The position numbers and the translations under genes are program-made. The notes under the pieces are model-generated. The model was not told where the DNA came from. It did not search any database and saw only the letters and a program-made list of their open reading frames with translations. Below are positions 1 through 64,000 of a stretch of 64,000 bases of DNA, piece after piece (position 1 is the stretch's first letter; every line of letters begins with the position of its first letter). Source of the stretch: Agelas oroides (Eukaryota > Porifera > Demospongiae > Agelasida > Agelasidae); assembly GCA_949130485.1 (NCBI GenBank), contig OX422183.1, positions 11,816,543 through 11,880,542 of the forward strand, written 5' to 3'.

Positions 1-793
1 GTGTCATATAAAAGAGCATGGTAATACCTTCGACAACTAACAACTGAGGCTCGGTATTTGGAAGTTGTGAGAGGAGGATATTGGATGTGGGTGTATGATA
101 ATGTCAACATCCACCAGAAAGTTCGACATGAACGTGAAGGTGAGAATGGTAGTCCATGTACTTTTTCATTGTCTGTTAATTTTACAGAAAAAATCCACTG
201 GGATATTGTTCAGTATTAACTGCTCAATATACTGGTAACATAATACCTTTAATTTGATGTGATTATACTGCATATTTACAGATAAGCATTCAACAATGCT
301 CAACTTGACTGCATGACTTGCGGTACAAATACAGCACTTACCAGACTGGGAGATTGACTGGAATGACACCACTCCCCAGCGTGATCCAGCTACACTGACC
401 ATCACAGACATCTTGCCGACTGAAGGTGATGGTCAGAAGCTGAAGAAGTGAGCTGTGCAGTATGTGATGCAGTTTCTGGTGATGGAGTTTGGTTGTCTGA
501 ATAATCTCACCGGTCCTTCCTACATACGGCATATCTTTATGTAGATCTAAGGAATGCCACTCGTTATGAAGATGGAGAACACATAATCTGCCACTGGAAA
601 TGGTGGTTACCACGATTTATAGCAACTGGTTGCAAGAACTATGCACTTGAGGCGGCGAATCTCATTGCAAACATCACAGCAAAGTTCCCAAAACACATGG
701 CCTACATTACTATCCACAACCGTACTGGATGGTAGATGTGGTCATGGCAAGCCAGTAGACCAACTTATGGAGCACTACAACCTGTATGTACTA

Positions 794-1577
794 CCGTAGT
801 GTCCCGTTAATACGCCCCCCCATTTTTACACTACATCCCGCCTAAAGTGGGGGGGGGGGGGGGCTTATATTCGAGGATGCAATTAGTCTCGACTATAAGC
901 CCCCCCCCCCCCCCCCCCCCCAAAAGATTTTACGCAAGTGCTATGTATACGCAATTAGGACACTTCCAACTAACTATGGCGACGACTTTCAGGATCGAGA
1001 GTACTGTTCGCGGACATCACGTTTACAAAGCTGCGTGGTCTCCCTACATCGGAGAAGAGCTGCCAGTTCAACGCGAGGTCAATAACATTCACGACGACTT
1101 CGCTGTAGCTGTCCTCAAGAACGGCAACACTGTCGGTCATGTACCACGGGAAATTTCCAGAGTCTGCTGGTATTTCTTGCACAAGAGTGGCAGCGAGATG
1201 ACTTGCATCGTCAATGGTGACAGAAGACGTTCTGAAGTTGATGGGAAGGGACTCGTGGTTCCGTGCGTGTACATCTTCAGAGGGAAACAAAAACACCTTG
1301 ACAGACTGATAAACCTGTTTGCTAAACTAGCAGCTTAAAACTTGGAACATCTAACCGGCTTTTCTAAAAGCCACAAAACTTACAAAAGATTCACCGACTA
1401 CTATAGTGACTGAACGCACTTGCAACGTATAGTAAGCACGTGTAGTTTTGATGTTCCAGAAGACGCTCACTGGGGGGCGTTATAACGAGTCAAACTACCC
1501 TGTGCAGGAACTTTGGCGGAAAAGAGGGGGGGGGGGGGGCGTATTTTCGAAGGGGACGTATTAGCGGGACACTACGG
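794..1577. mobile_element. 784 bp TIR element carrying a HIRAN ORF
   Basis: The ends are inverted: CCGTAGTGTCCCGTTAATAC at the left, and the reverse complement of the right end begins CCGTAGTGTCCCGCTAATAC. Both sides are flanked by TACTA (789-793 and 1578-1582). This is either a 5 bp target duplication or a TA duplication with chance extension. Inside are long G and C runs near 850, 901 and 1528, and one intact ORF with a HIRAN domain. No transposase is present, so the element would need one supplied in trans. It lies in an intron of the DUF6589 remnant. Confidence 0.6.
976..1338 (+). CDS. HIRAN-domain protein, 120 aa
   Basis: Small single-domain protein. It starts at the ATG at 976; an earlier in-frame start at 847 would only add translated G and C runs. 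The fold signature covers almost the whole length: GHHVYKAAWSPYIGEEL near residues 15-31, a VNNIHDDFAVAV block near 36-47, VGHVPREISRVCWYFL near 54-69, and VPCVYIFRG near 94-102. HIRAN domains occur in HLTF/Rad5 and bind 3' single-stranded DNA ends, and stand-alone copies are common in some invertebrate genomes. Here the frame is complete and lies inside a TIR-bounded element, so it probably moves with that element. Whether it serves transposition or is a captured host fragment cannot be told from this window. Confidence 0.7.
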   Translation: MATTFRIESTVRGHHVYKAAWSPYIGEELPVQREVNNIHDDFAVAVLKNGNTVGHVPREISRVCWYFLHKSGSEMTCIVNGDRRRSEVDGKGLVVPCVYIFRGKQKHLDRLINLFAKLAA

Positions 1578-2166
1578 TACTACTTATATGCAATACACAG
1601 TACAGCATATCATTTATAATGCATGTTTCTTCCTCATTAGTGTTCTGAAGCAAGCTTTACGCTCAAGTGGAGTCAATGCCACAGAGAAGCACATTGAGGA
1701 TGTATCTCTTTGTAGCATGTTCCTTATGGAGGCTGCTAAGAAGGCAGATATAGAGTCGGTGTCACTCCACGCTCTACCAAACATACTGTTCGTCATGCTT
1801 CTACTGATATCAGGAAAATGGCAATGCATCTGATTGATCACAAAGTCACTGTACAAACAACAGGACGTACCTCTTCACCATTCAAAGATGTTACAGAAGA
1901 TGGTTTCAAGAAGATGTCCCAAAGTTGGCTCAAACAGGTGCTGACAAAGGCTGCAGCTCCTCCCAATGATGATCCAGAACCACCTCTACAGGGAGACATG
2001 GAATTGGACTATGAACTTCATGATGTGGTGTAACATACATGCATACTGCCATGTTTGGGAGTAAAATTATGATAGTTCTTTACCTGTGTTCTTTATATGC
2101 AGACCTGACCACATTTTTTTTTACTCTGATTTAAATACATGTGTAATGTGACTTGTGCCATAGTGG

Positions 2167-2278
2167 GTGGGAAGATCAAAGGCGCCGGTGTGCCAATATA
2201 TGCCATATGGCACTGCCCGCTAGGGCTTCCCAGTCCCAATATGAGAATAGTGGCACACCGGCGTCTTTGATCTCCCAC
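2167..2278. repeat. Hairpin repeat, about 28 bp arms
   Basis: The left arm (2168-2195) contains GATCAAAGGCGCCGGTGTG and the right arm (2251-2278) is its imperfect reverse complement, around a spacer of about 55 bp. This is typical of a foldback MITE or a collapsed terminal inverted repeat. No coding potential is convincing across it. Confidence 0.6.
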
Positions 2279-2359
2279 GCACTTAATGAGATATTGGCAC
2301 TGGGAATCCCTAGGTATACCTATGGTCAATTAGTAGCAACAGCTTTTTTCTGCATTGTT

Positions 2360-2787
2360 AACCCTCGGCGCGCATGCGCAGCGAGGGTTACGGTACTTGG
2401 TCTGTGTGTCTGTCTGTCTGTGTGTCTGTGTGTCTGTTACTCAACATCTCACTTTATACGTGATTATTCGTGCCACAAACGATACTAACCTTCTCAGCGG
2501 CGGATGAAGGTCGAAAATTTTAAGCGATTTTCTCTGAAAATGCTTCGTTGCGAAGCTAGAGCGTTACCTGTTGGTACGGCTATATGATAAGTCGGCCATT
2601 TTTTACTCCGCGGAAAACGCGCATGAGTATGAATCTGGACCACGTGGCTAACGGCCATTTTGTTCTTGGGAGAGACGTTCTTTGCGAATTCGATTATTGG
2701 CCATTGGCAGTATCGCTCCAACAAAGGTATGCCCGCTGCCCTTTACTGATCAGGTTTCATCCAACTGGCACTGCTGCGCCGAGGGTT
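2360..2787. mobile_element. 428 bp MITE with AACCCTCGGCGC ends
   Basis: A 12 bp perfect terminal inverted repeat (AACCCTCGGCGC at 2360-2371 and its complement at 2776-2787) encloses noncoding DNA with a TCTG/TGTG microsatellite near 2400-2440. A smaller hairpin around GCGCATGCGC sits just inside the left end. No clear target duplication was found, so the superfamily is open. Confidence 0.55.
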
Positions 2788-2937
2788 TGGCACTTCAGTG
2801 CCTTTCATTGGAAAAGAAATACAGTCAAAGTACAGAGAAAAAAACAAGACACTAAACTGAATGTTCACTAAGAACATGTACAAACGTTCCAAGGGTCAAC
2901 AGGACGCGATCGTTCGCTTTCAGCAACTCGGTACATT

Positions 2938-3025
2938 CCACACAGCCCCGTACGTTTACACAGCCCTCACACATCTCCGTAAGTTCACACAGCCTCGTGG
3001 CTATCCCCCGTGTGGCGTAGACGGT
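2938..3025. repeat. Four spaced CACACAGCC motifs
   Basis: CACACAGCC occurs four times at spacings of roughly 20-35 bp within this short stretch, each in a slightly different context. No gene was seen from 2800 to 3470. Confidence 0.4.
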
Positions 3026-3471
3026 TCACACAGCCATCGTAGTATCATTTATATATTTGCTATAGCAGTGATTCTCTGCAACGAATACGAATCCTTCGCT
3101 GTACACCTCTAACTCCAACTCTTTCTCGTTAGTGCCAGACCGCGTGTCTTCCGCAGTGGCCGCAGTGTAGCTACGCTCGTTTTCACAGCGCCTCCGAGCC
3201 GTAGTAGTAAAGTTGCTGTTTCTTTCGATCTGCTCTTTCGAGATTTAACGGAAATTTTCAGCATTACTCCCAGATCACTCCATCAACACTGGGGATAGCA
3301 CACAAAGATCAGCATACCAGTCACCTTCAAAGAAAAAGTCAACGGAGAAACTCCTTCACAGCTTGGTCGATTGAAATTATGGCGCAACTTGGTTCACGTT
3401 CGTATTACACCGTGCACTGTTAGCACTCATACGTACATTCTTGTGCTCCTTCCGTATACTATGGCACAAAG

Positions 3472-3612
3472 TAGTTATTGTATGGCTGCTCGTGCCTCAC
3501 GGCAAATATTGGCACTGCGTGACGTCAAAGCACGAGGGCCGTAGGCCCGAGTGCTTTGACGTCACGCAGTGCCAATATTTGCCGTGTGGCACTCGCAACC
3601 ATACAATAACTA
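3472..3612. repeat. 141 bp near-perfect palindrome
   Basis: The stretch reads TAGTTATTGTATGG inward from the left and its complement from the right, with arms of about 60 bp and very few mismatches. Each arm carries TGACGTCA followed by AAGCAC toward the centre. Short frames that cross it on both strands are mirror images of each other and are not genes. It is probably a foldback MITE. Confidence 0.75.
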
Positions 3613-3772
3613 ATACATATAATCTATACATCTGCAAATTTGAAAGAACAGTGAGGTACAAATAATATTTATTTTCTCCGTTTTTTTTTAGGAGGAGGTG
3701 CTGTTGACACAACATCCCACATAATACAAAAAAATCTGTCACGATACTCAGGTCGCAGTAACAAAACATCAT

Positions 3773-5695
3773 TTAAGTCTTTGACACAACGAAAGGAGCC
3801 TTCAAAACCAGATCTTCAAGTGTAGCATCAGGAAGGATGAAGTTACCACCAAGCATTGTGAATCCTTGGTACTCTTCAAGAATTTTATCCCTCTCATTCA
3901 GTAAACCTGCTGTAAGCCTTTCTTTCAATTCCTTGCTCACATCACGCACAGGCTTTGGCTTTCTGGCACGATTCAATGAAGTTGGTACCAATACATCCAA
4001 CCTGGAAGAGGGTACCTTGCCCCCAGTACAGACATCACATCAAGCTGCATTTGATTGCAGTAACTCTTTGCTACCTAAACCGATCAGTAGTTCCCTACGG
4101 TAGCAATTCTCTTTACATGCATCACCACAACATTTAAGAAGTGATGGGTCCTTGATTTGCTTTAGCTGCCTGCTGGTATACAGCAGATGGGCGCGTGCAG
4201 GAGCACCATTTCTCCCAGCACGACCAAACATCTGCATAAGCAAAGGAAACCCAAATCAGCCATAACAGAGTTTGAAATATGGTATTTAGTAACTTATTAA
4301 CCTGATACAACTGTGACAAGGTTGCAGGAGGGCCATTTACAATAACCAGCTCAATGTCAGGAATGTCCATCCCCTACATTAAATGAGGCAAACGACTGTG
4401 GTATTGTCCTTATAATCAGGGCACACAAATATACCTACCATCCCAAATGCGATTGTAGCACTAAGGCATCTCAGCTCAGAAGATGGTGATCTGAAGGTGG
4501 ACTGAATGAAAGACTTGGTTTCCTCCGACTGTGATGCATGATACATGCTGATCGAATGTTTGTGTCCTGCCAACGTGCTGAGCGAAGTAAATACTTTATA
4601 CACTTCATCTTTAGTCTGTGAAAATATGACTGGGGGAATCATCGAGAGGTCACTTGTAGTAGCAATTAAATGTGCCAACTGCCCCAGATCTCTCTGCATA
4701 AACAAGGATGCAAACGTCGTAAGCAACACAGCTGCCCAACTGCATATGAACTTACCTTCAATCCCACACTCTTGCATATGGACAAATAAATGTTAGGCCT
4801 ATCAAGTTGCCGTGTCACAACAACTGGCTCCTTGAGGTGTAGTGAGCTAATTATTGTAGCCTCAATTTCTGGTGGAGCCGATGCTGTTAAGGCCATAAAA
4901 GGGGCAGTAGTCAAGGCCTGCAGTCCCCCGAGCTTTGAAAAAGATTTTCTAAAATCACTTCCCCTGGAAGAAAATCTGTTGTAGGAATACACATCATGAT
5001 AACACTCTCTTATTAATACAGATATCAACTGAATCCTACCACTCAGGGATGCAGCATGTTCCTTCCCAAAGGGTGAACTCTTGAAGATCCCTCTCCATGG
5101 TGGGGAAATGGCACATTCCGGAGACATTAGAACTAAAATGATGATTCATGCTCATTATTTTCATGTATTTAATGCACTCTATCTCCTCACATACCAAATC
5201 GAAAATGTCCTGCAACAGCCTCATCGAACCTTTCAGCACCTTTAACTCGTATAGCTGGTATCCCGGCATCATTCAATTGCTTTACCTATGTTAAAATAGT
5301 TTCATCGAGAATTATCAATTTAAGTAAGCCTTTGCTGGCAAACGATCGTGGCTGAGCATGCAGAGACCAGTTGATTACCTAATGCATACCTGCTGATCCA
5401 TCAGGCCATTAAGTGGGCTAATCACCACACCAACAGCACTGGTCCTCATTGCCAATGGCACAAGATACATACACAGGGATTTTCCTGCTCCCATAGCCAT
5501 CTTTACCAGTACATCCTTGCCATGTAGTACTGGCATCAGAGCAGCAAGCTGCCCCGGGCGAAAGTCAACAAAATTGAACTACTTGGTCAGTGCTGCCTTC
5601 TGGTAAGCTACACAACTCACACCCTCTAGATCACACAGGTCATCTGTAATCTCTGCAAGTGGGCAGTCTACTCTAGGACACAGCCGAATACTCAT
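3773..5695 (-). pseudogene. RecQ-like DNA helicase pseudogene, seven exons
   Basis: RecQ-family 3'-5' helicase remnant. Exons inferred from GT-AG junctions: 5695-5390, 5285-5195, 5132-5040, 4963-4756, 4693-4439, 4373-4302, 4231-3773. Visible motifs are DFRPGQ and Walker A KMAMGAGKS (exon 1), VLMSPE (exon 3), GSDFRK and MALTASAP (exon 4), GMDIPDIELVIV across the exon 5/6 join, and MFGRAGRNG (motif VI) then a CKENC zinc-type segment in exon 7. Damage: an in-frame TAG at 5579-5581, a TGA at 4040-4042 inside the Cys cluster, and no DEAH box, because exon 3 stops before it and exon 4 resumes after it out of phase. All other joins keep phase. RecQ-like genes are often multiplied in sponge and cnidarian genomes; this copy looks dead. 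Confidence 0.75.
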
Positions 5696-6200
5696 GTTTA
5701 CTCACAAAATGCACTCAAACGGATTCAAACTAGAGCAATGAATTTAGGCGCGCAGTTTTGAAACATCCAGTAAGAATCAAGAACGTGTAATTGTGACACC
5801 TCGTTGTATTTGCTGGAAGTAAACTCAGACATGCCTAGTGGCCAGGTCTACATTTGGTGCTAGTTTGATAACAAAAAGTGTTCACAGACCATATCTGACT
5901 CACCTAGTTATCACCGTCGCACTGGCACTGGCGTAGCCCAACTCCTGGCCTGGAAGGCGGCTTGACAAGCGCGATAGTTCAGTCCGGAGGGAGTTCAACT
6001 TCTATCCAGATAAGGTTGAGCCGGTTCACTTTGGTCGCCTAGTCCAGACTCTAGCCGTTCGCACGCTCGATGCTACTCCGCTCGGCAGCGCAGCACTATA
6101 TAATACCTTGCTCGCAAGTGTGTGGGCGTATACATATTTGCGGTTGGGCCCCTCCCCCGGTCCCTACGTCCACCTCGTGTCCACCTGACGTCATTCACGT

Positions 6201-6308
6201 GATGAATGCTCCCAGGCCTTCCCCGTTTTTCGCGCTCTTCCGCCTCCGTGTATTATATTGAACGCAAACTGAAGAACAAAAAACGGGTTAGGCCTGGGAA
6301 CGAGGCTA
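6201..6308. mobile_element. Short MULE-end hairpin (CCTCGTTCCCAGGC family)
   Basis: The right end reads GGCCTGGGAACGAGGCTA and the left end GCTCCCAGGCC, with complementary CCGTTTTT/AAAAACGG inside. The right end is the same terminal sequence found at the ends of the 22580-29197 and 29956-34181 elements. Confidence 0.5.
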
Positions 6309-7980
6309 CCTTCTGGTTACTTCACGGTGTAGTGTTTCAAGATGTCTATATTAGCTGTGAGGACTATGCATGACAAACCAAGACAAATGGCTCTATTGTG
6401 TGGTAGTTCTATTTACTGCATCCGGACGACAATTTCTCTGAACCCTCACGTGTAAAAAATCTTGTGACAGACTGTAGAGAGTGACAAACCTTGTGATCTG
6501 GTAATACACTGGTGAAGCATCAACTTGCCAGCTAACTGCATTGCTTGCTTACGCTCGCCCCACAATGTTCTACATTCCCTTAGTTTTTTTTTTTGTTTGT
6601 TTTTGACGAGTGGCCTGGGTACGAAGGCTAGTATGGACTCGCTCACGCTCGCCCCAATTATCTGTCGTACATATTCCGTATGTCTGCTTAGACTGTAATT
6701 TAACGCAACCGCGCGCGGACAGTAAGTAACATTTTCGCTCTAGACTGCTTTTCAGCGCAGCACGAGCAGTGTGGGCAAGAACGGCGAGGAGAGACGCATG
6801 GGAATAACTGGCGCTGGAGCGTGAACGTTTACTGTACGAGGGCTGCAAGGTGTGAAGACGAACCTGGCTACTTACAGAACGCAGAAGGCGGCTGATGGTT
6901 GAATAGCTGACGGTGCCTTGTATTTACAATGCGTAGCGACTTTTCCACGCTTCTCCTATTCGTACTGTGCATGACAAGCCAAGCTGCAGTGTATTCAAAG
7001 TCGATGCATGCAGGTCAGACATATTCCCTGCAGACATGCATTACCAGTATGCTGTAACCTGGTAATACAGCTGGTGAAGCCTCAGTTATACCAGTGTAAA
7101 TGTAGAACATTGTTGTTCGAGCCTAAGCGATCGAGCAATGCAAAGCAGCATCGCTTGGCTAACTGTACGAAAAATCCACCGTTGAACTCGCTAAGTGTGG
7201 GGCTCGCTCAGGGTCGCCCCAATTAATGAACCAAGCAACAAAGTGCACTTTTATTACAAATAAGTGCTTGTACTGTAGTCATGATATAACAAGAGGTTTG
7301 GGGATGCATGCTTGGACTTACCTGAACAATTACAAAACTGTCAGTAATGTTTCAAGTGATAGTGTTACGGTTGCACTTACTGAAAGAAGAAAACAGTAAA
7401 AATTAAAAGAGATGTAGGGTGGTGTCCAAAAAGTGCACAAACAAGGGAGGATATAAAAGTAAAGGTAAATATACAAAGCCCTATCCTCAAATATTCGCTC
7501 TGTTGTGAAAAGATGTAGGGATGGATGAGAAAAAGGATTTGAATGATACCCAGTTTTTAAAAATTGGTCTACCATTCTCCAGTTACATATCAAAATTTGT
7601 AGCTGCCGTTAAGGTCTGCAGTGATTAAATACAAAGTTAGATAATGCACCTATCAATAGTATACCCCCCTCCCAAATCGGGTTTTAGTGGGGCAAGGTGG
7701 GGAATTGACTAATTAAAATGACAATGGCCCCTTTAGTGGGGCAGACCCTGTAATCAAATCCCCTTGAAAAAGATGGCAGATTACTGCGTATTTGACACAT
7801 GCATGCAGTTTAACTATGCAGTACAAGGTAATCAGTCAACCCCCCATATAATCCTGATCAACTGCCCAATAGGGGGGTAGTGGGGCACAACATTGTTAGG
7901 CGCGTAACTCGGTAGCGGAAGCACGTATACAGCAGCTCTTAGAGACTGTCCATCAGTGGGCTGGGTCTCTTCATATAGAG
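6309..7980. other. Gene-free stretch with TE debris
   Basis: Nothing recognisable as a gene. Around 7410-7520 is a diverged copy of the GATGTAGGG repeat family, including an AAAAAGTGCACAAACAAGG segment shared with copies near 34780 and 54410. From 7655 to 7890 are C-run and G-run blocks (ACCCCCC and GGGGGGTA) that could pair as a loose hairpin. Confidence 0.4.
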
Positions 7981-8125
7981 GGACAAGCTCGCATGCCATT
8001 TTTCTGGATTTTGCAAAGACCTTTGATGCAGTTCCACATTAAAGGCTGTTCCTGAAGCTAGGCCACATCAGAGTGAAAGGTGTAAACTGTTGGAGTGGAT
8101 TAAAGCCTTTCTGAGTGTACCATAC
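7980..8125 (+). pseudogene. Non-LTR retrotransposon RT fragment
   Basis: One frame reads FLDFAKTFDAVPH, a stop, then RLFLKLGHIRVKG. This matches the reverse-transcriptase motif A region of CR1/Jockey-type LINEs (consensus around DFSKAFDxVPH). A later frame continues with LEWIKAFLS. Only this piece survives, with stops and frameshifts. It is a dead fragment; no 3' tail or target duplication was identified. Confidence 0.6.
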
Positions 8126-9592
8126 TTTACATTGTATCACCTCTAAGGTGGCAGGGAATCCTGCATTTTCAAGGTCAACAAATTTGGAATCCAAGCTGAT
8201 AGACTTCTTTGTCTTGTTAAAATTGTAGTGAATAGTCAGTTTTGGGAGTCTTCATCCGTTCACTGTCCGTAAAATTGGGGATTTTCCCCATTTCCTATCG
8301 GCATGGCATCCAATAATCAGTTTATAATTAAGTTAGTTAAGATGTGGCCTGGTGGAACCCCTCATGTGGTGGTTGGAACTTTGAAGATAAGCTTAGATCG
8401 ATTTACAAAAAAAAAAAAAAGAGGAGTGCTGTAGTGTCAGTAGCTGTGAGTAGTGCGTAATGCCTGTTTGTGAAAGCAAGCTTGCGTCTAGAAGCAGCAG
8501 AAAGGCCACAGTAGCCAAGACTGTATTTGTTGAGTAGGCCCAGGTCTCGTGGCCGTGTGCCTAGCCTGGTTGGTGACCGTGGCCAGGTGCTTCGAGTGCT
8601 GGGCTGGACTTTAACTAGAATACGCAATTTATCGTTGGTGTTACGCTCTGGTACCCAAGGGAGCTGAACGGTGGTTGTGTGTGGAACAGAGCCGTGAGTT
8701 GTTTAGCGACATAAGGGGGAGAGGTGGGGCTAGTAATGCTTGCTTCCACTTGTGAATGAGCCCCTCCCGTAGACAAGCTGTGAATTTTTGGAAATGTGCA
8801 TTCATTTTGGTGCAGTCAAAGTTGTCCATTCCAAGAGTAGTGATAAACATGAGTCTAGCCTGACTTTGAGAGTAGCTCTGAACAAAAGCTGGCATAGATT
8901 GATTTGAGATACATTGGTGGTTAGGACGCTACCTACAGTAACTGTGTAGATGCGTCCATCGAGTGGCAATTTTGGGTCATGAATATATTAATGAGCCACT
9001 AAAACCCTTTTTAAAATTAGGTAAAGCAAGATTGCCCTAAAGCAAACCCTAACCCTGAAACTAGGAGTAACCCTGGTCCTGACTGTAACCCAAGTTTATG
9101 TTTTCGTTAACCTCCGCCGAAGACTTCACCACCACCTTAATGAGTATTTAAATTTTAGCAGAGCCTTCTGTCATAATCTTACTTTGTTTTGTAGTCAGTT
9201 CAATATAAACTGTTACAGATACTCCTTTTTTGTAAACTGCCCCTTTGTTTGGAATGAGCTTCCATAGTTTCCGTTAATAGTAATTTGAGTACTTTTTCCC
9301 CCTTTACTTAGTCAAATTATTAATTGTACAGTTACTGTAATACTTTTATCTATGTGTGGTTCTGTTTTGTTCTGTTTCCTGTATGTAGGGGAGTAGATTA
9401 TAGGATTACCTTTTGTACAACCCTTTCCAGTTGGATAAAAATGTTTTCAATTCCCCCAAAAATTGCTTCTCAATATCGATACATGCAACTGGTCATTTGT
9501 TGCATGGACATGCATGGGATAACTGCTCAGGTAAATACTGCTAGTTTATACTTTCTTCATTCATTCTACGGGTGTAGACATAGAATAAGTAC
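8126..9592. other. Unassigned DNA between TE fragments
   Basis: Two minus-strand open stretches (8403-8627 and 8641-8895) lie end to end around a stop and could be one degenerate TE-derived frame, but no family is recognisable. Around 9047-9095 is a degenerate run of AACCCTAACCCTG-like units, too short and irregular to be telomeric. No gene is called. Confidence 0.3.
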
Positions 9593-10003
9593 CGTATTCT
9601 CTCCAAAAAAGCGGACACTCTAATTATCCGGACACCTCAATTATGGATTTTTCGTCTCTGTAATCAACCGGACAGCAGAGAAATTTCCCTCTCTAATACA
9701 CGCGGACGCTAGCGATGCTGAAATCGTTTGTCGGAGCGTTGGCTAGTCAAACAAACGTCTGCAGTGTAGGGAGAGAGGCTCACGAGGTTATTTCAACAAA
9801 CATTATGTTTTCTGAAATGATTTGTCATCCGTTTTATAACTTTACAGAGAACGCTTACCTGCTGCGTGTCGTGCGTGCCGTCTTTCGTTGATTATAGCAA
9901 GGCGCAACTCCGATATTTAGGAAGCCCAAATATCGCTGTACCTCCGTAGTTAGTGTTGTGACTCTGCTTATCGGCGTTGAAATGTCCCCAATGGGTCATT
10001 TTT

Positions 10004-10445
10004 GCTGCGGTCACTACGCTCACTTCGAAAGGTGATGCTCAGTACGTGTCTTCGTGAGTCCTGACCGACGCACACAGAAGGCATCAATAATTGGACATGG
10101 TAAACTCACAAAAAAACCTATGAAACTAGTGCTATAAAACTCCCTAGTTGACACTGGACACTTCGGTTTAATTAATAACTCTCTAAAATTTTCCGGACAC
10201 TCCCCTTTTGAATGATTTTTACGATCGAGGCTGCGGTCACTACACTCACTTCGAAAGGTGATGCTCAGAACGTGTCTTCGTGAGTCCTGACCGACGCACA
10301 CAGAAGGCGGCAATAAATGGACATGGTAACTCACAAAAAACACTATGAAACTGGTGCTATAAAACTCTCTAGTTGACACTGGACACTTCGGTTCAATAAT
10401 TGATAACGTTTCCGGACACTCCCTTTTTGAATAATTTTTTGGGCA
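10004..10445. repeat. Two tandem copies of a 226 bp unit
   Basis: GCTGCGGTCACTAC begins both copies (10004 and 10230). They share CTTCGAAAGGTGATGCTCAG, a GACCGACGCACACAGAAGGC segment and a TTCCGGACACTCCC segment near each end, with few differences. The same TCCGGACAC motif appears at 9628, so the duplication probably lies inside a TIR element whose left end is CCGTATTCTCTCC at 9593. The right end of that element was not located. Confidence 0.65.
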
Positions 10446-10793
10446 AGGGCTGATGCAGATGCGAGCTGCTATGTTCCGAGAAGCAGGCGCGCGCCTCCAA
10501 ATATAATAATTATCCCTTTGACGCCAATTGCGGCCATGTACATGATATGAGGAGCCTCTGCCTTTTTGTAGGATAAAATAGGTGGCATTGCTTGTGCATT
10601 AGTAAGAGCAATTTATCTTTGCAAGCTTACAGAAACTCAACTGTGTTGATTAGTTGCCTATAATTTTGCCACACTGACACAGAAAGCACTTATTTAACTT
10701 CAACTTTTAATATAACTTGTGTTGTTCCCATGCACAATAGTACATGTTCAGACCTCAATTTGATATTGCCAGACAGTTATCTAACCCAATTTC

Positions 10794-10851
10794 CAGGCTC
10801 CCGCCCAGCATTTTATCGCTTGCGTTTATAGAAAAGTGGGGAGAGCCTGGT
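10794..10851. mobile_element. Short MULE-end hairpin
   Basis: CCAGGCTCCCGCCCAGC at the left faces AGTGGGGAGAGCCTGG at the right. This is a diverged member of the CCCAGGC/GCCTGGG terminal-hairpin family without the outer TAGCCTCG. Confidence 0.35.
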
Positions 10852-11002
10852 ATATCATTTCACGTACATGATATCAGGATCGAAGGATGGTAGAAAGAGT
10901 TTAACTGTGCATGATTATACCTGAGTCCAGAAAAGCAATAGGAGCCAGTAAACTAAGTTGAATGTACCACGTGTATCAAGCTAGTCGGGGCAGTAACTAC
11001 AG

Positions 11003-11392
11003 GGAATTAAATTTGGCGGTCGGGGTTGATACCGCCAAATTAAAATCCGCCAATAATATTTTCGCCCACAAAGCGTAACGCATGCATGCAGTAGCGCTCT
11101 TCGCCCCGCATGCAGTAGCGCTCTTGCAGTAGCGCTCTTGGTAGTTCGGCGCTAGCACGCTGCCAGTTATATTTCTTGTAAATTTGCGAACTCACTGCTT
11201 TGTTTAAGTACCTCAAGCGAGAGGACGGCAACGCTCTCCCTCATAAACGCGCGCAATGTGTATGACGACGTAATACGCTGCGAGGCGCCACCACCAAATT
11301 TAAATTCCGCCAATATTTTCTTACGCTCGGTTTGGGGCCAAACCGCCAAATTTAAAGACCCCCAAATGGCGCCAATATTTCTGGTTATACGG
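11003..11392. mobile_element. MITE-like element with CCGCCAAATT repeats
   Basis: ACCGCCAAATTAAAATCCGCC at the left (from 11030) and AACCGCCAAATTTAAAG near the right (11340), with several inverted and direct copies of the motif at both ends around noncoding DNA. A 14 bp segment containing GCAGTAGCGCTCTT is repeated near 11088-11140. There is no transposase. Ends and target duplication are uncertain. Confidence 0.4.
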
Positions 11393-11867
11393 CATACTTG
11401 AACATGGATGTACTTGCATGAACAATTTTCTGAAAATTTTGGCCGTTTGTGAAATTATGTCATGGCAGGAGATCATGAACCACTTCACGGAAGTCATAAG
11501 CTCCTGGGCATGGTCTTGTGAGAGTATGTACCATGCTTGTGACATTAATGTGAGATGCTTTCTCCACTTTTCTGCCTCGTAAAAAAGCTTGACTGGGTCT
11601 GAATAATAGCTATTCTATTCAGTAAGCATAGGCGACGGAAGCTGGGGGTGGGGGGGGGGGGGGGGGGGGGGACGGGCGAATTTTTATTTTGGACGAGGTT
11701 CGAGGACTTAGTCGCCAAAACGACAGAAAATTAATGACAGGGTTGTACCCATTCTAGTAGCTATACGTAATTAGAATGACGGTATATTCCTGTCAAGATC
11801 CGAGAAAGTCGCTGAGTTTGCCCAGCGTCGAGGGGTCCGTCACGAAAGAAATCTCGTACACTGTCAG

Positions 11868-12060
11868 CAGAAATCCACTCTGAAATCCAGAAATCCAAAC
11901 TGAAATCCAGAAATCCACTGTGAAATCAGAATCCACTCTGAAATCCAGAAATCCAAACTGAAATCCAGAAATCCACTGTGAAATCCAGAAATCCAATCTG
12001 AAATCCAGAACTCCACTCTGAATCCGGAAATCCACTCTAAAATCCGGAAATCCAATTCAG
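11868..12060. repeat. Degenerate minisatellite, about 20 bp unit
   Basis: About ten imperfect copies of AAATCCAGAAATCCACTCTG, some with AAACTG or GTG in place of CTCTG. Minus-strand open frames here (repeats of DFRISxWIS) are a product of the repeat and are not genes. A run of about 21 G lies upstream at 11652. Confidence 0.8.
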
Positions 12061-12557
12061 GATCCTATTAAAATACTCCGCAAATATTCGTATACTTTAA
12101 ATGAAATACATCACCGGATTTACGCGGACGTGCATGTGCACCGATTTTCTATGACGTATTGAACGTCACCACAACGAATGACGTTTGTACCTGGCCGATC
12201 TTCGGTCGTATGGCACGCCACACATAACAAAATTATGGGCGCGCAATTTATGCAATACTTAAGCAAAAGCCGTATAACTTCACCACAAATACGCTAAAAG
12301 CATATTTAAGCGCCCAGGCTTCCTCTTTGAGTGGCTTTGTGATCAGCAAGATTCATATAAGTGGCCAAAAGCTACGCGAAAGACAGCTAAACGCAAAAGT
12401 GTGCGAGCGCCATTTTTCGTATTCTTCTTTCTTTTTTTGACCACAATGTTCAACAACGATATCTCGCAAACGGTTTAAGTACTCACCGTCATTTTAGCAC
12501 GAAACTGATGCTTCAGAGAGACTTCAGAAAGATCCTTCGCCTTCCCTGGAGAGACGT

Positions 12558-14067
12558 ATGAATGAGCTCCTCCTTTCTCTAAAGAAAGCTGGAGCCTTGC
12601 GCCCCAACCTGTACCACCGCCTCAGGTCGTCTGCAGGGAAAACCCCCCTCCTCTATGGTCTTCCAAAAATCCATAAACCAAATGTACCCCTCAGACCCAT
12701 TGTCTCCTTCATCAATTCTCCAACCTACCACCTCTCAAAACATCTGGTCGATATCCTGTCCCCTCTGGTTGGAAACTCTGAGTCAAATGTCAAGAACTCC
12801 ACTCAGTTTGCCACCTTCATTTCAAATATATCCCTTGGACAGGAGGTTTTGGTGTCCTTTGACGTCACCTCCTTGTTCACTAATGTCCCAGTGGGCCTGG
12901 CTTGCCAAGTAGCAGAGGACAGACTAATTGCGGACACCTCCCTGGGAGACCGCACCGCCCTCTCCCCGCCCCAGGTTGTCACACTCCTCCAGTTCTGCCT
13001 CAATGCTATCTACTTGGCATACCAAGGACAATTTTACCAACAGTCCTTCGGCACAGCGATGGGATCTCCAGTGTCTGTCACAGTGGCGAATCTTGTCATG
13101 GAGGATGTAGAGCAGAGAGCCCTGCATGTCTACGTACTCACACCCACCACCCTTCTGGAAGAGATATGTGGATGACACCTGCACTGCTCTTCCTCCTGAT
13201 GAGGTCCACTCCTTTCATGCCCACCTCAACACAATCGAACCATCAATTCAGTTCACCTATGAGATGGAGGAAAATGGCATTCTGCCATTCCTGGACACAG
13301 AGATCACACATTATACAGAGGGATCCCTATCCACAAAAGTCTATAGGAAGCCAACCCATACTGACAAATATCTTGACTTTCAGTCTCACCACCCCCTGGC
13401 ACACAAGGTGGCAGTGGTCCGGACGTTGTACCATAGGGCGGAGCGTCTCTGCACTTTTGCTGATGACAAGACTGAGGAGGAACAACATGTCAGAGAGGCC
13501 CTGACAAACAATGGATACCCTGACCGGATCCTCACCCTTCCCCACCCAACACACCAACAGCAGGCCAACACACTCCCGGAGGCTACCGTGGTCATCCCGT
13601 ATGTGAACCGCACGTATGAGGCGGTCAGAAGAGTGCTGGCTCCCCTCGGCATCAGGACCTATTTCAAACTGCACAAAACATTCAAGAATCTTCTGACTCG
13701 AGTAAAAGACCCTGTTGCACCAGAGGAGAAGGCAGGGGTGGTGTACAGGGTCCCTTGTGGTGATTGCCCGGCCACTTATGTAGGCCAGACGGGAAGGACT
13801 CTGATGCACCGCCTCAAGGAACACAAACGGGCCCTGACAACAGCCAACTCCATGACCTCTGCCCTTGCTGAACATGCTATGGACACTGGCCATGACATTG
13901 ATTGGTCAGATGCCCAAATCATCGATGCCAGCTCCCTCCTCCAACAGCGATGCACCCTGGAGAGTTGGCACATCCGCAGACAACCACAACCCTTGAACAG
14001 AGAGAGAGGCATGTTACCGACAGTCTACGATCAGCTGATCACACAGACCAGCCATCTTTCATCATAG
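12558..14067 (+). pseudogene. Penelope-like RT and GIY-YIG polyprotein, frameshifted
   Basis: Reverse transcriptase with a C-terminal GIY-YIG nuclease. The first frame (12558-13175) shows GLPKIHKPNVPLRPI, motif A SFDVTSLFTNVPV and motif B GTAMGSPVSVTVANL. The second frame (from about 13130) shows FWKRYVDDTC (motif C, YVDD catalytic pair), then LPFLDTEI and KVYRKPTHTDKYL. The endonuclease near 13740-13830 reads VVYRVPCGDCPATYVGQTGR followed by R..EH, the GIY-YIG pattern. One frame change at about 13130-13140 separates motif B from motif C. Apart from this and the missing N-terminus the frame is open, so the insertion looks fairly young. The stop at 14065-14067 leaves about 340 bp of 3' UTR. 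Confidence 0.85.
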
Positions 14068-14280
14068 CTCTCCACCCCTTCCCCCCACCTTCAAAACTGT
14101 CTACACATTTTCAAGTCTCCCAGCGTTGTATGCCCTGTACTGTCTCCTCCCTCTCCTTGTTTTTTATATATTGTTCTGTTACAACCTGTTTTTTCTTTCA
14201 AAATGTCTTCACCCACCTTTTATTCCCGCCACTTTTCCCTTGCTGTATTTATTTTCATGCAGTTGTACTGCCTGTATTAC

Positions 14281-14320
14281 ACTGATGAGGGCCACTGTAT
14301 AGTGGCCGAAACGTTTGATC
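14281..14320 (+). ncRNA. Hammerhead-ribozyme-like motif in PLE 3' region
   Basis: CTGATGAG is followed by a self-complementary GGCCAC/GTGGCC stem II with loop TGTATA, then CGAAAC. This is the conserved core order of type I hammerhead ribozymes, which are known from Penelope-like elements. The stem III/cleavage part (GTTTGATC) departs from the usual GTTTGTC, so activity is doubtful. Confidence 0.5.
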
Positions 14321-14801
14321 CCAACTTGAGAACTATCTGGTTGCTATTTGGTTGGCGCGAGAGCGAAAAAAACTGACATGGATATACCCAACCACACAGG
14401 ACTCTACAAACTGATGCTTATCACAGCGTGGTGCTCTACGACCACTCAGCGTCTTCATAGCTTCAAATTCACCCTGGTCAACAAAAGCCATTCACAACAC
14501 TCTGAGACTGCTGTCCGTTGCTTAGGACGCCATTTTCTAATTTGCCAGTACGCATGTGCACACGAAGTCTCGTTCCCAGACCGAAGGCCACAGTCATTGG
14601 TCCTGAAGCGAGAGTACACAAGCGAGCGGGCATGGCTGGCACGGTCTTTCCCCCCCGCGGCATTGGGCAAGGCTTATGAACACCACATTGGTAAGACGCT
14701 GCATTCAGCTGTCTACTTGTAGCTACACTAAAAATAGCCTACTCACAGCTTTAGTGAACTGTAAAGCTAGGATGGTCAGTTGTCAGTTTGATAGTTTTCT
14801 G

Positions 14802-14881
14802 TAGCCTCGTTCCCAGGCCACTCCCAGATTTTATCTCGCAGCCGTGGAGAAAAATCGGGAGAAGGCCTGGGAGCAATACTA
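14802..14881. mobile_element. Short MULE-end hairpin
   Basis: TAGCCTCGTTCCCAGGCC at the left faces GGCCTGGGAGCAATACTA at the right, with complementary CTCCC/GGGAG segments inside. It matches the terminal sequence of the large MULE-type elements. The 9 bp flanks do not match clearly. Confidence 0.5.
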
Positions 14882-15145
14882 CGTCACGGACCGGAAATGG
14901 TGGACTCAGTTAGTACGTAATGTGGACTCGGTTTCGTAATGATGGCAACGTGCCCACGCAATATGCGGCCAATACAGCAAGCGATCGAATAGTAAAGCTT
15001 GCCTAGGCGTTTTGCTAACAGCTATGGACTTCGCAAGTACCAAGTCGCTAACGAAGGATGTATAGACGTAAGTGGAAGGCGTTATGCGTGTACGTCGACT
15101 GAGGAAAGTAGGAGGCTGAGGGCAAGCGCATCGCTCCGTGTCAAG

Positions 15146-15285
15146 TAAGTGTCTGCACTCGGTCCACTATCCTCAAGGAGGCTCAGAGCCAGGGCTGAAC
15201 GGCTTAGATAACTTGTACATACCTACAAGTAGCCTTGCCATCTGTTTCTCCGTCCTTGAGGATGGTGGCCCGAGTGTAGAGACTT
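15146..15285. repeat. Imperfect inverted repeat, about 30 bp arms
   Basis: CTCGGTCCACTATCCTCAAG near 15158 faces CCTTGAGGATGGTGGCCCG near 15252. Probably a decayed MITE. No gene is seen from 14882 to 16040; an A/T-rich open stretch near 15600-15790 on the minus strand matches nothing known to me. Confidence 0.4.
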
Positions 15286-16049
15286 TGTATGGCATAGCTA
15301 CCATTGGTGTCAATACTTGATTTAGCATTGTCATTTTACTCTTCGATCTGAACTCTTGGAATCAACTGTTTTCTAAACATCAGTAATCACACGTTACGAT
15401 AAAGAACTAAATCATTCAAGTTGTCACAGTGGGTAAGAGAGGAACCAGAAGTATCACAATCTCCTACAGCAAGTGTATGTTTTGATCAGCAGAATGATGA
15501 CAGAAAATGTCTCTAACCTCTCACTTCATAAGGTAAAGCAGGATACATAATTAATTTTACACCTCACCTTCCATATAGCTACACACTGAATGATGCTTAT
15601 GTTCTAGGTCAAAATGCTGTGACTAAACAGCCTGTGCATCATGTTAAATCTATGTCTACAGCATTTAGAAAGCTTCAAGTTCAGCCTCCTGACTTGCAAA
15701 AGTTGGAAGTAGTAATTGAATTTCCTAAAATGACAAGTACATTTTCCCACCACATGTAAACAATGGGGATTCCTTACAAAATTCATGTCCATAATGCCTC
15801 ATCTAAACCTCAAGCAATAGTGTCAGTACTGATATCAGAAGAGAGGTATTCATGAGTAGAACACGGTTTCAAGTTGCAATTTTTATTATATCATTAATTT
15901 TTTTGATGTTTGTAGGTGTTATAGCACCTACAGCAGAGTTAATTGTAGCTTATAATCTTCATATGCTGGACAAACTCAGCGACTGGGGCATTTTTGAGAC
16001 GCGGCCGCATACGACAGGTGCGCGCTTACGCAACTACGTGGTGCAAATC

Positions 16050-16124
16050 ATGGCGAGCCAGAGAACGCTTGACACTTGGCTACCTGCAGCCAAGAAAAAG
16101 AAGACAGGAAGTGACAGGAGGTAA
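16050..16124 (+). other. Possible first exon with PIP-box-like N-terminus
   Basis: An ATG at 16050 opens MASQRTLDTWLPAAKKKKTG and ends at TAA (16122-16124); a splice donor (GAG/GTAAAA) overlaps the stop. QRTLDTWL resembles a PCNA-interacting Q-x-x-L-x-x-aromatic motif followed by a Lys-rich run. This could be the first exon of a TE or host gene, but no downstream exon was found and the hAT-type MITE starts 23 bp later. Confidence 0.25.
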
Positions 16125-16146
16125 AAAGTACACGCCTTGTAACGTT

Positions 16147-16616
16147 CAGTGGCATAGCCAAGCTGGGGCACACTGGAGCACGTGCCCTAGCAATCAGAGG
16201 CCGTGCCCCACCATTTGGAGGCGCGCCTGAAAAGTATCGGGGCCAAAAGTAGTTGTGGACCGCGAACCGGGCGCTAAAAATGCATAAATGTCGTGAAATC
16301 GAGCAGCGCAGTATAGCTATTTGTATCCTCAGAATAACGAGGTCTTGTATGCTCCCCTGATCTCACTACACGTGAATTTTCCGCAAGTAATAAAGTGACT
16401 TTACACTGCACACACATCCGCACCGAAGGCATGGTGGGAAAAGCACCCGATTCAAGGCGACGGTATGGCCTAAAATAGCCTCAGAACCGACATGGGAAGC
16501 TCAAAATATTCTGGGGGAGCATGCCCCCAGACCCCCTACGTTTTGCATAGAAGTTCTCACAAACATGGTGTGCCCACGTGTGCCCTGGCATGAACTGTGT
16601 CCTGGCTACGCCACTG
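16147..16616. mobile_element. 470 bp hAT-type MITE, 8 bp TSD
   Basis: The ends are CAGTGGCATAGCCAAGC and CCTGGCTACGCCACTG, the CAGTGGCGTAGCC type common in hAT-derived MITEs. Both sides carry GTAACGTT (16139-16146 and 16617-16624), the 8 bp duplication expected of hAT. The interior is noncoding and contains GGGGGAGCATGCCCCC. A diverged left end of the same type lies at 55850. Confidence 0.85.
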
Positions 16617-17391
16617 GTAACGTTACCAGGTTACGAATGGAAGAAGTGTGAAGTATCTAAATTATCAGTGTCACTGTGCATGCTCAGCTAGGCCATTCTG
16701 AGCTTTTCAAGTACGGTACACTCTCTGAGCTACCGCGCCCCCTCCCCCGCACCCTTCCCCTACGGCGGCCGCCGCACTACAACTGCCCCCCCCCCCCCCC
16801 CCCCCCCAAATTCGAAGTGTTTCCGGCGACTATGGTAAGTGGGGTCTGGGTACGAGACTATCTTGTAGAGACCACTGCACGAGTTGAAGTTGAGCTTCGA
16901 ACCCGGGCTTTCTGTTCTGGATTTTGTCTGAAGGCTTCAGGCTAGCACGGCTGGCTCGCGAGACTTAGTCGTCGACGTCCAACAAGTTATGGCATGTATT
17001 GCCCTAACTTTTCATCCAGGGACGATCTGTTTTGAGCTGAAGTCAAGGTCAGACCAGCCCAGAACACAGTCCCCGCATGCAGGAAGCAGTAACTCACAGT
17101 GACAGCTGACTCAGACGGTCAGACCCCAAAAAGAGATGGTGGGTTGCTTTAATATAACAGCTATAGCTTAGATCATCTAGACTACGACTGCGTTGTAGTG
17201 ACCGGTAGTGTTCATGTACTTGGAGATCAAAGCACACTTTCACTTCCGGTGAGTCCGCGGAATGAGTCCATTCCGCAGTCCGTTCCGCGTTTTACAGTAG
17301 GCCGTGTACAGCTCCCCTTCCTACTGACAGAAAAGCTTGCCATGGTGTTTTAAAAGACGGAAATTTATAAGTATGCATTAGCATCACCATT

Positions 17392-17763
17392 TCATGCCAA
17401 ATTCTTGCCAATGCATGGCAAGTATTTGGATAGATGGTGGCCTCTTATACATACAAAAGGTTGTGAAAGCAATACATGGTGAAAGCAATAGATGGTCTCC
17501 TCTTTTACATTCCAAACTTTAGAATCTGTCCACCGTAGAAAGTGCAGACAGATCCCCATTTGCCATGGGGTAAACAGCCTTGGCCACCAAATACTCATGT
17601 ACAGTTGGGTTAGTTTGGTTCCCATGCAGACCCTTCTAGTGCACAAACTAGAGGAAAGCCCTAGTGAGTAACTCGGCTCTGGCATGGATCCACGGCATTT
17701 CAATCTTGCAAACTCTGTTTTCAGAGATTCAACGAAATTAGTCAGCCATTGCCATTGCTCCAA
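17392..17763 (-). CDS. Hypothetical 123 aa frame, doubtful
   Basis: An open frame of 123 codons (begins MEQWQWLTNFVESL) with several Trp, Cys and His residues but no recognisable domain, signal peptide or spliced partner. It overlaps no TE end that I can see. It could be chance, or a fragment of a TE gene. The surrounding DNA from 16620 to 18298 has no other gene, only a C run at 16788. Confidence 0.15.
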   Translation of the reverse strand: MEQWQWLTNFVESLKTEFARLKCRGSMPEPSYSLGLSSSLCTRRVCMGTKLTQLYMSIWWPRLFTPWQMGICLHFLRWTDSKVWNVKEETIYCFHHVLLSQPFVCIRGHHLSKYLPCIGKNLA

Positions 17764-18298
17764 ATGTATCTATACTCTATTGTATAATATGACAAATCAA
17801 TCACAACAAGAATGATGCCATCAGGCAAAGTGCTTCCTGTGGATTAGTAGAATTAAACTCTGGTTTGCTGACACAGCATTCTTTCCTTCATTTTAACACT
17901 GTTAGCTGGAAAACAGCTGTAGATTTGTGCTAAGATCGAGTTATTCATTAGACCCTTCTCTCACTCATGCTCACTCTGTAGAAGGGTTTGGGAACCAAAC
18001 TACATGCAGTCTAGCCATTTTACAGACAGTGAAATATGCCATGTATTGTAGGTCTCACTGATCAGCGTTTGTTTTATCTTCCAAGTTGGTAGTCCCGAAC
18101 CCAGACCTTCTTGGAGGGTTGAAGGAGGGTCTGAGTATACGACTACCAAGTTGGTGACATGATTAATACTTGATCAAGAGCAGGTTTGTAAGTGAGATGT
18201 TATTCTAAGTTTGTTGTCATACTGCAAAATGGTGCATATGCACTTAGACTGGTATGTACTGATATCTTAAGAATTAATGCTAAGGATGGCCATGCAGG

Positions 18299-18857
18299 TA
18301 CCGTATAGCGGGAAATTTTCGAATGGTGCAAATTTTCGTATATTTCGAATGCTCGCTCCGTATTCGAAAATAAAAACTGCGAAAATTTGAACGGCACGGG
18401 CAGCTGCAGTGTGAGGTGCTAACAATGTCTATGTACAGCTACTTTGCAGAGGCTTCGAAACGGAGTGACCTTCCCAATCCCAATGGATCGCTATCGGCAT
18501 CAGTTAGCCCTGCCGCGATAAAAGAAGCTAACGAAGCTGTAAAGAGTGCGACAAGTGAGGGAAAGAGCAAGCGGAGAGGGGGTTACGCTAAGTTCTCACC
18601 TGAGCAGCAAGCTGCAATCGGCAAGTATGCCTCTCTCACCATCGCTTCCACTGAGAAAGATGCCATCTTCGATCGAACCTGGGTGTGATCTTTTTGTCTG
18701 CTCGTGGAATATTAGCAATGGGCGTGTCCTACTTGGCCGGCCATTGAACGTACGCGCGCGCGTGCAGTAGATCATGCGAAATTTACAACTACGAAAATTT
18801 ATTCTTTGGTCAATTATACGAAAATTTGCACCAACGAAAATTTCCCGCTATACGGTA
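18299..18857. mobile_element. 559 bp TA-flanked TIR element
   Basis: A perfect 21 bp terminal repeat begins CCGTATAGCGGGAAATTTTC; with two or three differences it extends to about 44 bp through GGTGCAAATTTTCGTAT. TA lies on both sides (18299-18300 and 18856-18857), as in Tc1/mariner/pogo elements. It carries a short N-terminal-exon-like ORF and no catalytic domain, so it is non-autonomous. Confidence 0.8.
18425..18688 (+). CDS. 87 aa transposase N-terminus-like ORF in TIR element
   Basis: Starts MSMYSYFAEASKRSDLPNP and contains RGGYAKFSPEQQAAIGKY before a stop at 18688. The second segment resembles the helix-turn-helix lead-in (YTPEQRAxIGKYA) that I recall from DDE-type transposon proteins in sponges and cnidarians. 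The first resembles a PIP box (x-x-M-x-x-Y-F). The frame ends before any DDE domain, so this is a truncated relic retained between intact TIRs. The family assignment is an inference. Confidence 0.4.
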   Translation: MSMYSYFAEASKRSDLPNPNGSLSASVSPAAIKEANEAVKSATSEGKSKRRGGYAKFSPEQQAAIGKYASLTIASTEKDAIFDRTWV

Positions 18858-18999
18858 ACATGTTTACCATAGTGTGCATACAGCGGATTTCAGTTGCGTT
18901 CGAATCTTCCGTGTTGCGTACGCAACGATGAGTTTTGCGTGCACATGCGTAATGCGTATCTGCGTGTGGCAGTATTTTTAAAAACTATAGCTGTAAGCC

Positions 19000-19983
19000 A
19001 TGTCAGCCGAACCCGGTAGAAAGAAGTCGTATTTTGCTGATCTGAGATGGAGAATAGTGTACCAACGCATAGCGATGAACCTTCCTTTCTATAAAATCGC
19101 CCGCAACTTGAACATCGCTGCCAGTACAGCTAACCGGATTTATCAGCTGTTTGAGCAAACTGGAGGAGTAGATCCTGTGCAAACGCTAGAGAGGCATGAA
19201 ATCCGAGCAGTTGACATGCACACTGAACTACATGTTATCGGTTTTGTGATTGAAAATCCATCTGTCTACCTCAGTGAAGTGTGCTACAACGTACGTGATA
19301 TTACTGGGGAAGCAGTATCCCCTTCCACTGTTTGCAGGCTACTTAAGTGATATGGCATTTCACGAAAAAAGATAAGGCAGGTTGCCCTCCAGAGAAGTGA
19401 CAGCTTAAGAGGAGCCTTTATGGCTCAGACGTTCTTATATCAACGTGATATGTTTGTCTGGATAGATGAAACTGGTTCAGCAACCAGGGATACAATCCGA
19501 AAGTATGGATATTCTCTCCGTGGAATGAGGGCTGAGTACCACCGACTGTTAACAAGAGGCAAGAGAGTCAATGCCATCACAGCAATGTCTTCCACAGGGA
19601 TAATAGCACTGGACCTGACAACAGACACTGTAAATGGTGACAAGTTTTTCGATTATCTCAGAGCATCATTAATCCCAAACATGATGGCATTTAATGGGAT
19701 GAACCCACGGTCCATAGTTATAATGGACAACTGCTCAGTGCACCATGTTGAAGAAGTGACAGAGTTACTAAGGCAGGCTGGAATTGTAGTACTTTTTCTC
19801 CCTCCATACAGCCCTGATCTCAACCCATTAGAGGAAGCATTTAGTTATATTAAGGGCTATTTAAGAAAACACGATGAACTGTTCCAATCAATCCCTTCCC
19901 CTATAGACTTGATCAAGACGGCATTTGACAGCATTACAGAAGAACATTGTCAGGCATGGATTTCACATTCAGGATATTTGTAA
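19000..19983 (+). pseudogene. Tc1/mariner (IS630-like) DD34E transposase, one stop
   Basis: Cut-and-paste transposase of 327 codons interrupted by a single TGA at codon 117 (19348-19350), with the same frame on both sides. The N-terminal part has paired HTH-like segments (IARNLNIAASTANRIYQLF near 29-47). The catalytic core keeps all three acids: D156 in WIDETG, D243 in IVIMDNCSVHH, and E278 in PPYSPDLNPLEEAF, with 34 residues between the last two. The stop lies in LLK-stop-YGISRKKIR; a CGA-to-TGA CpG transition would explain it. Otherwise intact, so the copy was lost recently. It sits 120 bp inside the left TIR, as expected. Confidence 0.9.
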
Positions 19984-20060
19984 ACCCCAATTATGTTATT
20001 TATAGTGACTCAAGGAAACTGAATTATGTTGATCACATATAACAACCATTTGATGTGTAA

Positions 20061-21424
20061 TCAGATGAACAAAACTGAAATGCATGTTCTGTAATAGCAC
20101 TCAGTACTAAGTAACTTACTATACACAAAGCTAGTCAGTATAGGTCCCAGCTTGAAAAGGTCACCCATTATTGTTTCCTTTAGCTCATCGTATTGCTGAA
20201 CTGAGATGGCACCTTTTTCGAGTAAGTTGTGCCACTTACTGAGCTGCTCTATGCACTCTCCACGAAGCCCTAGGCGTTTACTTGGTGAAGAACTTATCTC
20301 AACAGGTTGTGCTTTCTGTGATTTCCGTTTGTCTTTCATACCATCTCCACCTTTTCCAAAATAGGGAAGATTAGGTGGTGTTTCATACGAATCATGTTTG
20401 CCTATGTGGAGAAGATGAGCCCAAGCATTTAATTTTTCAATGCCATAACTAGCACCATGTTTTTCCTTTAGCTCCTCGACAATCTTTCCCACTTCTTGCA
20501 GTTTTTGAGCAGATGACGTACACTTTGATCCTGTGGCAGGCACCGAGTCACAGTTTGTCGGTGACAAAGGACGCTTTCTTGATCGGACTGGTCGGTCATC
20601 CTCACTTTCCCCCTTCATATAACACCACAACAATATTTCACTCCTAACCTTCTTATCATGTATCTGGTACAATTCATGCAAGTCGTCTTCTGTCCCTAGC
20701 CACATCTGTCTACCCTTAATGCCATGGCCAGGTTCAATGTAGCCAACATCTTTTGTAGCTACATCCAGAGACTGTAGTTCTGTACGTACATCTTCTACGG
20801 AACTAAACTTCTCAGTGTATTTAACTCGTTTGATACTGTACTCAGATTTCTTTGCACGATTCACCACTTTAACTCTGTATGTATATGTCTGCTTTGACGA
20901 GATTCTCAACTGTGTAGAGTTCTCTGAGCTGCACTGTAACAGAAAGACAGAAATGTAATGCCTATAGGTAAGGCAATACAATACATATATGCGATGTGTG
21001 TGCATGCAATACATATAATTATGTATCGCATGCACACACACATATACACACCGACACATACCCACACCATAGATATGCCCACACACACGTACACACACCG
21101 ACACCGACACCAACACACACACACACACACACACACACACTGGGTGAATCCAGATGGGAGCATAGTGCTTCGCACCAGCACATACAAAGTGACCCTCACC
21201 CCGGCTATTCTAAATAGAGCACCTCACCTGGAGCACCTCACCTGGATGTTTAGGTCCTTCTGCATACAGTATGTAGCTGCTGGAGGAAACGCCAAGAGTG
21301 TGCGATGTGATGAGTCATAGTATGGCGGGTAATAACCACTGTAGCCATGCTGGCTGTAAGGATGCTCCTCGCTCCAATTCCAATGCGGGTTGTCAGCTTC
21401 AGGGTCAGACTGGCCTCCCTCCAT
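20061..21424 (-). CDS. Second protein of the Tc1/mariner-like element
   Basis: Two exons: 21424-21242 (start MEGGQSDPEADNPHWNWS) and 20933-20061, joined in phase 0 by a GTGAGG donor and a TTACAG acceptor. Total about 351 aa. Upstream ATG at 21481 is possible but adds unremarkable sequence. The exon 2 product contains KQTYTYRVKVVNRAKKSEYS, MWLGTEDDLHELYQIHDKKV, a KRPLSP basic patch, and a C-terminal block CIEQLSKWHNLLEKGAISVQ followed by YDELKETIMGDLF. I recall the KWHxLLExGAIxxxQYDEL block from TE-linked sponge and cnidarian proteins of unknown function. No catalytic motif is visible. A DNA-binding or accessory role is only a guess. The intron holds the CA microsatellite. Confidence 0.65.
21008..21141. 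repeat. CA/TG microsatellite in intron
   Basis: Imperfect CACACA and ACACCGACAC runs end in a clean CA tract at about 21112-21140. Open frames across it (CVCVCV or HTHTHT) are artefacts. Confidence 0.85.
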
Positions 21425-21610
21425 AATGCAGGGCAATTTCAAACTAGAACTACAAACAGAGGAAATCAGCTTTAGCTTCAACGTTTCGGTGTACTAGTAC
21501 CCGCGCAATTGCCCAATTCATGTACACGTGTGGTGAACACCCACATGCACGTAATCTTCCGGATTGCGTACCCAACACGGAAGATTCGAACGCAACTGAA
21601 ATCCGCTGTA

Positions 21611-22569
21611 TGCCACTTGGGGTATGACAATCTTTAGTAACACACAACTGATTGCCACAGGAATGAGACTAAACCCCCAGCTATGTATGGTAATGGTATT
21701 GTATGAGTCTAAGGTATTGCTTGTCTGTTTTGCCTCACAGGTAAGCTAACGTAGGTCCTTGCCTATGATAGGGCAAACCTGATTGCTCTTTCGGATTATG
21801 TTTTTGTGTATACCTCTTGTGCCTGTCTGCATCTGACTGTAGCTCAAATCCTTTACAGCATGCATATATTATGTTTCCATATTTATACATGATGTTTAGT
21901 CACCAATTTACTGCTGAAATTTTTGCTAACATGTTTGACAATTCAACACAGCATTTGCAGCTGTGACTACTTCACTCTCCTCCAGTGTCAGAGCCCGGAG
22001 ACAACCAATTCTCCAGCATACACTTGCGTGTACTTACCCTTGTTCTTGGGCTCGCCCAGCTTTTTGAACTTAGGGCACTCGGAAACTGGACGAGTGCACG
22101 CTCGACTCTGAATGTGGGCATTCCGGGTTAAAATATACGCGGCGGCGCGCGCCTACTTCTAGTAGCATTCCTGCAATTGGAGGATGCGAAATAAAGTCTC
22201 CACACATATAACCAGAAAAAGCGTTGACATCTAATCTTAGTAAATATTACGGTGCACTTACCCCAGGATAGAAACGTTGGCAAACCAACAAGCACCACCC
22301 TATAACCGACTGACACCTTACAGCGGCACTAAAAGGGATTTTACCGCTTACGTGCGTTATAGGCTTATGCGTTCAAATGCCCACGTGTCATTGCTAGGTG
22401 TAGTGGCGTGCTACGATACTTGTAGCCACGTGGCGGTGAAGTTCTTTTTGATATAAAGCCTATACTGATAAAGCGCTTAGCTGAGTAGCACTGACCTCTA
22501 ACTAAATCTGCAATCTGTAAATTTAATCTGCAGCACTAAGCTCTAGGTTTTGTAAGGATTTTATGGTAC
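21611..22569. other. No gene seen between two transposons
   Basis: Unique-looking DNA between the mariner-like element and the MULE. It contains a GC-rich patch (GCGGCGGCGCGCGCC near 22139). Short frames only, none with a recognisable domain. Confidence 0.35.
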
Positions 22570-23446
22570 GGATTAGGCTTAGCCTCGTTCCCAGGCGCGG
22601 AGGAGGAGGAGAAAGAGCGCCTGGTACACACTTGTTGCGCATGCGCGTAATTATAGCAAAGGCCACGTGGTAGAATTAGGGGTGTGTACTAATATGACGA
22701 TCAACGGTTCACGTGAATAGCATAAACCGTCATAAAAAATACCTCAGCTTTTGTTCTTAGGACGCTATAAACATCGCTCTGCCTAGTTTAATACTGTCAG
22801 ATACAAAGAGAAATGTCTGTAGGCAGTGGTAGGAATCGACTTACCGGACATTGCCAGAAATTTGAATAGCGCGGCGGTCACGGCGTTATTTCCGTAGCGT
22901 ACGGAGTAATAATTAAGTTTACGTTGTACCGTATGCGAATTTCTATCTGACGCACCCTTTTCGAACTTAGTCTCTGGTGAGTGTGTACACTTTAACCCTT
23001 TGTTCACGTGGTGGTCTTTGTTTTAAAAAGCTCAGTGTCAACAATGACATTGCAGACAGAGGTGAGAGGAAGTGTGCTAGATGGTGAGTTAACTTGCTCC
23101 TACCTAAGTGTTAAGCCATCTGTGTGTCACCACGCGACGCTACTACAATTATGCTAGAACTGGTTACGCATTAAGGATGGTTCTCTGTGTAGCGCTTCGT
23201 TCAGGCTGCACCATTGCTTTTGTCGCGCTTTTAGTACAAGAACGACAATAGCTGGACCTTGGATCCAGGCTACAAGAGGTCTAGTAGTTTAGTAGTTACT
23301 GATACTGTAGTTTATAAACTTGTTATACTTTGCGTGTGTTTTGAAATTATGCAGGGATATAATGGTATCTACTAGTATGTGAATGTGTGTTCAACCAGGG
23401 TGTGTGTTACATGGAGCTAGTGCTTGAAATAGTTCGGTTGATTAAG

Positions 23447-25736
23447 TTATTCATTCAACTTCAGGTTTCTTTTCTTCTTTGTGTGCTCTGCCCTTCCACG
23501 TTTAGGTTGAAAACTATCAGGAAGGTCACTGTCGTTCATTTTCCTTTTCAGTGGTCGACCCTGGGGAGCTTTTTGTGATCCCCTTGTAATACCCTTTCTT
23601 CGGCACTGTATTCCTGTGGGTTGAACAGATATTTTGCGTGTTCCACCATGTGGTGGAGGTATGCGTGTGTGTGTAGTGTGTAGGAATGTAGCTAGCTTAA
23701 GTGTTGCAGACACTGTTGGTTCTGTCTTTTCAACAATCTCAAAGTACTTGGTAAGAAACTTTGTTATGCCTAATGCATAATTTGTATCTCTGGTATGAAG
23801 TCTGGACTTCACATCTGTTGAGAATCTATCATGTAGTGTTGATGCCTGATCAATAACTTTCTCCATTTTATCAATTTCATCTATGAGTAGATCCAAGTTT
23901 GCAGCACCTTCATCGTAGTCTGTTTGTGATAGTTTATCTGACTCAATAGTACTTTGCTCATCATTATTGGACGTACTGTTATGTGTATTTATACTGACAT
24001 CAGGTTCACCATCATGCAGACCAGAGTAAAATGAAAGAGGACCTGCAGCTTTTCCAACAGCAGTTTGGGCAAATAGAAAGCGGCCATCTGCATTGAAGGT
24101 TGGTATCATATTTAGACCATTGATCTTATATTTTCTAGCTACTGCTGCTTGGTGGTGGCAAGGTTCTCCAGTAGGCTGACCATTCCATCCCAGACTACAT
24201 GTGCACATTCATTCTCCACATCAACAACATACTCGACTTCAGGGTGTAGTTGGCTTTTCACAATGTAGAGTCCTTTACCATCTGGGGAGGGTTTAACATC
24301 ATCATCTTTTATTTTCTCTGTTCCAAGTCCTTTGAATCGTAGAGCAATATACCTGTCCAGTCTGTTGTGTGCAACTGCTAGTAAACGGGCTTGATAGTAC
24401 ATTTCAAAGGTGACAGTAAGGAACTCAAACACTTGAATCAAATTGTAGGCTTTTATTCTTTGAAAGACGATGTCCTTGAGAATGCGAATGCCTGTCTCTG
24501 AATAGTTGTTGGTGTGGTTTCCCCGCATGACAGAACCAGCTCGGTATGCAATGCTCCATTCTGCTTTTCGTGCCCAGAAAACATCAACATACTTAGCAAA
24601 TTGCTTGTAGATAATCACTAGAGGATGTCCCTTGAAGAATTTGTATTCATATTCAAGGTCTTCAGGTGAGTGTGCATTCTAAATAAAATCATTAGTGTTT
24701 GCCTATGCTCTTTGTCTATTTTATGTTTTGAGTCACATAGCCATCGCCATACACTTTGAAGAACATGAAAGATACACAAAAATAGTTCTGCTTGAGGCCA
24801 TGTTAGCTTTAACCCCTCCCTTTCAGGATTGCTATCATCTGTGATAATAGTTTGAGGACCAGTGTCTCTCCCTCTTTGTCCAAATCCACACTCTGGTAGT
24901 ATTTCCTTTAGAGTGGACATAGCATTCTCGATTGTGACAGTGCTTTCTCCCGATGTTACTACAACTCCCAGAGGCAGGCCACCTGCTGCACTAGATGTAG
25001 ATAGTACAAATACAGCATTATTATAATCGTCTAATGAGGAAGAAGAGTCAATGTAAACTACTTCACTAGCTTGCTGCACAAGGGTATGTACTCTTGACAT
25101 TAATGGAGTGCATGTGGCCAAAATTAATGGATCCTCAGAACCATCTGGGTGCTTAGTGTAACGTTTGATCACTGCTCGTCCACCATCTGTAGAATACTGA
25201 TCATTGTATTCCCTAACAACTTGCTCTAACTGTTCATACATTTCCTTTCCATCTTTAACTCCTAAATTTTCCTTTCTCCATTTGCTAAACAAATTGTATA
25301 CATCCTTGCACTTGGGATTCAGACTTCGGTCAGCCAGTATGCATGGTGTTTCTTGTGACAGCATGAAGTTAGTTTCATACTCTAAATGAGCAGTTGCAGC
25401 AGTGTGTCCAAGTCTGAAAAGATTAAAATATTTTGTTTGTACATCCTCAGAGATAGGCCTGAATCGTAATGCATCTGCTGCATTAATTGGGTGATTGTGT
25501 TTATTAAATAGGGTTACTACTGTTCCAAAGGAACCACAGGTTGTGGATGGCAGCACTGAGATGTTCATTTTAGCAGGACAGTTGGTGTGCTTGATTGAGT
25601 GTTCTCTAACAACTGTTTTTAGAACTCTGTTGCTTTTTTGGTGCTTCCCGGTCTGTCTCTGTTTGTGATGGCAATGGAGGAAGTACTTAGTGCTCGCATG
25701 CTTCCCCTTTAGTGACTTTTTCCTACCAAAGACCAT
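23447..25736 (-). pseudogene. MULE transposase with SWIM zinc finger, frameshifted
   Basis: Three overlapping frames form one DDE transposase. 25736-24618 has an N-terminal C/H cluster (HCHHKQ, NCPAKM, KHNHPI), the first catalytic D in VVYIDSSSS and the second in TIITDDSNPE, followed by LFLCIFHVLQSVWRWL (the MULE C-x2-H block). 24618-24139 has NHTNNYSETGIRILKD, which carries the third catalytic acid. 24208-23447 has the SWIM finger CTCSLGWNGQPTGEPCHHQ, then a linker and a basic tail (KRGRAEHTKKKRNLK). One-base shifts separate the parts near 24665 and 24190, in addition to the one near 25720. Premature stops are otherwise absent. Few lesions suggest a young copy or consensus errors in the assembly. 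Confidence 0.82.
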
Positions 25737-27229
25737 TGTCTGCTTTGTTTTTTATTATATCCCTTTACCCACTCTTTTACTTCTCTGTCACGGTGTATGT
25801 TAACTTTGAATTCAGCTTCAAAGCTTCCTGAAGTATCGACTCTTTTACAAACACAATTTTTGTATTCATAATCAGAAGGTAAGAGCTGAATTATACTACA
25901 GCTTTTCCATGTTTCAAAGTCTGAGTCACTACCTGAGCCTTCAGCTGGATCATTTTCTGAATCTGACCAACTGAAAGTTTTGTGACCGCTTCCTTCATGG
26001 TACACTGTACTTTCAGCAGATTTGCAGTCTTTGTGAATAGTTGTGCTTTCAGTTGGTGTATAGTTTTCAACTGTTTCAAAATCTGAATCATTACCTGATT
26101 TTTTAGCTGAATCATTTTCTGAATCTGGGCAGCAAAAATTGTCGTGACTACTCGTTTCAGTGCATTTGTCAGCAGATGTGCAATCTTCATGGATAGTTGT
26201 GCTTTCAGTTTGTGTATAGTTTTCAGGATTTTCTGTAGGGGAAGCATTTTGTTTACATGTTTTCTGTGAATGGTTCTTAAAGTCGTTCACAGAACCTTGA
26301 GCTGGAGTGGTACTTTTAGCGAAAGAATCAGAAAACATGTGTACATCAATCTGTTTGTTGATTGTCCAGTGGATCAGAATTCGACGTAGATAATCTGAGT
26401 ATGTTGTTGCGTTTTGAACCAATAGTATTTGTTGAGGTATTGCTTCACTATTGGGCCAAGCCATGCTGTTTCGAGATATCAAAGCTGCCATGAATACACT
26501 GACAACTCCACATACATTTGAGCATGTCTGTATTGGGTAAAAGAGTTTGCATTTATCCCTGCAAGTGTGTGTATAGTGTATAGCTCTACTAGATGGATCA
26601 TGTAGCAGTTCACATCTTATGTTAGGGCACATAATTGTGAGGCCAGACATTGTTTGAATTTGTTGTAGTAGGGATACTAACCGGTCTATGTTTGATGGGA
26701 ATTGCCATCCTAAAGAGTCCCCGTAGTACCATACAGGGGAGTTCACATGAAAAAAGAGAAGAGTCCAATGGCATCCACCATTACCACCTTCAAATGCAAT
26801 CCTAGTATCACCATTTTTCTCCTTTCCAACATTGAGAATGTCCTGCACTATATCCTGCCCCAAGCGTACCCTTTCTAACTTCACCAAAAGATCTTGAGTA
26901 AACATGACTGTTGGGTGTTGTGCCACCATACAGAGAGTACTGCTGGCTTTTGAATTAATTAGGTTAGCCATGTACACCACACTTACATCTGAGAGCCATC
27001 GAGTGCCTACTAGGTTACGAGCACATGTAATTTGGTCAGTAGTACCACTGTGACAATTTCCTTCCCAGATGGAAGAAAAAAAACTTGCAGTATTTGAATC
27101 GGAGATGCACATATCGGGATATGGGACCCTAAATTGTGTGTTCAGCCATTTTTTTTCTTCAAGAGTCCTCTTGAGAGCAGTGTGATGGTTGTACGATGCA
27201 AGTAAATCCTTGAGTCCACTGGTATCCAT
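25709..27229 (-). CDS. Ulp1/C48-type cysteine protease part of MULE gene
   Basis: A 506-codon frame. A SUMO/ubiquitin-like protease fold is visible with the triad H154 (GGCHWTLLFFH), D171 (WYYGDSLGW), Q234 and C240 (PIQTCSNVCGVVS). After about residue 300 comes an acidic Ser/Thr-rich linker with two near-copies of a unit containing SDSENDPAEGSGSDSDFET and TPTESTTIHKDC. The frame ends in EWVKGYNKKQSRQWSLVGKS, which overlaps and shifts by one base into the transposase frame at about 25715-25736, so the protease and transposase were probably one polypeptide. Ulp1 domains fused to MULE transposases are known from plant Kaonashi elements; here the protease is N-terminal. Start chosen at 27229, just downstream of a long noncoding 5' region. 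It presumably acts on SUMO-like conjugates, but the substrate is unknown. Confidence 0.8.
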   Translation of the reverse strand: MDTSGLKDLLASYNHHTALKRTLEEKKWLNTQFRVPYPDMCISDSNTASFFSSIWEGNCHSGTTDQITCARNLVGTRWLSDVSVVYMANLINSKASSTLCMVAQHPTVMFTQDLLVKLERVRLGQDIVQDILNVGKEKNGDTRIAFEGGNGGCHWTLLFFHVNSPVWYYGDSLGWQFPSNIDRLVSLLQQIQTMSGLTIMCPNIRCELLHDPSSRAIHYTHTCRDKCKLFYPIQTCSNVCGVVSVFMAALISRNSMAWPNSEAIPQQILLVQNATTYSDYLRRILIHWTINKQIDVHMFSDSFAKSTTPAQGSVNDFKNHSQKTCKQNASPTENPENYTQTESTTIHEDCTSADKCTETSSHDNFCCPDSENDSAKKSGNDSDFETVENYTPTESTTIHKDCKSAESTVYHEGSGHKTFSWSDSENDPAEGSGSDSDFETWKSCSIIQLLPSDYEYKNCVCKRVDTSGSFEAEFKVNIHRDREVKEWVKGYNKKQSRQWSLVGKSH

Positions 27230-28111
27230 AAGTCCAAATTGAAATTTGATGTAATGATGTTGACTTGGAGCTTTTTCAGCTTTCTATATTAAGGTACTTA
27301 AGGCTGAACGACATTCGCTTTCGAAAGGAATGGTTCTGATTGAATCACTCATTACTGTTGTTTGACATTCAGAGTAACTCACTACTTCATACGGGTAGAA
27401 GGAAAATACTTTATTCTTGGGTGGTACTGCTTTCTTTAATCTCAATTTTGTACTTCCTCCGCCAACCTGTAATTAAAGGATTCAAATTTACCACTCTTAA
27501 TTTGAAGATCCATTCAAGTCTAATTCCACATTAATTACAAAGTTGGGCTCTGCCTGCATGAACGCAGCACTAACCTTCCTCCCAGACTACTCCCCTTTCC
27601 TCTTCCCCATGCACTGATGAGAAGTTATTTTCATCCCAAGGTGAAGAGGAGAACCTAAGAATGAGACTACCAAAATTCTAATCTTACCATCCAGTTGGTA
27701 GCTAGCAACGGTGTATATAAGTATTGTACATGGATGGTTATTCACCACACTTTCTATGAACTTTGAGTGATGGATCTGGGAATAAGATAATTGCTCTCCT
27801 TACCATTGGAATGTGCTTGTTGGAGCTGTGTATCCACTCACGGATATACTTTGATGCTATACTTGATCTACAGTGAAAGAATTGGATAATTTAAGTTTGC
27901 TAGGCTTATGCCAAAGTAGCTAAAATGTGCTGTACCTTCTGTCTCTTTCAGGTTGATGGTGCGAGACTACTGCTGCTAACGGAAGCAGGACATAGAAAAG
28001 GACCAACACCGCTGCTAGCTAGTGGAAACAAGTTCAAGATATTGACAGGAAGATGAGATACTGATTGTCCAACTTATTATATTATGAATTCAATGATTGT
28101 ATTGTATATAC

Positions 28112-28279
28112 CTTTGATGATGTAGCTCCAGACTCACACGGAGTTGATTGTGTGGTGAAACAGCCAGCTGAATACAACCCCCCATAACAAATGTGTGTTG
28201 AAAAACACAAGGGGGAAGTGAGGATCAAGCACAGCAACCAGAACCGCTTGTTAGCCACGAGTAACTGACTTCTAGCCAT
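28112..28279 (-). CDS. Possible signal-peptide exon inside MULE
   Basis: An ATG at 28279 opens 56 codons ending exactly at a GTATAT donor (AAG/GTATAT, 28112/28111). Residues 1-27 form a good secretory signal: MARSQLLVANKR, then FWLLCLILTSPLCF. The following segment is Cys-containing (HICYGGLYSAGCFTTQSTPC). No partner exon is secure: a downstream minus-strand stretch near 27890-27740 stays open but is unremarkable. It lies between the right TIR and the Ulp1 gene and has no place in known MULE proteins, so it may be a captured host exon. Chance is possible. Confidence 0.35.
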
Positions 28280-29370
28280 GACTGAATTTCCCGCTACAAT
28301 GATCGCGCAGTGCGCATGTGTGCAACATTTACTAACAGCAACCGGGTTAATTCTAGTATGCAAATTTTGGGGAAAAGGGGTTAACTGTGTAATCTTCCAG
28401 AGACTAAGTTCGAAAAAGGTGCGTCAGATTATCCATAATTGTATATGCTAGCGTACATTTTGTACCTATTTTGTACCGATTTGGCAAATTCTGTGAACAA
28501 AACCTGCAAAAACTTTACGACCAGTCGGACAGAGAGCATCAAAAATAAGTGAATTATATCGTTAACCAATCAAAAATGAACTGCAAAAGTGTATATTTTT
28601 ATTTCAGAAACCTATTTTTTCACACTTCAATGTGTGAAAATACGGTAGAAATACTATCACGAATGGCAAATTCTGTGACCTTCAGGAGCCAGCACTGTAG
28701 ATATCTGTGGCTAGTAGAGAGAAAGCAGAAGGTGAATATATCGTTAACAACACATTTACGGACAAGGTAAGCTCGTTACTAAAGTTCGAGTTTGAACCGC
28801 CATAGGCTCCCGTAGTAAAACATAAAGTACGTGTAACGGAAATGTAACGGACGTTTCCAAAGAGAGCGAAGTCCGTGTCGTTGCATTTCTGGCAATGAAT
28901 GGTGGATAACCGCATAAAGGTACGTTTCCTCAGTAAGCGCACTCATTGGAGGCAATCTGTTCTTTCTTGAGCTTTATCTCGAGGTTCCTAGCTACCACAA
29001 GGCCTAGAACAGCGCGATATGAAACTCACTCGAACAGAACACCAACTGGCACATCAATGCTGCGACGTCACTAGTATACGTACGTACACGTACGAAGACG
29101 GTCGCCACGGAATTCCGTGGCGATTAAGCGCATGCGCAAACAGTGTGTACCAGGCGCTCTTTCTCCTCCCCCTCCTCCGCGCCTGTGAACGAGGCTAGGA
29201 TTAGGCTAAGCAATGTCACTAATATCATAGTCTTTCGACAGTCATAGTCAGTCAACTCTGATTTTAGTCGCCTAAATCTATGGTGGTGTCAGAAGAATCT
29301 GGGGGGAAGGTGGTTCCGCCAGTATCAGAGAGTCTATGTAGGGAAGGCGCCGACGCGCAATATATGCAAT

Positions 29371-29602
29371 AGATGGTTTCCAAATGTCAATTAAGCGCCC
29401 TACTTCCGGAGGGCAAACGCGCGATCGATAGGCAGCTGCACAGCGGACCTTTCACCTTGAGAGAACCAGCTTCTTTTATCTTTCAGTACTAATGGTAAGG
29501 ACTCGTAGCACTTACTAGCCTGTATTTTGCACGCAGCTGCACTAAACCCAGACACCGACTTTTGCCCTCCGGAAGTGAAGCCACGCCCCATGAAAACCAT
29601 CT
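29371..29602. mobile_element. 232 bp MITE, AGATGGTTT ends
   Basis: AGATGGTTTC at the left faces GAAAACCATCT at the right, and ACTTCCGGAGGGCAAA inside faces TTTGCCCTCCGGAAGT. Copy A reads TGCAATACTTAAG straight across the site, while copy B has TGCAAT before and ATACTTAAG after the insert, giving a 2 bp duplication (AT, or TA if shifted). Confidence 0.7.
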
Positions 29603-30088
29603 ATACTTAAGCAAAAGCCGTATAACCGTCTTCACCACAAACATACTAAAAGCTTATTTAAGCGCCCAGGCTTCCTCTTTGAGTGCCTTTGTGATCAGCA
29701 AGACTCATATACGTGGCCAAAAGCCACGCGGAGGACAGCTAAACGCAAAAGTGTGCGGTAGCGAAAGTGCCATTTTTCGTCTTTCTTTGTTCAGACCACT
29801 TGTCAAACAACGATAACTCAAAAACGGCTCAAGCACTCACCTTGATTTTAGCACGAAACTGATGTTCATCACACCGTGCAGCTTCCCAACCACTCAGCTT
29901 CTTCATAGCTTCAAATTTACCCTGGTCAAAAAAGCTGTTCACAGCACAGCCCGACTAGCCTCGTTCCCAGTCTTCCACCACAGCTATCGTCGCTTGCAGT
30001 ACGAATAACGCGCAGGAGGCCTGGTAAAAATTATCACGTGATGTATGCCACTGTCTACGTCACACATGCTAGTTAGTAAATTTTGTAG

Positions 30089-30131
30089 CCTCGTACCCAG
30101 GCGAACGATGTCTTGGGAACGAGACTGGAAT
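30089..30131. mobile_element. Short MULE-end hairpin nested in larger element
   Basis: TAGCCTCGTACCCAGGC faces CTTGGGAACGAGACTGG over only 43 bp, 30 bp inside the left terminal repeat of the 4.2 kb element. It may be an internal duplication of the end or a nested minimal copy. Confidence 0.4.
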
Positions 30132-30458
30132 TATTATGCAGCAGTAGCCACGATATCGATCGATAGCGTATGGAAAGAAATAAAATATGTAAAGCGCGAA
30201 GAACTAAGAGCAAGCTAGTGTTATAGCGACTTCAAAACCAACCTCTGGAACCGTTAGCAACAGCTGGTCGCGCTCCAGGTTCGTCATACAGCTTCTAGCG
30301 CTCTGCAACCGTCAACTTTCACTCTTGTTTCCATTCGATCGTCCTTTTCCTCGCGTTCTGTTCTTATTCGTCTTCGTCTAAACATGAAATTCGTTGGATA
30401 AACGTCCCCACGAGCTCCAGTCCGTCCAAGTCGGCTTTGTGCAGTCATAGATATTATA

Positions 30459-32196
30459 GACTAGTAACCGGGATTGGAAACATCTCAATTTCGCGTCCAC
30501 TCCGCGTTACACAGGAAGTAGTACTTCCGGTCACGTACATAATGAGGCGCGGTCAGCTCTGCAGTCGAACCACTGTGAGTTTATCGCGTCGGGACGTCCA
30601 GACGCAGTGGTTTACATGCACTGGAGTGACTACACTATACCTACAAAAGATGGAGCACAACTAGAGAGACTCCTCGTGTGTACACAGTCAGAACTTACAG
30701 GTAAAACGAAGATTTTTTATGTAAGAAGTTGCAAAACCATAGGTTTATGCACTCTTGAAAGTTGATAAGCAAACAAATCATACTATATATACATCGTGAT
30801 ATCAAATAATAACACTATACAATTGAAACAAGACAAATAAACTGCATGGAAAACCAGACCAGGAGAATCAGTCATTGACGGTGAGTGAAAATGTATTAAA
30901 CATGGAGTTGGAATGCTCAGAGCAGTGATAAGTTTATAAGTTTGTACCGGACTTGGTAGCTATGATATCAGCTAGTTGTTGTGGAAATGATACTGAGGTT
31001 GAGGTTGTCGTGTATACAACCTCTTTGCCACTGACAACCAAAGAATTGTTGTGGAGGATCAAACAGACACTGCCACACCCATGGGACCACTGGACCAGGA
31101 GAATCAGTCAGAGAGGAGACGGTCTGGTGACATATGACCAATCCCTTGGGCTTCACTAATGTTGATTGCTTTCTGCGGAGAATTTTCCGGAGAACTGTGC
31201 ATACAGCTAGCTATGAATTTTCAATGAAGCCCAAGGAATCAGCCGAATGTTACCAGACCCTCTCCTCGCGGCTGGGGTCTGGGGACGAGACTAGGAATGC
31301 TGGGAGTGCAGTGATAAGCTTGCACCAGACATGGTAGCTAGATATCAACTAGCTGTCCTGGAATTGATACTGTGAGTGGCAACACTGGTAGTTCCCTTTG
31401 GCAGAATTGAGATACAGAGTAAGGTTGTGTTTCGAGCTTCATGTTTACTTTCTTCTCTCTTGCAATTCATGTCCAACTGGAATTTACTCCCACCCGTATC
31501 TGTAGGTGTACAGGGAGTGCATGTTGACCAAAAACTATATAACTGTTACACAAAGACAAGAGGCCTATACTAAAAATGAAATGGCTATAATACACTGCAA
31601 ACTCCCCCCACAAACTCCTCCACAAGAAAGTTTATGGCATCAAAACTATTACCATGCAAAACTTAAGACTGTGAGCTTTCTTCTGAAATGCTCTAAACCA
31701 AACCCATAAACCTACAATCAGTGTAACTGCTCCACAAACTTCTTTACCTACCGTAGGCTAAATATGGCAGCATAGCTTCTGTAACTTCAGAAAAACAAGT
31801 TGATGGCATCATAAACTATAACCATGCAAAACTTCAGACTCAGAGCTTTCTTCTGAAACGGTCTAAACTAAAGCCATAAACCTACAGTCAGAGTAACTGC
31901 TCCACAAAAGATTACCAAAACAGAGGCGCTTGTTTAACGCTTTAAAATGACGACAATAAAATTGACTATCAGTCAAAAATTATCGTTCTAATTGTAGCGC
32001 AACCCTTCCCAAACCGCACAGTACCCCGCAAAACTCACCAGCTTCAGTACATTTCTCGCTTCTGAAGGTTTTTGCTTGTCGGTCGGTCGCTCCTTCTCCC
32101 TCAAGGCAACCTACAACCGCAACACGGAGTGTCCGCGCGCTTAACTATGGAATATATGCGCATCACGTGAGATGTTTCCAATCCCGGTTACTAGTC
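30459..32196. mobile_element. 1.7 kb nested element with GACTAGTAACCGGG ends
   Basis: GACTAGTAACCGGGATTGGA begins the element and its exact complement ends it, with about 28 bp perfect. TA lies on both sides (30457-30458 and 32197-32198). No transposase domain is visible. GGAGAATCAGTCA occurs at two places (30870 and 31098), and a duplicated block lies at 31630-31908. Confidence 0.7.
31630..31908. repeat. Direct duplication, about 105 bp copies
   Basis: ATGGCATCA, AACCATGCAAAACTT, GAGCTTTCTTCTGAAA and GTAACTGCTCCACAAA occur in the same order twice, at 31634-31737 and 31803-31908, with scattered substitutions. Confidence 0.7.
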
Positions 32197-32831
32197 TATC
32201 ATGGCGTACGGTAGTACGCCATATGTAGGGATGACCCCGAAAAAAAATGGCGGCCACATTCAAAGTGCACAAATGACACGCTCGAAATGTCCGCGTTAGA
32301 TAAGTCAACGGCCTCCATGAGCCATATCAGACATTATCGAGTGCTTCCATGGGCAACAGGATCGTTAAATTTGCTGGAAAGCATCGCTAAGTACCTGACA
32401 GTCAAGTCGCTAAAAAAGGCAAATCGTCTATCTTCTGACTTCTTCTTCTTCTTCTTCTTCTTTTGCTCACCACGATAGCACGACAACGGCTGAAGCTATT
32501 ACAACGATTCAAACGCGAAAGATCAGCATAAATTACTGGGTATTGTACCCACCACTCATCGTTCTCAAAGAAAGAAGTCGAATTAATCGGCGATTCTCAG
32601 GTAACCCCACGCTTATGCTTGCTGCTATACGCCATTTTGTTAGAATAGAATATTCATAGCGATTACGTCAACAGAAGTTCAACAGCTACAGCACGTGAAG
32701 TTGGCATGCAGCTGCGGTTATTCTACTTCCGTAGAGAACTTGACGATCGATTGATTCCCAAACGATTGCATATGTTGCTACTTTCATACAGCAGTTGACG
32801 TACTTGTGCTGGATTTGACAAGGAACGCAGT

Positions 32832-32993
32832 ATGCGTAACGTCCACAAGAAACGGGCGCGGGATAAGCAGAACTATCTGCGAAACAAAGAAAGCAAAAGG
32901 CAAGCGTCCCGTAACAAGTACTGGAAGAACCCGGAAAAACACTCTTACTCTCCAAGGGTTCCTTTACCACAGTTATGCCTTACCTCTTTATGA
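32832..32993 (+). CDS. 53 aa basic ORF, TE-protein-like
   Basis: Begins MRNVHKKRARDKQNYLRNKE and contains ASRNKYWKNPEKHSYSP. The Ala-Ser-Arg-x-x-Tyr-x-Lys-Asn-Pro-Glu pattern resembles basic repeat units that I recall upstream of Helitron-like or other TE proteins in sponge and cnidarian genomes. Only one or two units are present. Probably a fragment carried by the 4.2 kb element. The assignment is weak. Confidence 0.25.
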   Translation: MRNVHKKRARDKQNYLRNKESKRQASRNKYWKNPEKHSYSPRVPLPQLCLTSL

Positions 32994-33343
32994 CCTATGT
33001 ACCTGCCACCCACCATACACAACCTACACACACCTGCCCACAATGTATAACCAGCTATAGAAACTGTTCCTTGGACAACACACAACATACAGTGTTACAA
33101 CCCTGTCATACAACAGAACAGGTAGACAGTCATGTATATACCACAGTGCCTTAGAACAACCACTCACACACACATGCACATACCCAATTAGACAACAGTT
33201 ACACCCATGATTCCATTGTCAAGTGGATAAGTGCAAACAGCTAACATCCTCCAGAAATCCATAACATCAACAATAAACTACATAACAAGTCATTTCACTT
33301 GGGGTGTGGTTACACAACAACAACAAAAAAAAACAACAGAAAC

Positions 33344-34022
33344 AAGTCACAAAAAAGTTTGCCAAACGCAAACAAGCACATGTAGGGATGAAATCCTCAA
33401 AAACCAACCAAACAAGATGGGAATGACACCACAATACTTTTACACCATCCCTACATCTTGTGCCATTTTGCCACCTGTACACAACACAAAACCCTCTACA
33501 TTTGTACTTATTAGCCCACACCAACCACAAACAAACATAGTACTTCACTCCATTCAACTATCTCACAAAATAACCCATCCTTCACAAAGCATTACAAAAT
33601 TACCACTACTCACTTCACAGCCACCTGTATACAAGACAACCCATATCTATCATGCTAAACAGGCATAAAACTTAACAACATAATGCACATTCCAACATAA
33701 CACACACACTCACCACTCCTCACTCACTCCACACCTTCTACACACAACTTGGACCATACCTGCTACACTCAGTAGCAACCACCAACAACACAACATACTC
33801 ACTATGCACAACACACCCACGCCACACCCTTCCATCTACAAGACAACCCTCTTCTACACACAACTAAAAAACAAATACAAACACACAGTTTTGGCAAAAT
33901 GGCACAAGATGTAGGGATGGTGTAAAAGTATTGTGGTGTCATTCCCGTCTTGTTTGGTTGGTTTTTGAGGATTTCATCCCTACATGTGCTTGTTTGCGTT
34001 TGGCAAACTTTTTTGTGACTTG
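33344..34022. repeat. Inverted repeat, 130 bp arms, CA-rich spacer
   Basis: The left arm 33344-33473 and right arm 33892-34022 are near-perfect complements (CAAACGCAAACAAGCACATG; GATGTAGGGATGGTGTAAAA). The arms belong to the GATGTAGGG repeat family. The roughly 420 bp spacer is almost free of G, continuing a C/A-rich tract from about 33000. An open frame there (33231-33668) follows composition and is not a gene. Confidence 0.8.
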
Positions 34023-34756
34023 TAATATCTATGGTGCAGTTACCTCGTGACGTACGAAAAATATTAAAGTTATGTTATTACGTCAGTGGCATACATCACG
34101 TGATAATTTTTACCAGGCCTCCTGCGCGTTATTCGTACTGTAAGCGACGATAGCTGTGGTGGAGGACTGGGAACGAGGCTACAGCCCGACTGCTGTCCGT
34201 TGCGTAGGACGCCATTTTCTTATCTTGTACGCATGCGCACATGCAGTCCCGTTTCCAGACCAAAAACCACGGTCATTGCTCTGGGAACTAGACTAGTGCT
34301 CACACGAAATCGCGCGCGTTGACACGGCTGGCACGGTCTATTCCGGTGATTGTGGGAAAGGCTTATGGACACCACGTAGGTAAGGAGCTGTTTTCAGTTG
34401 CCTACTTATAGCTACACTATAAAATACAGCTTTAGGTAACGCCTGGATGGTCAGTTTTTATGCTCTGTCAGTACAGTTCAGTCTGTGCTGGTCAGTTGTC
34501 ATGTGATCGTAAATCAGGAAATCGGCTTCACAAAGGGCTCAAAATCTGGTACAGATAGTTATTAACCCTCCATCGGATTCCAGCTGGCATATTACATGCT
34601 TGGAACCACTGCTAAGCTGTCAAATTTATGCTGTTTCAAGTTCTAGGATTGTAGTTACACTTGAACGAAATCTTCTTAGTATTAGGTCTAACTGTAACTG
34701 AGATTAACATCAAAAAAGTACAGAAAAAAGAATTAAAAAAACATTAAAAATGTAAA

Positions 34757-35415
34757 AAGATGTAGGGATGGCATGCCAAAAAGTATACAAACAAGGTAGG
34801 GATGATAGCATAAAAGCAAAGGTCAACATAAAGGCAATGCCCCATCCCTACATCTTTTTCACACTGCAGTTAGACAGCATGCTTGAAACCTAAACCTGCA
34901 CCCATCTGTGGAGTTAATAATGCTGTAAATGAACACCAACTACTTGAGTTTTTAAATACTACAGCACTTACTATATGACCAGTCCTGCAGCTAATTCAGC
35001 TCAGTGTCTAGGTTGTATAAGCGGTCTGTATACAATATTAAATGCCAACAAGGGTTCCACTGTTACTATACAAATAGCATTTCAGCACCAAAAGCTACCT
35101 GGTCGCTACATGCATAGCTTCCGACAAGGTACACATACACCACATACCCCATGCTGCTAGACTACACTTCAATCTGGACCCCAGACCCTTCTTGCCCTTT
35201 CGAAGGGTTTGGGGTCCAGAACCCAGGCCATGTGGGAGGAGGAAAGTGGCAAGAACTGCCAGTAAGGTTGTTGTACGTTTTATAGAGACCTCCAATACAC
35301 TGTCATAACTGCAGTGTGAAAAAGATGTAGGGATGGGGCATTGCCTTTATGTTGACCTTTGCTTTTATGCTATCATCCCTACCTTGTTTGTATACTTTTT
35401 GGCATGCCATCCCTT
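34757..35415. repeat. Inverted pair of GATGTAGGGATGG elements
   Basis: Left unit 34757-34869 and right unit 35309-35415 are reverse complements of about 110 bp (AGATGTAGGGATGGCATGCC; TGCTATCATCCCTACCTTG in the right one). Each unit itself begins and ends with GATGTAGGG/CCCTACATC, a MITE-like design. A smaller hairpin (CTGGACCCCAGACCCTTC) lies in the spacer at 35173-35221. Other copies: 7410, 33344, 38642, 54395 and 58852. Confidence 0.75.
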
Positions 35416-36578
35416 TTTTATTTCTTGTTGCATTTTACAGCCAATAATACTTTTCATGAAGTGTGAACAAATAATCAGTTTAAGAGTGCATGAAAACAGC
35501 ATCTGAGTTGTGATTTGAAGGAGCTTTAGGTATATAACATTGACAATATGCACCACTTGCAGGCAGCGCTTTGCCAATTTATTACCCTGTTAGTATACTT
35601 GCACAAAGCAATTACTTTTGCTTATCCATCTGTCTATAAAATTCCGTCTGGAAACCAGAGTTTTATTTCTAGCTGTTTAACAACACCATTTAAAAACTCA
35701 GATATAGCAAACACCAAGACACTGGACATGTGTACATACCAGAGTATACAGGATATATGTGCTATTGAACCCAAAGCTCAGTGTGTGGAATGTAGAGTTT
35801 AATCGGTGTCACAGCTATATAGTGAAAGAAAGCAGGTCTTCCTCAGTGGGTAGCAGTGCAACTGATAGTGAGTAAGAAAGCGATTGAATCATTTGAGTGT
35901 TAGTGACTCAATTGTAGCTAGCTAGCTAGGTAGCAATGGTTAATAGTTTTATGGCTAACTAATTCCATGACAAAGGTATTATGGGGAACAATAGAAACTT
36001 CTATGCATGGGATGGCAAATTGCAAAACGAGGGAAGGGCACTCTGTTTTGCAGCCGGATAACTGTGTACGATGGCAAAGGGCGAAAAGACAGCAAGAATT
36101 TATAGACATTAGAACAAATAAATATTTTGGTACCTAGCTGTGGGTCTTAGTATTTTGTCATGCCAAAGCAGTGGGGGGTATGAGTTCTCTGGAGACCGCT
36201 CAGTTTAAATGATTCATGTAGCAATGTGGTGCGTGCCTCATATTCATTGCATAATTGCATGATGCAAGCTTGCAAACAACAATATCTATGGAGAGAAGGA
36301 ATGTAGCCTATATCAATAATAACCTGCCACACCCAACATGAATAATTGTCGCTTTGATGAAACATTATTTTACTTCTGCAGGTGTCTGTTTTGCAGAGCT
36401 GTTGTTATTCAGAGCTTTTCACTTGAATTGAATTTCTTATAGCTCCACAGAAGGGTTACCCTGGCAACACTGCAAACCCACAGGTGCAAACTTGATTAAA
36501 GTTCATATGGGCAAAAATAATATTTGTCTTCAGTGTTTCAAACCTTTCTTACAGAATATGATCATGCTATGAGTTTGA

Positions 36579-36737
36579 CACTGTTAAAATTGGGGTGTGC
36601 ACTTTGTCTTCCAAAATATCACCCTGGGCTTTGATTTCCATAAAAACCCTCGTTATTCAAACAATTTAATCACTGGATACGGTCTTGTTTGGTTACCATG
36701 GCAACCACTGTAACACCTCATGCCAATTTTAACAGTG
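36579..36737. mobile_element. 159 bp MITE, CACTGTTAAAATTGG ends
   Basis: The 15 bp ends CACTGTTAAAATTGG and CCAATTTTAACAGTG are perfectly inverted around noncoding DNA. The same ends, slightly diverged, bound the element at 52179-52317. Confidence 0.65.
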
Positions 36738-36789
36738 CATGTTGGACTGTGACCGTGAGTCATTTAGGATGCGGTATACTGCATATACA

Positions 36790-36833
36790 AACTGCACTCC
36801 TTGCAGCTACGTATTGCTGCAAGGAGTGCAGTT
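36790..36833. repeat. Perfect 18 bp-arm palindrome
   Basis: AACTGCACTCCTTGCAGC and its exact complement flank the 8 bp loop TACGTATT. As DNA or RNA it would form a strong hairpin. It lies 15 bp from the next inverted repeat. Confidence 0.8.
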
Positions 36834-36848
36834 AATTATGTATTTAGC

Positions 36849-36976
36849 ATGGTTTGCTGTGGTACTTTGGAGTAATAGCACTCGTGAAGGCAGGGAGCAA
36901 TTACACGAGGCATAGTCGAGTGCATGCAATTTACTGCCTTACGAGTGCTATTAATTCCAAATACCACAGCAAACTA
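36849..36976. repeat. Inverted repeat, about 44 bp arms
   Basis: GTTTGCTGTGGTACTTTGG and AATAGCACTCGTGAAGGCAG at the left (36851-36893) face CTGCCTTACGAGTGCTATT and CCACAGCAAAC at the right (36934-36974), with a few mismatches. Probably a foldback MITE. Confidence 0.7.
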
Positions 36977-38641
36977 TTCTTTGTTAATGAGCTCAGCTAT
37001 CTCACAGCAACATCAAAACCCTCGTGTTTTTATGGAAATTGATGTCCCAGATGGTTACATTCTGTATGGTGACATGCTATACGTACTCGTATTCACGCCT
37101 TCTTGCCTCTGCATGTGTTTTCCGCTTGCAGTACTAAACTGCAGAAGCAACATTCGCCACTACCAAAAAGTCTGGATACACTCTAAAGGTTCGGCAAAAC
37201 ACATGTCAAGCTTTGGTACTTCTATACGACCTTGCCACAGAGCTGCTTTCACAATGTATAAGCTAGAGCATGTATGATAACGAAACATCTTCATTCGGTG
37301 TTCTGCTAACTGGTAGCAATAGCACTACACAGCTAGTCCAAGAAAGTGAGGTCCGCCTTTTATCCCATCAAAAATTAGAAAAAAAACATGTTTGTGTAAT
37401 GTTCCTTTGGCAACACGTATAGCACTATTTGTACATTGGCCAAGTGTGAAATTACAAACTAATCTCACACTTTTCAATGGGGTTTAGACAGAGAACTTTA
37501 CAGCTATAGCCAAAATACCACACCAAAAACATCCTATCATGCACAAGCAAATATTGTTATTACTGCACAGCTCCAAAATGGCACAAAAATGCCTGTTCGA
37601 TGAACCCTTCAAAGCCAAATAACAACTTTGTGCAGCCAAAAAGCCATGCCCTGAAAGTGTGTATAAGCATGTAAACCAAATGGTACCATGTTTGTCAACC
37701 AAGGAGCTCGACAGAAGCTTTATCATAAAAGTTAAATGTGTGACCGAACCAATCTTGCAGGATTTTTTAAAAAAAATCAATAGTGATAGGTTTAATGTGC
37801 AATACCCACAGATCCTACTTCAGGGGCGAAGTTTCCATTTCAGTGGAGAAAGTTCATGCAGGGGAAAAGCAGTATGTTTGGAAATATAGCTACCATGACA
37901 TTGAAATGATAAGTGTATCCAAATTTTGCCATTTCCATGCAAAATCTGAACAAGCAGAATACTGTTAGCTACAAATTTTCAATGTGGAGTGCACTTTGCT
38001 GGGATTTCATTCGGATAACTACGACCAAAAATATAGGTGGTGTAATTTACGTATACAGTTAACACTGAGACTTAACGAGCTATACTCATCATAGTTAGTT
38101 ACACTCCAAGATGCAAATAGCTGGTGAGGAATAGGAACAAAACAAAATGAAATAACACCCAATGCATAAAGTGCATGAAAAAATGGCAGGCCAAAGGAAG
38201 CATTGGACATCCAATTAGTTAGTGTCCACCCTCACCCTGTCATGAGAAAAAGGGTCTGGTAACCATTGAATGCTTTCTTGGTTGTGCCGAGTCAACAGTA
38301 CATGATCTAACTGTAAGACACTCTTAATCTGAACTTCATAGATCTTCATAGATTCGTTTTCCAATGACGTGCAGCGCTTACTTCCTCTTTTCCTTCATAT
38401 CACTGTTCATGGATTCCCTTTCCTTGCAGTCATGTGACAGCATGTTTATATGTTTTTATAAAGTCTATACCAAAGGTTATGAAGTCAGTTCATGTCTGGT
38501 TCCTCCCTTGAGCCCTGAAGGTGAAACAGTGAGCCACATAGGAAATGTAAATTAGCACCGAATTTGAATATCACTAGGAGCATTCCAGGGTGTGGTTTAG
38601 ACATATATTACAAGAGAAAAAAAAAAGGTTTTTTAAAAGAA

Positions 38642-38731
38642 AAGATGTAGCTACTTGTAGGGACAGAATCCGGCAAGCAACAAGGTATAGGAACAACATC
38701 ACAATATCATTGTCCCATTCTTACATCTCGT
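38642..38731. repeat. Diverged GATGTAGGG-family copy
   Basis: AAAGATGTAGCTACTTGTAG begins it and TTCTTACATCTCGTGC ends it; the interior (AACAAGGTATAGGAACAAC, ACATCACAATA) parallels the 33344 arms. Confidence 0.45.
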
Positions 38732-39225
38732 GCTATTTATCCAACATGCCTTGTGGTGTTTAGTATGTGGATGCACAGAATATTCCATGCATTTGTATGC
38801 TGTGTTTGTGATTTATTGTATAACTACACACGGGATTAACATTTGCATTGACAATGTGCGCTGACTTTTGGAAAAATGTCCATGTAAAGGGAAGAGTGAG
38901 AGAGTTTCAAAGTGGTAGTACTAGGGATATCCAGCAGCGTGAAAGCTGAGCGTAGCAGATGTAAATTGCCTCGTATAAGTAATGCCATGAAATGAGTCTA
39001 GGGTGCAAGTTAGTGTACATAAAGTATAAGTTATGCAGTGAGAAGGTGGTCTGTTGCACAGCTGCGATTGGCTTTAACCTTAGCTCAATCATCATGTAAC
39101 AGATGGTGCTGTATTTCCATTACATAGCTACAGCTGGCTTAGCTACATAATAAGAGGTAAATATATAATTGAAATAGCTATACATGTATAAACATCCTGG
39201 GTGTTAGTCACCATGTACATCAATC

Positions 39226-39275
39226 AGTGGTGTCTCTTGATCTTTCATCTATATACATAATCAAGAGACACCACT
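39226..39275. repeat. Perfect 16 bp-arm palindrome
   Basis: AGTGGTGTCTCTTGAT and ATCAAGAGACACCACT surround an 18 bp loop. There is no T run typical of a terminator and no neighbouring gene. Confidence 0.75.
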
Positions 39276-39358
39276 GCTTCACATGGATTAGGAACACCAT
39301 CTTAACATGACCTTCAATTGTAATGCTGCGAAGCCACGAAGTAGCTTCAACCTATATA

Positions 39359-39442
39359 TAGCCTCGTTCCCAAGCTCACCCCATGTGTGAACAAAAACGA
39401 ATTAAGTGATGGAGAGCAAAGTGGGGCCTGGGAATAAGGCTA
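39359..39442. mobile_element. Short MULE-end hairpin
   Basis: TAGCCTCGTTCCCAAGCTCA and GGCCTGGGAATAAGGCTA are inverted, with CACCCCA facing GTGGGG inside. Same terminal family as the large MULE-type elements. Confidence 0.5.
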
Positions 39443-41196
39443 ACTTCCACCCTATTTGCACAGGAACACCTGGCGGGTAAAGGACAAAGAAACTGGGGGA
39501 AATGGAGGGCTACTTTCATGTAGCTATCCTTTCGACTTCAATTACCATTGGCTGAACAGTGGAATCATCTGGATCTGCAGTTGGTTCTCACGTAACTTTA
39601 GTGCATACTCAGAAATGTGAAGTGGAACAGCCAAAAAAGATGACGCTGGGCCTGATTTGTACAATATTTACTTGCTGCAGATCTACCAAAATAATCTGTT
39701 TTGGTTGGAAAATAGCTTCAGAGGCAATTTAAGACTGGTTTTAGAACTTTTCACCTTTAGCTTTTGTACATATGAAGCTGTTTACTACATCTGTAAAAAG
39801 AAATATTTAGGGTACAACTTTGTTTTGAAATAGGATACAATTTTAGAATTGCAAAATTCTGTGTATCCACATAATAAACAGCACAGGTTCAACAGAGATT
39901 TTCAATTTTGATTTCTTTTTTTCTGATTTTACAAGTAACGTTACATATCCACTATGTTTTGCATTTTACCATTTGGTCTTGCATCTTCATACAAGCTACT
40001 TAGCATTTATGCAAAAATGTTTGACTGGAGCTACTTGGTAGAATTGCTGTGAATATTTGAAGGTATTATAATAGTGGTAAGTACTCACTCAGGAGCACCT
40101 CAGAATCACCACACAGTTTTGAGTTCTTTCAGAACAGTATGGTGTGAGTGGAATACGCTCCTTCGTGAGTAGATGTTCCTTCGTGTTTGAATTGTTGTTA
40201 TAGCTCCAGTCATTATTGTGCTACCGTGGCTGAAGAAAATAATTATGATGGGAAATGGCCTTTTTTAGTGACTCGCTGGTGTGGTACTTCAGCAATACTC
40301 TACGGCAACAGTTCTGTTACTCACAGAAACACTTGATAACAACTTGTTTGGCTTATACCGCTATTGACTAATGTTAGAGAACACCTTGAACATGTCACAC
40401 AGCAAGAAAAAGCACAAGTTGTGCACATCCAGAGAGATTCACATGTGCACAAGAAAATGTGACACTATGTGCATCTTCAAGTAGTGTCCAAAAGAATGCA
40501 CATGACATTATGGTGGTGCACAAATTCGCAACCCTGGCAAACTGCCCTCTTTCTTGCAGTGTCAGTGCACTTTCAATGAGGCAGCCAATATTTAAGGCCA
40601 TGCTACTACTGTACTCCATGATCCATTTTCTCACACTATAGTACATGAGTCACTGTACAAAACCTTTTTTGTACTGTAATATAATTATACTATAAGTCAA
40701 TTGGTACAATAAAATTTTGTATCACTTGTAGCTACGTATATATACACAACCAGCCTATGCAACATTGTAGATAAGATAAATATGTGCCACAACAAACTTA
40801 GAATAAAAGAATATAAAAGGCAGGGAGAAAGGGGTAGGGGAAGTGCAATATAAGTGATGTGATTATGAACGTCTATGTAAGTCGGAGAGGTCAGTGAGGT
40901 ACACAATATAACATTATAAGAATTTGGATAAATAGTGCAAACATTAAATGATTAGATATCTTGTAAAATGAGAGGGGAGGGGTTGAGAAATTTGTGGTAT
41001 AGTTTAAAAATGGATACAAAGGGAAATTGGGGAATGATGTTAAAGCATACTTGGTTAATATGAAATTGCTAGAAGTCAAAATGAAGCTTGATTTTTGCAG
41101 TTTTTTGATTCTGAAATTCATGCATAAATTACAAATGAAAGTAGGAGTCAAATGCATCATGCATTCAGCTTTATTGAAATCTGTATTGGTACTCTA

Positions 41197-44100
41197 TTAT
41201 TTGCACTCGAATAATTGGTGAGAATTATGCCAGTGCTGCTTTGCATGGTCATTTAAAGTGCAATGTGCTTCTTCCTTTCTCAAGGAATAAATCTCATTTG
41301 CTGAATTCTGTTGCTTCTTCTTCAGATGATGCCTACTCCCTGCATGCAAAACAGAGTTTTTGGCATAAGTGCACAACAAAACATTGCCTGTACCATGAGA
41401 GATAGTTCATGGTTACTAATGAACAACAACTTAATTGTTCAACAGCACTGATGACAGCAACAACAAAGCAATAGTTTTACAATTGCATGCTCCAAGTGAG
41501 TAGTGAATAAAATTTACTCCCACTGCATTTTACACATACTTTAGTTTGCCCCCACTGCATTTTACACATACTTTAGTTTGCCCCCACTGCATTTTACACA
41601 TACTTTAGTTTGCCCCCACTGCATTTTACACATACTTTAGTTTGCCCCCACTGCATTTTACACATACTTTAGTTTGCCCCCACTGCATTTTACACATACT
41701 TTAGTTTGCCCCCACTGCATTTTACACATACTTTAGTTTGCCATGGAAAATGAAGACAACACAGTGGGAAAAAATTGACTTCTAGTGTTGGCCAGAGTGA
41801 TTGCAATTGAGCGAGTTCAAAAATGCACAATGATATAACGTCATGTTGATCCAGGTTGATTACTGTGTAAATGGTCGAGCACCCTTCTACCTGTCATCCA
41901 AATTTACCTTGTGGCTCTCGTTTACATGGTACATGGCTATGCTTATGTTAAGAGCTGGATTGTGCACTTAGATTAGGTTCCCTATTTGTCAAGTAACATT
42001 TTGTAGCTTCTTTAGTGCTTATGCTTAAGTTTGTTGCAACTTATAATTTGGACTGTCTGCCTGCATTCTATTTGCTGTTTTTTTCCCCTGCAATGAACTG
42101 CACATTGAAGATGCCTTCATTCTGTAAGTATTGAACTGTGGGTTGTACTATATCCTAGCTATGTGGTTCTGTCATGTGTACATGTGTATGCACTTACACA
42201 TAACAGTTATGTTGGTTTTAGTATAGCCAAGTGGATTGAAATGCAGGCTTGTATGTGTGCCATAGCTAGGTATGTATTAGCACTTACCACTGTAGGTAAT
42301 AGAAGGGGAATAAACTACTCATCACAGATCTAATTGCTAGCCTCGTGATCCCATGAAAGTAGAAGTAAGTGCTATAGTCAAGCAAATTGATATTTAGATT
42401 TGTCACCTGGTAAGATAGCTAGCAGTTCTCATTTCCCGGTCACCCCAGCACAGCTGATATTGGCTGAAACTAAATAACTTTTAGTGTTGCCTTTTAAATT
42501 TTAGTTAAGTATAACTATTGGCCAAACTGGAAAACTATAACAATCTAAATCATCCAAGGTTAAACAATAATTATCCTAAAATTGAAAAGTACTTTTTTTC
42601 CACTGAAAGTTTTATACTAAATACCTTTTAGTAAGAGTTTGGGGAGATTTAGTAACTGAAAGTATAACAAATTAAAATAATCGTGAATGCATAATCATTT
42701 TACCAAAACAACTTACAACGCCTATTTTGTGGTTCGGTGATTGTTCATGCTTACATGTGTTTACTTGTGTATGACAGGTATTATGCATGTGTATGTGTAT
42801 TTTTATGTCATTTTGTGCTGTTGTAGCTTGCTCCCCACTTGATATGCTTACTAAGAAAAACGTTTCACAGATACCTAAGTATAGTTATACATACACAAGG
42901 GAATCTTCATAGCCTGACCTCACTGCACTGTAAAAAGGTTTAGGTTACTTTAACCATGTTTTGGTCACCTCAGTTGCATTCCTTTTGTTTGCGTGACACT
43001 TGAAGTTCAAGGAGTGCTCACAATTTGAATAGAGTGTAGTTAGGAAGCTTCCCTAATTAGTATCTCATTTCAGAAAGCCTATAAGCCAGCATTTCTGGTG
43101 AGGTTCGTTGTTTCTTTGATCTTACAATCTGCTCCTGGAGAGATCATTGGTTGCATGGCTGTTGTTAGAAATGCCAGGAAATGCCAGGAATGTTGCCAAA
43201 TAGGTCTTCTGAAATAGGAGACTAGCTAATGTAACTAAAGGAAAGCTTCTCAATGAACTTTCAAGAAAACCTATTTGGTAGCATTCCTTAGTTGCACTGA
43301 TGCAACTGAGACAACCTAAAAATGTGGTTAAAGTAACCCAAGTGTTTTTGCAGTGTGTATATTCAAGGATATGTTCATTGATTATGTTGCACAAGTGACA
43401 CTTTGTAGCTAGACTTTCACAATAGCTACATGCTGCTGAGTGGACATGGTTAGGTAATGTGTTCTGGTAAGACAAGCTGGGCTGTCAGCCTGCATCTAAG
43501 TCACTGATTTCTTTCCACTTGGTGTATGGTTACAATTAATTGAGTGGAAAAAAAGACATAAAGATCCATTATGAAAAAGCCATAAGAGTGCTCATATATG
43601 CCTGTTATTTTTGTGTTTCTCTCCCAGCCTGAGAGGATATAATCAAGTTTAATTTTACAGCTAGAAGCAGTTATCATCGAAGTATCTACAGTGCAAGTGC
43701 TAAGGGTGAGAGCTAATGGGGTGCACTTTGTTCACAACACATTGAGTGAATAATAAGCATGTGATATTCGGTATACAAAATGTCGTCTTCACTGAAGTCG
43801 GATTCATGGCAGTCTATATGGACCATTTTAAGTCAAGTCATTAAAGAGTATGCCCCTGTCACCTCACATCATCAGAGTAAGTCCCCGCTGACTACCAAGT
43901 ATCTGGCAAACTATGACCTAAAATGGTTCCATGAGTAATACTATTTCATGGGACCATTTTAAGTCAAGTCTATAAAGAGTATGCCCCTGTCATCTCACAT
44001 CATAGTATATTCTTGCCAATTACCTAGTCTCTGGCAGACAGTGACTTAAAATGGTTGCATGAGTAATGTAAACTTGGGAACATAAGAACTGGTACTTTTA

Positions 44101-47100
44101 TTTCAAAATTGCGCATTTTTGTGGTAGTGACTATGTAGGGTACTTATAATCACAGGGTATCATACCACAGAGTTGAATATATAGTTAGCAGTGCAAAGGC
44201 GGCCATCATGATGCTGCGGTACCTGGACTAGACTATGCTAGAGTGGACTGCTTGACTAGTGGTAATGACAATAAAACGAATGTGGTGAAGGGGTATAGCT
44301 TACATGACTGTAGGTCTGTGTGTGTGTGTGTGGCATACATACCCTCAGCTGTGCGAGTGTATCTTAGTGTTTGTTCTACAATTCTGCCTTTCTCTATTCT
44401 GTATTTTGTTATTGTGCATTTTCCAGCAAGTATTCCAAAAAATAATTTGTATATTAAATATTCTTCAATGTAAATGAAATGTCTGATTCCAATGTAACAC
44501 TTACCTGAGAGTCTTTTTACTGCTTGAATGAGCAAGCATACACTTGCTACTATGCTAACAGCCAATACTGTAACAAATGAAATGACTGCACCTAATGAAA
44601 ATAGAGAAGTACCTCTTGTAAATAAGTGATTAAGTGTTTGGCTTTATAAACACACAAGAGTCAAGGCATTATCATGTGCTATGTTTTTACACACCTTGCA
44701 TATTGCTTGTGAATATACACATGCTAAACTTATATAATGGGCACTGACTTGTGCAATAAATAGTGTATACAGCTGCCTTCAAAAGAGACTAATATTAGCT
44801 GTGAACTGTCAGGAAAATATGGTTTTCTATTAGCTCAGAAATTTTGTTTTTCGAGAAGTGTTTTACAAACAAACAAGCAAACAAACAAGAAACATTTGCA
44901 TGAGGGTTGTTGATATGAACAGTCCAATCTGTATCTAGATGAATGGGGACAAGCCACATAAGACACATCCAACAGATAAACTGAAGAAAAAACTGAAGGA
45001 ACACTGAAGGAACACTGAAGGAATGCTAAAATGCTGGATGGTAGGAGGTCAGCTGTAGCTATGGTGGAAATTCTATGGTAGAATCACCACCTAACAAGTG
45101 GGAGGAGATATTTCTGAAGTGTCAGTTGCATGTGTTCTCGCTATTTTTTTCTCATCTTTACTGCGTACCATGACCCATGAATTCCATTTCTTAAAAAGTG
45201 TTTGAAGTGCTTGTAGGTATAGAGCATCCATTTTACTTTGCCCTTATGTAATGACTAAAGCATTTGAAGAGCTTGAAGAAATTTTACCCCAGTGCATGAC
45301 TTTTTTTTTTGCAAATTCTAATTTGCAAAAAGTGAGAACCATCTTTCAGTTATGGTGATCATCATTATGATGGCATGTTGCAAATGAGACAAGCCAAAAA
45401 CCTCACCAACATTTATCTTCCAAGCTCCAAGATTAATCCTATATGTCAGAAGTATTCCCTGAAAATACTTTCTCACAAATGCCTATACCAGAACTAAACT
45501 GTGAAAACCCATTCATGCATGAAAATGTACATTTCCACTTTTGTAATGGAGAGCACCCACCAAGTATCAACTGGAGATGATGTGTTTGTGGTATTAATAA
45601 TGTAGGCTTCACTTCATTTGAAGAAGGAACGAAAGGGAAAACATATGGCCTTGTTATTGCCATTTCCATAGACCACCATCCAACAACATCACTTGATGGT
45701 CTTACATCAGAAGCTGGAGTGAAAAGAAAGTATTTCTGTGAGATCTACGTACAGCAGAATCACAGGACTACTTTGCATGTAAGGCTACTACAGTGCCTGT
45801 TTGTAATTTAGAAACCTCCAATTGGTTCAGTTAATAATTAAATTTATGACTATTTAGTTGGTAGTCAAGTATCATTACTTTTGTGATGATCATACAAATC
45901 TTGACAGTTGACATTGTTAACTAAGTGACTAAGTGAAGTAATCATGTGTTGTCTCCATGATTTTCTACCATCAGTGTATAACTTACCAGATGGTGTTGGG
46001 GATATTCTGCTTGTTGCAATTGAAGGTGTACCTGTTGTGAATGTAAGTATAAATCATGAAATATAAGGCTTTAGTAAGCCTCATTCACATTGGTTGGTTA
46101 TGTCATTGTGTTGTCATGTTGTAAAAGAGTCATATACTACAAATTCTTATAAGTTTATGCTTATTACTTGATTGCTATGATATTTGATGGTTTTGGGGTA
46201 AAGCCTGGTGTAGCTTCAAGCATTTGTGTACAACTCTTGCAAAAATCATTTCGAAAAAGATTAGAGACCCTGCTAATAAACAACTGAGCAGTGGCATTAT
46301 CATAATGAAGGGGGAAGAAGGGAGATAACTAACTCTTTGGAAGGGAAGTAGCTACAGTGCATGATTTAAACCACATTATGTGAGGATCATATGGCATATA
46401 TTGACTTACATCTAAGCCTGACAGTGATAATGGCAGGTTGGCTCTCAATGTTTTCAAGCATTCCTCCTCCAACATGAACAGTAAAGAAACAAGTGAAAAC
46501 TGTGTTATTAAGCTGTACCCAAACACTAGGAATATGCAGTCCTTCATTTGTATACACAAAACCATATGGTGGGTTGGATGATGAAAATATAATTCCTCCA
46601 GCTCTCCACTGGGGTCGATCACCAGTTCCAGTGAACTGGCAAGGAAGTGTGAGAGAATCACCAACAAATGCTGTGATATCACTTGGTCCTTGTGTGATGT
46701 TGATTTTGGAGATTGCTAAAGTAGTATACAAAAGCCAGAGTCATAACCTCCTTTTGGCTATCAATCTACATAGTATTATCTTAATTCACAATCTAACAGA
46801 GCCATGCAGGAATACATAGTAATAGGCCAATGTACCAGCGGGTGCTGTGTATATTATTATTTGTTGTTGTCTTTCAAAAATATCATTCAACCTAGTAATA
46901 GGGAAATATAAATTCATAATTTAGTGTCGTGATGATTCAAGTTGTGTGCTACAATTGAAATACATGTACTAGCATTTCTTTGAGATGTTACTACTGCATA
47001 ACACTCTGTGCATTTTTGACCTCCAAAATGACTATCAGAATTAAGGTACCATTCACATAAACAAGGAAACCACATTATTGGTTCCAGACCTTCAACCCCC

Positions 47101-47427
47101 ACCCCATACTGCACAAAGAGGCAGTCTGCCAGTGACTTCACAAGTGTTGTTTAGATAAGAATGTTTCCTGGTGCACAACACAACCACTTTTTTCCAGTGC
47201 CTATTTTGTTTCGCTTGTCATATCTGCTAAACTGCATTCACTCAAAGTGCAGCAGCTTTCCACATAATTGGATTAGCCAAAAATCTTCTGTAAATTGGAT
47301 CTACCATTCTATTTGAATAATGAAAGTGTAGATACTGCACCTTCCTTTTCCAAATCTTACAACAATTAATTGCATTCCGACCTTCAATGTGAGGCAACAT
47401 CAGCACCATAAGAAGAACCGTGGCCAT
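41197..47427 (-). CDS. Single-Ig transmembrane receptor gene, 5 exons
   Basis: Exons 47427-47382, 46715-46410, 46031-45987, 44591-44505 and 41339-41197 total 627 bp (208 aa), and every junction is GT-AG in phase 1. Exon 1 is a signal peptide (MATVLLMVLMLPHIEG). Exon 2 (306 bp) is one Ig domain: GDSLTLPCQF with C41, a Trp at 52, and NNTVFTCFF with C91, plus N-glycosylation sequons at 21 and 85. Exon 3 is a Ser/Thr/Pro stalk (TPSIATSRISPTPSG). Exon 4 is a transmembrane helix (VISFVTVLAVSIVASVCLLI followed by QAVKRLS). Exon 5 is a basic tail (SRHHLKKKQQNSANEIYSLR) ending at TAA. It is a type I cell-surface protein, possibly for recognition or adhesion; the ligand is unknown. Exon 5 is the least certain, and extra exons may have been missed. 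Head-to-head with the plus-strand Ig gene. Confidence 0.65.
41518..41741. repeat. 32 bp minisatellite, seven copies
   Basis: The unit CCCCCACTGCATTTTACACA plus TACTTTAGTTTG repeats seven times almost without change. It lies in the last intron of the minus-strand Ig gene. Spacerless uniform units rule out a CRISPR array. Confidence 0.95.
42926..43355. mobile_element. 430 bp MITE in Ig-gene intron
   Basis: CACTGTAAAAAGG and GGTTACTTTAACCA at the left face GGTTAAAGTAACC and TTTTTGCAGTG at the right; the inner parts (CAGTTGCATTCC and GGAATGC) also pair loosely. Related to the CACTGTTAAAAT elements by its outer bases. No coding capacity; ATGCCAGGAA is repeated at 43170. Confidence 0.55.
43820..44070. 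repeat. Tandem duplication, about 131 bp period
   Basis: GGACCATTTTAAGTCAAGTC begins both copies (43820 and 43951), followed by AAAGAGTATGCCCCTGTCA, CTCACATCAT and a closing CTTAAAATGGTTGCATGAGT or its variant. Each unit also has CCATTTTA near its start and TAAAATGG near its end, so each is a hairpin. Lies in the Ig-gene intron. Confidence 0.75.
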
Positions 47428-48052
47428 TGTTGAATACTTCACACCACAATGGAGAAGTGCTGTGACAAACCACAGAAAACATCTGACTTACCAGAGAACT
47501 TTAAGCCAGAAACACATTTATTAAATAACGGTGTACTTTTCTCAACAGCAAAAAGGCAATTTTAAGGGTACCAACATTGAATGAGTATTGATTCAACATA
47601 CCAGTAGCAGGCTGTATGGGAAAAACTTTACTGTCTTAGCTAGCCCAATCAGGATAAAAGTATGTGCTCCTTGGTCTATTTGCTGCAAGAGTATGCATGA
47701 TAACTTTTAACTTGAACTCTATTACTTGAAGCGGTGGCTTTTATTTTTGATGTGGATGGTGACCAGAAGCTATGATTTTTGTTACTATGGCCCTAGATTT
47801 CATTAAGTATACAGGACTACACAATGAATTATAGAGCAAGTGGGTACAGAACCTGCAGACAAATAGAAATACAAAAAAGGCAGAATTGAAGGACATGCGA
47901 AGGGTGGGGTGTTGTTGTTACATTACAATACACACGCCAGAGGAAGCATTGGCATCCAATTTGATAGAACATTTGTTAGTGGCATGGTGCACTCAGTATC
48001 CCAGAATATAGCTTTGGTACACAAACAAGCCTCCCTTCAACAGCTACATCCC

Positions 48053-49310
48053 TCACAGTGGCTCCAGAAAGAATTTTCCAGTCACGCATTCATTATGCTT
48101 ACAACCTATAAAATCTGTATTGAGTGTACTACGATGCTTTGGAGTAATATGCATGGAATTCATACTGCTGCTTCTGTTTGCTTTGTGACTTAGCAATTCA
48201 CTGCCTGGCAGTGGCCAATGTCTCTGAGATACCAGCAACCAAACTTGCTCGGTAGTCATCAAGATTTTTCTGATAAGGTGTGAGGGGGTGCGACAGGGCC
48301 ATCTCATTGGTAGACGAACATCCCTCCCATACAGCATGTAAAAGTGTGACTCTCTTATTGACTGTCGTGGTTTGTCATGATATCTGAACAACATCTGCTG
48401 CAAGTATAAGTACCAATCTGGTCCAAACGTGTGAGCATACTAGGCTGGCATGGCATGTAGCATCTTGTTCATCTTTTCAAAACATCCACCTGTCTGAGGG
48501 TGATACGAGGTTGTATTCACCTTTTCCCATTGCCAACAACTCACTCACCTCCAGGATCAGATTCGACAACAAGTTTGGATCCTGGTCTGACAACAGCTCC
48601 ACATGTACACCATGCCTGCAGACCACACTATCTACCAACAACCTTGTCAGCGTCTCACTGGTTTGATCTTCCATGGCATATGCTTCAACACATTTTGTCA
48701 TGTACTCCACAAGAACCACAACATAACAGTCCCCATGCAGTGTTCCGGGCATTTCCAGTATATCCATAGCAATGCGCTCAATAATTGCTCCGAAAGGCAT
48801 TGGTTGCAATGGGGAGGTTGACTATCCTACCACCTTCATGATAGGCCAAGCATGAATGACACCACTGAACCACATCACCAAGCATACTATCCCACCAGTA
48901 GTGTTGAGCCAAGTGTTTGTGGAGTCCACGACTAGCAACGTGACTACCAAATGAAGCAGAATGAGTCTCCTGGATCAAAGTCTCCCTCAGCTTCTCTGGG
49001 ACTGCTATCCTGAGACAGTGTTGCCTACCAGGATTTACATAGTACAACATTTCATCCAGAATCACAAAGCACTCTTTCTCCAACACCAACCGCTTAGCAT
49101 GCCTTTCATCCCCTGAAAGTTCACCATTCTGAAGATATCAGCATACCTATTGTCCTCAACTCACAGCCTCACCAACTTCTCAGCTCTAACTTCCAGTGAC
49201 TCACAATCCACACCAGACACCTGGGCTACCACCCCTGGCAGACTATCCTCCTCACACTCCAATGGACACCTTGGAAGTGCATCCATATCAGCATTTATAT
49301 CTGATATTGC
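48053..49310 (-). pseudogene. Ty3/Gypsy pol fragment (integrase)
   Basis: LTR-retrotransposon integrase region, broken by stops and shifts. From the 5' side: NADMDALPRCPLECEEDS (the RNase H-integrase spacer), the zinc-binding H-H-C-C block (ETHSASFGSHVASRGLHKHL, then WCHSCLAYHEGG), and the catalytic core with RIAMDILEMPG, YMTKCVEAYAM and LLSDQDPNL. After a shift the third acid is in GGCFEKMNKML, followed by YHDKPRQSIRESHFYMLYGR near the C-terminus. Protease, RT and LTRs are not seen, so this is an internal fragment. It lies between the two head-to-head Ig genes. Confidence 0.8.
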
Positions 49311-49348
49311 AAAGGCTTTGCAAAATCGGATATCTAGGAGGGAATACT

Positions 49349-49548
49349 CATGCAGCTCTTCGCTTACAAGAAGAGCTGACGTCTGCCATTCCGGCTATAC
49401 GCTACGACACATGAATGACACAATCTTTCCTTTGCGATCATCTTGAACAAAACGATGCAGACCGCTACCATCAAAGTGATATCATTTCTGACTTTTTAAT
49501 GTAGCGGAGTAGCTAGTATGCAGTTTATTAAAGCATGCGCGAAAGGAG
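49349..49548. repeat. Dispersed repeat, first copy
   Basis: CAGCTCTTCGCTTACAAG, CACAATCTTTCCTTTG, AATGTAGCGGAGTAG and GCATGCGCGAAAGG match, in order, the segment at 50478-50735. No coding potential is apparent. The stretch 49549-50110 has no gene, only a weak internal repeat (GCCGACGG and GCCGACAG contexts). Confidence 0.6.
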
Positions 49549-50477
49549 GCGAGTGGCAGCCTACGTTCAATGGTGTGGTGGTGCAGTGAGAATGACACCC
49601 CTCTGAATTTCTAATGGAGCTTCAAACCTGCCGCTCACGCCCGTGTGATTTGACTAAACATCCCAAGACACCTGTGCCAGTGAAGGGATATTGTGGAAAC
49701 TTCTACTAGATGGTTGTACGTCGCTTGGTGTCCTCCTTATCTACTAGTATACCTTGCAGTCAGCACGGTGGAAAAAGTAGCCCTGGCGTCCGTTGCCGAC
49801 GGTACTGCTAGTTGGTTTCACAGTTCTGGACTGTGTTGGGTTGTACTGCTGATGGACCACATGGCAGATTGTCAAATGCCCTGTTGAGCAATACCTTGTG
49901 TCGTAGTGGGAAGGGTAGCCCCTATTGCCGACAGCGCAACTCCGAGCAGTTTCTTATCTGGCCTGTGGAACCACTATTTTGTGTTGTATTTGTACATGCA
50001 TGTTGGCCATACCCTTGTGTGTCCGTGTTGTTACTCTCCCTCCCCATCGGCGCCGGGAGCCAGGCTAAGGATATGGAGGAGGTGGGAGGTTAAAGAGAGA
50101 TAAAGGATGATTACTGTAGTCGTTCTAATTTATGAATTATTGGAACGAAAAATTTTACTTAGTTCGTCATGAAATAAGTTGTTTTCAGATTTTAACAAGC
50201 GTTCTAATCAATGGAATGCCAGTGAGCAAAGTAGCTACGCGCTAAATTGTCTGGCTAGCTAGTTTCTTTGCAGATCCGCGCTACATAGAAGCCAATAGTC
50301 CCAGGCTCTCGTGCGTGGGCGGAGAAATGCATGGTCACACTGCGCAACTCAGGATTTCTGGGAATGTAGAAATTTCCGTAAAATCTGTTCCTTTACACTA
50401 ACCTCAGCGGGGCATGTCGACTTCTCCCGTGTGAAAGATTCCTGCCACTGGCCACACTCTGTGTGGAGCGATGAAGG

Positions 50478-50735
50478 CACGCAGCTCTTCGCTTGCAGGA
50501 CTGAATGTCCACACGTTCGTCCATTCCAGTTAAACGCTGCAGCACTGTAACTGACGCAATCTTTCCTTTTGAAGTTTCAGCAATGCAGACTATTACCGTC
50601 AAAGCGATGTCTCACAGGGAGTATAACCCTGCAGTGTGCATGTGGCCTTTCAGCAGGCACACAGAAATTGACCGTAATTTTAGTGTAGCGGAGTAGTATG
50701 CAAGTTACCAAGGAAACGTGCGCATGCGCGAACAA
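50478..50735. repeat. Dispersed repeat, second copy
   Basis: Same order of blocks as at 49349-49548: CGCAGCTCTTCGCTTGCAGG, CGCAATCTTTCCTTTTG, TAGTGTAGCGGAGTAG and GCGCATGCGCG. It lies inside the 1.1 kb TIR element. Confidence 0.6.
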
Positions 50736-50740
50736 TATAC

Positions 50741-50778
50741 CAAGCTCTCTCCTCAAGAGAGCCTGGGAACGAAGCTAA
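50741..50778. mobile_element. Minimal MULE-end hairpin
   Basis: CTCTCCTCAAGAGAGCCTGG followed by GAACGAAGCTA. Only the right terminal motif is well kept. Confidence 0.3.
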
Positions 50779-51818
50779 GAATCCAAAAAACACTATGCAG
50801 GTACGCTAGCGCAATCCTTTTCTATGGGCTCTGTACAAGTGCTACGTGGGAATAGCGCAAACGGAAGCTTTACAAAGTACTCAGACAGCTTTCAGAGGGA
50901 AGGATCACACCAGAGGCCGACGTGTAGACGTCTTGTAGCTATTATTTTTACAGTAGAACAATGCGTAAGTTGTAAATCAATGGTGTTATCACAGCTCAGA
51001 CAAGTGCCTGTGGCTCGTGTTATAGCTAACATAGAAAGTACAACGAGACGGCATTACACTTCAGGAGATTTTGTCAATAACAAGGCAGTCCATCTCGATC
51101 TTGGCCATTCGCAAATCGTTCTAATTTGTTCAAACGCTATGGAAATTTTTTTTGATACGTTCTACTTATAATGCGGCCGAGCGGTCGCAAAAACAATTAT
51201 TAATGACCGTTCCATAATTAGAGTGACTACGGTATAACAAAAGGTTGCAAGTTAAAGAAATGGTGAGAGGACATGAAATGTGTAAATTCTAGGGTGGTAC
51301 AGACTAAACTAGTTTGTTACATGGCCCATTTGTAATATTAAATTTTTGTTTTATAATTATATAAGAGGTTTGCATTTTTATTACATGCAAAAAGATGAAA
51401 ATTTGCACGCTAAGAAATGTGACTGTCAGATTATGTGCTAATAATCAAATTTTGAGAACAAAGTAAACAAATTATTTTAAAGACAAAAATTTGCTGAGCA
51501 CACTAAGGATTTGGGTTGAAATTTGCCTCAACTTGCATGGCCGTAGCAAGCGGTTGGGCTGGTCGGGTTTTGGCCCGACCACTTTATCGCAGACTAAACA
51601 TGCACATGCGCACTTTGAATTCACGTGAAGTCATACGTAGTAAGCCGAGCCGTCTGGGAAAACGGCTGCCCATCATAATTTCACTTACAAAAAGGTTGCG
51701 TTGGATTTTCAGCCATTTCGGTTTACTCGATGGCCTTTCCTTACTGCGACAAAGCCCGTGCTGCCTGCGGGGCGTGCGCGCAGCTAAGTTCACTAGTATA
51801 CGCGGAATCTGAAATCAC

Positions 51819-51922
51819 TAGCCTCGTTCCCCACGCGCCGTCCAGCTTTCCATCGTTTGCAATATGGATAGTGGAGGTACTGCCAGCGACGGAAAGCTGG
51901 GCGGGAGCCTGGGAACAAGATT
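51819..51922. mobile_element. Short MULE-end hairpin, 104 bp
   Basis: TAGCCTCGTTCCCCACGCGC at the left faces GGCGGGAGCCTGGGAACAAG at the right; CCAGCTTTCC and GGAAAGCTGG pair inside. Same family as the ends of the 6.6 kb MULE. Confidence 0.5.
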
Positions 51923-52178
51923 GACTCATTCAGTAGTCAATGTGAATCAGAATCCTTCTTGCCTATGATCACAGCTAAGAAGCGATCTCCGAGTAATTTT
52001 ATTTTGTTGCGGGGAATGCCTTCCATATGTTGCTACAGCTTGTGCTGCATCGCTACACACCCCTCCGCAACTCTACCGTCCCCCATCCTTCTGAATTTCC
52101 ACTACCTTTTGCTGTCTGCTACACTTCTTTACTTCAAGTTAGCTGCTACACTGCCTCACTATAAATATTATGGATATA

Positions 52179-52317
52179 CACTGTTAAAATGGGGTGATAC
52201 ATTACACCCCTGGGGCACTCACCATACTGGTTATTAATAAACTTGAAAGAGAAGTTTTAATAACTGGAATGGTATAGTGTCCCAGGGGTGTAATGTAGCA
52301 CCCCATTTTTAACAGTG
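52179..52317. mobile_element. 139 bp MITE, CACTGTTAAAAT ends
   Basis: Inverted arms of about 40 bp read CACTGTTAAAATGGGGTG and then TACATTACACCCCTGGG, with about three differences, around a 60 bp core. Second member of the family at 36579-36737. Confidence 0.7.
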
Positions 52318-53272
52318 CAGTGTTGCACAATTTACTACAAAAATATAGTGTGCAAACTATGGTGTTTATCCCTTTGAGTTGTATTTCCTGAATTACCTTG
52401 CCTAGCTGTACTATAACTAAACTAAAATTAATACTAACTAAAAGTAATTCCATTGCTTTTCCACGTACTAATACTAAACTAAAATTCAATTTTCTTTCAA
52501 AATTCTAACTAATGCTAACCACTTTACAAGAACTAATAACTACTAAACTAATGTCGATTGTACGCTTGAAAACTAACCATTACTAAATTAAAAAGCAAAG
52601 TGCTGGAAAAAAAAACAATACTAGTGTGTACCTGAACATGAACCAGTACGCATCCAAATCGGGTATTTAGCCACACCTATCGCTTCTCTTCTACCTCTTC
52701 GGTGACAAAAAGGGGCCTTATATTCCCGCAAAAATATTCCTGACGTCATCAATTCTCACACGCGGCTCTGCAGCATATGGTAGCGACAGCTTGTATCTTA
52801 CTCCGTGTAACTTGCGTAACTTACGGAACGAGCAAACCAACAGGTTTGTCGCTCCTTGGCAGCCTTGAAAGCCATTACCTCTTTTCAGTTTTAGTGGTAG
52901 ATAAATTGAATAGGTGGGGTCACGCAAATGTGATCGTACTCCGCCAACGTAATGCTATAACAGTAAACCAAAAAAATGGAAAGTACTCTTTGGTAGTTCC
53001 AACAAAACTCAAAACCTCATTTTAACTACTACCCTGCCACTAAACAAATGGTATTGAGCCGCCGAAGGGTGCCAAATTGCGTCAAATGATTAGCTCCTGC
53101 AAGTTACACAAAATTTTATATAATATGCACCTATCGCTACGTGTCCAAGCTGTAGAGCCGCAATCATGAACAGTTACGTTTCCCTCAAAACAAGACAAAT
53201 GCAGGCCTGGATGCTACACAGTCACCCACTTACGTTGTGACAGGATGCATGTGCTCAATGGTGACAAACAGA

Positions 53273-53280
53273 TGACGTCA
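53273..53280 (+). promoter_or_regulatory. CRE-like TGACGTCA upstream of Ig gene
   Basis: A perfect 8 bp cAMP-response-element palindrome lies 73 bp upstream of the proposed ATG at 53353. The same 8-mer occurs in a MITE at 3472-3612, so chance or TE origin is possible. Confidence 0.25.
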
Positions 53281-53352
53281 CGCACGGATAATATGCTCAC
53301 TGTTATTACGATGACGCCCCCTTTTTGTTGCTGCCGAATAGTCAGAGGCAGA

Positions 53353-54458
53353 ATGAAGTGCGGTGCAGAGATATGCGTGAAGATGCTAGCGTTGCTTCTT
53401 TACCTACTTGGTATTGGTTCATTTCCAGGTATGTGCATGGCTAATGACAACAAGAAGCTTATGTGATTCCCACCTAAGTTTCAATAGCAATTTAATTATC
53501 AGGCGCTTATTATTCCAAGCTGGCAAACCTTGCCGAATGCAATATCTTCGTGAGGTTAATGTCTCGAGATTTTGCAAAATTTGCAGGGCAGTTAATATCA
53601 AGAGCATTGTTGCAATCAACCAAAGCCGTATAAACAGCAGCTAGGGATTGTAGTGATTGTACATATGATTACAGTTTCAAACAGATTAATTTGTAATTAG
53701 TAATTTTACGTTGCAACAATGTAATTTGCAATGCTGAAACAAAAGGTATGTAATTGTTTGCAGTGGATAGTAATTACCAATTACAAGTTCAATTACAATA
53801 CTGGCAGACTCAGCACATGCACTCAGATCAGCTGAACATGTGCTGTTCAAGCAAATTTTGACATCCGCAGAAGCTAACAATTTAATTAAAATTTTTGGTA
53901 TTCTTCTGGAATTGGAATCATTACTTGCAAGTAACCTTGGTAATTGTAATGAGCATTAATGTTTCAGGCTCAAGTAATAGTAGTCGATACAACTGTGCCA
54001 GAATTCAATTACTACAAACCTGATACCAGCCACTTGACAATAGACTTGCCTGTGTCGTAAGATGTTGGGGACCCGGTGTCTCAGAGGATCCCATTGAGAA
54101 AATGGGGATCCTCTGCTTACTCTGCCTTGTGACTTTTCCACGAGGGTCTCATTAAAAGAATTCATTGGAAATGTGTCATACCTTCAGACATCAACCCACC
54201 CATACGTGTGCTTCATTCAATGCTTTGTGGTCTGCTGCATGATAACAAAAGCCCCAAAAGTAGTAACTTAGATAATTATAACTCCTGAAGTTTTCTGTTG
54301 TTAGAGAGTCGGTATCATCTCCACCGTTGGTTAGCCTGAGCAAGCAGTGTCTGCATTCCGTGTTCTAATAAGTTCAGCTGCCTGTTGCATTTGTAGGGAT
54401 GGCATGCCAAAAAATGCACAAACAAGGCATCCATCCTAGCTACATGAGTTCTTCTTTA

Positions 54459-54524
<66 letters not shown>

Positions 54525-54557
54525 ATCTATCTATCTATCTATCTGGTTGGCTATCTA

Positions 54558-54588
<31 letters not shown>

Positions 54589-54605
54589 GTCTGTCTATCT
54601 ATCTG

Positions 54606-54650
<45 letters not shown>

Positions 54651-57600
54651 ATAGATATATCTATCTGTCTGTCTGCATGTCTATCTATCTATCTATCTAT
54701 CTATCATCTAGCTGGCTATCTAGCTATCTACCTATCTATCTATCTATCCATCTATATATATATGTTTATAGGGCAATACTTAATCCACACTTGGGAAGAC
54801 AAGTGGGTTACACTAATATGAATGTTTAAGGTTTTAAAGCATGTGTGGCAGCACATTCACTTATACATTGCACTTCATAGCACACACTGGGAACAAAGTT
54901 TCCAATCTTTACAAGTGCCCTACTTTCTTATAATATTAAAGAAATAATTATGGAAACTGATTTCAGCAGCTTTCATGGATATTCTTAGACAGCAAACAAC
55001 TTGTTCATATGAATATTGCCCCATGCATGAGCGGTTGTGTATCCAGCTGCTATCATGACACATATAGCTGCAAACCATGAAAACTGCTAGAGATTGATAA
55101 GCTATGTTAGCAGTCACATTGTGTAGTTGTACGGGCCTGATGCATTCTGCGGACTGCGGACTCGCGGACTCACGGACTCGCACCGGAAATAATTTTACGG
55201 CTGGAATGCTTTGTTCTTTGCCGACACACAGCACGTGCAACAGTTATCAAACAAGATGGGCTTGCGCGACTCGGCTGCCGTCTCACTACGAGTTGTGTAG
55301 GCGTCGACTGTGCTGTAAAGAAGCGTCGTTACCAGGCAGAACTGTGAAGGCATGGGAATGATTGTGCAGCAGTGCAACCAGTAGGTAAGAATGAATGAAT
55401 GACACGCGAGATGCCCGGCCTGATTACGCCTATGAGTCACTAAAAACAGGTACAAAATAATGGTTAAGTATACAGATATTACAAATTTAAAAGAGTACAT
55501 AAGAACAAGCTATAAGTGCCCAGTTCATTGTAGTTAGCCCCACTCCCAAGGCTTAAACGTAGTCTCGCGGAGCCAGACTGTGAGGGTCTGGCTCTGTGAG
55601 ACTAGCTTAAACGTGCTTCTCTAGATATCGAACAAGGGATTATTGGCGGAAAGCCCTCAGCTATATGTATTTTCGCAGACTCTGTGTGCAAATTGCAGTG
55701 GATAGCTCGTTCTTATGTACTCTGCCCATTATGGCCAGAGTACATAAGAACGAGCTATCCACTGAGTCTAGCTACGTGGTTAGACTAACCACGAAGCCAG
55801 ACTCTCAGTAGATAGCTTTCCGCAGAATACAGTTGTACGTACAAAGGCCAGTGGCATAGCCAGGATATTTTTTAAAGGAAGTCTGGAGTAGGTGAAAGTT
55901 CTACACATTGCACAGAAAGATTTTACATACCCATTATAATTTCTACTGGTTTGGAATTTGCATTTTGGCAACAATGTTTGCAAATTCAGAAATGCTTATT
56001 TGTGACCAATGCTGGAGAATTAGGATTTAGGATGGTGGAACACCTCTGCATGGCGGCTCCTGCATGCTCTTGACCACTGGCTGGAAAAACCATATCACAT
56101 CAAAAAGGTTACAGTCAGGAATAGGATTACACTCCATTGCCAGGGTTACAAGTTTCTTTAGGGTCATTTGCTTCGATTACGGTTAAAAGTTGATTTCAGT
56201 AGTGTATTCATAAACACCCAGCTCTAACACAGCGGATGTCCTACCTGGCCCGATCCTAACTGTCAGTATGTCTATAATGTTTCCAAGTGTTCAGAGCCAC
56301 TACAAGTGTTAGGAGTTTTGTCATTACTTTTCAAATATAAAATTTGCACAAAACTGAATGCACATTTCAGAAAAATTTGTCTTTTGCCTATGAGAAGGGC
56401 TCATTTATGAGTGGAAGCGTGGCTCCTCTCTCCCCTTACATCGGTACATAACTCACAGTTCTGCTCCCTACACAACAAGGGCTGTGACTTCATGTGTATT
56501 CTGGAGTCTGGACTGTGACAAGATCATGCTTTGTAGTTAAAGCTCAGGGCAATCAGTCTAAGAACTGGGATACTGTTGACTACAAGGCTCACCATGCATA
56601 CAGCCACTAGGCCAGTGACTACTTAACTGTTACAGTCCAGTTGTCCACTGTTGCCTTTCAGCTGCTCTAAACAGAGGCTTGCTTTGGCACTACTCTCTAC
56701 TCTCAGCTAGCAGACACAACATCACATTAGTAGCTCCTTTGCCATTTTTTTTTTCAATGGTTAACTGGAGTGCCATGTGAGAAGCATGTGGTTTAGTCAC
56801 TTTCATGCATACTGAGTGAAAAAAGTTATACACCTATAGAGAGTCCATACGATTATATCGTACACATGAAGGAGGTGACACATTCAATTTTGTCAAGCAT
56901 TATCTTTAAAGTAGAAGGCTACACAATTTGGATGTATTTTTGGGGGTGAGCCTGAGCGAGTCCCACACTAGCGTCATTGCATTGCGTATGTACGTATTTG
57001 CCTACTTGCTTGCTCTGGCTTGGACCAACCACTTACCTTGAAATTGATTTTAAATAAGCACATTCACTCGAAGTATGTCAACTCAGTCGAGTTGGAGTGA
57101 AGTGCTACTGCCAGATTGTAACGTCTCAGTGTGAAAATGTCTGGGAGCGAAGATGACTCAAGTTGAATGTGTTCGCAGCAAGCACAGCAAGTGAAAACTA
57201 TGCTAAAGAAACCCTCAATCCCAAGAGCAGAAAGAATCCTGATCCTGACTGTAACCCATGCAACATCACCACAGAACAATGGTAGTACCTTGAATGGTAC
57301 AGAGTGTGTTAAAACAATGAGTAGAACAACACACAGAGTGTGTTAAGTCAATGGGTAAAACAACATGTGTGGCATGTGCTGAACCAACAAGTGAAACAAC
57401 AGTGTGTTAAAGCAATGGGTAAAACAATATGTTAAGACTAGTAAAACAACATGTGTGATGTGTACTGAACCAACAACAGTGTGTTAAGCAAAGAGTGAAT
57501 GTGCATAGTGTGTGAAAGTGAAACAACACATGGTGTGTTAAAGCAAACTTAGCAAAGAGTGAAACAACATGGATGGCATGTATTAAAATGAAGCAACCCA

Positions 57601-59550
57601 CATAGTGTGCTGAATCAACAAATCAGAATTCGAGACTTCTTTGTGCTACAGCATAGTGAACAGCCAAATGGGCAAGTGGAAAACGCTGAAGTGCGGAAAC
57701 TGAAGTACGGAAACAGAAGTACCGAAACCGAAGTACGGAAGTGAGAAGAAAAGCCGTCTACCAGTGTCTAGTGCCTTACTGACACATGGCTGTGCCTTGT
57801 AGCCGCAAAGGGTGACTGTCTTGACCGATGTGAGCCGAATACTGACACAGTCATTTAGAATGACACGGTGAGTGTAGTCATAGATAATATACCCTCCTTT
57901 ATTACCTATAGTGTAGTCTTGTCTTGGTCTCATTCTGAGACTATGGTGACTATTTGCTAGTGTCTCTTGGAGTAGTTTGTAACTGGTTGAGCTATTGGCG
58001 AAGATTCTCGGGGTGGAACTATGACCACACTCGCATCTGCATCACTGTCACGAGAACTCAGGAGCATACAGTCCGCATGGTTGGCGCACTCACCGTTAGT
58101 CTTGGTTTGGGTCTGGCCACACTCACTGCCAGTCACATGCTTAGTGATAGCGATGCTCGCTGTAGTCCAAGATCCAGCTCTCACATCGCAGGGATAGAGT
58201 CACCCTTTGGCTACAAGGCTTCAACACACACAGTCATGAGTCTGTAAGGCCCTAAACAACAATAGGCAGCTTTTCTTCTCACTTCCGTACTTCAGTTTCC
58301 ATAATTCAGTTTCTGCATTTCAGAGTTTTCCACTTGCCCTCAACACACACAGTCGTAAGTCAGTAAGGCACTAAACAACAATAGGCGACTTTTCTTCTCA
58401 CTTTCATACTTCTGTTTCTGTACTTCGGTTTCTGTACATCGGTTTCTGCAATTCAGAGTTTTCCACTTGCCCCAGGCAAATCAGGTTTCCTAGACAACGT
58501 TGCCGTCGCATAGGCCACCATCAAACACTAACATAGCTAACAAATCGAGTTTTAGCAGTCCTATAACTCATGGTTTGTTTTGTCTTCGGCTAGGTAATTT
58601 TTATCCTCCATGCCTTCACACAGCCACGTGATTTTGTGCTGCTATCTGATTGGAGGCCTGAGCCGCCCGAAGTCAATGCTTTGAACACCCCCAATGTTAC
58701 CAGACTCTTTCTTCCTGTGCGTGGAAACAGGAAATGATCTGGGAACTAGGCTATCATGTATTAGAGCTGGTGGCAGCTCATGAGGCACATTTTATAAATA
58801 TGGTTACAGAAAGACTTTTCAATGCACTGCATTAACCAACTGTAGTGTAAAAAGGATGTATGAATGGGGCTGATGATCATTCCTATACTATCATCCCTAC
58901 CTTGTTTGAACAGCTGCAAATTATGTATTGGCATGCCATCCATATGTATGTTCCGTATTTACTTAATGCAAATTAAATAATTTGAGTGGGCATGCGTTAA
59001 GTTAGATCCACCCTTAAATTCCAGGTATTGAATTTCTTGCGTTAGATTAGATCATGCGTTACAGTGAATTCAAACACGAAAAAGTTTTGGTCAAACAGAA
59101 ATGCAAAGACTTCCTGCCCTTCAGTTCTCCAGAAGCAAGGTTCTTGGGAGACGTAGTAGCTGCAACAACAAAAAGTCTTACAAATGCCAAAGTAGAACAG
59201 TTATGGGATACCTCTTTCTCCTGGAAATTGTTGTTGACCGCCCTTTGTTGTCACAAAATAAACTGACTGGGACAACTGAGAGGCTTCATTCCTGCATGGT
59301 ATTGCACTAAATTGGATCAATCCAAAATTAATTAGTGGCGGCTTGCGCTAAGTTGGATCCACCCATAAATTCCCAGAATTGCGCTAGATTGGATCATGCA
59401 TTTTATTTGAATAAAATTAATACGGTATATACATTTGAAATGTATAATTGGACAATTTTTACCGTAAGCTGATCCATTTTAGTTATATATGAATAGTCTA
59501 CTAATTACAAATCAGTTGTCAAATTGATGGTTCTTATACTTCTCTGTTTG

Positions 59551-59581
<31 letters not shown>

Positions 59582-62500
59582 ACACACGAAGTCATTGGAA
59601 CACCAATATCAATTACTTTGGGCCCAGTAAATACAATTGCAGAAGTAGGCGATATAGTTCCCTGTGACTGCAGGTACACTGGAACAGAAGATTTGCCTCT
59701 ATGGAGAATAAATGGTGTTGTTCATTTGCCAAGTGCACTCCCACTGGGCTACATGGCAAATAGGACTGGTCTCTACTTTCAGGCACATCTGCTGTTGCAC
59801 CAAACAACTTACCAATGCCTATTTGCACTCTACAATGATTCATCTGAGAGCATTGAGACAATTGAAAGTACCACAGGAACACTGTTTGTGCGCCAAGGTC
59901 AGCCATTTGAAGCACATACTTTTAATCAACAGTAAGCAAAACTTAGCACAGTGAGTTAAACCACCAAACAGTGGAATCAATTTGTATGAAACTACCTATT
60001 GACAATGTTACTATAAAAAATCAGAGGTGAATTATTGAATGAACTCACGTAATAGTCATGTGTAGGGTTAACTTCTGGGCAGCATTCATGTATTGTTACA
60101 TAGGTATTCATGCCTTATTGGAACTTTGAGTACACAAAAGATGTAACTCTACACTGTGGTAAAAGTGGGAGGTGGTATGGGCCAAGGTCCTGCAACTGAG
60201 GTGACCTGACTTGAATTAGGAATTCATATTGTAATTGCATGTTTGTGCCAAAGAGGGGTGGAGTTATGGCTATATTCATGAATTATTGGATGAACTGACG
60301 TAATAGTCATGTGTAGGGTTAACTTCTGGGCAGCATTCATGTATTGTTACATAGGTATTCATGCCTTATTGGAACTTTGAGTACACAAAAGATGTAACTC
60401 TACACTGTGGTAAAAGTGGGAGGTGGTATGGGCCAAGGTCCTGCAACTGAGGTGACTTACTTAGCAATATTAAGTTTTTCCAGTGATCTAATTAACTGCT
60501 ATTTTTATTATTATTGAAGCTGGTAGAATTTTAACTTTATGACATCAAATTAGACATGCTACAAATTCTTTTTGTGGTGTTTGGAATGCGTAAATTTGAA
60601 AGTATACCATAGTGAGTTGGTTAAGAATTCTTGTATTCCCTAGAGCACTGTAGCTTCTGGGGGACAAGTATATATGTGGTGTCATGTGTAAATGAATATA
60701 TGTAGTCCTTGCTCTGGGGATTTTGCATTTGCTAAACATCTGTGCCTTGGGAGTTTGGAAGATGTTACTAAGCAACATTTGTCAATAACTCACAGTAGCT
60801 AGCATCTTATTCTGGGCAGCATTCATGTATTGTTACATAGGTATTCATGCCTTATTGCAACTTTGAGTACACAAAAGATTTAACTCTACACTGTGGTAAA
60901 AGTGGGAGGTGGTATGGGCCAAGGTCCTGCAACTGAGGTGACCTGACTTGAATTAGGAATTCATATTGTAATTGCATGTTTGTGCCAAAGAGGGGTGGAG
61001 TTATGGCTATATTCATGAATTATTGGATGAACTGACGTAATAGTCATGTGTAGGGTTAACTTCTGGGCAGCATTCATGTATTGTTACATAGGTATTCATG
61101 CCTTATTGGAACTTTGAGTACACAAAAGATGTAACTCTACACTGTGGTAAAAGTGGGAGGTGGTATGGGCCAAGGTCCTGCAACTGAGGTGACTTACTTA
61201 GCAATATCAAGTTTTTCCAGTGATCTAATTAACTGCTATTTTTATTATTATTGAAGCTGGTAGAATTTTAACTTTATGACATCAAATTAGACATGCTACA
61301 AATTCTTTTTTGTGGTGTTTGGAATGCGTAAATTTGAAAGTATACCATTGTGAGTTGGTTAAGAATTCTTGTATTCCCTAGAGCACTGTAGCTTCTGGGG
61401 GACAAGTATATATGTGGTGTCATCTGTAAATGAATATATGTAGTCCTTGCTCTGGGGATTTTGCATTTGCTAAACATCTGTGCCTTGGGAGTTTGGAAGA
61501 TGTTACTAAGCAACATTTGTCAATAACTCACAGTAGCTAGCATCTTATTCTGGGCAGCATTCATGTATTGTTACATAGGTATTCATGCCTTATTGCAACT
61601 TTGAGTACACAAAAGATTTAACTCTACACTGTGGTAAAAGTGGGAGGTGGTATGGGCCAAGGTCCTGCAACTGAGGTGACCTGACTTGAATTAGGAATTC
61701 ATATTGTAATTGCATGTTTGTGCCAAAGAGGGGTGGAGTTATGGCTATATTCATGAATTATTGGATGAACTGACGTAATAGTCATGTGTAGGGTTAACTT
61801 CTGGGCAGCATTCATGTATTGTTACATAGGTATTCATGCCTTATTGGAACTTTGAGTACACAAAAGATGTAACTCTACACTGTGGTAAAAGTGGGAGGTG
61901 GTATGGGCCAAGGTCCTGCAACTGAGGTGACTCATCTTAGCAATATCAAGTTTTTCCAGTGATCTAATTAACTGCTATTTTTATTATTATTGAAGCTGGT
62001 AGAATTTTAACTTTATGACATCAAATTAGACATGCTACAAATTCTTTTTTGTGGTGTTTGGAATGCGTAATTTTGAAAGTATACCATTGTGAGTTGGTTA
62101 AGAATTCTTGTATTCCCTAGAGCACTGTAGCTTCTGGGGGACAAGTATATATGTGGTGTCATGAGTAAATGCATATATGTAGTCCTTGCTCTGGGGATTT
62201 TGCATTTGCTAAACATCTGTGCCTTGGGAGTTTGGAAGATGTTACTAAGCAACATTTGTCAATAACTCACAGTAGCTAGCATCTTATTCACTTGCACAAC
62301 TGAAATAGCATCATTTGGATGATTTACTGTCAACAGCCATGGACTCAGTGTGAAGTAGATTTAGTTTGAAGAAGTATCTCTCCACATTCCAACTGTTCAT
62401 TGAAGGAGCTAAAATAACAAATTTTGGGTCACAACAACATATTCTCTTCTTAGATTATATGTGTTCATACATAAAATGTTCATACATAAAATGGTAACAA

Positions 62501-64000
62501 CCACATGCTGAGATTAATTTTAAGTACACAGTCAATCGTTAATTGGCAAGATTTGTCGATTAATATTGCTACCCAATGATTATTATACTGCAAATACATT
62601 GTCATAACAAGTACTAGTTTTCATGAATATAAATAATCAGATAAAATAAAATGATATCACATTGGGCAAATGCATTAACAGTAGAGCAAGCAGTCCATGT
62701 CTGCATACTATATAGCATCAGTCGTATAAGCAAACTTTGTTAGTTGGTTAATTTATTGACTCCTTGTATTTTTCTTCTGTCTCCGATATTTTTATAGGTC
62801 AGCCAATACCACTACATGCTGCAGCTAGAGTCGAAGAACCTATGGAGATTGGTATTAATGTAACTGAGGGAGGAAATGTGACATTCCAATGTGCAATGAT
62901 AACAGCCACACCAACCCTCAATGTCCGGTTTCCCGGGGAACCCTTTGGGACGACCTTACCAACTAATTTGAGAGAGGATGATGAACTGACATTTACGTTA
63001 GTAAACGTCTCGCAAAGTAATAACGGGACTGAATTCCAGTGTCGTGGTGGAGGAGCTGAAACTGACATTGGTGTTATTTCGGTGCAAAGTAAGCTGTGTA
63101 GTACATGACTACCATTTCTGATTAGGATACATTTCTACAGTGTGTGTGTACCTATCATTTCATACAGTTAACTTGCTGCCAGCTTCACCACTTCTGCACA
63201 CAAATCATGTAGCAAAGAACATGGTAGCCCTGTCTAGTTACATAGTTGGGAATTAAAAACTGTAGTTTATAATAATACCGGAGTACTCAGTTTCACTTAA
63301 CCGAGATGTCCAATTTGGTCTTCATTTGGTCTTCTAAATTGTCATTACGTTGTTGGGCTTGCTTCACTGTTAACTGTCAATACTCTGCGTACTTCCAGTT
63401 TTGCTAGCTCAAACCTGATCTGCAAACTTTACCCCCTGAAAGACTGTTTGTGTTTGTGAAAAACCAACTTCAGTCACAGACCTACATATTATGATTCCCT
63501 TTTAATAAATGTATGGTGTAGTGAATTGGATCTGTGCAAAGAAAGCTGTCTTGGAACATGAAAGCCCATAACAAAAGGCAGGAGCCTTTGGATTGCTGAA
63601 TTAGACAACATACATAGTCATTGCAGCCAGGATTTGGTTACTTGGCCACCTTCAAATACATCTGCAAATATAGATAAAACCATTACCACACTTATGAAAT
63701 TTTATCAATATTCCAGCTTTGACGTGTATTTCTGATGAGAACATTTCTGTGAAGAAACCTTGTACAAAGTCACTAACCTGTTAGTTACCTGTCTGAAAGT
63801 CCCCAACTTAATCCCAAATTAGTGACTTTATGAGTATCAAATAATAATGTAAAACAATTGCTGTCTCACAGAGACAAACTACACAAACTGGAGCTAAAAG
63901 TTTGCTCATCAGAAAGAAGTTTGTAAGCATTTTGAGCCCTAGCGCATTGACTAAGTACAAAAATGACTACATACAACATGACAGCATTGAATTCTTGCAT
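53353..64000 (+). CDS. Multi-Ig-domain receptor gene, 3' end outside window
   Basis: Three exons are supported, all with phase-1 junctions: 53353-53428 (signal peptide; [20 protein letters not shown] then IGSFP), 59592-59897 and 62798-63088. The second exon is 306 bp, the same length as the Ig exon of the divergent minus-strand gene, and similar in sequence ([41 protein letters not shown]). The third exon is a second Ig domain ([11 protein letters not shown] ... [12 protein letters not shown]) with several N-glycosylation sequons. No transmembrane exon appears before the window ends. Joining the signal exon over a 6.2 kb intron is the weakest step, though phase and product fit. Probably a secreted or type I surface protein; the ligand is unknown. 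TEs and satellites fill the introns. Confidence 0.55.
54455..54770. repeat. TATC tetranucleotide microsatellite
   Basis: More than 60 TATC units with occasional TGTC interruptions and a short TATATATA stretch near the end. The long plus-strand frame across it (repeated LSIYLSIY) is an artefact. It lies in the first intron of the plus-strand Ig gene. A partial GATGTAGGG-family sequence lies just upstream at 54395. Confidence 0.95.
55561..55603. repeat. Palindrome, 18 bp arms
   Basis: AGTCTCGCGGAGCCAGAC faces GTCTGGCTCTGTGAGACT with two mismatches. CTTAAACGT flanks the hairpin on both sides, which may be a 9 bp target duplication. Confidence 0.6.
55696..55764. repeat. Perfect palindrome, 29 bp arms
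   Basis: CAGTGGATAGCTCGTTCTTA continuing TGTACTCTG is matched exactly by its complement after an 11 bp loop (CCCATTATGGC). The length and lack of mismatches suggest a recent origin. Confidence 0.85.
57295..57620. repeat. Degenerate tandem array, GTGTGTTAAAGCAATGGGTA
   Basis: Several imperfect units combine GTGTGTTAA, AGCAATGGGTAAAACAAC and ATGTGTG(G)CATGT, with lengths from about 35 to 60 bp. Not coding. Confidence 0.6.
57670..58472. mobile_element. 0.8 kb element with iterated-motif TIRs
   Basis: The left end GGGCAAGTGGAAAAC is followed by about five copies of GAAGTACGGAAAC variants, then AGAAGAAAAGCCG and GTGCCTTACTGAC. The right end is its inverted counterpart over about 130 bp. A second, partial right-end copy lies just inside at 58240-58345. 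No transposase is visible in between. Confidence 0.65.
58684..58754. mobile_element. Diverged MULE-end-like hairpin
   Basis: TTACCAGACTCTTTC faces GATCTGGGAACTAGGCTA. A similar piece, TTACCAGACCCTCTCC with GGGGACGAGACTAGG, lies at 31250-31296. Both keep the GGGAAC/GGACGAG-x-CTA end. Confidence 0.35.
58852..58947. repeat. GATGTAGGG-family copy, inverted orientation
   Basis: AAAAAGGATGTATGAATGGG at the left and TTGGCATGCCATCCATATG at the right, with CTATCATCCCTACCTTG in the middle as in the 35309 copy. Confidence 0.55.
58955..59425. mobile_element. About 470 bp CCGTATT-ended element
   Basis: CCGTATTTACTTAATGC at the left and ATAAAATTAATACGG at the right are loosely inverted. Two internal blocks repeat directly: AAGTTRGATCCACCC-TAAATTCC and GCGYTAGATTRGATCATGC (58998-59060 and 59345-59403). 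A 70-codon frame in between (59054-59266) is unidentified. Confidence 0.45.
59551..59586. repeat. C run plus CA repeat before Ig exon
   Basis: A run of about 17 C followed by CACACA to within a few bases of the acceptor at 59590-59591, replacing a normal polypyrimidine tract. Confidence 0.85.
60074..62286. repeat. Satellite: three copies of a 738 bp unit
   Basis: TCTGGGCAGCATTCATGTA begins units at 60074, 60811 and 61549; the array ends at 62286. Each unit contains a second start (60325, 61062, 61800), so it is two related subunits of about 251 and 487 bp that share the first 150 bp or so. Copies are nearly identical. A minus-strand frame of 77-80 codons recurs in each because of the repeat and is not taken as a gene. 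The array lies in the intron between two Ig exons. Confidence 0.9.
63089..64000. other. Intron or 3' flank of Ig gene, no exon seen
   Basis: Starts with the donor GTAAGC after the second Ig exon. No further Ig, fibronectin or transmembrane exon is recognisable before the window ends. Confidence 0.4.

Follow-up and report, generated by a model that had tools for sequence, protein, structure and literature searches.

Positions 22570-29207 of the window (the whole 64,000-nucleotide stretch of Agelas oroides DNA analyzed here) very probably hold a nest of three mobile elements with, at its core, a decayed Mutator-type transposon (MULE) whose transposase is fused to a SUMO-protease-like domain; this assessment covers the nesting and the MULE identity jointly. 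Each of the three layers also occurs as independent copies, and these, together with a structurally complete relative flanked by a 9-bp duplication, show where the layer boundaries lie. It would be tempting to read the nested elements as a single one, and this result corrects that view. The features of the nest, with their basis in brackets, are as follows:

22570..22579, no strand: MITE1 target duplication, left copy GGATTAGGCT, not the MULE's (flank match)
22580..22848, plus: left half of MITE1, a high-copy repeat of ~585 bp with inverted ends TAGCCTCGTTC and 9-10 bp duplications (halves joined in other copies)
22849..22934, plus: left part of MITE2, a ~580-bp repeat with ends CATTGCCAGAAAT, lying in MITE1 without duplication (free-standing copies L062-L069; junctions)
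22926..22934, plus: 9-bp MULE target in MITE2, left copy GTACCGTAT; right copy missing (same 9-mer duplicated at L100/L101)
22935..22976, plus: MULE left end, GCGAATTTCTATCTGACGCACCCTTTTCGAACTTAGTCTCTG (identical ends at other loci)
22935..28429, right limit approximate, minus (coding strand): MULE proper, family ends GCGAATTTYTATCTGACGCAC (copies elsewhere)
28397..28429, minus: MULE right end, lacking its outermost 10 bp and the right target copy (inverted repeat I2; comparison with the contig-19 relative L081)
28430..28897, plus: right part of MITE2 (90-96% identity to eight copies)
28898..29197, plus: right half of MITE1 (halves joined in other copies)
29198..29207, no strand: MITE1 duplication, right copy GGATTAGGCT (flank match)

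The outer layer ends in inverted repeats at 22580 and 29197 (I1, 53 nt, 92%; I3, 32 nt, 94%), and GGATTAGGCT adjoins both, at 22570-22579 and 29198-29207, just as the first-pass annotation had described; in the whole genome, the 21-base left junction is found only once. That annotation took these ends, the duplication and the coding unit for one complete element, and proposed searching the genome for the terminal 70 bp as inverted pairs 5-8 kb apart. The search, in which 40 of 590 first-look candidates were scored, returned short repeats instead: both ends were paired at 28 of 29 loci besides the window, with 27 pairs of 568-617 bp and one of 404 bp. All 28 paired loci continue through the window's interruption point without an insert, and 22 of them are flanked by exact duplications of 9-10 bp (tallied by eye; L021 and L031 have one flank in common). 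Segments 22580-22848 and 28898-29197 together form an independent repeat, MITE1, and the ends and 10-bp duplication that the annotation quoted are those of MITE1, two nesting levels out from the MULE. Among the individual copies, L030 lacks 11 columns at the interruption point, and L009 has a right half shortened further in.

The middle layer was searched in the same genome, with 40 of 254 first-look candidates scored. At eight of eight loci (L062-L069), its two parts are at most a few bases apart, and MITE1 sequence is absent; the right part, 28430..28897, is 90-96% identical to these eight copies. Where no MULE interrupts it, MITE2 reads GTACCGTATTTGCAATTATCC at the site. No target duplication was found in the six copies with both junctions readable. 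Segments 22849-22934 and 28430-28897 are thus one second repeat, MITE2.

The ends of the MULE family itself lie at 22935 and about 28429. Forty-two nucleotides of the left end are identical at 10 ends across seven loci, and the first 37-38 nt of the query are identical at 39 other scored places; the right end, inverted repeat I2, comprises 33 nt that are 97% complementary to 22945-22977. A 19-bp end motif occurs at 152 places in the genome (79 + 73), and its reversed-pattern control at none (0 + 0). Of 10 inverted pairs, seven have exact 9-bp duplications, one matches at 8 of 9 positions and two have none; L118 also has an exact target duplication. Among insertions outside these pairs, L071 and L080 show no matching duplication and L070 matches at 8 of 9. 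In the window copy the outermost right end and the right target copy are gone. The duplication is seen in its relatives; the same 9-mer as the window copy's target, GTACCGTAT, is an exact duplication at the family member L100/L101. The relative on contig 19 (L081) has perfect 22-bp inverted ends, an exact 9-bp duplication CTACCGGAT on both sides and a single 1190-aa frame covering the protease-like, transposase and SWIM-like regions. The family is a MULE family with terminal inverted repeats and 9-bp duplications, within the 8-11 bp expected of MULEs. In viral contigs, 24 stretches fit a pattern, none of which encodes a relative.

A single 6.6-kb element at 22580-29197, acting as the autonomous parent of MITEs that arose from it by internal deletion, would account for the intact ends and 10-bp duplication of that interval, and MITE1 does equal its outer parts joined. 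We consider this very improbable, since MITE2 is free of MITE1 at all eight loci, the MULE end motif sits in unrelated flanks with 9-bp duplications of its own, and the contig-19 relative terminates at the inner boundary, which we take as refuting it; the joined MITE1 copies, the free MITE2 copies and that boundary together rule the single element out. Under the nested reading, MITE1 would have landed first, producing the 10-bp duplication GGATTAGGCT; MITE2 would then have entered MITE1 without duplication, and the MULE would have entered MITE2 at GTACCGTAT. A later small deletion probably removed the outer right end of the MULE together with the right target copy.

Insertion by the MULE family is strongly site-specific, the target being a 9-bp palindromic site centered on C-[CG]-G. 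This center was present in 35 of 40 MULE-family flanks, against a window background of 0.0098 and 0 of 26 in the MITE1 control. The domain, ends and duplications suggest that the family moves by DDE cut-and-paste, and the transposase may also mobilize gene-less elements bearing the same ends. It would recognize GCGAATTTYTATCTGACGCAC and, to judge from the observed preference, make a 9-bp staggered cut centered on C-[CG]-G. A defined insertion target is also found in the MULE family MuTAnT, whose target is TA microsatellites rather than C-[CG]-G (described in part of PMC4486113). Muta1 resembles the present family in having duplications of 8-9 bp and non-autonomous relatives, which number in the hundreds, whereas the portion of PMC5225508 drawn on here reports it to be without sequence preference. 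The preference illustrates how sequence-specific a MULE can be.

The minus-strand coding remains are spread over a short starting segment and four open frames:

27284..27352, minus: start of the coding remains, resembling the start of the contig-19 protein and ending in an in-frame stop (comparison with that protein)
25709..27283, minus: open frame with the putative N-terminal Ulp1-like protease (H172, D189, Q252, C258) and an acidic linker (translation, alignment)
24618..25751, minus: open frame with a zinc-finger-like region (by eye) and the MULE transposase, PF10551 (Pfam)
24139..24678, minus: open frame with the next transposase part, including the NNYSE block (comparison with the contig-19 protein)
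23447..24208, minus: open frame with a SWIM-like CxC...CxH motif (by eye) and a basic C-terminus (comparison with the contig-19 protein)

Judged against the contig-19 protein, the window MULE carries one premature in-frame stop and three frame breaks, and this copy no longer encodes an uninterrupted protein. Introns were ruled out at all three breaks because the protein segments matched on either side adjoin or overlap. PF10551 scored 27.7 bits in frame 24618-25751, just above the curated cut-off of 27.6, and 18.6-27.2 bits, under the cut-off, in relatives L081, L037, L041 and L039. YIDSSSS, ITDDS, CxxH and NNYxE blocks were seen by eye in the window and its relatives; they may represent the D, D and E catalytic residues and the C..H motif. 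A SWIM-type CxC...CxH motif was likewise seen by eye at the start of frame 23447-24208, and PF04434 (SWIM) matched three relatives under its cut-off (E 0.0024, 0.091 and 0.21), while neither SWIM nor C48 was matched by Pfam in any of the four window frames at E up to 1. The first-pass annotation was right about the MULE identity, the small number of lesions, the existence of better-preserved relatives and an N-terminal protease-like domain in frame with the transposase, the last borne out by the 1190-aa frame. Its single minus-strand unit is spread over four open frames in the window, where its SWIM finger stands as a motif seen by eye. Relatives of types C3 and C1 (L041, L039, L115) have proline-rich sequence and no detectable protease match.

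That the N-terminal domain is Ulp1-like is suggested by sequence and is unproven. H, D, Q and C are invariant and in Ulp1 order in a four-sequence alignment from three divergent lineages with 28-46% identity to the window. The residues are H172, D189, Q252 and C258, numbered on open frame 25709-27283, in which the first Met is residue 19; the triad first proposed as H154, D171 and C240 corresponds to three of these, joined by Q252, and its assignment to C48 stayed under threshold. Spacing is 17 for H-D and 6 for Q-C; six C48 proteins encoded in the genome have 15-18 and 6, but their D and Q lie closer together (35-46, versus 58-63 in the MULE domains). The H/D/Q/C pattern, drawn after seeing both groups, occurred 1, 2 and 3 times per 200,000 in shuffles of three domains; among 1654 open segments the same after-the-fact pattern picked out only these MULE proteases and the six C48 proteins.

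Profile and structure searches gave less. The proposed Pfam check recovered MULE but not C48 at threshold: PF02902 gave no hit in the window and L081 proteases, and in the alignment it reached E 0.044, short of the cut-off, in one of four members, where the implausible family Ble-like_N did better (0.023 in two of four). An NCBIfam search yielded no proof of C48 membership, and no protease came up at E up to 1 when a single sequence was searched against the PDB; the best profile-search match was yeast Ulp1 (1euv, E 0.28), over positions 71-155, outside the active site. With hhalign, 22 columns around the cysteine aligned with one C48 protein of the genome and 30 columns with all six, and under another setting the score against the six (18.4) lay within shuffled scores (up to 20.1). 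The AlphaFold model of the domain, with a pLDDT of 32.8, was of insufficient quality for searching fold libraries.

Our preferred reading, held at about even confidence, is that the domain is most likely a Ulp1-like cysteine protease: its active site would be H-D-Q-C, and it would free the transposase, or host silencing or repair factors, of SUMO or a similar tag. A catalytically irrelevant domain, baggage or a mere binding domain, is rather unlikely: the failed C48 model and faster divergence than in the transposase core (29-30% versus 57-58% identity between window and contig 19) point that way, but all four presumed catalytic positions are invariant across three lineages, and comparing window with contig 19 gives a dN/dS of 0.39 in the protease region, albeit with dS saturated. 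Contig-19-type copies compared with L081 gave 0.23-0.93 by region, which says little on protease selection because differences are few and the copies have breaks or stops. Self-cleavage of the fused transposase protein, not directed at SUMO, would suit the in-frame fusion and the acidic linker between protease and transposase; in other mobile elements, related proteases cleave proteins of the element itself. We regard self-cleavage as unlikely: in plant MULEs, Ulp1 is often encoded apart from the transposase, even in reverse orientation, a poor fit to self-cleavage as a general role (part of PMC2528002).

Returning to the Ulp1-like reading, comparable elements are on record. Mutator elements of hydra and lancelet with Ulp1 domains are already in print (Repbase Reports cited in the relevant part of PMC2836005); they combine a Mutator transposon and a Ulp1 domain in an animal genome, a likeness taken from their description. 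The window MULE thus adds to a known kind, which weighs against the suggestion that an animal Ulp1-MULE may be under-described. The words Ulp1, protease and peptidase are absent from the main text of PMC6446971 and of the arthropod survey PMC13359780; some animal MULEs of the Phantom group have a SWIM or FLYWCH finger, with 8-10 bp duplications (part of PMC6446971). Among plant elements, KAONASHI/KIU MULEs likewise carry a Ulp1 domain, but are described in the part of PMC13317346 used here as non-TIR with Ulp1 one of several genes, whereas the present family has short inverted ends and the domain fused in frame at the N-terminus of the transposase. KIU-carrying Vandals are linked there to hypomethylation of related elements, the role of Ulp1 itself being given as unknown. 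KI-MULEs have the Ulp1 domain in reverse orientation (part of PMC2528002). Ginger1 with Ulp1 and PHD is likewise a transposase-Ulp1 protease fusion, differing in its Gypsy-integrase-type transposase and C-terminal protease (part of PMC2836005). Locus L107 of the sponge genome encodes a protein resembling Ginger1 with Ulp1.

More speculatively, and quite improbably in our estimate, this could be a MULE lineage with dedicated, site-specific targeting (palindromic 9-bp sites with CCG/CGG center) that carries varied 5'-side ubiquitin- or SUMO-deconjugating modules, repeatedly recruited against host control at CpG-bearing sites: the window and contig-19 clades would have a strongly diverged Ulp1-like protease, while the contig-8 relative may have, on its upstream side, both a ubiquitin-specific protease and a Ulp1-like domain.

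What emerges is a MULE family with clear boundaries: it has a protease-transposase fusion, gene-less relatives with common ends and an insertion site that is sharply defined. Should the domain turn out to be an active Ulp1-like protease, the role of Ulp1 domains in Mutator transposons would become testable on this family.

The first-pass annotation had taken window positions 22580-29197 for one complete Ulp1-MULE. The inverted ends TAGCCTCGTTC and the exact 10-bp duplication GGATTAGGCT that it described are both present, but they are foreign to the coding unit: other copies in the genome show them bounding a short element, MITE1, and the region consists of three nested layers.

Nested elements in the window
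22580-22848 and 28898-29197: outer layer, two halves of MITE1, joined in other copies
22849-22934 and 28430-28897: middle layer, two parts of MITE2; free copies L062-L069
22935-28429: inner layer, the MULE

When the genome was searched with the first 121 bases of 22580-29197, 590 first-look candidates came up; the 40 that were scored, including the window, all reach at least 93% identity. We sampled 30 MITE1 loci, one of them the window's own. Both ends of the short element were found at 28 of the 29 others, with lengths of 568-617 bp at 27 loci and 404 bp at L009; the right end of L020, a copy that is itself interrupted, lies beyond the stretch examined, and the script called the end of L005 a few bases short. 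All 28 rows of the junction alignment cross the window's interruption point without the window's insert, most commonly as CCGGA followed directly by AATGG, and exact 9-10 bp duplications were counted by eye at 22 of 28 copies. The L009 copy sits in GTGCGTCAGATC, which by eye resembles a MULE-family end; no fuller end motif was detected at this locus.

A query from 22850 returned 254 first-look candidates (40 scored), and its non-window matches span approximately the first 85 bases at 85-90%. At all eight MITE2 loci examined, this piece is separated by no more than a few bases from sequence matching window 28430-28897 at 90-96%, and none of the eight has a MITE1 match. MITE2 is about 580 bp long with 13-bp inverted ends CATTGCCAGAAAT; no target duplication was found in six copies with both junctions readable, nor around MITE2 within MITE1 in the window. 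The best-scoring copies lie 0.3-2.4% from the consensus and the window copy 1.3%. We presume that MITE2 may resemble the ISL2EU/Spy type.

With a query from 22940, the first 37-38 bases recur without a mismatch at 39 further scored places, and GCGAATTTCTATCTGACGCACCCTTTTCGAACTTAGTCTCTG is common to the examined MULE ends, with differing flanks. L081, a structurally complete relative on contig 19 that measures 6383 bp in total, carries the same motif in a perfect 22-bp inverted pair (78-99 and 6439-6460) with CTACCGGAT on either side. Because this motif bounds L081, sequence comparison places the left start of the window MULE at 22935. Its right limit, near 28429, falls ten bases inside the motif's outer end, and relative to uninterrupted MITE2 (GTACCGTATTTGCAATTATCC) the window has lost the target copy on the right along with a few bases of MITE2; the MULE copy is therefore incomplete.

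The 19-base end motif has 79 forward and 73 reverse occurrences in the genome, against none in either direction for the reversed-pattern control. Among 100 listed of these 152 sites there are at least 30 adjacent inverted pairs, at least 22 spaced at 1.55-2.76 kb and at least 8 at 4.8-10.3 kb. The two short pairs read (L070 and L071) hold no open frame of 100 aa, and the 5.7-kb pair L080 none of 120 aa. Duplications in ten inverted pairs are exact over 9 bp in seven, match at 8 of 9 bases in one and mismatch in two; outside this set, those of L081 and L118 are exact and that of L070 matches at 8 of 9. The flanks of L071 and L080 show no matching duplication. A 7.0-kb inverted pair with the end motif (G000 C3:4019311-4026338) has an exact 9-bp duplication, ACCCGGGTT, and gave no match in the search for transposase relatives. 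L113 (G000 C2:8031300-8038500), either another nest or a different element, has the motif near its left edge, a weak C48 match at C2:8035639 (8.7e-4) and, further along, a minus-strand 439-aa frame that is integrase-like by eye.

The family shows a target-site preference. Forty flanks were read toward the element and the nine adjoining bases scored: C at position 4 and G at position 6 each occur in 38 of 40, and C-[CG]-G combined at the target centre in 35 of 40, the flanks being partly dependent (both ends of one element were often counted, and L072 and L073 have a flank in common). This trinucleotide has a background rate of 0.0098 in the window; MITE1 left flanks, taken as a control, contain it in 0 of 26. 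The pattern is roughly palindromic, N-W-M-C-S-G-K-W-N, and the window MULE's left flank GTACCGTAT agrees with it. Unlike this family, the mosquito MULE Muta1 is reported without a preference (PMC5225508); TA microsatellites are the target of a known MULE family (PMC4486113).

The minus-strand coding unit, to which the first-pass annotation assigned a protease, a transposase and a SWIM finger, survives as four open frames across 27283-23447, reaching an ATG at 27352 when the start region is included; measured against the contig-19 protein, it contains a single in-frame stop, and its frame is broken three times, near 25.75, 24.68 and 24.2 kb. L081 has a single 1190-aa frame starting at ATG, with identity to the window protein of 57-58% in the transposase core, 41-52% further on and 29-30% in the protease.

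Residues originally numbered H154, D171 and C240 are H172, D189 and C258 in frame numbering, and Q252 lies six residues N-terminal of C258. Copies of the contig-19 type with the protease whole or partial are L033, L035, L036, L038/L045, L051/L053 and L118, and L056/L116 form a separate lineage at 46-50% identity to the window. The H/D/Q/C pattern matches the window, contig-19 and L056 domains, as against 1, 2 and 3 of 200,000 shuffles each, and among 1654 open segments it is confined to MULE proteases and six of the genome's C48 proteins; these figures overstate the agreement because the pattern was drawn after inspection. Compared with those six proteins, the H-D and Q-C spacings are similar (17 and 6, versus 15-18 and 6) and the D-Q spacing is longer (58-63 versus 35-46). 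The proposed protease has its H, D, Q and C in place, but C48 gave no Pfam match at threshold, and an implausible family scored higher. A single-sequence PDB search found no protease at E up to 1; the top profile match, yeast Ulp1 (E 0.28), covers a region preceding the active site; when its profile was compared with the six C48 proteins, the score fell inside the shuffled range; and the AlphaFold model of the domain was unusable. Because this evidence went against a firmer label, the N-terminal domain is described, from its residues, as Ulp1-like and not as a proven C48 member.

Other mobile or possibly fused genes were observed. On the minus strand upstream of locus L037, L114 (G000 C8:5711600-5715600) contains six exon-like pieces of a ubiquitin-specific protease, USP (PF00443 E 6.6e-6 and 1.9e-7 in two, 0.1 in a third), then NHWAMLV and YYDSL pieces that are Ulp1-like by eye and have no Pfam match, then a proline-rich frame that apparently continues as a MULE transposase sharing 47% identity with that of the window; L114/L037 is possibly a USP + Ulp1 + MULE gene, or the parts are chance neighbours. 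Equal C48 scores occur at G000 C1:27936041, C9:5119678, C13:9005155, C22:966552 and C22:6679912; in the first, the one read (L107), a C48 domain and a PHD domain are accompanied by a Tf2-1-like SH3 match below threshold, and this domain content looks like that of a Ginger1-type protein. The window also holds a DDE_3 transposase piece at 19351-19980 (2e-29), which we take to be Tc1/mariner or IS630-like, and a reverse transcriptase piece at 12498-14064 (RVT_1 2.9e-4, under the cut-off), Penelope-like by eye.

Ulp1-MULEs of animals are already known as a kind, because PMC2836005 names Mutator elements encoding Ulp1 from hydra and lancelet; that the present host is an animal was an assumption of the first-pass annotation. 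The words Ulp1, protease and peptidase are absent from the main text of PMC6446971 and PMC13359780. PMC13317346 connects Ulp1-bearing KIU genes of plants with hypomethylation at related elements and describes Ulp1's own role as unknown; PMC2836005, the Ginger paper, proposes roles in post-transposition repair.

H, D, Q and C are unchanged across three lineages in an alignment of four sequences. Self-processing by the protease-like domain seems unlikely to us, and the absence of any catalytic role doubtful; we favour a deSUMOylation-type reading over both. In-frame fusion would hold the protease together with the transposase, and there is perhaps an even chance that the putative protease strips the transposase or host factors of SUMO or a similar tag.
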